From Polytrichum commune (Eukaryota; Streptophyta; Polytrichopsida; Polytrichales; Polytrichaceae), in NCBI GenBank assembly GCA_950295325.1, contig OX485807.1, positions 6,140,501-6,204,500 of the forward strand: a stretch of 64,000 nucleotides of DNA, in the 5' to 3' direction. The notes below the pieces were generated by a model. The model had not been told where the DNA came from. It worked only from the letters and a program-made list of their open reading frames with translations, and made no database searches. Positions 1 through 64,000 of this stretch are shown here, piece by piece. How positions within the stretch are numbered: the first letter of the stretch is position 1; the number at the start of each line of letters is the position of its first letter. A program made the translations under genes and the position numbers.

Positions 1-796
1 TTCACGGTTGGGGTACTACTTTTGGGTGTCTAACGGAAAAAGGACTTTTTTAGATAACTTCACATGCTTGGTATGCTTAGATTTGTATTGTGAAGCATAT
101 TTTGGATCATACCTACAATTCATACTCCATATTGAGTACACCGACAAAGTTAATTTAGAAGGAATAGGGTCATCTAAGATATCATTTTGATTCCTTAAAG
201 GACATTTAGGAGTGTTGTCTTAATTGTTCACCTTAGGATCAAGGAATGAAAAGGACAACAAGAATTAATCGAAACGATCCCAATTTTTTTCCTCACAATC
301 ATCGTTCAAGTGTGTACCAACACAACCAAAAATGTATTGAATACCAATTGCCCAACTTTACATGTGGCACCAAACATGGCCAAAAATACATGTAATCACG
401 GCCACACCTAAAAGGAACGTCTAGTATTAGAATTGGACAAAACAAATTATATGAATGGACACATGACACTTATACCAAGGTACCAAGATGCAAAACAAGA
501 AATAATTGACCACCAATGCACACCTAAATAGCAAAAAATGCCATTGATGTGGCCCAAACAAGTCATTTGACACCTTTTCAAGTTTTATGACTTATCTGCT
601 TATTTCATAGGGAATTTCTCTATTATTGGTGATTATTTAATAAGAAATAATATCTTTCTTGATATAGCCTATGAACTATCTACTTATTTATTTAAAATTT
701 ATTGATCAAATAATAGTAAATCATGATAAACGCCGAAATCCACTAGTCCTTAAGTCCTTAAGTCCTTTGTCCCAAAAGTAGTACCTCAACCGTGAA
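1..796. mobile_element. TIR DNA transposon, non-autonomous, at window edge
   Basis: The first 26 bases (TTCACGGTTGGGGTACTACT...) return as their reverse complement at 771-796 with one mismatch, so the window opens on a terminal inverted repeat. The interior is AT-rich with no credible protein. The left target site lies outside the window, so the superfamily cannot be set. Confidence 0.6.
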
Positions 797-2450
797 TGCC
801 CTCAACAACATCAATGAAAGCCAAATTAATAGGTATTGGGCCCCACTTTCTTGAGTGTTTGTTTCTAGTTCTCATAATGCACAACATTATACATAGTTGT
901 AAATTTTACATTCAAATTTGTTAGATGACTATCTTCATGTTGCAGCATTTACTATTGCTAAGGGATTTGCTATAGTTCTTATTTTTGTATATGAGACTAC
1001 CCCGTGTTTGCCACTCTATGGTTCTATGCCATAATGCACTCTATGCTCATGTGGTGCCTTTACTTTTGTTTATTCAACCCCCCTTTTCACCCCAAAAACT
1101 ACATGGAAAAGTGCACAAAGGTTGTGTACAATACTTCATTTATATTCCACACTACTTTGGATTTATGTTACCATAATGATATTGTGCATCGATTTGTGTT
1201 TTTGTTGTTTTTGCTCTAAGTTGTATGTTTTGCAATTCGATTTTGGCCCTCATTAAGTTGCATGTGTCAACAGGCAGAATATCGTGAAGGCAACCTAATT
1301 GCATATTTCAAAGTGCATTCAAATCCATAATATTTTTCTCAGTGACCTTTCCCATACCGACAACAACGCACATTCCTTTATTTGTATAGCTTTTCATTGT
1401 ACCAAAAAAAAACCACATGCCAAACAATCAAGACAAACAAAAAGATTTTTCAAATGGAAGTACATTTTTTTACATGCAATAAAAGTTTCAATCTTGCCCA
1501 AAAATATCCATACATCGAAAAGATTCCAAGAAGCGGTTGCCCAAAATGTATGAAGTCATGGGGTATTCTACAACCAAGGACATATGAACCTTGTTTCATG
1601 AGCATCCTCATAGTATTTCCCCTTATGAGCTCTAATTTTGTCAACTCAAAAAATTAAGTTGCTTCCCCGTGTCAAAGCTCTCCATGACTATCTCTTGGAG
1701 AATGGTGTTTGAGTAGTTGTCTTTAAGCATGTCTCCTTTAGGTGAAGGCGGAGGTTTGTTGCTTTGGTGATGAGCTCAACTTTTTCCAACCTTGCCAATC
1801 ATCTTTTCACCATCCTCCATCTCCGTTAAATTTGCATGTTCTCTCTTAAGTGATACATTATCATCCTTGTGTGGTGATTGGAGGTGGATTTTGATGAAGC
1901 TCGCCCAAGTTTTAGTGACCATGTTGAGTCCTATGGCAATTCGATTTGAATACTCCAAGCCTTTTTTTAAAGTCTTTTAATGCAAACCCCTCTTGTCTCT
2001 CCTTTAGAATTTCTCTTAAAGCTTGCTTCAAAGTGGATGGAAACATGGAATTCATCATAGAGCCCAGTTTCCACATTGCCTTTCTCTTGACTTGGAATTT
2101 GAGTGAAGTGAAGATGACGATATGGGACTACATCCGATTATTTATTGGAGAAAAGCTTTTGCAAGATTCTTGAAAATACATACATTAACGTGCAAAATTG
2201 AGTGATTCATTTGGAGGTGTGCCCATATTTTGAAATTCGGCGTCTGTATATATGTGAATTCATTTTTATGCTCGGTTTGCCCCTCTATCCACAATCTCAT
2301 ATATTGGGAAGCCATGCCATATGTGAGACAATATATCGATATTTGGAATAAATTCCTTGTGCCTATTTCAAACTTATGTGTCCAGTATGTCATGATGTTT
2401 GCTTTGGTTGAATGATGTGGAGTTTGTGTCTGAGTCCACATTTCCTCTTT
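797..2450. other. No gene; coding-like debris
   Basis: AT-rich DNA. The minus strand between 2160 and 1640 gives hydrophilic frames (HVSIHFEASFKRNSKGETRG, SLKREHANLTEMEDGEKM) broken by stops, probably transposon remains. No family recognised. Confidence 0.4.
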
Positions 2451-5400
2451 TTACATTGTAGGTGTTAGGCAAGTCTTTATTTCTTGGGCCTATGTACAAA
2501 AGTGTGTATTGGGGGTGCCCCTTTAGCAAGATAGACGGCTTCATTAGGAGTAACTATTTTTGTGTAGTTGTTGCCGTTGTCGTGATGTGGGTTGGTTAGT
2601 ATTTAAAATATAGGCATTTATGTGTGTTATTGTTACTTTAAGCATGCATGTAATGAATGTTAGTATGATGTTGTATTAATAATGTTTAAATTAGTTATTT
2701 GGTTGAGAACCAATTTTGAATTCAAGACCAAGAGTGTTTGGTTTTGAGGGATAGGGCAGGTTAGGGTTTACTAGAGGTGGCCATTACCTCGCTGCTTAGG
2801 ATTCCTTGATGCCCTAAACCTAATGATCATCTATTGGCCTAAGAGACAAAAAAGGAAGAAAATTTATGGGTAGAAGAACGGTGATGAGACATTATTGAGG
2901 GGTTTGAAGGGTTTTATGTTTAGAGAGCTTATGGGGTTGAAAGAGCGAGTGATTTTTTTTTAATGATTACAAAAGTTGAGGGTGTTAAGGTTACTTGGAG
3001 GAGTGAGGATATACACTAGGCAAAGTGTTGTATCTTCTACATATCGTTTATAAAGAAGGCATAATTTGGGTCTCGAGTTTTGGTCTATTGTACATGATAG
3101 GAGAAAAATATTGTTACAAAATTTTGGAGGAATATTTTTAATGAGGTACATCACTTGTATGAAAAGTTTGAGGGCGTAATTTGTCTTGGAGAAGGAGCAA
3201 TGAAGCGTTAAAGCAAAGGGGGTCTAGAAACTATTGCAACTAAGTAACCCAACTTTGAGGGCTTGGTTCTTCATAAGTATTGTAGCTATGAATGTGAGAT
3301 TTAAAAGATAGTTTGAGAAACACCTTGTCTCAATTGTGATGAAATTTTAGCTCCATGGGTATTATAGGTTAAGAGATATTGACCTTGATGTAACCAAATC
3401 TTTAAGGGATTATTGACGACAAATATTGGTTTGATTAAAAGTTGACATTGCTTTGCTAATAATGGAAATTGATATGTGAGTAATAGATGAGGTATGCAAT
3501 TATTTTGCAAAGTTTTGTGGGTAGAACATGGAGCTAAAAGTTACATGAGGTTTAAGTTCATTAGGTCAATATTGAGAACACTATTGTGATTTGAGATAAT
3601 TTGGGCAAGATTGAGGGATAGTTTTGGGACGACTAAAAAACTAGTGCATGTGTGGAGCAAAATTTAAGATTGAAAAGATCTATTACAACAAAAAAATTCC
3701 GTGTTTTTCCTGACAAACTGCATTCTTATTGATATTATGTGACTGTGTGAACTGCAATGAATTGTTATGTTGTTTAGGAGAAATATTCTTCACTTTTACT
3801 TTCAAATGCACGTCGAATATTGGTGTGGGTTGTTGATCATGTGAGCTTGCATGCCTCTGACTTTGGCCTTTTGTATGTGCAACTCCCTTGTAATGCACTG
3901 TGCTTTTGTGGCCGGAGCTTTTATTCTTATTTGTCAATATATATTCAACCCATATTTTTTTCATGTGTTCTCAACTCTCATGCTCTCAGACATGATTGCA
4001 AGTGAGAAGTGGGTACTTAGGGAGTTGCAGGTGGAAGGTTTAAGAAGGTTTCAAGGGTATCATTTGAGGTAAATACACTGGGTTGGTTATCATGCTGAAG
4101 TTTGTAGTGCTTGAATTACATGTAGTTGTGTGTAACCACATTGGTGTGTATGTTAGAATTGCCTAGTTGTAGTGTATCTTGCTTTGTTGGTGTTGTCGTG
4201 TTGTAATATGTCAACATTCAGAGGCATAGGATATTGGGAGCTTTTGTATTGTCTTCTTGTTTGCATGGGCCATGCATTTTAGTTCTTGGAGTGTGTGTAG
4301 AGGTAATTGGCAATTTTTTGTGCAAGTTAGTCCTAGGCATGAGTTGTTCCTAAGCTAGTTTATGGCTTAGTTTGGTAGATGAGCTTAGTTGCGCTCTATC
4401 TTGTTGTGTTGATAGTGGAGCGTACTTGGCAATATACTTTGTTTGGCGAGCACCTTGTATTTGGTAGTTGTGTTGTTTATTGGTTGTTTTATGGCAAGGA
4501 GCCATTGCTAGGCATTTTTGGGTTTTATGAGCTATCTATAAAGGTATGGTGGTGTTGAGCTTGTAGGCGATTGTTATTGGTAGGCGGTTTGAATATTTCT
4601 TGGATAGGGGTTTGTTGTGTGTAGGATGATGTGTAGGGAGGTAACATGGTCTTAATGTTGGTGTTTATGTAAAGGGTCTTTATGAGGTTGGGGTTTTTGT
4701 AAGATGCATTACAAAGGGATTGTAGGGTTTCTTGTTATAGTGTTGGCACGAGGAAGGCGGCTACTTGTGTTGAAGTTGCCTACAAAGCTTTAACTATGGT
4801 GTATTATGACAAGGTGATACGACTTTGTGGGGGGGGGGGGGGGGAAGGGGATTTTTTTGAGCAAGCTTGTTGTGTCTTGATGAGATCCATGAGTATTGAG
4901 GTGTGTTTAGTTTTTTATTTTTATTTTTATTTTTATAGTGGGTGGCTTAGTTGTAGCACAAGTGTTTGGAGGATTGTTGTTGTTTTGTGGAGGTTTTGTA
5001 AGGAGAGTGGGGTGCTCTTATTGGGAGTTTTGTTGAGTGCTTTGTGGGTATGAGTTGTGGGTTGGGGGGGGGGGGGTCGAAGCTTTGTGAGAGAGGATAT
5101 GATCTTTTTGGTTGCATGTGATAGTGAGAACTTTGGCTATGGTGTTTGATGTGTTGTTGGGGTGTTGAGTTGATGTTTCTTGTATCTCCTTTTCGTGGCA
5201 AGGCGGTGCATGTGTTGTCGGATAACTTGGGCGGAGTGCATTTGTTTGAGAGGGCGTTTGGCATGGAGCAAGACTTGTTGACTTGTTGGTGTGAATACTT
5301 TGTGAGAGCTTGTGAAGAAAAACAAGTGTAGTTATTGGGAGTTTTATTGGCACCTTTGTGGAGATAGGTTAGTCATGGCCATGCTTTGTGAGAGATAAGG

Positions 5401-5989
5401 TAGACTATTTAGAGTGTTGGGGTGTGTGTAGTTGTGGAGGGCAACTTATCTTTGGGTTGTAGCATTGTCCTTCCTTGCGCCCACTTCTTGTGAGGGATCA
5501 TCGTCCTCAAGTAGCTTGGGTGGTTTTTGTATGTTGTCCTTCTCCCTTTGCTTGTTGTCGATCAAAGGTGGTTGGCTGAGCCCCTTCTTGTTTGAAGATG
5601 AATGTGGGCCTATTGGTGTTGCATAGATAGTGTTGTGGATCTGAGGTGATAGCTAGTGGTGTGTATTGACACTCTTGTAGTATTTGAATATGCAAGTGTA
5701 ATATGAGGAGTGATATTCTTGAATTGCATTTGTTGTTGGTTCTTGGATCTGCACTCTTTTGAAGCTTTGCCGGGCTGTGTTTGAACTCTCTCATTGTATT
5801 TGGTTTTGTGATCATGTGCGGTGGTACCTTAGATCTCCATTTTGTTGCAACATGTGTATGCTTTCTGCACTCTCAAAGCATAACTTCATATAGGGGTAGC
5901 CTTCATTATCCATAGGCCCAGTGTGCATGGCATTCATTACATATACTCTACATAATGTACATAAAACAATTTTAGGTTATAGGAACTAA
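2451..5989 (+). other. No gene; strongly G/T-skewed block
   Basis: The plus strand is rich in G and T and poor in C over more than 3 kb, with long G runs near 4830 and 5065 and locally repeated phrases (GGGAGTTTT, CTTTGTGAGAG). Antisense frames full of Pro, Thr, His, Gln and Ser follow from this composition and are not genes. Confidence 0.55.
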
Positions 5990-6245
5990 AATTTAAGTAT
6001 ATATGGATTTATGCATGAATTTTAGACAATTTCAATTGTCAATATGACATACATTGATTGCAAAATTACATAAATCTGGTGGTTTGCAAACATGGAATAC
6101 AAACATTCAAAGTTGTGGTTGTTGCTTTTGTTATTGTCGTTTGATGTTTTTGTCCCCACAAGTGCACATCCCTCATTATTTTGGACAAGTAGTTTCTCCA
6201 AACATATTTGAATGTCAGTTTAGGATACTTCACACTATGTTATCA
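5990..6245 (+). repeat. Dispersed direct repeat, copy 1
   Basis: About 250 bp, collinear with 28380-28640. Shared words include GGATTTATGCATGAATTTT, ATGGAATACAAACAT, GTTGTTGCTTTTG and CCCCACAAGTGCA. Non-coding; element type unknown. Confidence 0.6.
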
Positions 6246-9200
6246 TTTTTCAATGCATGAGTTTATGTAAAGAATACCACGACCCTCTAGCATGCTTGCA
6301 ATCTATTTTCTTGTAGTTGTGTTGACAAAATTATAATGAAAAATCAATCTTGCATTTTGCTTTCAAATCAAAATATTTCATGTTTATCTTCATAAAGAGA
6401 ACAACTCCTATAACCAATGAAAAAGAGTTATCTCAATAATCAACTTTCTAGGGTTTTTGGGACAAGCTCATGTGCTCATCATCGCACACACAAAACCCAA
6501 ACATCATCCAAATTCTTATTGCTCATTGACATAACCCTCTAAACCGGACTAGGACCGGATCTTCTCACCCTCATGAGTTGTGGGTCAATATGGACTTTAG
6601 AGGGGTGTCTCTTTCTCTCTCTCAAAATAAATAATTGATGGGAATGACGATCATGATGTATATAGGTAGATAGACTGACTTTATGTGAGGAATTAGGAAC
6701 ATGGCACACCATCAACCAGAATTAAGCTCAAAGGTAATGTCAAGAGAATTGTTTTACAATATTTAACATAGGAGTTGCTCTTGACCCCTAAAGGTTTGGG
6801 GGTTTGCCCTCATATAAATAGATGTGCCTACTATAAAGTGTGATTTGAGGAGCTGATTGAGGGATTTTCGGCATCAGAAAGAGAGTCCCGGAGAATGGAT
6901 TTCAAACTACATCAATACAATTGATATCAACAATGTTGTCATCAAAGATTTTCACCGACTTATCTTATAAGAAATTTCTCACAAATATTAACTATAATTC
7001 CAATAAGGTTTGAAATCATTTGGACTTTGGTTTGATTGGCTAAAAATCTAACCTAACCTACACAAAAGAGGACAAACCTAGAAGAACGACTATGATGATG
7101 GCAGGCTGCACACAGACCAACTTCACCAACTACATTCAATCAAGAATTTAGTAATCAACTAAATCTTAGGTCATGTGGGCCGATCTTCATGTTTGGGATA
7201 TCCCCACTTACTTGTGAACAGCTGATAATTTACAGAGAGAACATTGAGGTCAATCAAATACTTAGTCCGAAAGAATGATGGAAGAATTTCACAGCCTGCT
7301 GAAATGTAATTGAAAGCTTTCAATGTAAAATGTATGCCCAATTGATTCTGGCATAGGTTTAACCCAGTTTTGTTAGAGGCACCTATTCCCAATCAGGATC
7401 CCATTGGCAATCTATAGGGCACTAGAATTTCAATCAGGCTAGGATTGAATTTGGAACAGGTTGGAATCAATGGTGGCATAACACAATCCTAGTTTTGAGT
7501 GTTAAAATGAAAAGGAATGAGCAGTTAGAATGGACAATTATTGCAAACTTTGGACATTGGTAATATGTTTGGACCAACTTTTGGTTTCAAAAGATTCACA
7601 CTAATTTCAATTTGAGGAATAAAATTATCGAATGCTTTGCAGTCCTCCTGATTTCTATCTTCCTACATGGGAAAAATTTGCACCTCCTTATAGTTCTCCA
7701 GATCCGGCGCAAAATCTCTTAAGTGATCGGATGTGGGTGCCTCTACTCTACATAATATTTAGTATGGACGTGACATGTTGGAGTTTGATGTTTTGAATGC
7801 AAGGAGATAGTCCTCTCCCAATCTGCAATTATGATCCTGAGTCTGCCTGCAGAGAAGAAAAGGAATCAGATTCAAGCTAATGGAGAGAAGATTTTAACAT
7901 TATGCTCACCGATCTCCTTCGACATAGCCGATTGATCCAGTCATGCATGGAGTGCAATGCCTTGTGGTTTTCTGCATTTACCCAGCGGAAATAGGCTCCT
8001 AACCCTAATTAGTTTCCGTGCAACAGGAGTACAGTGCCGCAAATCAGGGCTGTGTGGACAGGGGAGATGATGGTGGTGGGGTAAGTACTAATTAAGTAGC
8101 AGGTAAGTTCATAGGTACTTCACTAACCGATCACTCCTTGCTGCAAAAGTGGTGCAAGAAGTGCCTGTAGAAGTCTTTGCAAAAAGAGTTTGCATGTTTG
8201 GACAGTGAGATTTGTTTGCATGTGGTTTTGGAGGATGTATTATATATGTCGGCAGCAATGTTGTAAAACACCAGTTAATTAATCTTTGTTGAGCACGTTG
8301 CAATGCCAAAAGTTAAAGAATACACAAACTGTTAGGGTAAGGTTAACTGAAGAGAGCAACTGTTGTTGACATCTGGTTGGGCGATTCAAACCTGGATGAT
8401 CTTATTAGACAAAAGATTCTGGGTGAATCTTCTTATAAGACGAAAGAACAGATTTTGGGTATGCTGCTTTGGGTGGAATTAAGTTCTGACTAAGATTGAG
8501 CTTATTCACATTCTGTAACTTTTATTTTTTGGTTGCAAAACAGGATAGATAGATAGATATATTAGCAGTCTGTGTTCGTCCTTCGCTAAGTACTGTACCA
8601 TCTACAACCTGTAACAGGGCTATTGGAGTACGACGCCTACCTTCCTTAATCGATTAATTAGTTAGATGGAACCACTATGCATGACCCAGCCAGCATTACA
8701 ATCTGACGACGGAGTGTGATCCCTCTCGTGATCTTTCACTCATTCAATCAGGCGAAATCGGATTGTCTGAACCCTGTGTCGACCGTCATTAAGGTGTCAC
8801 CAATCAAGAAACCTACAAACAAACGGAGCACTGCTTGGTGCTTCAAATACTTCAAAAGTTGACATTCATTGCCCAGACACTCAATTCCATAGGAACTGAA
8901 TGACATCAAAACGGCTACAACAGAATCTGAAAAACAGTACGTGCCGTTGTTTAGCCATGAAAGATAGTGATCTGGAGTAAGGGGTATGTGAATAACCCTA
9001 ATTGCTGAGCCTGACCTGAGTTTTGATCTCTGATGATGAAACAAAATCCCCAATAATCATGACTCGACTTCAGTGACACTCTCAGCAAAACAGTCGCAAG
9101 TAAACATCTGTAGGTGCAATCAACCGTCTTGAAGACTTCGGTCTTTTTCACAAAATTAATCTCTTTGTGAAGAGCATGGAGCTGAACATCATGGGTTCTC

Positions 9201-9551
9201 TCAGAGTTTTATCTGATGTTAGTGAATCCGAGACGAAAGCCTCGGAATCAATCACAGTCGTAATGATGATGATGCAGTTGTGTGGTGGATTTATGCATCA
9301 ATGTTAAATCATTGCCTATCTGAAAGAGGACTTCTCAAGACAAAGAGTCCAATGTGTCTACTTCCTCCTCACATATGATATTCACAGCTTGAGTATGCTT
9401 GAAGCGCATCTCTATAAATCAAATGGCTAAAGTTGAGTTGAACGTGACTAAGCTCTCTTTGGACTATGTACAGTTTGGTGTCAAGAATCTACCTCAAAAT
9501 TCACAGAAAAATGTGGCGGTGCCGGCTGAGTCCATCCTGGAAGCCTAAGCT
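6246..9551. other. Intergenic, 3' flank of WRC paralogue 1
   Basis: Apart from the repeat at 7605-7790, nothing is recognised. 8.0-9.5 kb is less AT-rich than its surroundings and probably includes the 3' untranslated region of paralogue 1. Short open frames at 8.7-9.15 kb have no support. Confidence 0.4.
7605..7790 (+). repeat. Dispersed repeat, intact (empty-site) copy
   Basis: Shares GAATAAAATTATCGA, TTTCTATCTTCCTACA, TTCTCCAGATC and GTGCCTCTACTCTACATA with 61712-62275, where a MITE divides it. Confidence 0.5.
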
Positions 9552-12500
9552 CTACTTGATCGCCAGCAAAGATAACATCTTTCTCTTGTGCACATGAGCC
9601 CCTGGGATGTCAGGTCCACCACTTGAAGGGGTTCTCGGTTTAGGGCTTCTCTCATCACTCTTCTCTCCTGCCATCACCTCATTTCGATTGTTGTTTGGTA
9701 ATGTGGAATTCACTTTCCTGTGCACAGATTCCAACATCCTGCTCACAGTTTGGGCCTCTTTCAACTTGGCCGCTCGCCTGTTGATGAGATCCTGATGGTG
9801 CACACATAAAGAATAGCCTGGCTCCGTCATTCTGGAGCATTGCCATCCTCTCCCATCATAGCGCTTGCATTGCGTTGGCCCTTTCCCTTTCTGCGATGAC
9901 AATGGCCCGCGTCGCCTAACCTTCACAACTAACCCCACTTGTTCGCTAGTCCCTACCTCCTTCTCCTTCGGAGTTGAAGATTGGGAAGTTTTTGCACCTT
10001 TCGTGTTACTGTGTGCCTCATTGCAAGATTTGGATGTCAAGGGTTTGCTTTCTGTCACAACGGAGCTCCCAGACAAGGAGGCCCGCCCATTGCCTTTCTT
10101 CCCTTGATGATGATGGTGGTGCATTGAGTCTTCGGACATTTCTTCTTCGGCAGGGTTTACCCTCTGTTCTGGATGGTGTGAACTTCTTTGTCTTTTGGAA
10201 GAGGGTTTAGGGTCAAGACTGGAGCAAAGAAGGTAGCGTTTGTCACCGAGGGCTATGAAGGAGGAAGAAGATCGAAGAACATTGGCAACTTGCACAGTGT
10301 GCCTGGCACCCCCTTCCTTCAATCCAGGAAGTCTCTGTTCTATCATGATCCTCACCACCTCGCTTGCAGAGAGGCCGCTCTCACCCCACGCATCGAAGAC
10401 GAAGAAAATCGAACTTATTAGGGCATCCTTGGAGTTTTCTACGGGCTTTGAGTCCACTCTGGTTGTCACCGTTGTAGTATGCTCCGAAGTAGAATTCCCT
10501 GACGTAGCATGAAGCCTGCCAGGTTACAGATGCAGGTAAGGATTCAGTTCAAACCCGGAGAAATTAGGTTTCGACTGAGACCATTTTATTAGGGTTTAAC
10601 CTCTTGATGATAACCCCATTTCGAAATGGGTCATTGCAAACTTAATTTGAAATGATTATATGTATGGAATGCAAAAAAGGAGGGGAAGACTGTAGGTTTG
10701 TAAGTTATGTACCTCTCTCTTACACCATTCGCTAGTTCATGTACGACCAGCAACTCGGCGGCAGTCATCGTGGAAGGTCCCTGCAAAAACAGAAGCACAC
10801 AAAAAAGTCTCAGCCTTTATGAAAGATGGTTCGTGCAAATCAGGCTCGAGTAGGTAAGGCAGTCGTTCCTCCACATGATTCATGCATCTTGCGAACCGTC
10901 CATGATCGATGACCACTTTAAATCACGAAGTTTCTGTAACCCACGGAACTCGATCGAGCTAACTTAGTGCACCTGCGTCGACAAGATTTCATCAGATACT
11001 TTGGATATGCAGAATTGTGGTTTCCAGTTCGGGATGGTGTACTAGACAGACATGGGCATGCTCAGGGTTTCGTCACTTGCTCTTGAATGCAGTGTCATCA
11101 GTTGGTTATTCCAATCTAATGACCTGATAATGATCTATCTTCCTGAAGTTATAACACTTACTTCAAGCTGTGGAGAGAATTGCCAGCTAAAGGTCTGGTC
11201 GGTTCATTCCCACTCTTCAATTGTTCATGAAACCCTAGACACACACACCTGTAGCTGCCTCTGCACGTCGACACGCGATTCTTTCTACGTCCAATCCAGA
11301 AACCCTAATCCTGAGCGTTTCATATAGGGAAAAAAAGAAGCAGAAAAAAGTAGTGTTGCCAGAAAGCACTAGTGAATGTTTCCTTGCGCAACCGTCTCAA
11401 CAGCCCTCGTCTTAAAGCCGAAAATTTGATGATCTGTGCAATGATATCTCAGTATCTCTGAAAGGATACCGAGATGATACCCAAGACGTAGAGATAGAAT
11501 TGCATCTACCATGACATCTCTGGGTAATCTTCCTGCCGCCGTTTCTTGCACAGCTTGCCCAGGGGAGGATTTGAGCACATGACCGTCTCAATTCACGAAA
11601 TGGAACATGCAACAAATTATATATTGAGCCCAAGGAATTGTTATAAGCGTGCTGGTAAAGCAAGGTCACTGATTTGCAGGTCAAGAGAAGGTTGTCCAGA
11701 TAACACTTTTACATGGAAGACCACTGTAAGTTGCATCTCCTCATTCGGACCGAGTGAATCAAAGGTGATCACTCGGAGACGCGGTAAGCTAATCTTTCCG
11801 TGAAGCTAAGGCTCGGTCCATCTAATATGAAACTGCGAATGTCGATGAAGCTCCAGTCTTTGCTGTCTTGACCGAGAAATTAGAATGTGAAGACTGGCTT
11901 GAATATCCATGGGTATATATGAAACAGAAGTAGTCAACAAGTTTACCCTGAGTGCTGCGGGTACCTGAAAGAGCGAGCCGGAGGATTCATGGTCGACCTT
12001 GTGTCTCTTCTCAACATGGGTTATGTCGGTACCTGCATCCTCACTGAGACTTGGTAGAGCTTCGCTGCTTTCCACATTCAAGTCTGCCTGCAAATTTTTC
12101 ACATTCTCCTTATGCTCCTGCCATGGTCCATCCACAACACATGATGAGTCACGGCAATGTTACAGTGAGTCACCTGCAGCGTCACTGCCTGCCAGACTTA
12201 ACAAAAAAAGACCGACTCACCGACTCCCCGAAGCATCTACCTACCTCATGAATGACTACATATATATTCACCGCTGTTGCTATGATCTCTCAACTGGAAA
12301 GTTATTGAGGAACTGAATGCGATGCCGGTACTAACTATAATCAGTACTGTCAGCGTTTAGATCTACAACCAACTTCTTTGCTCAGGCTCATGCAGCCCGT
12401 CACCTGTGAGTACTGGTTCCAATCAAGTCCCCGTTCAAACCTAGCGTTTGCGACAAAGCAAATCTGACATCTCATCGCCTGTTTCGACGTCATGCGCCTC

Positions 12501-13928
12501 GAAATGCAGGTGACGATCGTGCAGTATGAGGACTCCATCCTCGATAGTTTCCCCCCACCCGTACCCGACCGATGACGCACTCGTGCCATGAAACTAACGG
12601 CATCCTCAAGATGGAAAAGTATATCCTCAACATAACCCTTACAGCTGAAACCAACTGACCATATACAGTACTTCGCATCTCCACCACCACATGCAGCTCC
12701 AAACTGAACACTAAAAACACTCTCCCCATCTCTAAATGAAGCACCTATATCATCATCATCATCATCATCCAAAACGGCTGCCGCATTACCCTCACAACAA
12801 AACCCTTACAGCTGAATCCAACCGACCACATACAGGAATTAGCCTCTCCGGCCACCACATGCAGCTCTAAACTGGACACTGAAGACACTTCGGTGAGGTC
12901 TCAGAATTAAGAACTTGCATCATCTTCTCGCAACACAACCCTTTCTAAATCCAACTGACCACATACAGCAATTAGCCTCTCCACCACCACCGCCGCCGCC
13001 GCACGTAGCTATAAACTGGACACTTAAAACACTCGATCACCATCTCCAAATGAAGCACCTATATCATCATCCAAAACGGCTGCTGCAGTACTCTCGCAAC
13101 ATAAACCTTACTAAATCCAACTGACCACATACAGCAATTAGCCCCTCCACCACCGTCACATGCAGCTCCAAAAAACACTCTTCCCCATCTCCCAAATGAA
13201 GCACCCATAACATCACCATCCAAAACGGCTGCTGCAGTACCCTCACAACATAACCCTTACGGCTGAATCCAACCGACCACATACAGCAATTAGCCTCTCC
13301 ACCACCACCACATGCAGCTCCGAAATGGACACTTCAAACACTCCTACACCCCCAAAATGGAGCACCTATCCTACCATCCAAAACGGCTGCAGCACCTTCG
13401 TCACCACGACATAACCCTTACAAGCAGAATCCACCTGACCACATACAGCAATTAGCTTCTCCGCCACCACATGCAGCTGCAAACTGCGCGCTTGAACACA
13501 CTCAAGCATCCCCTCCTGGAGAATGAAAAAACACCATCCCAATCTTTCCGAGCCACCCATCGTTGACCGATAATATCTACCACCTGCCACACCTTTTTTC
13601 ATACATTATAATATTACACTAGTCCCGGGACATTCATCAGGACGGACGCGTGGAAGATTCATAGATATACCACTCCGTTGCTTCCCGAGTGGACCTTGGA
13701 GCTCCAGTCTCTTCTACTTCCTGCACCATCATCATCTGCTTCCAATCCTCCGCTCTGCATGTCGACCGCCTTGCCTACAGCAGGCCGCTGGATTCCTGCC
13801 GCGACCTCGCCGCCAGCGCCAGCCTGCACCAAATCGGCCCAATCTTTCGTCGCCTGGAGCCTACAGGAGATGGGCAGCGGCGTGTAAGAGTCGGATGCAT
13901 CTCGGCTGGGGCGCTTGCGGATCCTCAT
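9552..13928 (-). CDS. WRC-domain nuclear protein, paralogue 1 (four exons)
   Basis: Probable nuclear DNA-binding or transcription-associated protein of 472 residues. Exons, in coding order, are 13928-13695, 12117-11965, 10780-10713 and 10515-9552. All introns are GT-AG with phases 0, 0 and 2, and the joined frame is open. The start MRIRKR sits in a good context and matches the paralogue at 39.6 kb. Residues 179-250 form a compact helical block (SKDAL...GLSASEVV...GLKEGGARHTVQVANVL...KRYLLCS) resembling a HARE-HTH-type winged helix. A basic stretch (VRRRGPLSSQKGKG) precedes the WRC finger, with C368, C378, C389 and H392 in C-x9-C-x10-C-x2-H spacing. WRC motifs bind DNA or act as nuclear signals in GRF and related plant proteins. 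The C-terminus is KRKMLSLLAIK. A His-rich run lies near residues 284-288. The exon 1 donor (AAG|GTCCAC) is weak and was chosen by alignment to the paralogue. Exact biological role unknown. Confidence 0.87.
12590..13500. repeat. Minisatellite in intron 1 of WRC paralogue 1
   Basis: About six units, each restarting near CCACATACAGCAATTAGC at 12659, 12826, 12959, 13125, 13277 and 13439 (spacing 133-167 bases). Units share CACCACATGCAGCTCC, ATGAAGCACCTAT and CCAAAACGGCTGC. It lies wholly within the intron, so apparent open frames here are by-products of the repeat. Confidence 0.88.
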
Positions 13929-14338
13929 GGCCGGCGGGACGATGAATCGCAGATCTGTCGTTCGCGAGATGGGATGAGAAAAGGGTAAGCAAAGCAAGCG
14001 AAGGCGAGGGGCGGGGAGAGGGGTACGAGTCGGAGAAGGAAGAAGGCGGGGGACCTAGAAAAAAGAGGCCACGGATGCGCTTTAGACGCGGCCTTTACTG
14101 ATCAGCACGTATGTAAAAGACTAAAAGAATCTTCCGGGCTTGCGTAAAAGAAATGCTCCTGTGTGTAAAAGATGGAGCCTCCGGCCGCCGAGTTTCCCCC
14201 CACGCCTGCATCTTCCTTCGCAGGGAGGCACCACCTGGGTACGTGGGCCTACGTTTCTTCCTCAACCTCTATGCACAAAGTCCCCCTTCATATTTTTGTA
14301 ACAAGTTATTGATAAGGTTTGATAGAGTGGTCTTCAAA
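13929..14338 (-). promoter_or_regulatory. GC-rich upstream region and leader of WRC paralogue 1
   Basis: On the coding strand it is pyrimidine-rich before the ATG (CCCCTCTCCCCGCCCCTC), like the other paralogue. An ACGTG core (TACGTGGG, plus strand) lies near 14240. It is bounded upstream by a MITE at 14339. No clear TATA box. Confidence 0.4.
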
Positions 14339-14757
14339 GGGCCGGTTCACATGGGGTCCCAACTCCCAAGTACGTTATAAGTTACCACGCATGTTTATGT
14401 TATGTTAGCACGTCCCAACATGGAGGTAAACTCCAAACTTTCGAGCCTTGAAGAAACCATTAAAATTTTGGTTACCTATCATTATAGTCGGATCTTGATC
14501 ATTTTATGTAAAAATATTCGCGGGACTGTGTGTTGAGAGTTGGGTCTGGTTTTCTGTTCAATCTAACTCTCAACACAAGTCTCACGCCCCACCTCCCAAA
14601 AAAATTGTTGCCATGTAGACATGCTTGTCATACTTGGGGACTTGGGACTTGGGACCCGTGTGGGAGTGGTAAGTCCCAACTTGGATGCTCTCAACAGTTG
14701 AGATTGAACATATTGATCTCAAGTGACTTGGGACTTGGGACTTGTGTGAACCGGCCC
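14339..14757 (+). mobile_element. GGGCC-ended MITE, family A copy 1
   Basis: 419 bp with ends GGGCCGGTTCACATGGGGTC and, reversed, GGGCCGGTTCACACAAGTCC. The interior contains GTTGAGAGTTGGGTCT and its inverse, shared with the element at 31678. No clean target duplication (AAA against GCA). It sits about 410 bp upstream of WRC paralogue 1. Confidence 0.7.
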
Positions 14758-14801
14758 GCAAATAGTTATTTTAAATTCTCCAACTAGCCCACTACTCCAA
14801 A

Positions 14802-15048
14802 GAGAGGGGATTGTCATGTACGAGCATACCTATCATTCAAATTTCATCCAACATGAAAGCCCTAAAATAGTATGCAACCCAAAGGTTTTTCTTTTAGTTG
14901 GTTTGACACTGGAATTAGCTTCAAAGACCCCAAATTAGTGTACTAAGTACTTGAGGTTATTTGAGACGAATCGGCAACAAACCTATAGGGGGTCAAATCT
15001 TAATGGTGGCAGGATGAGAGGTTAGCTTGTACACAACAATGCCCTCTC
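14802..15048 (+). repeat. GAGAGGG-ended repeat, copy 1
   Basis: 247 bp with ends GAGAGGGGATTGTCATGTAC and, reversed, GAGAGGGCATTGTTGTGTAC, so probably a MITE. Family words are GAGCATACC...CATTCA, TTATTTGAGACGAATCGGC and ACAAACCTATAG. The right end abuts an inverted TAAGGTAGA-family copy. Confidence 0.62.
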
Positions 15049-15343
15049 CCACTTCTCCTAGGATATGAAACATGCGTTTGATACGAGATGGTCAACAAAT
15101 CCAAATCAAGGCCATAGCCATTACCTTCTTCATCTCTAAAGTGAAGATTATCATGTTCGTTAAGTGGTCATAGAGGTCTCTTTATTGAACTATTGAACCT
15201 AGAACAATTATAATATTTTGAACACGCATTCCAATCTCTTGTAATCACAAGTTTTTTTAGTATCTACTCTTGGAGCCACACACATACTGCTCATATATAG
15301 GTGTACATTTAAGAAAAGTAATTGAATAAAGGTTGTCTACCTT
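15040..15343 (-). repeat. TAAGGTAGA-family MITE, inverted copy
   Basis: Reverse-complement copy of the dispersed repeat whose ends read roughly AAGGTAGA and TCTACCTT. Shared words include GTTTCATATCCTAGGAGAAG, TTCTAGGTTCAATAGT and CACTTAA. It pairs with the direct copy at 15470 to give a large palindrome. Confidence 0.65.
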
Positions 15344-15469
15344 TTGTGAGTCTCCCTTTCAACACCCTTGCTACCAAGAAAGTTTTAACTTAGGCCACAC
15401 TTTGCACTGCACTATGTAACTCACCTACACTGTTCAACATCAACCTATGACAATGAATGTTAGCCTAGT

Positions 15470-15865
15470 TATGGTAGTTCACCCTTTCTTAAGTAATATC
15501 CTTATCTGGTTACTTTTTTTATTACCATATCTATATTTGAGTGCTATCTGATTTGGTGTGGCTTCAAAGAACGAACATCAAAAACACACTTGTTTAAAAG
15601 AGATTATAAGATCTGAATACACCAACCATTCTAGGTTCAATAGTCAACGTAATTGGGGGAGAGGCTATATGATCATTTAATGAGCATGAGAATCTTCACA
15701 TATATTGACAATGAATGAGATATTCATATGAGCTCTAAATATTATGAGGAAAGCAACTATGGCCTTCATTTGGATTTGTTAATCATCCTATACTTTTATT
15801 GAATGTTTCATATCCTAGGAGAAGTGAGCTAGTTGAAAAAATAATCACATATAACCCATCTACCA
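15470..15865 (+). repeat. TAAGGTAGA-family MITE, direct copy
   Basis: Direct copy with the family words CATTCTAGGTTCAATAGTCA, ATTTAATGAGCATGAGAATC and CATATCCTAGGAGAAGTG, ending ACCCATCTACC. Non-coding. Confidence 0.7.
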
Positions 15866-16099
15866 TATCAATCTTTGTTATCGCATGGGCCACTTGATTT
15901 ATCATGAACGTAGGTTAATGTGGTTTGTATTATTCGAACATAAGAATTAGTTATTTCTATAGCAAGAGGATTTAGTAGTTTGTAACAAAAGAACGCATCA
16001 ATTTTAAGGAGTTGGATTAACAACATGTTAATTAATGTGCCACGTTGATATTCAAACTCTTTAAAATTGTCAATCATTATGTTATAGTTACAATTCAAT

Positions 16100-16340
16100 G
16101 AAGCCTTATGCCACAATAGTAATGAACGGGGAGAACCAACCAGTACATAGTTACAGATGAGCCGGTTGAGTTTGAGAAATAATTGGTTGAAGTTCAAAAC
16201 TTCACGATAATTACCGAGGAATCTAGAGAATATACCTCTAATCAATAAAGAAAAACAAAAGGATGTCACCATGTAACCGGCTAGACTTGTAAACACTAGG
16301 ATCTCGACTGATTATGCCCAAAAATCTCTCCAGACATTCC
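16100..16340 (-). repeat. Coding-like dispersed repeat, copy 1
   Basis: The minus strand reads FLGIISRDPSVYKSS and LHGDILLFFF, and shares long words (TTTCTCAAACTCAACCGG, CATCTGTAACTA) with copies at 24435 and 59872. Conservation of a reading frame suggests an old protein gene or transposon piece. Identity not recognised. Confidence 0.5.
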
Positions 16341-16539
16341 ACACAGTAGTAAGTAATTTTGTATGTTTTGATAACATGGATCCAAAGTAGCACACTATGT
16401 TGATGGATGATTCTTGCGGTCCACAATAATAATGGTTAGTGAGACCAAGTGCCACTAGAAATCAATGTGACCCACGATCATTATTCTGATATTCATTCTC
16501 CTTGGTTGATGATGAACAGTCTGGCCCCCACTAAATTAG

Positions 16540-16987
16540 AGAAAGAGGTTGAGAACTAGGAGAAATTGGGCCGAGTTCTTGTCATGGAGGCAATGGTCGG
16601 GGAAAACCGGCGGCTAGTTCATTATCAGCCGATGGATTTCCCCTCATGGCCGGTCCAAATTTCCAACCATCGGATGGCAATCCGACCGTAATTTCAATCC
16701 TCCGGCAATTAGCCGATGAACCAGAAAATGTCCCGGAAATGTAGCCGATTCTTCTTGTGAGTTACTGGATTTCAGTCGGAAGAAGTATTCAAATCTCAAA
16801 TACCGGCCAATACCCGGGAAATGATAACCGATACCCTCCGGGTCATGAGCGTGGGTATCTGAATGCAGGCAGGTATCGAGGGATGTAGGTCAGGGCTTCG
16901 AAGATGAACGGCAACTTGCTCCGCGGCGGCGCCTCCATCCTCCGCTGCTCCGCAGAGTGCTCCGCCTCTGTCTCCATTTTGTACTAA
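16540..16987 (+). other. GC-rich island with a short ATG frame
   Basis: A sharp GC-rich island in AT-rich DNA with repeated GCCGAT words. It ends in a 27-codon frame (16904-16987) beginning MNGNLLRGGASILRC. It resembles a 5' exon and leader of a lost or captured gene, but no downstream exon is evident. Confidence 0.28.
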
Positions 16988-17618
16988 GAAATTATTTCTA
17001 ATAACTTTTCATACATTTTTAAACAATTAGTGCCGATATGAATTCCATTTAATTGGATATTGGCCGATGAAAATATGAAAATATAGGCCATTGGCCGATT
17101 GATTTTACAAAAGACTGGCTCTTGCTGATGTAAATTGGAAAAAATCCGACCCTTCGTAGCAACTACCGGCAATTAGCCACTAAGGCTTCAAAAACTTCCC
17201 GAACTCTGCATTGAGGGCAAGCCCATTAGGCACGCTTCTTCACTCAACTCCACTTTACACGTGACATTTAAACTTGAGAGCTTGACCTCTTTTTGAAAGT
17301 TCCAATGTGTTGATGACGACAAGTTGGTGACTACAACATGCTCTCATTCAATTTTGACAAGCTCTCGGTTGAAATCCATTTGATATGTTTACAAGCATTC
17401 GCTTTTTTGAGTAACCGAAGCTACCGAATTAGCTTCATATAGATTGCAAGGAAACCAAGTCGCCTCTGCATCAACTAGTTTCAATGAAACATTCCAATAA
17501 TAGGTGGCAAAATATGAATCAAATATCAGCAATAAAAAGGAACCAAGCATTGTAGTTTAGAGTCTAGACCTTAGTTAGATCTTCGGGATTGCGACTTATA
17601 TGAAAAGGAAGCACAATT

Positions 17619-18039
17619 CACGGGGAGGTCATTCCATTGTCAAGTTGAACACCACGTGTGAATAAAGTTTGCTACCCCTATATTACATGCCATAGATAAT
17701 TTTAAATTTTATGATATTTTTTCTACATATACATAACCATTGATATTATCTTTTTTTATTTTTTTGAAATTCTTAGTCATCTTAATTTTTTTCTAGTAAT
17801 TTTTTTAGTTCAATTCTGCATCATTTTAGTTAGGAACAATATGTTTTATAAGAGTAAAAAATCATCAAATTTAATTACTTTTTTCTACTATGTAATAGGT
17901 ACCGTGTATATCTACTCATAAAAAAGATTGATAAAAATTTGACCCATTTTGGTGATGCTTTATGTAAAAAGTAGGATTTTTTACATGTAAAGTGTTCGCA
18001 CGTGGTTGTTCAACTTTACAATGGAGTGACCTCCCTGTG
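17619..18039 (+). mobile_element. hAT-like MITE, copy A
   Basis: 421 bp with terminal inverted repeats CACGGGGAGGTCATTCCATT and, reversed, CACAGGGAGGTCACTCC, reaching about 45 bases per arm. Flanks GCACAATT and GAACAATT agree at 7 of 8 bases, fitting an 8-bp hAT target duplication. The interior is AT-rich and non-coding. It is the same family as the element at 28722 in the opposite orientation. Confidence 0.8.
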
Positions 18040-18815
18040 GAACAATTGTATCTTAGTACTATGAAGTGCAATAGAATGTCAAATGAGTTGCGTGCTATGT
18101 AAATTAATGCAAAAGGAATCGTTTCTAAGTAAAATGAAACTTGTAAGTTTGGCCAACTCTAGTGACCTCGAGGGTCACTTTGTCTTGTAGGGGGTATTGT
18201 TGTCAAATGTGCTTACAAGACCATTATTTTATTTCATTATGTTTAATAGGAGACTGCACACATTTGCTTCTCAAAGCTTTCCTAAGCAATCTCCATCTAA
18301 CCTAATGTACTCATGTCTTAACTTGACATTTGTCTGAGATTCAAGTCTTCTTGTGGAAGATCACCTTCAATGCTCATCTTTTTTAGGTACTTGCAAATGT
18401 GTGCGGAGGAGATAGCAAAAACCCAATATCAATCAAAAGTTCATGGGAATTTGCTATGAATTTTTAAACACGATATTTTCCTATCCATTGGTTGGCCATG
18501 CAAGCATCCCCATCAAAAGCCTCTTATGTTGCTTTCAATCCCTATCACTCCTATGTTGAACCACATGTTGAGTATTTTGGGCTCTCATGCACCTTAGATA
18601 AACCATCTGGAAAACTTGTGCATTGGTGGGAGCATCCACTTGATTCAAATCATGGTACAAACCTTACATGAAATTAGTTGCATGACATGGCTATTCAGGT
18701 CACACTCCAAGTTGAATATGATTTTGGAAGGTGAGCAATTACTTGATGATGTTGACCACCACAACTCAACTCAATCTATGAAGTACATATTAATTCCACT
18801 GTCAAAGGTGTAGGA

Positions 18816-19247
18816 TTAAGATACACCTACGACACTTCTTGGAGGAATTGTTAAATCATATCATACATCATTCAAGTATCCAAGGGCTTAACCCCTAACT
18901 CCCCAAGAAACCCATTTTGGGTTGAAGGAGAATTTCTTCCCTACATTAACCCCGCCTCATTGATTCATCCGCAATTAAGATAACTATAATCATCAAGCCA
19001 ACATGAACATTTACCCATAGACACATGAGCCTTGCAATTTGGATACATCTACGACACTTCTTGGAGGACTTATTGAATTGTACATCATTCAAGCCCCCCT
19101 AACTTCCCAAGCAACCCAATTTGGGTTGATGGATGATTTCTTCCCCACATCAACCCCACCTAACTCATTCATCCACAATCAAATTAACTATAATCACCAA
19201 ACCCACATGGATACTTACCCATAGACACATGAGCCTTGCAATTTGGA
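18816..19247 (+). repeat. 222-bp tandem duplication
   Basis: Two units (from 18816 and from 19038) share ACGACACTTCTTGGAGGA, ATTTGGGTTGA, TTCTTCCC and ACCCATAGACACATGAGCCT. Non-coding. Confidence 0.75.
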
Positions 19248-19899
19248 GATGATTAGAACGTGGAAAGCAATGCCAAAGTGGGAAGTGGTCATGTTTTGTT
19301 GTGTTGGGAGCTCATGTGAGAGGGTGTTGACACCAATCAATGATTGCCATTGCAACACAAACTTTGCAAGAACATTGATGATGTTTATTTTGGTAAAAGT
19401 GAAATAGAATTTGATGTCATGTGAAAACAACCTTTGTGCTCATATTGACTGTTTGGTTTAGCATTTGGACATCTGTCTAAGTTTTAGAGAATTTTTTACA
19501 TATATGTGAACTAGAAACATGGGATAGTGTACATACCCCATATGCAAGGGGGGTAGCCCATTGTGTTTCCACATATTGTAGATTAAGATAAGATTTCATA
19601 GAAACTTGTTGTGTATGTTTTAAGCTATAACAAGTGACCGATGGAATTGGCACCAAGGCAACTATTTATATAGATATATTTGACAAACACAAGCATGAAT
19701 CATTACCTACTTTTGAATGAAAGTGCACTCCATTACCTTCACAAAAGAACACGCTACTTATCTTGTTGTGAAATTTAATATCATCACAATATTAGTAGGC
19801 TCTCATATCTCAACCGCTCCTCCATATGAACGCACGTTCGGAAAGTTGACCCAAACCAGAACGTATGGTTGAACCGTTTCAAGGAATGCACCATAAGGT

Positions 19900-20165
19900 G
19901 CTTTCTTGTTCGATTTCTTATATTTGGAACCCTAAACTAATATTCCACATGGATTCTGAGTGGGGTTCAAGCAATGGTATAGTGCCACATGGCAACATCT
20001 CAAAAGAACAATCATATTTCAACAGCCTCAACATAAAGCACTCTATCGTTGTACCTAGTGTAAGCTGCTCATTAAATTCTCTGTCTATTTCGCCATTCAC
20101 ACATGGACTTCGGAAAGAAAAAGCAATGAAACCTTGGCGGGGAATTGGTAAAGTAAGCCTATGAC
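19900..20165 (-). pseudogene. Possible glutamate-receptor-like fragment (speculative)
   Basis: The minus strand reads LTLPIPRQGFIAFSF, then TTIECFMLRLLKYDCSFEML within one open stretch. Plant GLR proteins have LxIGVPxxxGF...GxxIDVFxAxxxxLPYxxxxxF at the ligand-binding start. Only a few anchor residues agree and flanking GLR motifs are absent. Confidence 0.22.
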
Positions 20166-23100
20166 AATCTACCTACAGGCCTCAGTGTATAGCTTAGTGC
20201 TACCTTACTATTTTTACATGGTATCATGCGCACAGGTTAAACTGCAAATTGGATGGTCTTCAATTTCCATCTCCTATAAATAACATCATTAACTATAGTA
20301 GTACAAAATAGTGTGTACTAGGGTACTGCTATCCAACTTAGCCTCGGATTGGGATAGGTGGTTTCATTACACTGATAATGTACAATTAGGTTTGCCCACA
20401 CTAATTCATCGACATTCCACACTATTTTGAACATTTCTTGCCTAACTGCGTGCCACTCAAATGTAGGTCTTCAAATTATTGCTATGTTGAAAGTGGGCAC
20501 ATCTACCTTATGTCTACTTTAAATTTCCAGATGTAGGTAGCGAACCTTGTATGGCACTAACTTATGATGGATAAATTTTCACATGTTGGCATTCCCAAGC
20601 AAAAGGGACATTAGATGCTATGTGCAACTAGGTTGCCTTTGTGAACATGTGGCTTTTTACTCATGCAAATTATCTTGGGTCAAAATTAGGTCACCAACTG
20701 GAGGGTTGGGTTTGGTGTAATTCATACATGACCGATCCTTGGAAATCATGTTTCTCCTTGACCAGTCATTTTGGGCAAAAACCTATTTGTATATTGATTG
20801 ATTGAAGGGGACCGGTGCCATTTGAGGGTCATAACCAATGTTGCATTGGTATACAAGTGAATACAATAATGGTATCAAAGAACCTGCCCATTATCAATTT
20901 GCAATACTAGTCAAACATTGATATTGGGTGGATATGTCAAGGTGAGAGATTTTTTGTATATTCAAGTTATTATATGGGTCTATCCCCTTCTAACCATATT
21001 GGTGTTACAGTGTTTTCACCTACGTATGAAGGTTTTTGCATGGTATACATACTTGAATGGTATCAATATACAAATATCATCAAATATCCATACCCTAATG
21101 ATATCAAAAAAAGGATTATACCGTTTCAACACTAAGTCATAACTAAAATAAAATAAAACAAAACAAAATAAAATTGATTTTAAAATCCATGAAGTCAAAA
21201 GGCTTATGGGACTAGAAGTTCATCAAGATGGTGTCAAAGAGCTGATTCCCAAGAGTGCAATGGTCTTTATAAGATATAGGCTAATGTAAACTTGATGGTC
21301 CAATTGGAAGAAAGACTTGATACTACCTAACAGTGTACTATGAGTTAGCAAAGGAAACCAATAAAATTGTATATTGTGGGCCACACTATATTGCATCAAA
21401 GAGTAAGTCACACTATAAATGTGCCCACAAAATTTACCATAAATCAATGTAGCTTAAGTGCCTATAATTCCATGTGAAACTCTCCATATGCAACCAATAG
21501 TATATGGTAGGATGTTAAAATAATGCACTTTCTCATCATGTGTATTCCCTCAACTTTCTCAAAAATCTCCCTCCCCCCCCCCCCCATATCTTTGCACCAC
21601 AAGAAAAAGTTGGGAGCACCAATGCTTTGGATAGACGTGATATGGGTGTCCAACATTTCAATTCCATCATCATTTTTTTATCCTCAAGTTGGCCATCAAA
21701 GCTTTTATACATGCAATTCATCGCCTTTCAAGTCTTCATGGCTTAGAGTAGCCATGAAAGTAGAAGTCAACTCCAAGGTATTTATTTTCATGAATTGTCT
21801 CTATTTGGTCATGACCTACGTAAATTCCATCCTGCTTTAGTTTCATTTTGTTTTGGCCGAAGATCAACGATGTAAACCACTACATCTTCATTAGAAAAGA
21901 ATGCAAAATTTTGACATGCCCCAAATTATGCATTCCTTTCTATCGAATATGCAGTGGTTCACAACATTGGTCAGGCTTGGGGTTCCTAGCGTCTTCGTAA
22001 ACTCATCCATCGTGGATGAAGGGATTCCAATAAAAATAATCCATTACAAGATTAATGGCCGATTCATTCCAATTCAACATCATTAGACTAATTCGGAGCC
22101 TCTAATTCTATTTTCAAAGTTAATTAACCTACAAATAGCCATCATGAATCCCTAGCCCCTCAATCTTTAGCCCTAATATCTATGGACATCACACATGTAG
22201 AAATACCAGTTGTAAATGTGAAACATCAACCTTGATATATGTGTAACACCCTAGATTGGAAGATTGACTGAATGCACCTTTGTACACATACAGACACCAT
22301 GTTCTAACCCTAAAAAGGAAGGAACGCAAATGGCCATCACCACAATTACTCCACAATTAAACTTGGGTTATACCTTAAATATTGTATTTAGTGTCACTTG
22401 TTATTTGGAATTACGCAACTCAATATCTATTTGTTTTACATATCATATTTTACCAACAAGTGTTAAATTGGTTGTTTGGACGTTATAGAACATTGACATC
22501 TTTACTTGGTAAAAAAACACATCAACGGTATAACGCTATAGCACTGGGTAGTTACTCCAAATAGTAAGTAATACTAAATATCCTATTTAGTGTGATCTTG
22601 GCAAACTGGATATCTGCGATTACCACAAAATCTCATATGGGGGATCCAAGATGCTTTGATTGACTATGATGGAAATATTGGCTGAAGACATTAAATGAAT
22701 ATTACGAGGCTCCATATTGCTACTAAGAAAAGAAAAAGAGAAAGAAAATCAACATAAGGCGATCCAACATGAACTGAGCCTTAAGAGTTGGTCCTACCTT
22801 GCTCAAGAGTCCCTTTGGTGCAGAGTGGAGTTTATTGCCTATATTGCAATAGGTGGACTCTTTGCTACTATTAGCATGGTGCACTTAATTGGTCTGACTC
22901 TAATTAGTGTGTTCAGGAGACGGTTGTTAGGGGAAGCAATCCAATAGTCACTCAAATGATAGGGGTCATGTTCTTGGAGTTGTGTGTTAACTTAATCTCC
23001 ATGTGGGGACCCAACTCTTGAGGGCCTCCTTGGTGATTAAGTTTTCTTTCTCTTGCAATTATTTCTTTCAATCTTGAAACATTATTCAACATGTTCCCAC

Positions 23101-23421
23101 ATCTTTGTGACCAAGCACTACAAGAATTGCAGTTCCTTACTACTAGTGCTTTTGCACTAGATGATTTCATACTCTATTGCAACAATAAATTTCTTGTCCA
23201 TGTGTAAAGATTTGAACCCTTCTAGAGGACGAGAATAAGGAACCGTGTTTCCCATAGCGAAGAATACGAAGGGGACCGTGCTAGCATATAGTGGGACATG
23301 TGTTTGGGGGGGGGGGGGGGGGGGAACCAAATTCAATGTTGAAACTAGTACAACTTGCCCATGAAGCCATGCCATTTGTGCGAAACATCGTGCTTGCAAA
23401 CTTTATAAAATAGAACACCCA
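20166..23421. other. No gene recognised
   Basis: AT-rich unique-looking DNA with short low-complexity tracts: A-rich at 21140-21175, a C run near 21575 and a G run near 23306. No TIR pair or protein could be assigned. Confidence 0.4.
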
Positions 23422-23780
23422 TAAGGTAGACGTGCCTAAATTGAACACAATAACAATATGGACACCTTTATTTGAGTGGTATGCGGTTGGATGTGGATCT
23501 AAGAATTTCCACCCAAAAATATATGTATTCAAAAGAGATTGGACTATGTGTTCAAAACATGCTCACCATTCTAAGCTCAATAACCAACATGATTGGCAGA
23601 GCTTAAATGACCACTTAATGAGCATGAGAATCTTCACTTTGATAATGTCTAAGACAATATAAGCTCTAAAGATTATGAGGCAAATGGCTACATGGATAAT
23701 TTGGATTTGCTAATCATGTCACACTAATTGTGTGTCTCAAATCCTATGAGAAGTGGGTGCAGAGAGAAAAATGTCCATCT
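23422..23780 (+). repeat. TAAGGTAGA-family MITE
   Basis: Begins TAAGGTAGACGTGCC and continues through TTTGAGTGGTATG, CATTCTAAGCTCAATA and TTAATGAGCATGAGAATC. Its right end is cut by the GGGCC-type MITE at 23783. Confidence 0.7.
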
Positions 23781-23782
23781 AA

Positions 23783-24416
23783 GGGCCGGTTTAGTCTTTG
23801 GTGAAGAAGTGCACCAATCAAGAATTTTAGGTGAATGGAGCAATATGATTGGCTAAGATATGGGTTCTTCACCAACCAAGGTTTACACTACGGCCAAGAC
23901 TTTCTCCAGTGGATAAAGTCAATCATGAATTAAATACTGACATGGTTGCCAACATAGCAATACTTTCTGCTAGGGGAGTTCTTCGGAAGTCAAGTTTGTT
24001 GGGCAACCTCAAGCCTCAGACAAGAAACTTGGCCTCTGGAGAATTCCACTTGAGGCATTTCTTTAGGGGATTGTTAAATTGACCACAAAGACACATCACG
24101 TGATCACATGACCTCTCAAAATTAACATCCTCATCGCACACTTGAAGAGGAGCAAGGTATTAGCTTTTGCTTCCTAGTTCTTTACATTTCAACTGACAAC
24201 TCGAGTTGTTCAGATTTTGATAGGTCATGTGACCGCGCGACACGTCTTTGTGGTCGTTGTAACTAGTGTGTCATCGATTTAACAATCCCCCTCTTTCTCT
24301 TTTAATTCTCTTTTCCCATCTTGTCCTCCATACCAATCGTGGCCTCAAATAACCTTGTCATGAACTGAAATTCTTGATCGACTGGTGCACTTCTTCACCG
24401 TAGTCTAAACCCACCC
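23783..24416. mobile_element. MITE with nested inverted repeat
   Basis: 634 bp. The outer ends GGGCCGGTTTAGTCTTTGGT and, reversed, GGGTGGGTTTAGACTACGGT continue into a shared GTGAAGAAGTGCACCA block. A second inverted repeat lies inside (about 24068-24115 against 24225-24290, starting GATTGTTAAAT and including CACAAAGAC and CACATGACCT). It was inserted at the right end of a TAAGGTAGA-family copy; left flank TAA. Confidence 0.7.
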
Positions 24417-24434
24417 TTGAGGCATGTCTACCAA

Positions 24435-24655
24435 TGCCCGGAAAAGTTTTGGGCACAGTCGGTCAAGATCCTAGTGATTCCTAATCCAGCCCGTTACATG
24501 TGAACATCTTCCAGTTTCACTTCATTCATTTGAAGCATATTCCATAGATTCCTCTAAAACAAACAGTAATTCTCATGCAGTCTCCAACTTCAACCAGTTA
24601 TTTCTTAAACTCAACCGGTTCATCTGTAACTAACCGCCGGTTCTTCCCGGACATA
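24435..24655 (+). repeat. Coding-like dispersed repeat, copy 2
   Basis: Collinear with 59872-60105 (CAAGATCCTAGTG, TTATTTCTTAAACTCAACCG, TTCATCTGTAACTA). The frame reads LGTVGQDPS and HVNIFQF before stops. Confidence 0.5.
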
Positions 24656-24959
24656 GATGTCTGCCCTCCATGGTTGAACAATCTTTTGCTGTTACCCCCC
24701 CCCCCAAAAAAAAAAGGAAAAAAAAACTATTTAAATTGTTTTTTTCAAAATTAAAAAAACGACAATTAGACCTGACATTGATGTGCATTGTGTACACGAG
24801 GCCATTGAAACTTTCTCTCCCACGAGGAAGGGGGTCTGTTCTCTGATTGCTGTTGTCAATGATCATGGTCAGTGATCGGATTGACCTCACTCATAGCCAC
24901 ACTTTCGTTAATGAGTTTCTAATTTACATATGCACTTAGATTACAGTACAACTTCATGG

Positions 24960-25190
24960 GAGAGGTGGAATTATCATGTACAAGTGTACCTCTTGTTCAT
25001 CCACCGTAAAAACTTAAAAAAATAAAATCTCAAAGTATTATTCAGCTCGGATTTTACTATGTTTAGTTTATTTGATATTGGAATCAGTTCTAAAGATCCG
25101 GAATTAGTCTAGTCCAAGTTATTTGAGACGGATCGGCCACAAACTTGTAGAGGTCAAGTTCTTATGTTGATGTAGAGGGTATTATTCTAT
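24960..25190 (+). repeat. GAGAGGG-ended repeat, copy 2
   Basis: Starts GAGAGGTGGAATTATCATGT and keeps TTATTTGAGACGGATCGGCC and ACAAACTTGTAGAGGTCAAG. The right end is diverged. Confidence 0.58.
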
Positions 25191-25699
25191 ACAAGTTTTT
25201 ACGTAGACGTCATTGTAGGCTCGAAAGTCAACACGCTTGGAGGGCTTATGTGATTGTGTGAAGAAATGGATGATTAAATTCACTTTTGACTTTGATTCCT
25301 TTGCATCTCTACTCTGATTTTGAAACTTGAAATGACAAGTGTAGACAATTTATGTATAACCGTACTTGCCTTCTCATTGATTGGTCATAGCGTTTTGTCA
25401 TTCACATTTGCTAACCAAATTAGGTAATGCCCAATCCGATCCCATGGCCAAAATTGTGTGTCGAGTTGGAAGTGCCCCCAACAAAGCCACGTACCATCTA
25501 TCTATATATAAAAGCATATACCAAGAGCAAGGATGTTGTTGCAATGCAATAACTAATGTGATCGAAGTTGTTGCATATGCAAAATTTGAACCTATGAAGA
25601 GGTCTAGTGATAGATTCTTCATGTGGGGCCCATGGTGATCCATTGGTAGCATGTAACACTATTGCCTCCTTTTGAGTGGGTTTTAATTTTAAGGTATCC

Positions 25700-25990
25700 A
25701 TGCCCACTCATGCTACTTATCTTAATTGAACACCTATATTTAGAAAATGTGTTCATAGTTGTGAAACTAAGAACCAACACCAAGAACAAATGTGTTTTTA
25801 AAGAGTTTGGGACTATGTGCTCATAATTTGTTAATCATTCTAGGGTCAATAGTCAACGTAATTGTTGGAGGCATCTGTGATTATTCAAGAGGAATGAAAA
25901 TCTTCACTTTGATAATGAAATAAGAGTTTCATATGAAGATTTTCACATTTATAAGGAGATGTATTTGATCTAAAGAGTGTTAGACATCAT
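25700..25990 (+). repeat. TAAGGTAGA-family MITE, decayed
   Basis: Diverged copy that keeps ACACCTATATTTAG, TCATTCTAGGGTCAATAGTC and AATCTTCACTTTGATAATGA. Both ends are worn. Confidence 0.5.
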
Positions 25991-26559
25991 TTTCTAGCTC
26001 CACCGCATTGGCACAGTCTAATGCATGTATGGAAGCCATTGCAACCCTTTGAGATATGAATGTGTTTTGTTATTCATTTTCATCGATCTTACAATGTAAA
26101 CAACAATGTTGCAATCAATATTTTGTGGCATTGTGGTCGATTTTGGCCATTGCTTGATTCAACAATCTTCAAATCGGTTCAAGGTGGATTTTGATGGAGC
26201 AATGGGCTCCCACCACTCAATCTTGAATGCAAGTGAGGTGGGTGTGGCAAGCTTGGCCAGTTGCTGCCAAGTCTTCTAGAGCCACCTCAACATGTTTGGC
26301 AGCTCAACTGGATTTGGTCAGTGATATTCAAACCCTAGAGATTAGATTCAATTAGATTGAGAATGGAGACTGCTAGAACAAATTGTCTATTGCATAGACA
26401 ATTCAAAACTTTAAAAAAAATCCAAAGCACAAATGATGAATCATAAATGTACTGATGTACTTCTCAACATATCATATATTGTAGGAATATGATATTGTGT
26501 ATGTCAAAATGTATTTAATGTTGAAGACACGATGATTCTTGAGTATTGTTTAGAAATGA

Positions 26560-28330
26560 ACTAGCATGCTCTGATCTTCCACTTGGGACAATCTAATCTG
26601 CATGATCACCTCTAAAAAGCATATGCAAAGTAGTAGGTTTCCCAAGGTTTTTGTGGATGAACTCACCTTCATCCTCGTTTGCATGCAAGACCAACAAAAA
26701 CAAATTAGACATATGTTTACATAGTACATAGGATTGTTTCCCACTAATGTCGGTGTTATGCATTTTGAGGAAAGATGTGCATGAGCATCTAGGGTACTTG
26801 GTGGCTGTGATGTGGTAATGCTCGTCAAGGGTAATTGTCCCGGTTGAAAATTGCATAGATCCTCTTATTGGACAGAAGAATCAAGTCCATTCTCTCCACA
26901 ACTACCATTGAAAATGACAGAGCAAGTGACATGCATTGTAATGGGGTTCCAAAGTTGGACTATAACAAACTGCCTTCCCATCGGAAGTCATTGATTTCTT
27001 CATGTTTTTCTAATTTGAAGAGACCCCGTAATATGGAGTTGGTGTTAAACACCAACATTGGCCTTACATAAGGAGATGCCTCTATGTGGAGTGCAATGCA
27101 AATGACTCATGTAGTGGCCAACGTACGGAGAATGTGCCATAGATTTGGCTATGCATTCATTACTGCAATCGATCCTTATTGTTGGGAGACACAACGGGAA
27201 GGTTACTTAGAGAAGTCACGTCTACACATTCGGCATACGAGATTCACTTTTAGAACCCAAATCATCATTTAATTTGTGCTAGCTACTTCCAAAACATCTT
27301 TCTCCTTCCAAATGAGGCTCTTTGTGGTCAAATTTGGTCATATACCTATCAATATATTTTGGAAATATTGCACGGAGTAGTTGGCGTCCAGCTGCACGAA
27401 GCAACAACTCCATTTTGTTTGGAAGCCTTATAGTTATAACTCTCTTGAAGAGCTCCGAATGTTGCGATTGCTAGACCAATGCTCTTGTCAAATCGTCAAC
27501 AATTATCTCAAAAATATCTATGCCATTCTTACCATACATTAGATGCCATTTATGATGGATGGTCTCTGAGAAGTTGTAGGCGGGCATGTTGGCATCCTCG
27601 TCGAGTGTCATGTCATGGTTGAGAACTAAAACTAAATCAAACCACTTAGAAAGAAAAAAGAAAAAAATTCCAAAATAAAGATTGAGTACAAGATAGGTGG
27701 TGGACTTACATAGCTAATGGTGGATTTTTATTGGGCAAACAAAATTTCCACCACTTAAGCCAATGCATCATGCTTTGTTCCCCATTTGTCCTACATGCGC
27801 CAAAGGTCTCCAATCATTCCTCAAGCTTTGACTATTTGCGACCCCCTCATCCAATGCCTTGGAATTCTTCCACTTGTAGAATAATGCATTCAACTCCTTT
27901 AGCAAGGAGGTGGCGATGTATTTTTTGTGTTGTTCTAGTGGTTGCTCCCGTTTGAAATTGCATGTCTTGTCCATGCCTTCAATGGGGTCCTTGGGGTTTC
28001 CATTTCCAAAGACAAACTACTTTGTACTCCAATTGGCTTAAGCATAATCAACCTTTGAATTCATAATAACGGAGCTATGGCACATGACATAGTTTCATCT
28101 GCTTAATCATTGAATACCACATGAAGCTCAAGTTGTTGTGCTTGTGAATTGTATGATAGTGAGAACATACATGTAGTCCATGTCATACATAAGGTAATCC
28201 ATGGTCCTCCATCCGTGCACTCTCTTCACATGGCCATGAGCCACACCTCCTCCAAAGAATCTCCAGGTTGCATATGTTTCACCAAGTCCACCATAGAGTC
28301 AAATCTATTTTTTCCTCATCTTGAAAAGGT
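26560..28330 (-). pseudogene. Degenerate MULE-like transposase with SWIM finger
   Basis: Reading the minus strand across several frames gives an ordered set of transposase-like blocks broken by stops and frameshifts. From 28.1 to 27.75 kb there is a block ending DKTCNFKREQPLEQHKKYIA, like the post-catalytic segment of a family of plant MULE-type proteins. At 27.63-27.46 kb lies NMPAYNFSETIHHKW, and at 27.41-27.30 kb AAGRQLLRAIFP and LEGERCFGS. Near 26.86-26.63 kb is a cysteine/histidine block (PRCSCTSF...VLCKHM) with C-x-C...C-x-H spacing, the SWIM zinc-finger pattern usual at the C-terminus of MULE transposases. No uninterrupted frame exceeds about 90 codons, so it is not functional. The family match is from memory. 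Confidence 0.55.
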
Positions 28331-28379
28331 ACACAAATTGTGACCCATGCCCAAGTAAGTAACTATCTTGGATGTAGTG

Positions 28380-28640
28380 TCTAAGATTCAAGTATATTTG
28401 GATTTATGCATGAATTTTGGACAATTCAACCGCCAATATGACATATACTAGATCACAAAACTATGACAATTATAGTGGTTGGTGAACATGGAATACAAAC
28501 ATCCGAAGTTAAAGTTGTTGTGTTGTTGCTTTTGCTATTGTCGGTTTATGTTTTGGTCCCCACAAGTGCATATCTTTTAGTATTTTTGAACAATTGGTTT
28601 GTCCAAATATAGTTAAATGTCGGATTAGTCCACTTTGAGC
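28380..28640 (+). repeat. Dispersed direct repeat, copy 2
   Basis: Direct copy of the 5990 repeat. It lies just beyond the degenerate transposase and before the hAT-like MITE at 28722, so it may be a terminal part of the transposase-bearing element. Confidence 0.6.
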
Positions 28641-28721
28641 TCCAAAATATGGTCAGTACTTCCATTTTGTGCATACCGAGACTTGAAAAACAAAACCTAG
28701 CTATGAATATTAGGGAATATA

Positions 28722-29154
28722 CACGGGGAGGTCACTCCATTATAAAGTTGAACAACCACGTGCGAAACACTTTACATGTATAAAATCCTACCTTTTTACA
28801 TAAAGCATCACCAAAATGGATAAAACTTTTATCAAACTTTTTTTCATGAGTAGATATAAACGGTACCTATTACATAGTAAAGAATGGTAACTAAATTTGA
28901 TGATTTTTTTACTTAAATTTTTATAAAACATACCATTTCTAACTAGAATGACGCAGAATTGAACTAAACAATTTACTACAAAAAAATGAAGATGACTAAA
29001 AATTTCAAAAGAATATACAAAATATACTATCACTAGTTATGTATATGTAGAAAAAATATCATAAATTTTAAAATTATCTATGGCATGTAATATAGGGGTA
29101 GCAAACTTTGTTCACACGTGGTGTTCAACTTGACAATGGAGTGACCTCCCTGTG
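28722..29154 (-). mobile_element. hAT-like MITE, copy B
   Basis: 433 bp, inverted relative to copy A, with the same CACGGGGAGG ends. The 8-bp flanks are identical on both sides (GGAATATA at 28714-28721 and 29155-29162), so the boundaries are secure and the insertion is fairly recent. Confidence 0.88.
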
Positions 29155-29162
29155 GGAATATA

Positions 29163-30551
29163 ATTGTCATGTGTGACCCTTCGCGTCGATTTTTTTGGCG
29201 TCATGTCCCTCGGATCCCATAATCTTGGAAGACATCCCTTGTTTCATGAGTAGACTCATATGAGCTTGGTCATGATAACATTATTCATCCTAGGTGGTAG
29301 ACTTCATTTTCCACGGTTCATCAAAACTAGAGTCTTGACCCGGGAAAGTGAGGAGGTCTACAACAATGCTTTATTGCAAAGTGCACTCAAATCCACCTCA
29401 AGCACTCGAATCAACTTTGTATGCCATCCTCTCATTAGCCAATAATATGCATATAAGGAAAATGGTCCTAATTCGGTTATTTATCCTAATAGGGCACCTA
29501 CATTTGCATGGTATGTGGTTATATGTGGAATTAAGAATGGACCCCAAATAGACATATCTTCAACCTTTAATTACAAGGATGTGCGATAGGCCAAAGCTGA
29601 ATTTGTCGTACGCTTGGGCCATTTTGAGTCAATTTTTCTACATGAAATGTCATGAATACACTACGAGCATGTAGCCAACTCCACAACCCATTTGATACCA
29701 CATATTATGTGCTAATTGGATCATATTTGAGATCATTTTGAAAGTTGGATAAAACATTCTAGACTTCTCCTTTCAATCTCAAAATGTTAAGAGAACTTTA
29801 AGATCTACAATAGGACATGCCACCTAGATTCACAAGACCTGCCACCCATGAGAACTTTCGGGTGGCAAATCCTAGATCGTCTTTGCAAGGCTAGCTTGAC
29901 CCAGCCGTCATAGAATGACAAGCTAGAAAGCCATACTTTTATCTTTATTGTAAATTAATAACGAACACCACTATTGTAGGATGTAATTCAAAGCCCAAAA
30001 ATCCTCGAACAACTACACGGATGTTTCTCTCAATCTCACCTTTTAGTCAAGTTTGATCACCCGGAGCTTGATATGGAACCTTCACGGATAACCCTAATAC
30101 TCAACATCATCGGGAGAACACATGTGATAACTTTCTTCACTTTGACGTCTTATTGCTTTCGCATGTCAACTCCGATTCGTAAGCTTGAAATGATAGTGTG
30201 CACGATTCGCAAATTATCGCTTGTAAATGGACGATCGGAAGTGTTGGCTGTGGAGTTGGAGCCGGCCTATAAATAGCATGAGATACGTTCAACTATATAT
30301 GAAGCTGGGGGCCGGGGGGGGGGGGGGGTGTGAGTCACGAATCTAGTATATGGTTGTCCATGTTGTTGGGTTCCCCGAACTTTCAAGGAAGATGCGATCC
30401 GTGTTGACTTGTGGGGATAAAAACTATTGAGGAATAAAGACCAACCAAAAGGTGCATGAACGTATGGGCACATGTGGGCCACAAACTGGCTCCCCCGATT
30501 CTATTCACTCATTTCATCACTTCACCTGCTCCTGCATTTCAGCTCTACATA
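29163..30551. other. No gene; repeat debris with a TATA-like site
   Basis: Contains a worn TAAGGTAGA-family piece near 29480-29550 and the repeat at 29745. A good TATA-like word CCTATAAATAG lies at about 30268, followed by a G run at 30315. The TATA-like site may belong to an old LTR or be chance. Confidence 0.35.
29745..29960 (+). repeat. GCTAGCTTGACCCA repeat, copy 1
   Basis: Shares the GCTAGCTTGACCCA and GACAAGCTAGAAA words, and their spacing, with 38440-38640 and the inverse at 48850-49030. Non-coding. Confidence 0.5.
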
Positions 30552-31072
30552 CAGTCCACCCTCTATAAATGTTACACCTATAAGTGTTAACCCTCTCTAA
30601 ATGTTAACTTTCTTTTACTCCCCACATATTGCACACTATAAATGTTAAACGTGTTAACTGTTAATAAAATGGTACTCCCTTCTTTGTAAATTTGACTCTA
30701 TAAATGTTAACGAATGAAATACAACCATAATATGGATGATAAAAACTACACATCCAGTTACATTCCTCTCTCTCTCTCACCATGCGTTAGGGCGAGGCAC
30801 ATGGCATCGAGGGTGGGGTGGCGGCAGAGCGGTAGAGAATTGATTCCCAAAGCTTGATTCCCAAAGCTTGATATTGAATAAAGTTTTGATTGGGTTTGCA
30901 ATTTTATGAATGGTATTATCTCACAAGGACTCTTCACAATTGCTTATATTTATAAATGTTAAGATTTGTATATTGCTCAAAAAAGTAATTTTATTATTGT
31001 TAACTGTTAACACCTCTATAAATGTTAACTTTGATCCACTCCCGAGGGTTAACATTTATAGAGGGTAGACTG
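30552..31072 (+). mobile_element. Emigrant/pogo-like MITE, copy 1
   Basis: 521 bp between TA dinucleotides. The ends CAGTCCACCCTCTATAAATG and (reversed) CAGTCTACCCTCTATAAATG resemble the Emigrant/Lemi (pogo, Tc1-mariner) ends of plants. The motif CTATAAATGTTAAC recurs inside in both orientations, and a second copy lies inverted at 63284. Confidence 0.8.
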
Positions 31073-31153
31073 TACATACAACCCGCCTCCTATATATATC
31101 CTCTCAATCTGTCCTAAAGTTGCTGCCTCCTCATTCTATTGAAAATAAACTCA

Positions 31154-31659
31154 GGGCCACTTCACACACGACACAAGCCAAGAGCCGTGACCATGGAATT
31201 GTGAGAGCCCAAAAGAAAAGTGTCCAAAGGCCGTCCCAACGCACCTCTGACGTCATGTAGTGTGGTCACCGGCCCTCAAGTGTAGCGTGAAGTCATATGC
31301 GACCGGGCCCTCAGCCAACTGTTGTTTCAATGAAGTTTTATTCATGCGGGTCCTCACACATGATAAAATCAAATAAATCAACGGTTGTGAGCAGTCGGAG
31401 TGCCATGGTCTCCCGGTTTCGTGTTAGGCGTACCTCCAAGAGGTGGTTTTTGGAAAATAATCCAAGTGACCATGAAACGTGATCCCTTCGATGCCATGTA
31501 GGAATCCGTGTAGACTTTACATCCGTCTCGCATTCACTTACTCCGTTGGTCCCTCAAGCGTAGTGTGAAGCGAACTTGGACCGGCTCTGCTTTTTCCACC
31601 AATGAGAGTGCTTGAAGTGTAATGGTCAAGGGTTGTCAGTCTCGTGTGTGAAGTGGCCC
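31154..31659 (+). mobile_element. GGGCC-ended MITE, family B copy 1
   Basis: 506 bp starting GGGCCACTTCACACACGA with a matching inverted end (TCGTGTGTGAAGTGGCCC). The interior holds GCCAAGAGCCGTGACCAT and a segment ending ACTTGGACCGGCTC, all repeated in copy 2 at 51081. Confidence 0.75.
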
Positions 31660-31677
31660 TAAGATTTACATGCCAGA

Positions 31678-31957
31678 GGGCCAGTTCACAATGGGGTCCC
31701 GAGTTTCAACATGGAGGCGAAGTCCCAACTTTGGAGCCTCAAGAAACCATTCAAATATGGTTAACAATCATTAAAAGTTGGATCTTGATTATTTCATGTA
31801 AAAATATTCACCGGACTTGTGTTGAGAGTTGGGTCTAGCTTTTTGCTCGACCCAACTCTCAACACAAGTTCCGAGTCTCATCTCCAAAAATCGTTGTCAC
31901 GTGGGTGTCCATGTCATACTTGGGACTTAGGACTTGGGACCCCGTGTGAACCGGCCC
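31678..31957 (+). mobile_element. GGGCC-ended MITE, family A copy 2
   Basis: 280 bp with ends GGGCCAGTTCACAATGGGGT and, reversed, GGGCCGGTTCACACGGGGTC. It shares most of its interior with the 14339 element, including the GTTGAGAGTTGGGTCT stem. The right flank is TAA. It lies 18 bp from the end of the neighbouring family B element. Confidence 0.72.
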
Positions 31958-31959
31958 TA

Positions 31960-32297
31960 AGTCCAACATCATAGCAATAATTTGGACACCTATATTTGAG
32001 TGGTATTTGTTTAGGTGTGGATTCAAGAATGGATACATGTGTTTTGAAAGAGATTGATTTACATGCTCAAAACATGTTAACCATTCTAGGTTCAACAAGC
32101 AACATGAGGGGCGAGGGGCTATATGACACTTAACAAGCACAAGAATTTTCGCTTTGATAATGAATAAGATATTCACATGACCTCCAATCGTGAGGCAAAT
32201 GGTACCATGCACAATCATCTTGCACTAAGCATGTGTTTCATATCCTACGAGAAGTGGATGCATAGAGAAGAACATATGAATAATACATGTCTACCTT
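31960..32297 (+). repeat. TAAGGTAGA-family MITE
   Basis: Carries TTTGGACACCTATATTTGAG, CCATTCTAGGTTCAACAAGC and TTCATATCCTACGAGAAGTG, and ends GTCTACCTTA. It directly follows the family A GGGCC element. Confidence 0.65.
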
Positions 32298-32392
32298 AAA
32301 TGAAACATGTATTGAATAAAAAAAGTGATGATATGGCAACAAAATTGACTCCTTGTGGAGTTTGGAACTTTTGGTATACAAAGCCTGAAGTA

Positions 32393-33260
32393 ATTTATCA
32401 CGTATGAGTGTACCTCTCATTCATCCAACATAAATGCCATGAAATAGTTATACATTGAAGGTTACATATACATATAGATTTTCTTTTGGTGCAAATGATA
32501 ATTTTATTGCCGAAAGAAATGACTACGACCCTATCACGGTGCAAACGTTAAGGCCAAGACAAGGAATGAGGAGCCGGAGAACACCAACCATTGACACCTA
32601 AAACTCCAACCATTAACACGATAGCCACTAACTAATGAACTTAGTAGCCACACAACTCAACACCCAAGCACAAGTCAACTTAACTTGCTACCATTGAAAG
32701 TGTGCACCCCTTCAAACGGAGGGTAAGTGTTCACCCTTTAAATTTTCTCATGCTCTCACTTACACGTGATATCATGTGCACCCCAATTTTTGTCATACTT
32801 TTCAATGTTTCGACAATCGCTCAAAGTGCAGTGCCATGCAATTCTCACAAATTCAAGGAATGCAATCCACATGGTAGTTTCCATGTGTTTGAGTGTCACT
32901 TATGTTTGTTTAAAGATACGAACTTTCCTGCTAGTCCAAAACACACACATTATAATACAATCACATAAGAGATGCCAAATGCTTTGAAATCTCTCAATTG
33001 TAGCCGGAGCCTTTTTATTGGTTAGACATTGTTCCCAAGACATAGGACTCCATAGCCCATTCCTAGAAGGTATAGAGGCCAATACGTGCACTTTGAGCCA
33101 ACTTTTCTTTCTTTTATTTATATATTACTTGATATGTAGTATAGTGTCAAAGACCACAAATTCATGTAGTGCCAAACATATTGATCAACAATTAACGTAT
33201 AGAGGTGGGTTTTAACATGGATGGGTGAGAGGTCCACTTGTATGCAATAATATCCTCTTG
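32393..33260 (+). repeat. GAGAGGG-ended repeat, copy 3, split by a LINE
   Basis: The left part (32393-32487) has GAGTGTACCTCTCATTCATC. The right part (33103-33260) resumes with TGTCAAAGACCACAAATTCA and GAGAGGTCCACTTGTATGCA. The interval is filled by a LINE 3' end. Confidence 0.5.
32488..33102 (-). mobile_element. 5'-truncated LINE, 3' end
   Basis: The minus strand reads ERFQSIWHLLCDCIIMCVFW, the Trp-rich segment after the zinc-binding region of plant LINE reverse transcriptases. A non-coding tail follows, ending AATAAAATTATCATTTGCAC and an A-rich stretch. It splits a GAGAGGG repeat, and the A-rich word AAAAGAAAA at the tail side has a partner at the far side, a possible target duplication. 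Too short and broken to be active. Confidence 0.5.
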
Positions 33261-34102
33261 TCTTTTGGATTGTGTGGCTAATTAGCAAGGTTGAATTCTA
33301 TGCAAATCTTAACCTTCATGTATTATAATCATAAATAAAAAAATTTGATTGGTTTAAACATAAAATTAAGGACAAGGTGAAGAGGGGGTTCGCAAATTCA
33401 GGCTTGAGGGTAGGCTTGAATTGTTGGAGACTAGTAAGAAGTGATATTTCAATGACTCAAAGTTGTAATTGTGCTCGTCTAAGGCTTGAGAGTGGAGTGT
33501 AAGAGACATCCTCAACAAATGGGAAGCAATGTATGTCAAAGGGTTGTGAGTTGTAGAGCCCCCAATTCAAGTGCATATAATTGGCGTATTCAAGTGAGTC
33601 TTCCCATGCATATGGTCTTGCACACACCTTCACCTTCCCCACCCCTCCCTCTTGCAACCTTTGCACCTTTGCACATGCCTATGTCTTACCCTACATGCAA
33701 CTGGAGTTCATCTATGCTTCTCTTCCAATATCTATCATTTTTATGTGTTACACTTGTAAGCTTGTATACATCTTAAATTTTAACATTCCAATTTTTATTG
33801 ATCCATCGCATCATTTTTAAACCATTACGTTACTTCCCCCTACACCATGCAATACATGTTAAATCTCTGAACATATTGTATTCTCAAAGGAAAAATGTTT
33901 CCACACATGTTGTGTGCACCTTTTGCACTAGTTACATGGGCTTGAAGCCAATATTTATTGCATAGATTACTATCAAATTGTTGTAGGGCTTGCCAACATA
34001 CAAGAGTCTTGGACCATTAAAATCTCATATCATTTGGCATCCAACCTATGAGGGACCTTGGAAGTCCATTAAAATTTTATATCATTTGTTCTTTAAACCT
34101 AA

Positions 34103-34741
34103 GGGCATGTTTACACGAAAGCCACTAGGCCAAGGCTCTTCAGAATCCTTGAATTCTCACTGATTGAGAGTGTCATGAACCCTACTTTGTATTTATATGA
34201 GGGTACTCTCTTGAAGGTAGGCTTGATGGAATTTGTGGCTGGCTTTGAGGGACAACCCATGACAACTTATAAAAAATACACATTCTAATACTATTCATGT
34301 TTAATTCACAATGTGAATGTTGGAGTTGTTATACAAAGTTGAATTTTGAGTAAATAATGTGTGATATTTTTTTTTAGTGTGTAGCATTTTTTGGTATATT
34401 ATTTTGTTATTGTGAAGTAAACAAAGCTATTTTTTCCCTAATGTATAACCTATACATAGATATCGAATGCTCAAAACCTTTGGAATTAACATACACAAAC
34501 ATCAATACATAAACAAAGTCACAAGCACTTTCTTTCTTCTCTCCCTCATAATGCATTCTCATGTTTAATTGAAATATTATGAGGTCTTTTTAATGATCCC
34601 ATTTGGGTTTTACACTGAGGGGAGTGACCTCTAAAAGACTTTGGGCTATAGTCCACGGACTACTCTATGATCTCATTCAAAAAGCGGGGTACCATGGTCA
34701 TTTAAGAGCCATGGCCTCTTGCCTTTAGTGTAAACATGCCC
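34103..34741. mobile_element. MITE with GGGCATGTTTACAC ends
   Basis: 639 bp with perfect 14-base ends GGGCATGTTTACAC. Left flank TAA, right flank GAA. The short GG ends and TAA-like target suggest the same Harbinger-like group as the GGGCC elements. The interior is AT-rich, with no protein. Confidence 0.7.
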
Positions 34742-35061
34742 GAACTTGCTTCCAACCTTCGTGCTTTGGCCCAAAAAATGTGCTTGAAGTACCCTTCATT
34801 CCCCCAAGATTCTTAAGTGAGATGTCATGAAGTTTCCATCTGCCCATGCCTAAGTTCTAAGTCAAAGTCCTCCACTTTCCAATCGCAAATGCATGCGTGG
34901 CAATGAAATTTTTTTTGGCGAGATTTCTGGAAAAAACTTACCCCAAAACTTAAAAACATATTATTTTGTTGGAAAACAGGTTTTTTGGGCCAATTTTTCG
35001 AGAAATTAAAAAAGGATGAAATTGCCCTTATTACTCTTATTAGCAACTACAAGGATAATAT

Positions 35062-35095
<34 letters not shown>

Positions 35096-35278
35096 TTATT
35101 TATTTTTGAGACAAGGTCGACATGCCAACGCCAAACCACATGAGGCAGTTGACCACCTAGCAAGTTTTCTGTCAAGTAGAGAGGAGATTTCACAGCCGGG
35201 ATTCGAACCGCCAACCTCTTCCTTGAGATTTGGGTATCTCTCCACCATCATCCGGTAGTTTAAGGTCATCTCGGACCA
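35062..35278 (-). mobile_element. tRNA-related SINE with 14-bp target duplication
   Basis: The minus strand has a polymerase III B box (GGTTCGAATCC) preceded by an A-box-like GATGGTGGAGAG. The tail ends in TTGTCTCAAAAATAAATAAA and an AT run. The element is flanked by the perfect direct repeat TACAAGGATAATAT (35048-35061 and 35279-35292), a target-primed insertion signature. Non-coding. Confidence 0.85.
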
Positions 35279-35292
35279 TACAAGGATAATAT

Positions 35293-37354
35293 TACATTAC
35301 ACTCAAATGTATGTTTACAAAAGGAATATTCATATGATTGTGATCACCACTCTAGCTCCTACAACAAAATGAAATAAAACATACAGTGATGCTTGGTATC
35401 TAACATTTTATGACAAATTTAGACTTGAATTTACTTTGAACTAGTCTAAGTATGGTTATTTGTTGTCGCTTTCATGCTTAAAAAAGGGTTTTTGAATAAA
35501 AGGTAAGCCCTTGAAGCCATCTAACTTAGAAGGGCATGCTCATCCTCATATTCCCTTCAACAAATATGTTATGAATATTTGATACCCATTTGATATTGAC
35601 GTCATGGTTAACAAACTGGTACTAAACATCTCTTACTTTTTGCTTACCAAAGCCACTGCTCTATTTAGACAATAAGTTTCTTGTAGGCGTTACGTTTTTA
35701 CGAGGAATGAGGCTCATCCAATCCTATTTATTGATCATGAGATGCTTCACATTTTCAAAGCACGTGTTGACCGCTTTTTTTAAACGCTTTGAAGTGGAGG
35801 CTCTCTCTCTTTATGTAAGACTTGTCTCTCACTCCTCACGTCATGAGTGGAATTTCTTTTGAGGCAATTTGGTCTTCATGAGTCTTGTGCTAGCATTTTC
35901 TTGAAATTGTTGAGCGGAGGTTCTTATGAGCTACTACTTGGTCAAATTCCAAAAATTATGTTCATGTTTTCCAAGACATTTTCAATTTTGGAATCTTCAA
36001 TTTGTCAAGAGCAAGTTGCAACATATATTCCAATGTGAACTTCATCACAAGGTACATCACACATGTGGTGACTTGCCAAATAGTTGAATGCGCCCTTAAC
36101 ATGCTCAAAACATTTAATCGGAAAATTCAAAAAACTAGTAAATTCACAATAAGGTTAATGCAAACCGTGTTCATGATATTACAACATTATGTAATTGATA
36201 TTATATGATTTGGGAAAGTCAATGTGTCTTTGCTATTTGCAACAATTGTGTAGGGACCCCCCCCTCCCTCACAATTTCCAAAGCTAATATTGTTGAATGT
36301 TGACTCTTGGTCTTTATCAACCAATGAGCTGCAAAAAATTTGTCACTACACTAATTATAGTAAATAGCGTGGGCAAATGTCTAGTGCAATCTTGGGCAAC
36401 CTTACAATGTGGGCCATGATCAACCCTAGTTACATTTGAATCTTCAATCATTCAAATATGTACTCATTCTTTGACTTTTAGTTATGGGTAAGGTATCAAA
36501 TGAAAATGAACTGGAGTCCAATTTAAGTTCATAATCTCATTATCTAAGTTCAAGAATTGAGAAAAAATATATAATTCTTTTGACATGAATAGCACAACCG
36601 ATCTCTAGATGGCCAATTTGTCGAAATGGCTAAAAGTCATGAGACGACCTTGGTGTCTATGGAAAGAGCTTGAGAAGCTATACAAGATGGATTGGGATGG
36701 ATTGTGTGTGTGTGTGTGTGTGTGTGTTAAGTGGAAAAAGAGCAAGATTTAAATGATAATCATCATTTAAAGTAGCTAAAGGTGTTTGTGGAATGCAGGT
36801 TTTGGTGGATGCTTTAAGGAGAGGAAACCACCTAACAAATTCAACAATACATTGCACATTCTTTTCATTCCAATGGAAATAATGTAACCTACAATGTGGA
36901 CTTAAGATGTTGAATATTGTAGGTTGGTAAATGTTATGCACCCACGACATTATCTCCAATAGTTTTAAGTGTGAAAGTAAGTTTAATAATGTGGCCCACA
37001 ATATTTACCATAGTCAATATAGTAATCACAAGAAGTACGTATATTTCCACTTCCGATCCCACAAAACTAAAAAATGCACCATGAGTGAGTTGCCGATGGA
37101 AGATTGCAAGTCTTCTACCTTAGTTTACACTACACTATTCATCTAGTGTAGGGTCGCATTATGATTGGTATCCATTTTTAATTAAAGTGGTATGTTGCCT
37201 TGTCATGTAACAACAAATGCCCTATGCACCCTCCTATGATTGTTGCTACCCAATGATCATTGCAAGATTATTTACATGGGTTGACGATAACTATTGTGGG
37301 CCACATTAAATCACATCTACAGTGCACTATCACAACTACTACATCTTGTTGATG
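35293..37354. other. No gene recognised
   Basis: AT-rich DNA with a (TG)n tract at 36703-36727. Short frames only. Confidence 0.4.
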
Positions 37355-38272
37355 GGAGAGGGGAAATTATTGCATGTGAGCATACCTCTCATTCATGTAG
37401 CATAAATATCATGAAATAATATGCACCCTATATATACTATTATTAGTTGATTCGACATTGAAATTAAACCTTTTACACATATAATATGAGCTTGAAGCTA
37501 GCATGGGTAGAAAATTATAATGGACATCTTTGTGTATACTACATTATATCTTTATGTATATCACATATTATATTTATGGGTATCTTTATGCAATACTATG
37601 GTCCATTGTATTTCATGTGTAAGTTGAAAATTAAGGTGGCTTATAAATTGAAAAAATTTAGTATTTAAACATCAAACCATAAAATATTAAAAAAATTATT
37701 GATACGTTGGTATGATAATGATAATGATAATTATATTTCAACCCATAATAATCAACATTTGCGTAAAATGCCTTGATTCTGTATTCATGGTTTTAAGCAT
37801 AATATATTGTGGCCTTGAAAATGGTGTAGGTCAAGAAAAGTTTTAGTGACCAACAATATCATGGAACAAAGGCCACAATAATAGTTATAGAAGGTGTAGG
37901 TTTGAAGATTCCGAATTAGTTTAGTCCAAGTTATGCCTTGCCCACACTAGGGCCATTTGTTGCTCCTTGTTAGCATGGGGAGTCCCTCTTGATGAGGAAA
38001 CATTCATTTCATATGAAATTTATTGCTATATGTAAGGAATTTTCATCCTACTCATAGTAACCTCAATGGATGTAATGTACTACATTTCATTCATTCACTT
38101 CACTGCATACAAGACATATGAATGGAACCTCTCATTGCTTCAAGCCAATTGATGGTTCTAGTGTGGCATGCTAATATTTGAGCTGAATCAACCACAAACC
38201 TATAGGAGGTCAAGTTTTCATGTTGGATGGATGAAATATATGCTTGTATGCATTAATTACCTCTCTCTCCGT
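37355..38272 (+). repeat. GAGAGGG-ended repeat, long copy
   Basis: The left end GAGAGGGGAAATTATTGCAT with GAGCATACCTCTCATTCATG, and the right end AGGTCAAGTTTTCATGTTGG to CTTGTATGCATTAATTACCT, are 0.9 kb apart. The longer middle may be an insertion or a fuller version of the element. Confidence 0.45.
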
Positions 38273-38439
38273 TGCTATAAGTTGCTCATGGTCATGATAT
38301 TTGATTTCTTTGGCAACTTGCCCACTGCATCATAGTTATCTTTCAAAGAGAGATCAAACTGTGGATTTGATCCTTCTTTGAGAAAACTTTATATTAGGAG
38401 CTCCTTTAGCTTGACGTACATTGCAACCTTTTCTGAAAG

Positions 38440-38640
38440 TTGGGTGCAAATTTTGAAACCACCTCTTCCCCCCTCGCAAACTTCGAGAGAAGTTTAGGGT
38501 CTAAAATAAGCTACACACATGGGACCTACCATCCTAAATCTTGGATTGACTTGTGCAAGGGTAGCTTGACCCACCCATCCCAACATGACAAGCTAGAAAA
38601 CCGTGTTTCAATAACCCAACACCACGCTTTGTGTATGCTA
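38440..38640 (+). repeat. GCTAGCTTGACCCA repeat, copy 2
   Basis: Contains GGTAGCTTGACCCACCCATC and ATGACAAGCTAGAAAACC. It ends a few bases before the 86-bp tandem repeats upstream of WRC paralogue 2. Confidence 0.5.
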
Positions 38641-38647
38641 ATATAAG

Positions 38648-38905
38648 CATTAAGAGAACTTGGGTGCTTTTGTGTTAATTCTCATAAACTCAAGGTTTGG
38701 GACTTAACCCATGGTTTCATCTCCTAGACTTTACATTAAGAGAACTTGGGTGCTTTTGTGTTTATTCTCATAAAGTCAACGTTTGGAACTAAACCCATGG
38801 TTTCATCTCCTATACTTTACATTAAGAGAACTTGGGTGCTTTTGTGTTAATTCTCATAAACTCAAGGTTTGGGACTAAACCCATACAGGTTTCATCTCCT
38901 GTACT
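38648..38905 (+). repeat. Three 86-bp tandem repeats upstream of WRC paralogue 2
   Basis: Units start at 38648, 38734 and 38820 with CATTAAGAGAACTTGGGTGC and are exactly 86 bases apart, nearly identical. They lie 0.7-1.0 kb upstream of the start codon. Confidence 0.9.
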
Positions 38906-39628
38906 TCACAAACAACTCTTCTCCTTCTTCTCATTATTATTATTATTACTACTACATGCTCCAGGGCGCACATAGTAGTAGTAGTAACGTCCACAACAAC
39001 ATAGCCGGGCAGGCTTTGGGAGGGCTGCATTCCACCATAGCTATAGCGGCAGCCACATTGGCTGCAAGTTCTTCAAGAGGGGGCGCATCATCCATCATCA
39101 TGTCCTGTAGCTCATGAAGACAATGAAGGAGAAGAAGGAGAAGGCGAAGGCAAGGATCCTAAATAGGGAAAAGCGACCCCTGTGCAGACATGTGAGCCCA
39201 GCCAAGTGGGGCCACCGCCACGAAAGCATGACCCTGCATTTCGCAACCCAGCCTAAAGCTTGCACTAAACTTGGTCTACTTGCTGCCAGGACTTCCATGA
39301 CTCATCCCCAACTTCGTAATCACTTAAAAAGCCTAAAACACTCATTATCAACTTCCAAGTCCCTGCACTGGAGTGGAGTGGGGTGGTGGGAACAGGGGCT
39401 AGATTGATTTCTTTTACGCTCCCCCCATTTCTTTCCCACTTCTTTCCGGGATTTTTCTTTCCACCTAGCACCCCCCCACCCCCGTGGCAGATCCGCTCTC
39501 CCGTGCCTTCCTCCGGCCCGCCCGCCCCCTCGGGTGGCTGTCAAGCTTGGCTGGCCTCAGATCTATACTGGGCCGATCTCGGAGACATCTCGGCCGCGAG
39601 AGACGTTCATCAATCAGCAGCAGTAGCC
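38906..39628 (+). promoter_or_regulatory. GC-rich upstream region and leader of WRC paralogue 2
   Basis: Composition changes from AT-rich to GC-rich here. From about 39410 it is strongly pyrimidine-rich (CTCCCCCCATTTCTTTCCC), as is the equivalent leader of paralogue 1. Two short overlapping frames occur: an Ala/Ser-rich one from ATG 38955 ending at 39117, and a basic one overlapping its stop and ending at 39407. They could be upstream ORFs or chance. No convincing TATA box. Confidence 0.4.
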
Positions 39629-42600
39629 ATGAGGATCCGCAAGCGCAAGTCGGTGGACGATGCGGCCGAGCCAACAACACCGCTGCCCATGTGCTGGAAG
39701 TTCCAGAAGGCGGAAGAATGGCCGGAATCGGTGTGCCAACAGGTTCCTGGAAGAAGTTCTTCCGATGCAGGAATTCCAACGAAGCCGGCAGCTGTATGCA
39801 ACAAGCCGAACCCTAGTGAGGATGTGGCCAAGGCGAGGACCGGCGATGGGGATTTGGCTCCCAAACTGCAGAAGGTGACAGGAGAGAGTACTATCCCTCC
39901 CAATCTTGCATGTATGATATTAATAGAAACGTAGAAGAAGAACAGCGTCATGGTGTGGGGTCTGCAAATTGGGGTAGGTAGGTAGGTAGGTAGGCTTGCA
40001 GATCTTGTTGTGTCGTGGGATGTTGGGTTAGGGTTGGCTGTTGAATCTCAGGTTGTGTGCAGGGATTGAATTCCCATTGCCGTGCCAGTGCTGCGATCTG
40101 TAGGTGGTGCTGTAGGATGAGATTTATGGGGGGTTCATGTAGTATTCATGGTGAATTTTGTGGAGGTGGGGCTCAGGGTTAGGTTGGCACGGTGCTGAGT
40201 AACCTGCAGAAGGGTTGCATGTTATGGTGGAGAATTTATGCAGCTTTCTTGGGATGTGTGCGGGTGGTGTGGTTTGGTTTGGGTTTGGGTTTGGGTTTGG
40301 ATGGTGTCACCCTCGAGTCTCGCAGGTGGGGGTAGTGGAATGGGCACTGCCGATAAGTTCTAGGTGCATGACCTTTCCAGGCTGTACAAGGGTAAGGTTT
40401 GGACCTACGGGCCTACTACTCGGCGGGGAAGATGGTTGTGTGTGTGTGTGTGATGCCCAATCACCTAAGTCAACCGTCAGATTATGGATGGCAGTACAGT
40501 CTCCGATTGATTCATCCAAGACATGAGATCACTGCAGGGTTCTCTGGCTGCAAGGATGGATTGATGGAGTCATCTCATGAATGATGATGATGATCATGTC
40601 ATGAAGTTTGCAATATTTCCATGTGGAAGCTGTGTATGGATAATATGCACTGTATGCGGCCTGCTCCTGGTGGCACATTAAAATCGAGATGTTGCATTGG
40701 CCTGGACAGGAACATCAGATCATCATGAGGATTGACTTGAATGCCAAGCGTCTCGAAATTGATCATGACAGAAGTAGAAATGGAAGGTCAGGCTCGACCA
40801 AAGACACCGATTTCAGTGACACACAACGGACGAAGAAAACAAGCAAGATTGAAGAGCACAAGTCTTCCGACTCCATCTGCGAGGTATGTGTGTATGTATC
40901 CTGGAATTCTCCAGGAACTGATGTCGAAATCTTCTCGTAGTGCTACTGGTGACTGTAAATTCATGGTTACAACGAATCGGGGTGCGGCTGCATGCTTCTC
41001 ATACTTCTGTTGCTCTAGAGATTCAGACCCTTAAACCCATAACCTCACTGATGTATGAAGGTTGACATGTTGAAGAGCTCACGATTCAAGAGCTTTGGGC
41101 AATTTTGTCTGCACTTTCACGCCTGCATGAAATCGCTGCCTACGGCCCCCAAGAAATCCAAGATCCAGAATATCATTTTGTCAAATGTGTCAAACCTTTC
41201 AGTGGATGGCGATAGAGTCTCGTGACATCTTTTGCGCCTAACCTAAATGAATGAACTGACATGGTAAGGTTCATGTTAAGTTGGTCACCTGGTCTGATTA
41301 GGTAAGTTGCAGTGCGATTTGCAAAACTTTCTTTCAACATCATGGTGCATCAGATAACATGCTGTACCCAGGGTCAATCAATCTGTGAAAATGAGATATT
41401 GGGTTTTAGGTCTTCTAGGACGCCAAAAGGTTACAGCATCCACAAGGCGTAGATCTCACCGCCTTTACTCACTTACGGGACCCTGCAAGTCCTTTTCTGT
41501 TACACTTAGGGTTCCTCGAGATGGGTTGTGCCATGACCATCCGTGCATGTTTAGGGTTCTTGATAAGTTAGTCCTTCATGTACTAATCCTTGAAGCACTG
41601 ATCGATAATGAACATGGTTGACTATTCCGATCCCTGCACAAGCTACTACCATGGCCAAGGAAAGACCTTCTCGTCTGTTCAAGTTTTCCGCTCCAAATAA
41701 TACATGTTCAAGGCAATCTCCTCATTCTTTACTGATGTATGTCTTCTGATGCATGATTCGAAGTGCGAGCAGTTGCATCACTTTGACCTAACTTGTCCCC
41801 TCAACCCCCTCCAGGCTGACCCTACACCACATGATGCTGGGAAATGTCAAGGCCTTGCCACAATGACTGATGCGGAGCTTCTGGCCGTGAATGAATTAGC
41901 GAATGGCATACGTCAGAGGTAAGAGCCACAATCCATTTCCTTCATGTTTCTCCAAGTACTTACTCTAAATTCTCAAGTATCAATAATGTCCTGCTACCTA
42001 GGATTGTTTCAAACCCTAATAATGTGTTTCACCACATGGTGATTAAATAGATAAGTTTCATGCTGATCTGTGCAGGCGCAATGCTGCTTTGCGAGATGCC
42101 GGGCCTGCTGCTGTACCGGAGAAAGTCATCACGGCAAAAAGCAAAAACCCAGGAAAGAACTCTAAGGATGCTTTGATCCATTCCATTTTCTCCATCTTCG
42201 AGAGTTACGGCGAAGATGGGCTTTCTGCAAGCGAGGTGGTGAAAACCATGCTGGAGCAGGGGTTTCCCGGGTTGAAGGAAGGTGGCGCCAGGCATACTGT
42301 GCAAGTGGCCAATGTTCTTCGTTCCTCATCTTCCTTCATTTCCGTGGGCGACAAGCGTTATCTCTTGTGTTCCACCCTGGAACAAAAATCCGACTTGCCA
42401 GAGATAAAATTACCTGAGTCTTGTCAAATCCAGGAGACAAACATTCTTGCGAAGTCGGAGGATGACGATTCTTCTGCATTGCACCGTGGGAAGCAGGCCG
42501 GAAGTAGTAGCCGCTCGAAGGAGGTAGTCGACACGAATGTTTCCTCATCTGCCAAGAAGGTGGAGGTGCATGATGGGGAATTATTAGATGGGATGAATGA

Positions 42601-43018
42601 CTCCACAAATTGTGATGAGGGCTTGGAGGAAGCAGCAGGAGGAGCCCAGGAAGTAGAAACTAAGAAGGTTAGGCGCCGTGGGCCGTTATCCTCACAAAAG
42701 GGAAAAGGGTCAATTCAATGTAAGCGCTATGATGGAAGGGGATGGCGGTGCTCCAGATTGACAGAGCCAGGTTACTCTTTATGTGTCCACCACCAGGATC
42801 TCATCAACAAGCGTGCTGCCAAGTTGAAGGAGGCTCAAACTTTGAGCCGTACCACAAGTTCTTCGGCGGATAGAGCAAGGCCCCACAATCCCGAGGCAGC
42901 AGATTCTAAAGAAAAAGATCTCGCCTCCAACCCAAAAATCCAATCTAGTAGGGGAGGGTTCGTTGCAGGGGCACCTGGTCAGAAGCGAAAATTGCTGTCT
43001 TTGTTGGCCATAGGCTAG
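39629..43018 (+). CDS. WRC-domain nuclear protein, paralogue 2 (four exons)
   Basis: Second copy of the WRC gene, 488 residues. Exons are 39629-39874, 40710-40883, 41815-41918 and 42076-43018, with GT-AG introns in phases 0, 0 and 2, identical to paralogue 1. Exon 1 gives MRIRKRKSVDD and a TPLPMCW block. Exon 2 is charged and contains IDLN. Exon 3 carries MTDAELLAVNELANGIR. Exon 4 holds a winged-helix-like block (residues 203-274), an acidic and Ser-rich linker, a basic stretch, the WRC finger (C390, C400, C411, H414) and the tail KRKLLSLLAIG (478-488). The winged-helix and WRC blocks are nearly identical to paralogue 1, while linkers and introns have diverged, which suggests an old duplication under selection. 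The 5' leader is GC-rich and pyrimidine-rich. Function is inferred as nuclear and DNA- or chromatin-associated; no partner can be read from the neighbours. Confidence 0.9.
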
Positions 43019-43369
43019 GAGGGAAGCTCATACAGATCGTAGAAGACCTATTTTCTGGGAAACTCGCCTTGTGGTAGATTCCGTCAACAAAATACGAAAG
43101 AAAAGAAAGGGTCACTTGCAGCCACATGGACTGCTGTGAAAGATTGATTGATTGAAACATATATTAGACTTATCCGCGGAACTTACAGTGTTTCCTGATG
43201 GATTTCAGTTAAGCTTAGTCAACTGCCGTTATGATAGATGGAAGTGCATCATCAACTTCTCTCTTCGGCACAAGAATTGGCACGCAACAGCTGATGTTCT
43301 TTTGGAAGTTGTGCCCTCGTGGGCATGTTGGAAATAGTTACGGAAGTCATCGACATTCCTCCGTAGACT

Positions 43370-44335
43370 CAACCCTCATTCTTCTCAAGCTGGCAAACCT
43401 AGCTAGTTTCACCCAATCAGTGCAAGATCTCGTCCATTATCCAAGTGAAAAGCTACCATCGTGCATATCTTTAGCGTTTAAGCTTAGGGTTTGTGCACTG
43501 CATCACATTAAGATTCACTCTTAGAGTCCATGATCACTGTGGATCTCTGCAAGTCATTTTTTTGTGCCTGGAAAGCCTTGGCCTTTTCTCTATCTCCTGT
43601 TCACATGTATGTCGATGGTCTGGAGAACTTAAAAACTGGTGGTATAACATCATCTCCAGATAAGCTCCTGGTTGCATCACTCACAATATTTTTGGCTTGG
43701 ATAGGATCATCAGCTAGCGAGACAAGTGGAGCATGTTCCAGTTTTCTGCTTGGTTTTCGTTCTTTTTTATCAGATTCACATGTGGAGTTCGTGATGGCCC
43801 TTTTCTTGAAGAACACAAATGCATGTGGGTATCGTCTAGATTCCTCTGTAGATGCACTCATTCTTCTCGTTATTTATCCAAGTGAACGGCTCTTCTCTTT
43901 GGTTTTATGAATTCACTTCGATCCTTTCCCAAAAAAAAGCAAGTTTTCCACCGTGCATATCTCATATATTGTGCACCAGTGCATCACATTAAGATTCACA
44001 CAAGTCAATGACCACTGTGGATCCTTGCGATATCAGTATTTCGGGCTCGAAAGCCTTGGCCTTACTCTCTCTCCCCACATGTAAAATAAAACCAGGACCA
44101 TGGGTGTCCATGTTCAGGCGAATTGAACATACAGTATATACCATCAACATCTCCAAGCTTCTGTCTGCATCCCTCAACGTTTTTGCTTGGATAGATAGAA
44201 CCATCTTCTGGCGATTGGAATTCGTGATTACCCGTTTTTTTCTGAAGAAAACATATATATATATATATATATACAAGCCTGTGGGCTCATTTAGAAGCAC
44301 GGAAGCTGTCTGTAGGTTCCTTTTGTGCACCTAAT
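43370..44335 (+). repeat. About 480-bp tandem duplication downstream of WRC paralogue 2
   Basis: GCATCACATTAAGATTCAC occurs at about 43500 and 43981. TGACCACTGTGGATC, AAAGCCTTGGCCTT and CGTGCATATCT also recur about 480 bases apart. Open stretches up to 126 codons occur here but are not conserved between the units, so they are not called genes. Confidence 0.65.
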
Positions 44336-45729
44336 TTCTTGCAGTTCCTTCCTTATTTCTAAGTTTTTCCCAGTAACGTACACAAAGATTCACTTGGTTT
44401 AAATTTCTTTCTCCTGGGTTAACCTACTTCCATGATCATGATCATCATACACGACTAACATCATCTCGTTTGTCAGAAACCCTTCTCCAACCCAATAAGA
44501 GCCCATATTAAACTTCTCAAACAGCTGCAGGAAAGTGATCACTTTTGTCTGTTCAAACGGTTTCCACATACAAAGATGGGTCATCCTATCCACTTGAGTC
44601 GAACCTTCCAAAACAGGATGACAGACTGCAGTTCATGAGATCAAATCATCTCACCGACCACTTCGTTTCCTGCTTTCCTTTCTTGCTAATTCTCATGAAG
44701 GTTAACCCTTGTTTCATGAACCTCAGGCTTGAATCATACCACCATAGATCATAACAACTCTCACTCACTATTTTGATGAAAAGCGTTGTTCCTTCTCGAA
44801 CCCAGAGCAAGTCCGTCCGTGGTCTCGAATAGCTGCAGGCGAGACTTGTGGGTGTAAGTTAGTACAGTCCGAAGATTCCAAAACATGAGCATTAAAAGGC
44901 TGACTCTCCTAAGTAGGTCAGGACCTTTGAGATGGTGGCCTCCAAACTAAGTTAGTGGATCTCACTACTTACAGACAGAGAGCAGCAGTCAACTTCCGAT
45001 TCTTGGGAGGATTTCATTTATTTACCCTTGCGCATCTACATCATGCCTGGGCCTTGAAGCCCAAGTGGCCCCTGCAAGTTGATGAATACTCCCAACAGCA
45101 TAAGTTAATATGTATACTTTATGTTGAACTCCAACGCTTCTTCACAAGAGTCACATGACACTCATGCCCTGATCGCACACCAATGTTTCCGTCCGGTTCC
45201 AACCATGAAATTGTTGAGGATTATGTTGAGAAATAGATGTCGACCCACCACTGGTTACATCCAGTGGCTCTCGCTGGTCAAACTGGAGCTAAAAGTGGCC
45301 CATGCTCGTTCGCTCATCGCCCGGGCCATTAAGTGCGAGCATGCTATGAGTTTCAAACTCCTCTAAAGTTAACTCGATGTGAGATTGGTCCCCTAGCATC
45401 ATTGACGTTTGTAGGCCTAATAATGTAGTCACTCTCCTCAGGCACTAGACACGTGGGACTCGTAAGACAATCTTCACTTTGGACTATTATAACTTTTGCA
45501 TCGAGTTCACTCCAGTAAATCAATCACAATTATAACAATCTTTGCGATTTTGCTCACGTTGTACATTTTCTCTTCTTTCTTCACAACCAATTTGATATCA
45601 TTTCATTTGCACTAATGAATCATTTACGCTTCGTAAACCCTTGTGCTAGCTCAACAAACCTAGCACAAAAGAATAGAGTAAACAAACAAAATGAGAGCAA
45701 GAATCCAACATGACATGTTGCTAATGGGA
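44336..45729. other. No gene recognised
   Basis: Moderate GC. A 70-codon minus-strand frame at 44611-44399 looks compositionally coding but is preceded by stops and has no recognisable domain. Confidence 0.35.
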
Positions 45730-46600
45730 TGATACAATCCCCTATCCGATCCAACGGCCAAAATCGTTTGTGGAGATGGATCACTTGAATGCCCACAACC
45801 ATAGGGCCACACAACTTTTAACCTAAAAGCCCACACTCAAGTCTTCACTAGAAGAAGGAAAAGGAAGGGAGGGAGGGGGGATGACGTGGCTGGCTGCCCA
45901 TGAGCTCCGCAGGTGCTTCACTAGAGCCCCACACACACCCAGTGCACCATCATAATTAAGTTACCAAGGACTCAATCCCATATCTTTCTCGGGCTGCATC
46001 AGAAATATCATGAGCTGCCCGCACTAAATCCGCGGCCCTACCCTTATTGGCAGCCAAGCGATGGATGGGATCCCCCCCCCTCCCCCTCTCTTCTTTCTCG
46101 CATTCGGAGGCTCCGTGGGCCCCGCCAGCTTGGCTCGTCATCGCCAACGGAGGGCACGTGGGGCCCGCCCACCCTCGGTCTCCCTCTGACACAAGCAAGC
46201 TCAGGGCCAGCCAAGGCATCCCATGTGGCCATCCTGCAAACCCTAAGTTCCTGGCTCATGAATTGGGAGGTGGGCATAGGGCCCCAAACTATAACATATA
46301 AGGTAGCCGACCCCGTTCCCGACCGAGCTAAGCAGTTTAGCGTAGTATCTGAGGTTTAGGTACGATTGGAGGAAGGGGAAGAAAATTGATCCCCATGTAG
46401 AGAGATAGAAAGTAAGAAGAGATTCGTAAATCTTCATGTTGTTTTTCGCAGTTGCTGAATTACCGTGGATTTTTTAAGTGGATATTCTCTTTGACCTGTA
46501 CTCGTGATATGGGCTTCCCTTTTTCCAATCTCCGATTGGTTGGGAAACCAAGAACGCTTGATTCCCGTATTCGATAATTGTGGCACCTAAATATGCTTGC
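45730..46600 (+). other. GC-rich segment, possible solo LTR remnant
   Basis: An unusual GC-rich block (46000-46300), a TATA-like CATATAAGG at 46297, and a downstream stretch (GTTGCTGAATTACCGTGG) resembling R/U5 regions of plant LTRs. No TG...CA ends, target duplication or primer site could be confirmed. Confidence 0.25.
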
Positions 46601-48201
46601 ATTCCAAGTCTAGTTGTCAACTTTGCTACTAGCATTTTGGCTAGGTCGGATTTCGACCATGATATGGCAACACCGATCCAAGATTGAGAGTGTGTTGCAT
46701 GGAAATAGGTTGGCCTAGGTTGTGAAAATGGGGTGGTGGTCGGGAATGGGTCACTTTATGGTAAAGCCTTATGACAATGACTAGAAATGTATGACGATGG
46801 TACATAATGTTGGTGAATATGGGTACACATATCTTATAGGTACCTACCCTCCCGGGGCCGGCACTTAGTGTGACTTACATGAACCACATGCGGCAAGGGT
46901 ATAATTGTTTGGGGGCTATCATCATGGTGGCAAGCAATTGAATGATCCATTCAATTAGGTGATTTTCTAATTGTGCATATTTTGTAGTACCTTTCAATCA
47001 CTTTAAAAGGCTAGGGTGAGTTATTTTCATGTACCATATGTTACTTATAAATCAACAAGTAGCTTGTCGTAAGAGTGCTTTGCCCTATGATCATGTACCA
47101 CACGTGGCCAAATCCTAGTTGGTTGTTCGACCATGGACAAACTTTGGCTCATTTCCAAAACCATCTCAAAAGGGAAAACCAATAATTCATTGCAATGCGG
47201 TTTAGCAACAAAGTAATTTCAGAATTCCACAATACAAAACAAACCTACACATAATATATTTGCACTCAAGAACAACATGAATTTCTTTTATTGCGGAACC
47301 ATAGACTAACGATATATGATTTATACCATGGTATGTCATAAATAATATAGAACTTAATTTCATGGAATTTATAACACCCTACATTAGTTTGAACTCAAAC
47401 TCACATATTATGTGGGGCCTATTTTAATTTGAATCCGCTTCAATTTACCATCAATAAACCTCACTTTGGTCACATGTAGTTTTTAGGGAGTGTCAGCCAG
47501 GGGCCTACCGTACTTCCAAGTTAGTTTTTTTATTAAGCCCAATTTGAATTAACTCATCTACATGTTTTAAACTACTATGTTTCAGAAAAAAGATGTTGGG
47601 GTTCCGAATACTTCATTTTCTTTCAAATTTATAAACTCCAAGTCAAACATTCTGTACAAAATGAATTCCAAAATCAAACTAGTTCAACGCACAAGTGTTG
47701 AAATCAATGTAGGGTTGTGATTCGCCTCACGAGATTATGCCTCAGTGTCCAAACCACTGTGATAAAACAGAAACATCCAAAAGTAATTTACAGTAAGCCT
47801 GTGGTTAAATTAAACACAAAGATCTCGAGAGTTCATTTTTCTAAGCATTGATTAAGTAGGGCCTCATTCTATGTGCCACCTGCGCCGTTGTTTAGGACAG
47901 GCCGAGGTATCAACCCAGTAACTTATTATATGACTTGACAATAGACAAGTGCCAGGGTGCTTCCTAATTGCCAACATTAACGTATGTGACCCGACATCCC
48001 GTCATTGCTCACGACATTTTATTTTGGCAACCTCCTCATTTTATTAAGTTCATTTCCAACAGGCATCATCATGGTAAGTCAATGCAGAGTTCATAATTGG
48101 TATGGCTATGGAACCACAGAATGTAAATTTACTGGGCACATAGCAACTGGTGGTCGATACCTACAAGTTGTAGAGTTGCCGCCCTCGTTATTCAACACTA
48201 C
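46601..48201. other. No gene recognised
   Basis: AT-rich; no TIRs, repeats shared with other parts of the window, or coding frames were found. Confidence 0.35.
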
Positions 48202-48790
48202 TTAAGGTAGATGTGTCTAAATTCAACATAGCAATAATTTGGACACTTATATTTGGCTCCCGGCTAGATCACATGTTCATTCAGCTGGGCCCCGTCCCTC
48301 CCATGCCTCCTTCTTTGTATGGTCTTCCTGCCCGCACCTGTGTGGGAACTCTTTCCCATTGGGATCCAATGTGACAATACCCGGTCACTTAAGCTATTAA
48401 GCTCCTTTAGGATGTGAAGGAACTCCATCAATTAAGTTGGGAATAATGAAAGTGATGTCAACTTGAATATTTGTAATTTTGATCAATGAGGTTGGGTTCC
48501 CAACGAGGAAGAGTTCCCAGACATGTGCGGGCGTAAGACCGAGCAGTGAAGGAGGCGTGGGAGGGGCGGGACCCAACTAAATGAAGAGGTGATCTAGCCT
48601 GAGGCTTATATTTGAGTGATGTATGGTTAGGTGTTGAATACTCATGTGTTAAATTCTCATTTTGCCTTCCTATTCAAGTCATGATCATCATGTGAAGTCG
48701 ATGCAAAGTTCATCATTGACTATTGGATGGGATTGCCAAACTATGAGACACATGTTGAGCAAGGAAAGACCACGGGCTCAAAATGATGGG
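48202..48790 (+). repeat. TAAGGTAGA-family MITE split by a Mutator-like MITE
   Basis: Begins TTAAGGTAGATGTGTC. The word ACACTTATATTTG is interrupted by the 349-bp element and resumes as TTATATTTGAGTGATGTATG. The right half is diverged. Confidence 0.55.
48256..48604. mobile_element. Mutator-like MITE inserted in an older repeat
   Basis: 349 bp with inverted ends of about 110 bases at roughly 80 percent identity (CTAGATCAC...CCTCCCA...TGGGAACTCTT). The flanks CTTATATTTG are identical over 10 bases (48246-48255 and 48605-48614), which fits the 9-11 bp target duplications and long ends of Mutator-like elements. Removing it restores a continuous TAAGGTAGA-family copy. Confidence 0.82.
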
Positions 48791-48849
48791 ATGTAGTAGA
48801 GCTATGTGTTAACTCCTGGCCGGTTGGCCCAAACGCGAGTTTCGCGTGT

Positions 48850-49030
48850 AAGAGCGTATCCCATAAAGTCACCCAAACATGCTCAAAGAGTGGTGTCGGG
48901 CTATTAAAATTTGACTTTCTACCTTGTCATACTAGGATGGGTGGGCCAAGCTAACCTTGCATAGGCCAATCTAGGATTTAGGGTGACAGATCACATGGAT
49001 TAAACCCTATTCTATAAACTGTGGTTCCCT
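48850..49030 (-). repeat. GCTAGCTTGACCCA repeat, copy 3
   Basis: Reverse-complement copy: GATGGGTGGGCCAAGCTAAC and GACTTTCTACCTTGTCAT correspond to the words of the other two copies. Confidence 0.5.
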
Positions 49031-50303
49031 CTAAGTTTTGACTCGAATGGCAAGTGAAGGTCCTACTACACTCTAACCTCCCTAATATCATGCTGTGGCA
49101 ACCAAAGTGCATGTGATATTATGGAGGTATGTAGTGTTAACATGGACTCATGATAATAGAGAATTGATGTAGCACATGACATTATGGAATAACCCAAAGT
49201 CAACATTGCAATAATGATAATGATGACAATGATGACAACACGATGCATGCAAGCATGTGATTTGAATTCTTTGGTGGATTATTTTAATACCAAAATCCAT
49301 GGTATATGGGAGGGAATTGTGACAACGTGGGATATTTCAATTGAGCACATTTGTTGTCGGATAGAGAGAATTTGTCTTAAGGGAACACGGGGTACTTGGT
49401 TGCAATTTGTTTAGCAAAAATGTCCTAGGTCCTAACAACCACAAATTACACCACTCAAAATTTTATGGATCACATAACTTTTTCTCTCTTTTGCTATTTT
49501 GCTTCACTAGATTCATTTGTCTGCCTAACTTCCACTCTTACGTATTAAAGAATGAAATGTCAACCCGATACTTTTTCCAAACATCAAGTGATGTTTTCAG
49601 ACAGATCAAATGTAAATCCAATCACTATTTAGTATTTTAGCACATGAACTTCACCATCCAATGCAGAATTATATAAGTTTTTTTTTATTGCTACACATTT
49701 TAATTATCACAACTAATCCAATACAAATAATACAAATAATCTATCATTTCATTCCCTTCTCTCTCTAGACGAAGTTTCCTGAGTCCTTCATTTTTTAAAG
49801 TGAATTATTCCTTCTTTTTCAACTCTCCAAACAACTATTACTAACTACTAGGCCGCATTTTTTTTCTTCTGGTACCCGCACAAGGAATTTTACCTCGTGA
49901 CTCTTAGTCTTCATGGGTTGGAGGTGTTCTTAATGCCTGGGGCCTTCACCCACACTAGGATCACTTGGGCCCTCTCACCTATGGCGCCACAAGTCCCAGG
50001 TGTCACTCCAAGGTCCCCCCTTGGGCAAATGGTGTTACAGGCACTCGTCATGGAGAGGTGCGTGACGATAAGGTTGGCAAAGTAATTCCATGTACCATGC
50101 TGTTGGTCCGGGTTTGAAACCTCCAAGCTTTTTGACTAAATTGTGGGGCGTGCGATTTGGTATTGCTAGTGAGCAAGCAAGAAAAATAACCTCCATGCCT
50201 CCTAATTTTATTATTATTAAATGACAAGAGTCATAAAAAGAGGTGTTGAGAAATACGCATTTTTATGTTGTTTATATCAAAGTGGTCTTAATAATGACAC
50301 TAA
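49031..50303. other. No gene recognised
   Basis: AT-rich. A B-box-like GGTTTGAAACC near 50108 lacks a convincing A box or target duplication, so no SINE is called. Confidence 0.35.
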
Positions 50304-50840
50304 GGGCCGCTTTACACCTAGAGGCCGGGCCAATTCCCCTTGAGGCTGATTGCATGAAATTTCAGCCCCTTTTGGGTTGGAGGCTGGCCTCAACTACACA
50401 TTATAATAAGATTATAATGGGGACCAATTTTCCCATATGTAAAGGCCTTAGGGCCAAGAAGCTAGGCCGAATCAATAAATCTAGCATAATCCAATGGATC
50501 TAGCATAACCAAGCACAAAGCCGTTCATATTTTCACATAATCCAATGGATATGGTTCGCTTAAAAAATCATATTTTATTTTAAAAAGTTTCTTTTTATTG
50601 AAATTTGACATTGGCCCCAAGGCCAAGAATTGGCCTTCCATTTTGGGTGCACCCAATTCAATGAGCTTGGGCCGTGTCAGACCATACATTTTTTTGATAA
50701 AAAAATTCATACCACCAAATCAGCTCGGCCTCTAGGTGTAAAGGGGTTGGGGCCGATTTCAGCCTTTTGACCAATCACAAGTGAAGATTTCAAACCTCTT
50801 ACACAACGAATTGGCCTAGCCTCCAGGTGTAAAGCGGCCC
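50304..50840. mobile_element. GGGCC-ended MITE, family C
   Basis: 537 bp with TAA on both sides. The ends GGGCCGCTTTACACCTAGAG and (reversed) GGGCCGCTTTACACCTGGAG differ by one base. A second inner inverted copy of the CTCTAGGTGTAAA motif lies near 50730. A Harbinger-type target. Confidence 0.85.
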
Positions 50841-51080
50841 TAAAAATGATATTCATGGACTGACCTCCTGTGACTCTTGACATCATTACATGGCATCGTT
50901 CAAGCTCTTCTCCAAGCTTCTCTTTCCAATAATAAGAATCATCACATGTTTCGTCATGTGAATGCAAAGAAGAGCTACTACATTCAGTGTTGAATCTGGC
51001 CTCCCCAAGAATATTATTGGTCGTTTCCCAAAACAATTTCCTGGATTGGGGCCTCTGAAGAACTTCACATAAGGAGCTTA

Positions 51081-51578
51081 GGGCCACTTCACACATGAGC
51101 CAAGAGCCGTGACCATGAAATTGTGAGAGCCCATACGAAAGTGTCCAAAGGCCGTCCCAACACACCTCCAAAATCATGTAGTGTGGTCACGGACCCCCAA
51201 GTGTAGTATGAAGTCATATGTGGTGGGCCCTCAAATAGATGCTATTTCAATGAATTTCTATTCATGTGGGTCCTCATGCATGATAAAATAGAATAAGTCA
51301 ACCGTTTTGAGCATTCGGAGTGCCAAGGTCTCCCGGTTTTGTGATAGGCCTACCTCCAAAAGGTGGTTTTTGAGAATAGTCCAAGTGACCATGAAACATG
51401 ATCCATTTGATGCCATGTAGGAATCCATGTAGACTTTACATACATCTTGCATTCACATACTTTGTTGGTCCCTCAAGCGTAGTGTGAAGCGAACTTGGAC
51501 CAGCTCTACCTTTTCCACCAATGATAGTGCTTGAAGTGTAATGGTCACGGGCTCTCAGTCTCATTTGTGATATGGCCC
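51081..51578 (+). mobile_element. GGGCC-ended MITE, family B copy 2
   Basis: 498 bp, flanked by TTA on both sides (51078-51080 and 51579-51581), the target expected for PIF/Harbinger elements. Ends and interior are largely collinear with copy 1 at 31154. Confidence 0.8.
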
Positions 51579-51929
51579 TTATAATAATGTCAGTGTGGAT
51601 TTTTGCACCCATTAGATACATGTCAAATGTGCATCGTGTATACATTTGGGGTGTGTGACGGGTGCAAAAATCAACCCTGAGTAACTTCATCTTAACTCTT
51701 CTCTTCCTTGTAGTATAAATCCCATTCTGGATGAAAAGAATGTAAAAGCTATGCTTACATGACACCTCTGAAGACATCTCATGATTTCCTATTCTTTATA
51801 AGCTACTATCCCAATATTGTAGTCATTTGGATGGATGCATGTAATTTACACATAACATGCGGCTATTTTTCCATCACTTCCAAAACCTAACACCCCCCAA
51901 GCCCTTCTAAGATAGACAAACCTTATTTG

Positions 51930-52318
51930 GCTACTTATCTTTAAATGGACACTTATGTGTCGGTGGTATGTGGTCTGGTGTGACTCCAAGCATGGATACT
52001 AGAACATATACTAGAAACACAAGTGTTTAAAAAAGATTGGATTGCATGTTCAAAATATGATAGTCATTCTAGATTTAATAGTCAACATAAATGGAAAGGG
52101 GGGGAGGAGGGGGAGGACCTGTATGACCATTTAATGAGCACAAAAATCATCACTTTGATAATGAATTAATATATCCATGTGAGCTCCAAAATAACAAGGA
52201 AATTGGCTACATCAGGGGCGATTTGGACTTGCTAACCATCTTGTACTAACCACGTGTTCATATCCAAGGAGAAATGGGCAAGGTGGAAAGAGAAACCATT
52301 TATGACCCATCTACCTTA
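51930..52318 (+). repeat. TAAGGTAGA-family MITE
   Basis: Contains GGACACTTATGTGTCGGTGG, TCATTCTAGATTTAATAGTC, CATTTAATGAGCAC and TTCATATCCAAGGAGAAATG, ending CCATCTACCTTA. Non-coding. Confidence 0.62.
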
Positions 52319-54172
52319 TATAATTTAGGCCAAGCTGTTAAAAGTGGCAATGCTTCGTGCATATTATTGTACCATAAAAGTTACCACCCCGTGACCGTGA
52401 AAGTGAACCTTCAAAATGGGTAAAACAAAATGCATGAATGTTGCATAGGGCTAGAGTTCACCGGGAGTCTAGGTAAATTTATCCATTGGGAAGGTCAATA
52501 CACAACGAGCTATTCTACTGCTTCATTTAAAAAAAATTAAATTATGTCATTCCAATAATAATACAAGGAACCCCCCCCCCTAAAAAATAAATTAATCCAA
52601 TATTTGGTTTAAATTTTGGAAATGAATTGCCCTTTAACTTGTAGGGGGTAGGCTTATTTTTACTAGAGTCCCTCCATTCATGATATGGATGAGTGTACTT
52701 GAAAACCACGAAGTTTGAGCCCGTTTTGAATCATAACAAATTATATCTTGAAAAACATGAAAATATTCTCAAAGTACTATTGTTGGTTCATGAAAATAAC
52801 AAGCCTAAAAATCTTATTTACTATGTCCTTAAAATTGGTGTATTGTTTTAATTAGAGTAGTCTTCATGACTTGCCAGGTAGCACTAAGTGTCATATGACA
52901 CTTTACTTGCAACCCACTAATTTCAAGACAACACGATAGTGTCACCATCAGAGGCTTTGTCCCTATCTTACATCATAGCTACAATATATATATATATATA
53001 TATATAAACCATTAGCAAGTTATCATATTTATTAGTGCTAATATTTAATATATAAAAATGAAACAAAATATTTTCTAATAAAAAATTATTTTTTTAAAAT
53101 TTTGAGTGAGGTTGAGAGTAGTTATTATAGGATTAATTTAATAAATGAATAAATTTAGAAAACATATTGTGTCATTTGATAAGAATATGAAGAACGATTG
53201 TTGTAAATTTTGTGAATCAAGAAAAATACAAACGTTTAGATGATTAAATAATATAATATATATATAACATAACTTATCAAGTGGTAGAGAATCTATGATG
53301 ACAAATATCATGACTAAAAATTGGAATATGATCACGTTGTTTGAATGCATAATAAATTGGTTTGTGGTAATCTACCCAATAAGTTTTTGTACATCTTGCT
53401 AGTGATTGATTACCTGGAACACTAGTCCAATTTTGGTCAAGTAGTGATTGATTTTTATTGGTGCTAATATGATTTTTCTAACTTAAAGTTATTATGGATG
53501 ATGAATTCTAAAAGACATTTGGATTGAGAATAGTTTGTTGTTTCATTGGAAGAATTTAAGTTTCATATATGAATTGCCAGCCTTAATTCAAGTCAACTGA
53601 TCTTTAGACAAAGTTAGATTGCCATTAAATTGACTGACAATATACTTTAATAAGCTTTAGAACCCCCTACATCTACATAAGCCACAACAAACTTCACATG
53701 AGTTTGCTATTTTAGTTATCGATGATATCCAAGATCCACATGCTATTTAGTTTATCGATGATATCCCAAAATCAATTGACATTCTATAACATGTGTGTCT
53801 TATTGATATCAACTTTCTTTCAAGGCATTTATTGAATAATACCAAAATTTTATAGGCAACTTTTAAAATAATTCTTAGACTCATATGTGCCATGAAAAAC
53901 AAGAGGAGACCTAAACAACTAATACACCTAATAACAAGAGGAGGTCGGCCTCACTCTTTGCTTTATTAATGGTCTGTCCCATAATCACATGAACAAATAA
54001 AAACACCATCACAAAGCTGTGTAGGAAAATTGTATGACTTTACATAATTCTACACCTAATCTACAATTGCATATTGATACAAATGTAGGTTATAATAATA
54101 ACTGCAAAGGGCCCACATAATCTACCAAGACTAGAAGATAACAATAAAGGAGCATTCCCAGTTAATCCTGAA
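52319..54172. other. No gene recognised; AT-rich
   Basis: A (TA)n tract near 52985-53005 and a short direct repeat around 53707-53780 (TATCGATGATATCC twice). No coding support, and no further COP1-like exons. Confidence 0.4.
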
Positions 54173-54970
54173 GGTGCCGTGGCAAAATCAAAGACTTTGA
54201 TGCGCCGCAAAACGCTTGCTGTGGCAAACAGTTCATCATCCGGTCAAACTCAATTAATACTGTTGATAATATGAAATAGTTTGCAGTTTCAGCGACAACG
54301 ATGCAGATATTCCACCAGAAAATCCACCCCCAGGACAGCCACAACAAACCATAAACAACCTCAAAAGGATAAATCATGTGTATGCTTCAAGTCCTTCTGT
54401 AGCAACAGAAGTTATCATCACATTCAGTTCTCTAATATCTCGCATATGCATGCACTTCAGCCACTTTAAGCCCACAGATTAGAATATCACAAAACTATGT
54501 CGTAAAACTGGGTTGCAACACATTTTGGGTATCCAAATGAAAAACATCTTATGCCATACCTCGAAAAGATGTTGGGAGTATGAAATAAGTCCCCATGATG
54601 CACCTCAACAATGGCACAAAGGTGGCTGTCATTGATCACAATGCGCAGAGCAAAGAATCATACATCATCCTTGTCACGCACTGCCAGCAGACCAAGTAGA
54701 ACTCATAATTATCCACAATACATTAACCTAATTGAATAAAATGCCGTGACATATCTGATACACATGAAATCATACCGATTATATAGACATTCATTTGAAG
54801 AAAGACATACCTGTACCGAGTGAAAGCTGTGACAACAGACTGGAAATCGTCTAGACCATCTTCGAGGCCCCAACAGCATCATGCTCAGATGCTAATTGCA
54901 ACAAATTTTGTTGTTGTGCAGCTGCAACTTGTCACCTTCTTGTGAAGTAAGCTTCTTGCAAGTCATCAAA
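54173..54970 (-). pseudogene. COP1-like E3 ligase gene fragment, broken
   Basis: Three exon remnants in the order of plant COP1, the RING/coiled-coil/WD40 ubiquitin ligase of light signalling. Exon A (54970-54811) starts after a TTGCAG acceptor with FDDLQEAYF and ends with FQSVVTAFTRY and a GTATGT donor. Exon B (54625-54560) is open and completes the split Ser codon, reading SHLCAIVEVHHGDLFHTPN. Exon C (54259 to about 54173) reads IEFDR, then DDELFATASVLRRIKVFDFA. This matches the linker into the first WD40 repeats. Damage: a TGA stop after AYFTRR in exon A (probable CGA to TGA), a one-base frameshift later in exon A, and compensating small indels around IEFDR in exon C. No RING domain or further WD40 repeats are seen on either side. 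Introns are kept, so this is a DNA-level copy and not a retrocopy. Confidence 0.85.
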
Positions 54971-55818
54971 CTGCAATGAGCATGAATCAACAGATTAGAG
55001 ATTTAATTAGCGGAATCATCGCATCCGAGTTGACGGGCTCACACATCAACTTTGATGAAGTAGTGCAAGAATTAAAACAAGTTTAAACCAAAATCTCCAG
55101 TCTGGAAACCATCATATGATAATATATTGTGTCGGGTACTATTGTGATAGCTCCTGAGAGTTGCTGTCCAGATGAGAGTTGCGTAGAGTTGAGGCCCAAG
55201 AGAGCCTTCGAGATCTCACCGCCAAAGTCTCTAGGGATCGGAGGTCAGAACTTGAATCGCCCGCAGAAGAGTGCCGCCTGCATCACCCCTTTAAAATAAC
55301 GACGTCAAACCCTGAAGGAGGACCAGGAATGCAAGGAGACAGGGAGACTCAGAAACCGTCCGGGGTGCAGCGTCAAAACCTACATTATTAATCCAGACAA
55401 CACAAGCTTGAAATCCAAAACCTACCATCCACAAAACTGTGTCAAAGTCAAAGCCAGATTTTGTGGCAACTTGCTTGCTTGTGCTTGAATGTATCACCCA
55501 ATATAACATCCACTCTAGCCGCCTCTTTTACCAACACAATTGCAAAAAAAACGCAAACTGAAAAATCTCCACTAATTCTTCTCAACACCACTTTAATCAT
55601 AGTTAAAGCATATCAAATATGGACTAGCAGACTTGAATTAGCCTCCAACGACACCCGCCTGCTTGTGATCAACAACAAAGCAAGCACCAACTCGAAGGAA
55701 GACATTGGATGAAACACAGATGCCCTGAGGTAAGTTAGACCAAGCTTACTAGCTCTAGATCTTTCTCCCATTCTAAGATCTTCCAACTCTAATTTTTTTC
55801 TAGATTCTATACAAAATT
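54971..55818. other. No gene; coding-like piece beside the COP1-like fragment
   Basis: Plus-strand frames (MSMNQQIRDLISGIIASEL at about 54974 and ESLRDLTAKVSRDRRSELES near 55195) are hydrophilic and coiled-coil-like, as in transposon accessory or gag-like proteins. Family not recognised. Confidence 0.3.
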
Positions 55819-56124
55819 CTAATAATGATAACTTTGCAAAAAATTCAGCCAATGATATAATTTTCTTCCACCCATTACATCATCCTTAAGCACCATTATC
55901 CAAGACCAAAAGTGATCACATAGCTTTGCCCCTTGGGGACAAAGCCAATAAATGTGGGTTGGTAAAGAATAGTGTAAATAACATGCCCCGCCCTCGTTTG
56001 TTGTAATTTCATTCCAATTGAATCCCAACTTACTAATCATCGTTCTATGATCTAAAGTTAGGGATACTTTTCTTCCATAAATAAGATTAGATTGGACTAT
56101 ACAAATTTGTACCCAGACATTCAC
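55819..56124 (-). pseudogene. Possible LINE reverse transcriptase remnant (zf-RVT-like)
   Basis: An open minus-strand stretch of about 100 codons includes HIYWLCPQGAKLCDHFWSWI, which resembles the H-x3-CP...W zinc-binding tail of plant LINE reverse transcriptases. No catalytic domain is recognisable upstream. It lies about 850 bp from the COP1-like fragment and could belong to the element that carries it, but that link is not shown. Confidence 0.35.
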
Positions 56125-57903
56125 ACCCAGTTACATAAAAATAGAAAGGAATATATACATGGCATGAGGTAGAGCTTTAGGATAGCCCATAATATCGGGA
56201 TCAATGATCAGAGCAAACGTATGATGCAAATGAGCGAGATTGAAGATTGATCATATATACTTAAGTTAACTTCTCCAGCCCCAAATGTACTTTCTGAGGT
56301 TCTTAGAACTTATAAATTTCTAAGTCACCACTATTTAAATTCTCGTCCTTTAACCTAACTTTGTCATGCTTCTTACACATGAATAAATTGATTATATTAA
56401 CTTCGTTTTCATTGTGTGGGTTGCCATATCAGTCCACTGTCCCATTGTAAGATGAACTTGAGGATTTGTACATGTCAACATAAGTAATGATTCTGCTGTT
56501 TGTCGTACTCGTCTTTGAGTTTAGGTCTAATAGGGACTGCATGGTTCAAGGATTCTCCAAATTCCAACTAAAAATTTCTTACATGCTTGCACAACCAAAA
56601 TCAGACGAAGTTGAGAGCGGATGGGGCTCAAATCTGTTGCCTAACCACTTTATATATTGCCCAGGCAAGTCACTCGTCAGTTTGGGTACAACTGCGAAGA
56701 AGTAGGTGGGTAGGCTTCACGAAATTTGAAACGGTCCACAAAGTTTGGTTGGTTATCATGAAAATATTTAATGAGTCAGAACATTGTAGCCAAATAGATG
56801 TCATCAAAGTACACATCATTTTTTTTTATAATCCAGCAGACAATAAATAAATAAATAAACCCCAGAGAATATTGACACATGTGTCATGTTATAGGTTAGG
56901 ATCCGTACGAGTTATCAGGAGTGGAGTTCTGTAATACCCGAATCAGAAGATTGAACAAGTTCATGTATGAGGATCAATTGCAGAGTGAATGGGTGATTGG
57001 ATCCTCCCTTTCATGAATGTATTAGGTTTTCATCGGTGAGTGAAAATTGTAAACTCTCATCAATTTGTTGCCACTCAATATCAAACAACTTAATTTAAGC
57101 GTCGATGGATGTGCATGTGATTAGTACAAAACAACAAAATAGGTAGAAGTTTGAAGGATTTTGTGTTGTAGTATCTAAGGCAAATGCCTAAATTGTTTAA
57201 TTGCGTCAATTGTTAAAAACCGTTCCAGAAGAAGCTTATGAGCAATGAGGATTCATGGGAGGCCGAAAACATGAGATGTTCCTAAATTGCGATCACCATC
57301 TAACAGTGTCTAGATTTCTTGATTGAGATGGGTACATCTACAGTTCATGAAACATTTTCTATGCCTAACTCAATTTTAAGTGTAACTAGAAGTTTTTTCA
57401 AAACTAGTTCACAACAGTTTGGTTGACTCATCATTCTATGTATGGATCACATCAAACTTTTGATGTGTCCAAATCCTGTCATCGATATGTGAATCATCAA
57501 TGTATATTACATTGTTCTTGTATTGAATTATTCATATTTGAATGCAATGTTATGGTATATCTATGTAATCCTTTGATAAATAATCATATTCTAATCAAAA
57601 CACCCATGTCAAAATCATATCCACATGTGCAATTCTTTTGGCAAATCCATCCATACACCCAGGACATGTCGTAATTCTCGACAAGGACCTGTCGTCCAAT
57701 TTGACCTCAATATGAAATATGGGTTGCTTTTCCAAGGCTCCACAGTTGAGCTTGAAGTAGCTACCTCAGTCTATGGCAGAGTCATCAGTACTAGTTGTAA
57801 TTCTTCTCAATCTGCTTTTCTTCCTCTTTCTCCTGCTTTTTGGTGCCTTCCTGACACTTCATTAGCTTGTCAATAGGTGAACATCATGAACAGATAGGTT
57901 AAT
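56125..57903. other. No gene recognised
   Basis: Mixed DNA with several 70-85 codon frames at 56.5-56.9 kb and 57.4-57.9 kb. None has a recognisable domain or convincing splice sites. Confidence 0.35.
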
Positions 57904-57931
57904 TTTTTTTTTTTGAGACAGAAGGCCAAAC
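57904..57931 (-). mobile_element. Extremely truncated SINE insertion
   Basis: Only 28 bases (a T run, then GAGACAGAAGGCCAAAC on the plus strand) lie between perfect 16-bp repeats GAACAGATAGGTTAAT (57888-57903 and 57932-57947). The T run plus GAGACA matches the tail of the SINE at 35062, so this looks like a 5'-truncated copy. Confidence 0.6.
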
Positions 57932-58124
57932 GAACAGATAGGTTAATCCATGGATTGTAACTTCAATTTGATGCAGTAGCTCATAAATCTATCTACTCCA
58001 CTACAACTCCCAAACAATCTCTCTGACCTAGGTTTGTCTGTCTGGCACTCTCAAGACTTGTCATCCAGTCTATCTAAATTGGTAATTTGCAGTATAGTTG
58101 TTGTGTTCTTTTGTGTCTGTACTG

Positions 58125-58400
58125 TCTCCAGGCTACTGTGGCTTGTACTTCATCCTTGCTTCACTGACACTGCTGGAAACAATTGCAAGTTGCAACTGGG
58201 AATTATGTTATGGAGGTTCATTGGCTTATATTTGCAGAAGGAGCCTGCAAGTCTAAATTACCTTCTACTGAAGAAATGGAGTCTTGTCATTTCCGGAACA
58301 AAAGTGACGATGAGAGGGAGACAGAACTCTGATGTTGCAACCAATGTGAGTTATGATGTTACTCTATCTTCAAGATTGTTTACTATTGGTCTTTGTAATT
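58125..58400 (+). pseudogene. Possible SMXL/Clp-like gene fragment (speculative)
   Basis: Across shifting frames one reads SLTLLET...NWEL...GGSLAY and, about 45 codons later, RETEL-stop-CCNQC then SYDVTL. Plant SMAX1-like proteins have a similar order (…LE..W.LQ..., then CCxxCxxxYExEL). Stops and small deletions break it. The match is short, needs frameshifts, and could be chance. Confidence 0.28.
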
Positions 58401-59252
58401 TCAAATAAGCATCACGAGAATTAGAGGGACCTTGAAGAATGCCCACACCTAATCTCTCCCAAGGGTAGAACCCTAGGTTTCAACATGTTTGGTTCAAAAT
58501 ATCCAGTTGACTTGATACTCCCACTATGATGGGTGGACTATAATAGTAGGGTCCTCAAAAATCAAATGCCAAGAAGGTCACCTATCTCAAAACTTTTCCC
58601 ACATTAGACCACTTAACCCTGGAGTCTCCATGGGATTCAAGCTAAGGCCTTGAGTTTAAGCCACCATAACCGGTCGCTCATCCAAGTGGAGAGCAATACC
58701 AACAACTCTCTTGCACTTTTCAATCCACACAGAGGACATTTTACATCCTAGTTTACATCCATGAGCGTCTTATCATGTCCCATAGCAGACGAAAGTCAAT
58801 GGATGTCTCGTCTTCCACTCTCCTCTCGGCCATTATGTAGTCCATGAAGCCTTGCGCGGGTGCCATGGGCATGGATGTGGATCCAACTACTAAAGCACTA
58901 AGCACTTTCAAGTGGTCCTGTTTCATGAACACCATGATAACTTATGTTGAGTATATGGTACTTTGAGGGCTGAGACCTAGCTCCCAAGTCCTCCAAATCC
59001 TTGGCGCCCAGGTCGAATTCCCAACCTCATCAACGTCGCGCTAATTCCTTGCAATTCGCACACATGAAATCCTCATTGGAACAGTTTGCACACCTTGGCC
59101 CCAGCTTTACTTTGCTTTGTTGAGCTTCACTTCTTGCAAGCACTTAGAGGCCTCTGCCTGCATCCTGCAAAAGCACTTCGTACCTAAACTGATCAGATTG
59201 AGACAGTTTGGGTATACAATAAGAAAACTAGAAACAAAATGCTTGCATGTTC
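58401..59252. other. No gene recognised, upstream of tRNA-Met
   Basis: A 60-codon minus-strand frame at 58935-58753 looks hydrophilic and gag-like but is too short to assign. The 35 bases before the tRNA contain a TATA-like GGGTATACAATAAG. Confidence 0.35.
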
Positions 59253-59336
59253 GGGGTGGTGGCGCAGTTGGCTAGCGCGTAGGTCTCATAGCTAAGAGAA
59301 ATCCTGAGGTCGAGAGTTCGAGCCTCTCTCACCCCA
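59253..59336 (+). tRNA. tRNA-Met (CAT), elongator, with intron
   Basis: A full cloverleaf can be drawn. The acceptor strand GGGGTGG pairs with CCACCCC written as TCACCCC (one G-T pair), followed by A. The D-arm stem is GCGC/GCGC, the anticodon loop is CTCATA...A with CAT at 59287-59289, and the T-arm is GAGAG-TTCGAGC-CTCTC. A 10-base intron (59291-59300) follows position 37, the usual place for plant elongator tRNA-Met. The mature length is 74 nt. A TATA-like stretch lies about 35 bases upstream, and a T5 run follows at 59365. Confidence 0.97.
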
Positions 59337-59364
59337 AGATTTATGGAGCCACTTCCTTAAGTCC

Positions 59365-59369
59365 TTTTT
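59365..59369 (+). terminator. RNA polymerase III terminator of tRNA-Met
   Basis: A run of five T residues begins 28 bases after the tRNA-Met gene. It is the first T run long enough to stop polymerase III downstream of the gene. Confidence 0.6.
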
Positions 59370-59871
59370 GGACAAATTGATGTTTTTGCGGACCTAATGG
59401 ACAATTGCAATTGGAATTGAGGGATATTCTCATATTCTCATATTCTTATTGACTCTGCAATTTACATAAACGTTCTCCAACATTGAGGAATTGTTCACTT
59501 CTCTTCTTCTGGACACTGTACTACCTACGGGTAGCACTGTAGAGGTACAACAACAAGCACAAACCGGAGTTGTTAGTTTATCCACTTTTCACAAAGATTT
59601 TGTCGCTTGCCTTGAAACTAGGTCTACCTTAAGCTTCACGAATTCAGACTGATTCATTACAGTGTTAGGAACCTAGCTATGCTCATGATTTGGAGATATT
59701 TTTGTGTTAGATCCCAGGACTTTTTGTACAATGTGACTTTGCTCAGGAATGTTATGTGACCCCCTAGGACCAAAAGTGGGTATCTTGAATGCTTCACTTT
59801 GCAATTTGTTGATGGTCAATCTAAGTCGGGAATGTTGTCATATCCAACTGTCTAGATGCCATCCAAGTTCC

Positions 59872-60105
59872 CAACATGTGCTATACGGAGATTTTGGGCA
59901 TAATTAATCAAGATTCTAGTGTTTCCAAGACCAACAACCACTTACATCTTGACATCTTTCAGTTTTTCTTGATTAAATTCGAAAAATATTCTGTAAATTC
60001 CTCTAAATGGGTCGGTAATTTTCCTAAAGTCTTGAATTTGAACCACTTATTTCTCAAAGTCAACCATTTCATCTATAACTAGAGGTCAATTCTCCCCATT
60101 CATTG
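59872..60105 (+). repeat. Coding-like dispersed repeat, copy 3
   Basis: The most open copy, 68 codons reading ILGIINQDSSVSK and HLHLDIFQFFLI. It is related to the two copies above. No start, intron signals or family assignment are defensible. Confidence 0.5.
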
Positions 60106-60539
60106 ACCAAATGGAGTTTTAAACCAAAAGATAGCCACAATTGTAGCTGAATGGGAGTCTTTAGCTACAAATGGACAACTTTTTAGCACTTGTTATTATC
60201 CAACTAAAGACCAACAATCCGAAAGATCTAAATAGTTAATTGTTTCTTTTGTTTCTTTCTTGACATTTGGTCATAAACTACATATAGTTTGTTAACCTGA
60301 TATTTCGCAACCTGCATCATGCCACCACTTCAAGGTTGTCATGATCATACATCAGAGTACGGAACTTTTCCTAGCATGGTGTGTCCAGAATCCATTTATG
60401 TACAGATTATACAGAGATCACCATGTAGCACAATGATAATTATGTGCATGGTACCAAGGATTTTAGCCGTAAAGAAAGGGTCAAATTGAGATAACACTAT
60501 ACATCTCATTTAGTGTGGCCCACACTATTCATCATCAAC

Positions 60540-61330
60540 CTATCTATGCAAGGGATCTTGCAATCACTAGTTGGGAATCAAAGAAAGTGGCATGAGACAC
60601 TTGTTGCTATGGGACTGCTACAAGACAAGTTAGGAAGGCCACATCAATTTTAATGCCACACTAAGTTAGATGTAGAGTATACTAGTGAATCATGATAGAG
60701 CCCATCTGCGGCTTGGTAAAACATGACTCGGATAAGGAGAGCAGGTTCTCTTCCATGTCGACATTAAAGTTGGTATTCCTTTTTCTTTTCTTTTCTATTC
60801 TTGTAGTGAATCATGCACACTGCGCAAGAGGGAAATGACAATCATAAAACTAGGATATTAGCTTGTAGCTTAAACAATATTGAACCTTGTTATAAATGTC
60901 ATCAATCTTTGACAACTAACTACATAAATATAGTCTCTCATTTGCAATGATTGTCTAACACCCAACTCTCAACAAGTGATTCTAGGAAAGACCCACAAGT
61001 TCTTGGTGCATTAGACTTCTTGCAATCACTGAGTGGGAATAAAAGAAGCTCGCATGGTACATTTGTTATTACATGTCAAGTCAAGGAAGCCACATCGATT
61101 TTAATGCCACACTAAATTGGATATATAATGTAGTGAGTTTTGCACACAAGACATGAAGTACTAGGTAACTTGAAGGATATTGTGCCTCGTTATAATGTCA
61201 TCAATCTTTGAAAACTAATCATATACATATAGTCTCTCATCTATAGTGATTGTCCAACACCCAAATCCCAACAAGTGATTCCAAGTAAGGCCCACAAGTA
61301 GTTGCCCAAGTTCTTGGTGCATTGGGCTTC
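60540..61330 (+). repeat. Tandem duplication, first unit interrupted
   Basis: Unit 1 (about 60540-61005) and unit 2 (about 61010-61330) share CTTGCAATCACT, GCCACATC(A/G)ATTTTAATGC, TGTCATCAATCTTTGA and CAACAAGTGATTC. Unit 1 is longer mainly because of the 109-bp insertion at 60695. Confidence 0.7.
60695..60803 (+). mobile_element. Short retroposon-like insertion, 109 bp
   Basis: Flanked by the perfect 12-bp repeat TAGTGAATCATG (60683-60694 and 60804-60815). It ends in a pyrimidine-rich tail (TTTTTCTTTTCTTTTC). It interrupts the first unit of a tandem duplication, whose second unit lacks it. A weak B-box-like GGTTCTCTTCC lies inside. Confidence 0.6.
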
Positions 61331-61801
61331 CCAAAAACAACCTCTTCCCACTTGGTGAGTGGGTGGGCTCCGATTTAGCCACGGGGGCCCCGCATGTCAC
61401 ATGTTTGTCAACTTGTGCCCTTTGTAGATGCCATGTGGCTCTATGGTTTATGATTGAAAGGCGTCAATGATAAACTTCCACTTTATGGGTACGCTTTATG
61501 TATTAAACTTGTAATATTGAAGATGTGTGATTTTCCTATCAAAAAGGATTATTGCCCATGGTTAAGGTGAGTGCAGTTACTATGGACACTTTTTCCAGCA
61601 TATGTATGTAGAGGTTTGATATCCATATGGAATTTACATGAGCACAAATCTAGCCAATTTGAATGAGGCATGTGAAAGTTGAGCTTGTCATCTTTTGAGA
61701 TTCGTCATTTTAAGGAATAAAATTATCGATTTTATTTATTTATTTTTGTAATCCTTCTCATTTCTATCTTCCTACACAGGAAAAATTTACACTACCTTAT
61801 G

Positions 61802-62188
61802 AGGTAGAAATACCATAACCCATTAACCACCCTCTAGTCGTGCACTAGACCACCGTCATAATGGTGAAGTGCCATTTCTAAAACGGATCATGGCTTGGAG
61901 GCAACTTCAATGCGTGTACACTTAGTGTAGCCAATGGGAGTCACGTCTTTCGTATGGAAATGCAGATTACCGTGTTCGGTGTAGGGAGAATCTAGTGAAC
62001 AAGTAGGGGGTTGGACGACTTTCCACTTTGAAAAATTGTTGCATTTTTTATATAGGGCAGAAAAATATGAAACAACTTGCATTCTTCATGAATCCTTCTT
62101 GTCTACCTTGAAAAATTATCTCATGATTGTCAGACCAGATCTTCAATGCGAATCACCTTATTTTCACGGGTTTATGATATTTCTACCT
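61802..62188. mobile_element. MITE in a dispersed repeat, empty site at 7.7 kb
   Basis: 387 bp with ends AGGTAGAAATACCATAA and, reversed, AGGTAGAAATATCATAA. The flanking sequence continues across it in a related copy at 7614-7790, where the insertion is absent. Confidence 0.6.
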
Positions 62189-62382
62189 TACTTCTCCAGA
62201 TCTTTCACAGAGTCTTTCTAGTGATTGGTTATCGGTGCCTCTACTCTACATACAGGTGGGACGTATGGCAGTACCTTACAACGAAAGTCCATGCTAGTCT
62301 TTGGTTGGCATTTCTTTTCAATACGAAAACGAAGCACACGTCACCATTCATTTACTGATGCTAATTTATTAGGTGTCCATAA

Positions 62383-62776
62383 GAGCATCCTCAGTCGGTC
62401 TAGGTAAAGCTCACTGCAAACCAAGACCTATCTTGCTTAAAATTGCTCAAAATTTAGAGGGAGTGCACCAAATCTTGCTTAAAATGGACAGATCCTCCCA
62501 CACTCCCTCTAAATGTCAAAAATTTGGAGGGAGTGTGGGAGGATCTTTCCATTTTTAAGCAAGATTTGGTGCACTCCCTCTAAATTTTGAAAATGTGGTG
62601 TTTTCAATGAGGGATTTCACCTATGTCAAATTTTTACAATTCTTTTTTCTTGAGAAATATCTCACGTTTATTTAGGTGTGCTTCTAATGATGGTAATTTC
62701 AGTTTCTAATGTTAGGTCAGTCAAAAGATAGGTTTTGGTTTGCAGTGAGCTTTACCTAGACCGACTGAGGATGCTC
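62383..62776. mobile_element. PIF/Harbinger-type MITE with internal foldback
   Basis: 394 bp, flanked by TAA on both sides (62380-62382 and 62777-62779). The ends GAGCATCCTCAGTCGG run as near-perfect inverted repeats for over 45 bases. Inside lies a second hairpin with arms 62448-62514 and 62522-62589 and a loop of only a few bases. A TAA target and GAGCATC ends fit Tourist/Harbinger elements. Confidence 0.85.
62448..62589. repeat. Near-perfect hairpin inside a MITE
   Basis: Arms of about 67 bases (AGAGGGAGTGCACCAAATCT and its inverse) with a loop of only a few bases. A transcript would fold into a long duplex suited to small-RNA processing. Confidence 0.85.
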
Positions 62777-63283
62777 TAAAGCATGCCATCTTCACAATCC
62801 TCAATCTCTCTTTCCTCCTCTGCTTCAATGTCGCCAGCACAAAGTCATGAAAGGCGTCCGCTTGATTCGCACCCACTTGCTATCACACATCTCGTTATAA
62901 CTTCGACACAGAAAGTCCACAGGTAGAGAGTTTCAGGGTAGCAACTCCCCTGGGAGCGAGATGCCAGTGATGAACCATACATTTATTTGTGTTTGATATT
63001 GTGCCATTGGAATCAGAATCAAAGACCCTGATATAGTCTACCAGGACCCACTGCCTACTTTAGACTGCTTAATCACAAACATATAGACGACACGTTTCCC
63101 CCCCCCCCCGCCCACCCCACCCCCACTGGATATCACAAAGTCTACAAGAACTCGAACACATCAGTCCAATACTCCCCCCCCCCCCCCACCCCCCCATTTC
63201 TTTTTTGACATATATAGTTTTTGTATTAGGTTTACAAATAGCTCTAGGCAATCCGTTCGTTGGCATGGAATGACAACGCTATA

Positions 63284-63706
63284 CAGTCTACCCTCTATAA
63301 ATGTTAACTCTCGGGAGTGGATCAAAGTTAACATTTATAGATGTGTTAACAGTTAACAATTATAAAATTACTTTTTAAAGCAATATACAAATCTTAACAT
63401 TTATAAATATAAGCAATTGTGAAGAGTCACACAATTGTGAAGAGTCCTTGTGAGAGAATACCATTCATAAAATTGCAAACCCAATCAAAACTTTATTCAA
63501 TATCAAGTTTACAAATCACAGGTGAAGTATGAATCAATGGTTCTTTGGTGAGATCCATATTACGGTTGTATTTCATTCGTTAACATTTATAGAGTCAAAT
63601 TTACAAAGAAGGGAGTACCATTTTGTTAACAGTTAACACGTTTTACATTTATAGTGTGCAATATGTGGGGAGTAGAAGAAAGTTAACATTTATAGAGGGT
63701 GGATTG
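63284..63706 (-). mobile_element. Emigrant/pogo-like MITE, copy 2
   Basis: 423 bp flanked by TA (63282-63283 and 63707-63708), with ends CAGTCTACCCTCTATAAATG and CAATCCACCCTCTATAAATG. It is the inverted relative of the element at 30552. Shared internal words include CTTTGTAAATTTGACTC and GTTAACTGTTAAC. Confidence 0.8.
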
Positions 63707-64000
63707 TATGTGCAATGTAAAAACCCCATGGAGATAGAGAATGAGAGAGAGAGAGAGAGAGAGATTATAACCCTTGGGCATTGATTGAGTTCATATGTGA
63801 ACCTGTAAATCGTATGAGCTTAGATTTGTAGAGAGGTAAAGGTCTTGTTTTAGGTTTAGGGTTGTATTTCTGAAATTTTAAATGCCTATATGTTGGGGCT
63901 TGTAAATGATTATTCAGGTCACTATGTGTTGCATATCCTTTGACGATTAGTTTCTAGACCTCCTAGACCCACATAACTAATTCAACCGTTTAGTTATTTA
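63707..64000. other. No gene recognised at right edge
   Basis: Begins right after the Emigrant-like element. A (GA)n tract at about 63740-63764, then AT-rich DNA. Confidence 0.4.

Follow-up and report, generated by a model that had tools for sequence, protein, structure and literature searches.

The question raised by this locus is how a short, broken stretch resembling the light-signalling gene COP1, which encodes an E3 ubiquitin ligase, came to lie on the minus strand of a 64-kb window (the whole stretch of DNA analysed, with zero unknown bases) and whether it does anything there. A sequence-only reading had proposed a broken piece of a COP1-like gene captured by a mobile element. The answer preferred here, with a probability of about 0.78, is an unprocessed (intron-bearing) COP1 pseudogene fragment in a plant nuclear genome. 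Such a fragment makes no COP1 protein and, we infer, probably does nothing.

The query was Arabidopsis COP1 (675 aa), in a sequence that agrees with PDB 7vgg_A at every residue over its full length. The four top tblastn matches in the six frames of the window all fall at 54973–54178 on the minus strand and follow COP1 order:

COP1 residues 301–317, minus strand, tblastn match of 24.3 bits
COP1 residues 335–353, minus strand, tblastn match of 30.8 bits
COP1 residues 354–375, minus strand, tblastn match of 30.0 bits
COP1 residues 367–402, minus strand, tblastn match of 34.7 bits

The fifth-ranked match in the window reaches 23.5 bits (E 1.2). The alignment of residues 367–402 overruns 20 bases into an intron; its true part begins at 54259. 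Individual matches of 24–35 bits are about what chance gives, the best match of shuffled COP1 being 30.8 bits (n = 200). As an ordered, same-strand chain spanning at most 1.5 kb, COP1 gives 4 matches and 119.8 bits versus at most 3 matches and 63.9 bits for the shuffles, none of which (0/500) produced a chain as good. The chain test was run with floors of 20, 22 and 24 bits; with a very loose floor it is powerless (136.0 for COP1 versus 139.7 for the best shuffle, n = 200). Joined by hand and compared with the PDB, the pieces yield E 1.8e-23 for COP1, 1.6e-9 for human COP1/RFWD2 and 0.16 for the best other WD40 protein, values that are flattered by the hand joining and obtained with the frame-shifted letters omitted. 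The DDELF piece alone (phmmer, PDB) finds four sequences, all of them COP1 (E 5e-4 to 1.9e-3), and nothing besides COP1 up to E 10. The COP1 match of the piece is significant and specific, in order and on one strand. The COP1 identity claimed from the letters, with three exons in COP1 order, is borne out by these four colinear matches, and the protein-level alignment was found at residues 302–402.

The piece consists of three colinear exon remnants at 54970–54177, separated by introns:

54971..54990, minus strand: end (3′) of the preceding intron, AG acceptor kept (read from the sequence)
54811..54970, minus strand: remnant A, exon 5 in Arabidopsis numbering, residues 302–353 plus two bases of Ser354 (tblastn, sequence)
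54626..54810, minus strand: retained intron of 185 nt, GT–AG, phase 2 (read directly)
54560..54625, minus strand: exon remnant B, 66 nt, open, residues 354–375 plus two bases of Ser376 (tblastn, 30.0 bits)
54260..54559, minus strand: retained intron of 300 nt, GT–AG, phase 2 (read directly)
54177..54259, minus strand: exon remnant C, residues 376–402 (tblastn, 34.7 bits; phmmer)

All five splice dinucleotides are intact. The junctions read TTGCAG/TTTGAT before remnant A (54971/54970), TACAG/GTATGT after it (54811/54810), GACAG/CCACC before remnant B (54626/54625), TCGAG/GTATGG after it (54560/54559) and CAACAG/TATT before remnant C (54260/54259). An alternative acceptor for the 185-nt intron, CTGGCAG at 54681, would lose the COP1 frame at the junction. 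With the junctions placed as listed, both internal introns are in phase 2, and the AG/C that the sequence-only reading had given across the first of them is correct.

Two of the three exons, the first and the third, have a disrupted reading frame. Remnant A opens TTTGATGACTTG after TTGCAG and closes TACAG before GTATGT; its 13th codon is TGA, and its length of 160 nt is incompatible with a passage from phase 0 to phase 2. Its halves match COP1 in different frames, the translation being FDDLQEAYFTRR, a stop and QVA in one frame and GLDDFQSVVTAFTRY in another. Remnant B translates as SHLCAIVEVHHGDLFHTPNIFS, runs from phase 2 to phase 2 and is stop-free. Remnant C has IEFDR in a shifted frame, followed by DDELFATASVLRRIKVFDFAT to about 54177; two small indels lead to two TGAs, and the frame is restored at DDELF. 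The COP1 similarity stops after FDFAT, at about 54177, where there is no recognisable GT donor. The brokenness noted earlier, a TGA and frameshifts, is confirmed for the first and third exons. With the middle exon open and every splice dinucleotide in place, the decay of the piece is not extreme.

The position of one intron can be set against the published Arabidopsis gene. In the cop1-6 allele, according to PMC3861121, the AG that closes COP1 intron 4 has become GG; PMC7411146 describes how the resulting cryptic splicing inserts five residues, in frame, behind residue 301, and cryptic splicing at intron 4 is likewise named in PMC4694719. The residue is written Glu-301 in PMC7411146 and is Gln in the sequence of PDB 7vgg_A. 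The AG acceptor in the window stands immediately before the codon matching Phe302, where Arabidopsis COP1 intron 4 ends (residues 301/302), and remnant A therefore corresponds to exon 5. Remnants B and C would then be the two exons that follow exon 5; the comparison with the published gene covers one of the three intron positions, the intron 4 acceptor. A literature search on COP1 exons found nothing, and the viral-contig and genome-contig collections (non-plant) contained no COP1 relatives that could supply a second gene structure.

Two GT–AG introns and one further acceptor are kept; therefore, the piece is not a retrocopy and originated at the DNA level rather than from mRNA. A processed pseudogene is excluded by the presence of the two introns. 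The DNA-level origin that had been deduced from retained introns is upheld, and one of the intron positions is that of Arabidopsis intron 4. As to the route, we infer that a COP1 segment, running from some point in intron 4 to a point inside the third exon or to its end, may have been duplicated at the DNA level, or, alternatively, that the piece may be what is left of a larger duplicate copy of COP1; decay without selection would have followed the duplication. Since no convincing sign of a mobile element was found, we favour either a plain duplication of DNA or a duplicate that has lost all its other parts.

The attribution to a plant nuclear genome is suggested by the contents of the window, since it holds an intron-bearing tRNA gene and two ORFs with a WRC domain, a domain known from plants. 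The tRNA gene, the one predicted in the window, lies at 59253–59336; its type was left undetermined by ARAGORN in the bacterial setting, and we take it from its sequence to be an elongator tRNA-Met. The WRC-domain ORFs (Pfam PF08879) lie at 9555–10523 on the minus strand and 42047–43015 on the plus strand, in opposite orientation, and are 51% identical over a 309-column alignment; they probably arose by an old local inverted duplication. An imperfect direct-repeat array (12628–13503), G+C-rich and strongly skewed, lies about 2 kb away from the first WRC ORF; its units are 70–86% alike at several spacings.

The likeliest of the alternatives is that an entire duplicate COP1 gene (from tandem, segmental or whole-genome duplication) lost its other exons in place and that the piece is what remains of it. 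It is a sub-case of the preferred reading, the likelihoods of the two overlap, and we regard it as a tentative possibility. The unprocessed, intron-bearing state of the piece and the first acceptor, still present, agree with it. Against it, COP1 searches recognised no WD40 exon in the 54 kb of the window downstream of the piece and no RING or coiled-coil exon in the 9 kb upstream. When COP1 residues 1–301 and 403–675 were compared with 44–64 kb, no match was better than E 0.22, which was reached by residues 441–451 at 49307–49339 on the opposite strand; for whole COP1, no match outside the piece and within the 64-kb window was better than E 1.2. A few chance-level matches have the strand and side that further exons would have (residues 129–145 at 55038–54988, E 2.3; residues 94–101 at 56703–56680, E 5.2; residues 525–535 at 48466–48434, E 8). 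All of these are taken as chance; badly decayed exons may be present. The absence of COP1 exons is firmer downstream because 54 kb are covered there versus 9 kb upstream, and, if intron 4 is long, the 5′ exons could be situated beyond the end of the window. An ordinary COP1 gene is ruled out by the broken frame together with the lack of any other recognisable COP1 exon in the window; the continuation into full RING or WD40 coding sequence that would have marked such a gene was not found.

It is unlikely that a DNA transposon (a Pack-MULE, another Pack-TYPE element or a Helitron) copied the COP1 segment with its introns and brought it here. The retained introns are what DNA-level capture would give, the piece is short, gene-internal and isolated, and MITE-like elements occur in the wider neighbourhood. 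The MITE-like elements and dispersed repeats around the piece are as follows:

50303–50841: MITE-like element of 539 bp; its inverted ends are 34 nt long (91%), and a TAA target duplication may flank it (sequence)
51077–51579 and 31150–31660: two copies of a dispersed repeat, each about 510 bp long, with 86% identity (self-comparison)
52015–52319: dispersed repeat, 1.9 kb from the COP1 piece (self-comparison)
62382–62777: MITE-like element of 396 bp; its inverted ends are 53 nt long (98%), a TAA duplication may flank it, and nested inverted repeats lie inside
63281–63709: MITE-like element whose ends read CAGTCTACCCTCTATAAATG; a TA duplication may flank it

The element at 50303–50841 is presumably a PIF/Harbinger-type MITE. 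The one at 63281–63709 has a second, inverted copy at 30547–31074 (three matching blocks, 89–97%), and both appear to us to resemble Emigrant-type pogo MITEs. The nearest MITE-like elements are 3.3 kb and 7.4 kb from the piece; these and the dispersed repeats lie on both sides of it, and each is complete in itself. The earlier placing of the piece ‘among transposons’ holds loosely, with MITE-like elements at these distances and a dispersed repeat at 1.9 kb. Self-comparison at E 1e-4 showed no repeat common to 52.3–59.9 kb and the rest of the window. At 53705–53776, 0.4 kb from the piece, a 36-nt unit occurs in two tandem copies (75%).

The search for transposon ends, which the sequence-only reading had proposed for inverted and Helitron termini, gave little. 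A scan of 8 kb on each side for inverted 13-mers with target duplications of 8–10 bp found two pairs, 47629/58398 and 49689/62043, versus a mean of 0.35 in shuffles that preserved base content only (n = 20). This excess speaks for capture, but in each pair 3 of the 13 positions are mismatched, the members stand 10.8 and 12.4 kb apart, and one of the duplications is T-rich. Comparison of the flanks with each other (blastn, 44.0–54.2 kb versus 55.0–64 kb) gave 21 matches of 12–20 nt, none better than E 1.1, and the sole inverted pair of at least 20 nt spanning the piece is AT-rich, 31 nt long and 74% identical (52515–52545/57894–57924). The two 13-mer pairs and the 31-nt pair are judged to be chance, though the former exceed the shuffle mean. 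No Helitron 3′ end was found in 46–62 kb with a strict pattern; the scan covered 3′ ends only and is a weak test, as none was found in 20 shuffles either.

Further evidence against capture comes from the coding content of the neighbourhood. Out of 50 stop-to-stop ORFs of at least 60 aa in 48–62 kb, 22 were scanned with Pfam, and these 22 contained no transposase and no reverse-transcriptase/polymerase domain; the Pfam matches in four of them were all under the curated family cut-offs and were put down to chance. When the entire window was scanned with regular expressions for reverse-transcriptase, integrase and gag motifs, six matches came up; these, too, were judged chance, and five of them have stops inside or beside them. 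One of the six, a FIDDI match at 53751–53765 on the plus strand, is 0.4 kb from the piece, directly after a stop codon and inside the 36-nt tandem repeat. Transduction by an LTR retrotransposon was rejected, as no direct long terminal repeats flank the piece (blastn, repeat search): blastn showed no direct match longer than 20 nt across the flanks, and the repeat search showed, on both sides, only a C-rich stretch of 22 nt in direct orientation. In the literature, none of the matches listed for COP1 with Pack-MULE or Helitron named COP1, and among those listed for COP1 with pseudogene or transposon the full-term match concerned pear MADS-box genes. These results do not support capture of the piece by a mobile element: neither inverted nor direct ends that convincingly enclose it were found.

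That the locus might still be working, for example by regulating COP1 or by giving rise to small RNAs that act on it, is very improbable: the intact splice sites would permit it and nothing speaks for it positively, while the stops and frame changes speak against it, as does the self-comparison of the window, which showed no other copy with which the piece could pair. Least probable of all is that the piece is old DNA-transposon cargo with decayed ends, the spliced or antisense RNA of which would still feed small-RNA control of COP1.

The preferred reading, an unprocessed COP1 pseudogene fragment, is of small significance, adding another decayed gene fragment of an ordinary kind to a plant genome; awareness of it guards against the annotation of a COP1 gene at this place. 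Were capture by a mobile element shown, that, too, would be an already known phenomenon. Pack-MULE, Pack-TYPE and Helitron captures share with this locus a short, intron-bearing piece of a host gene in a repeat-bearing region; unlike them, the piece was not found to be enclosed by convincing terminal repeats, by a target duplication or by a transposase. With COP1 itself (At2g32950, PDB 7vgg), the piece shares the sequence of residues 302–402 and the position of intron 4, but it covers about 100 of 675 residues, holds no more of the WD40 domain than its beginning, lacks the RING and the coiled coil and has a broken frame. From plant gene fragments and pseudogenes of the unprocessed (duplicated) type no difference was observed: they, too, keep introns, represent part of a gene and carry stops and frame changes.
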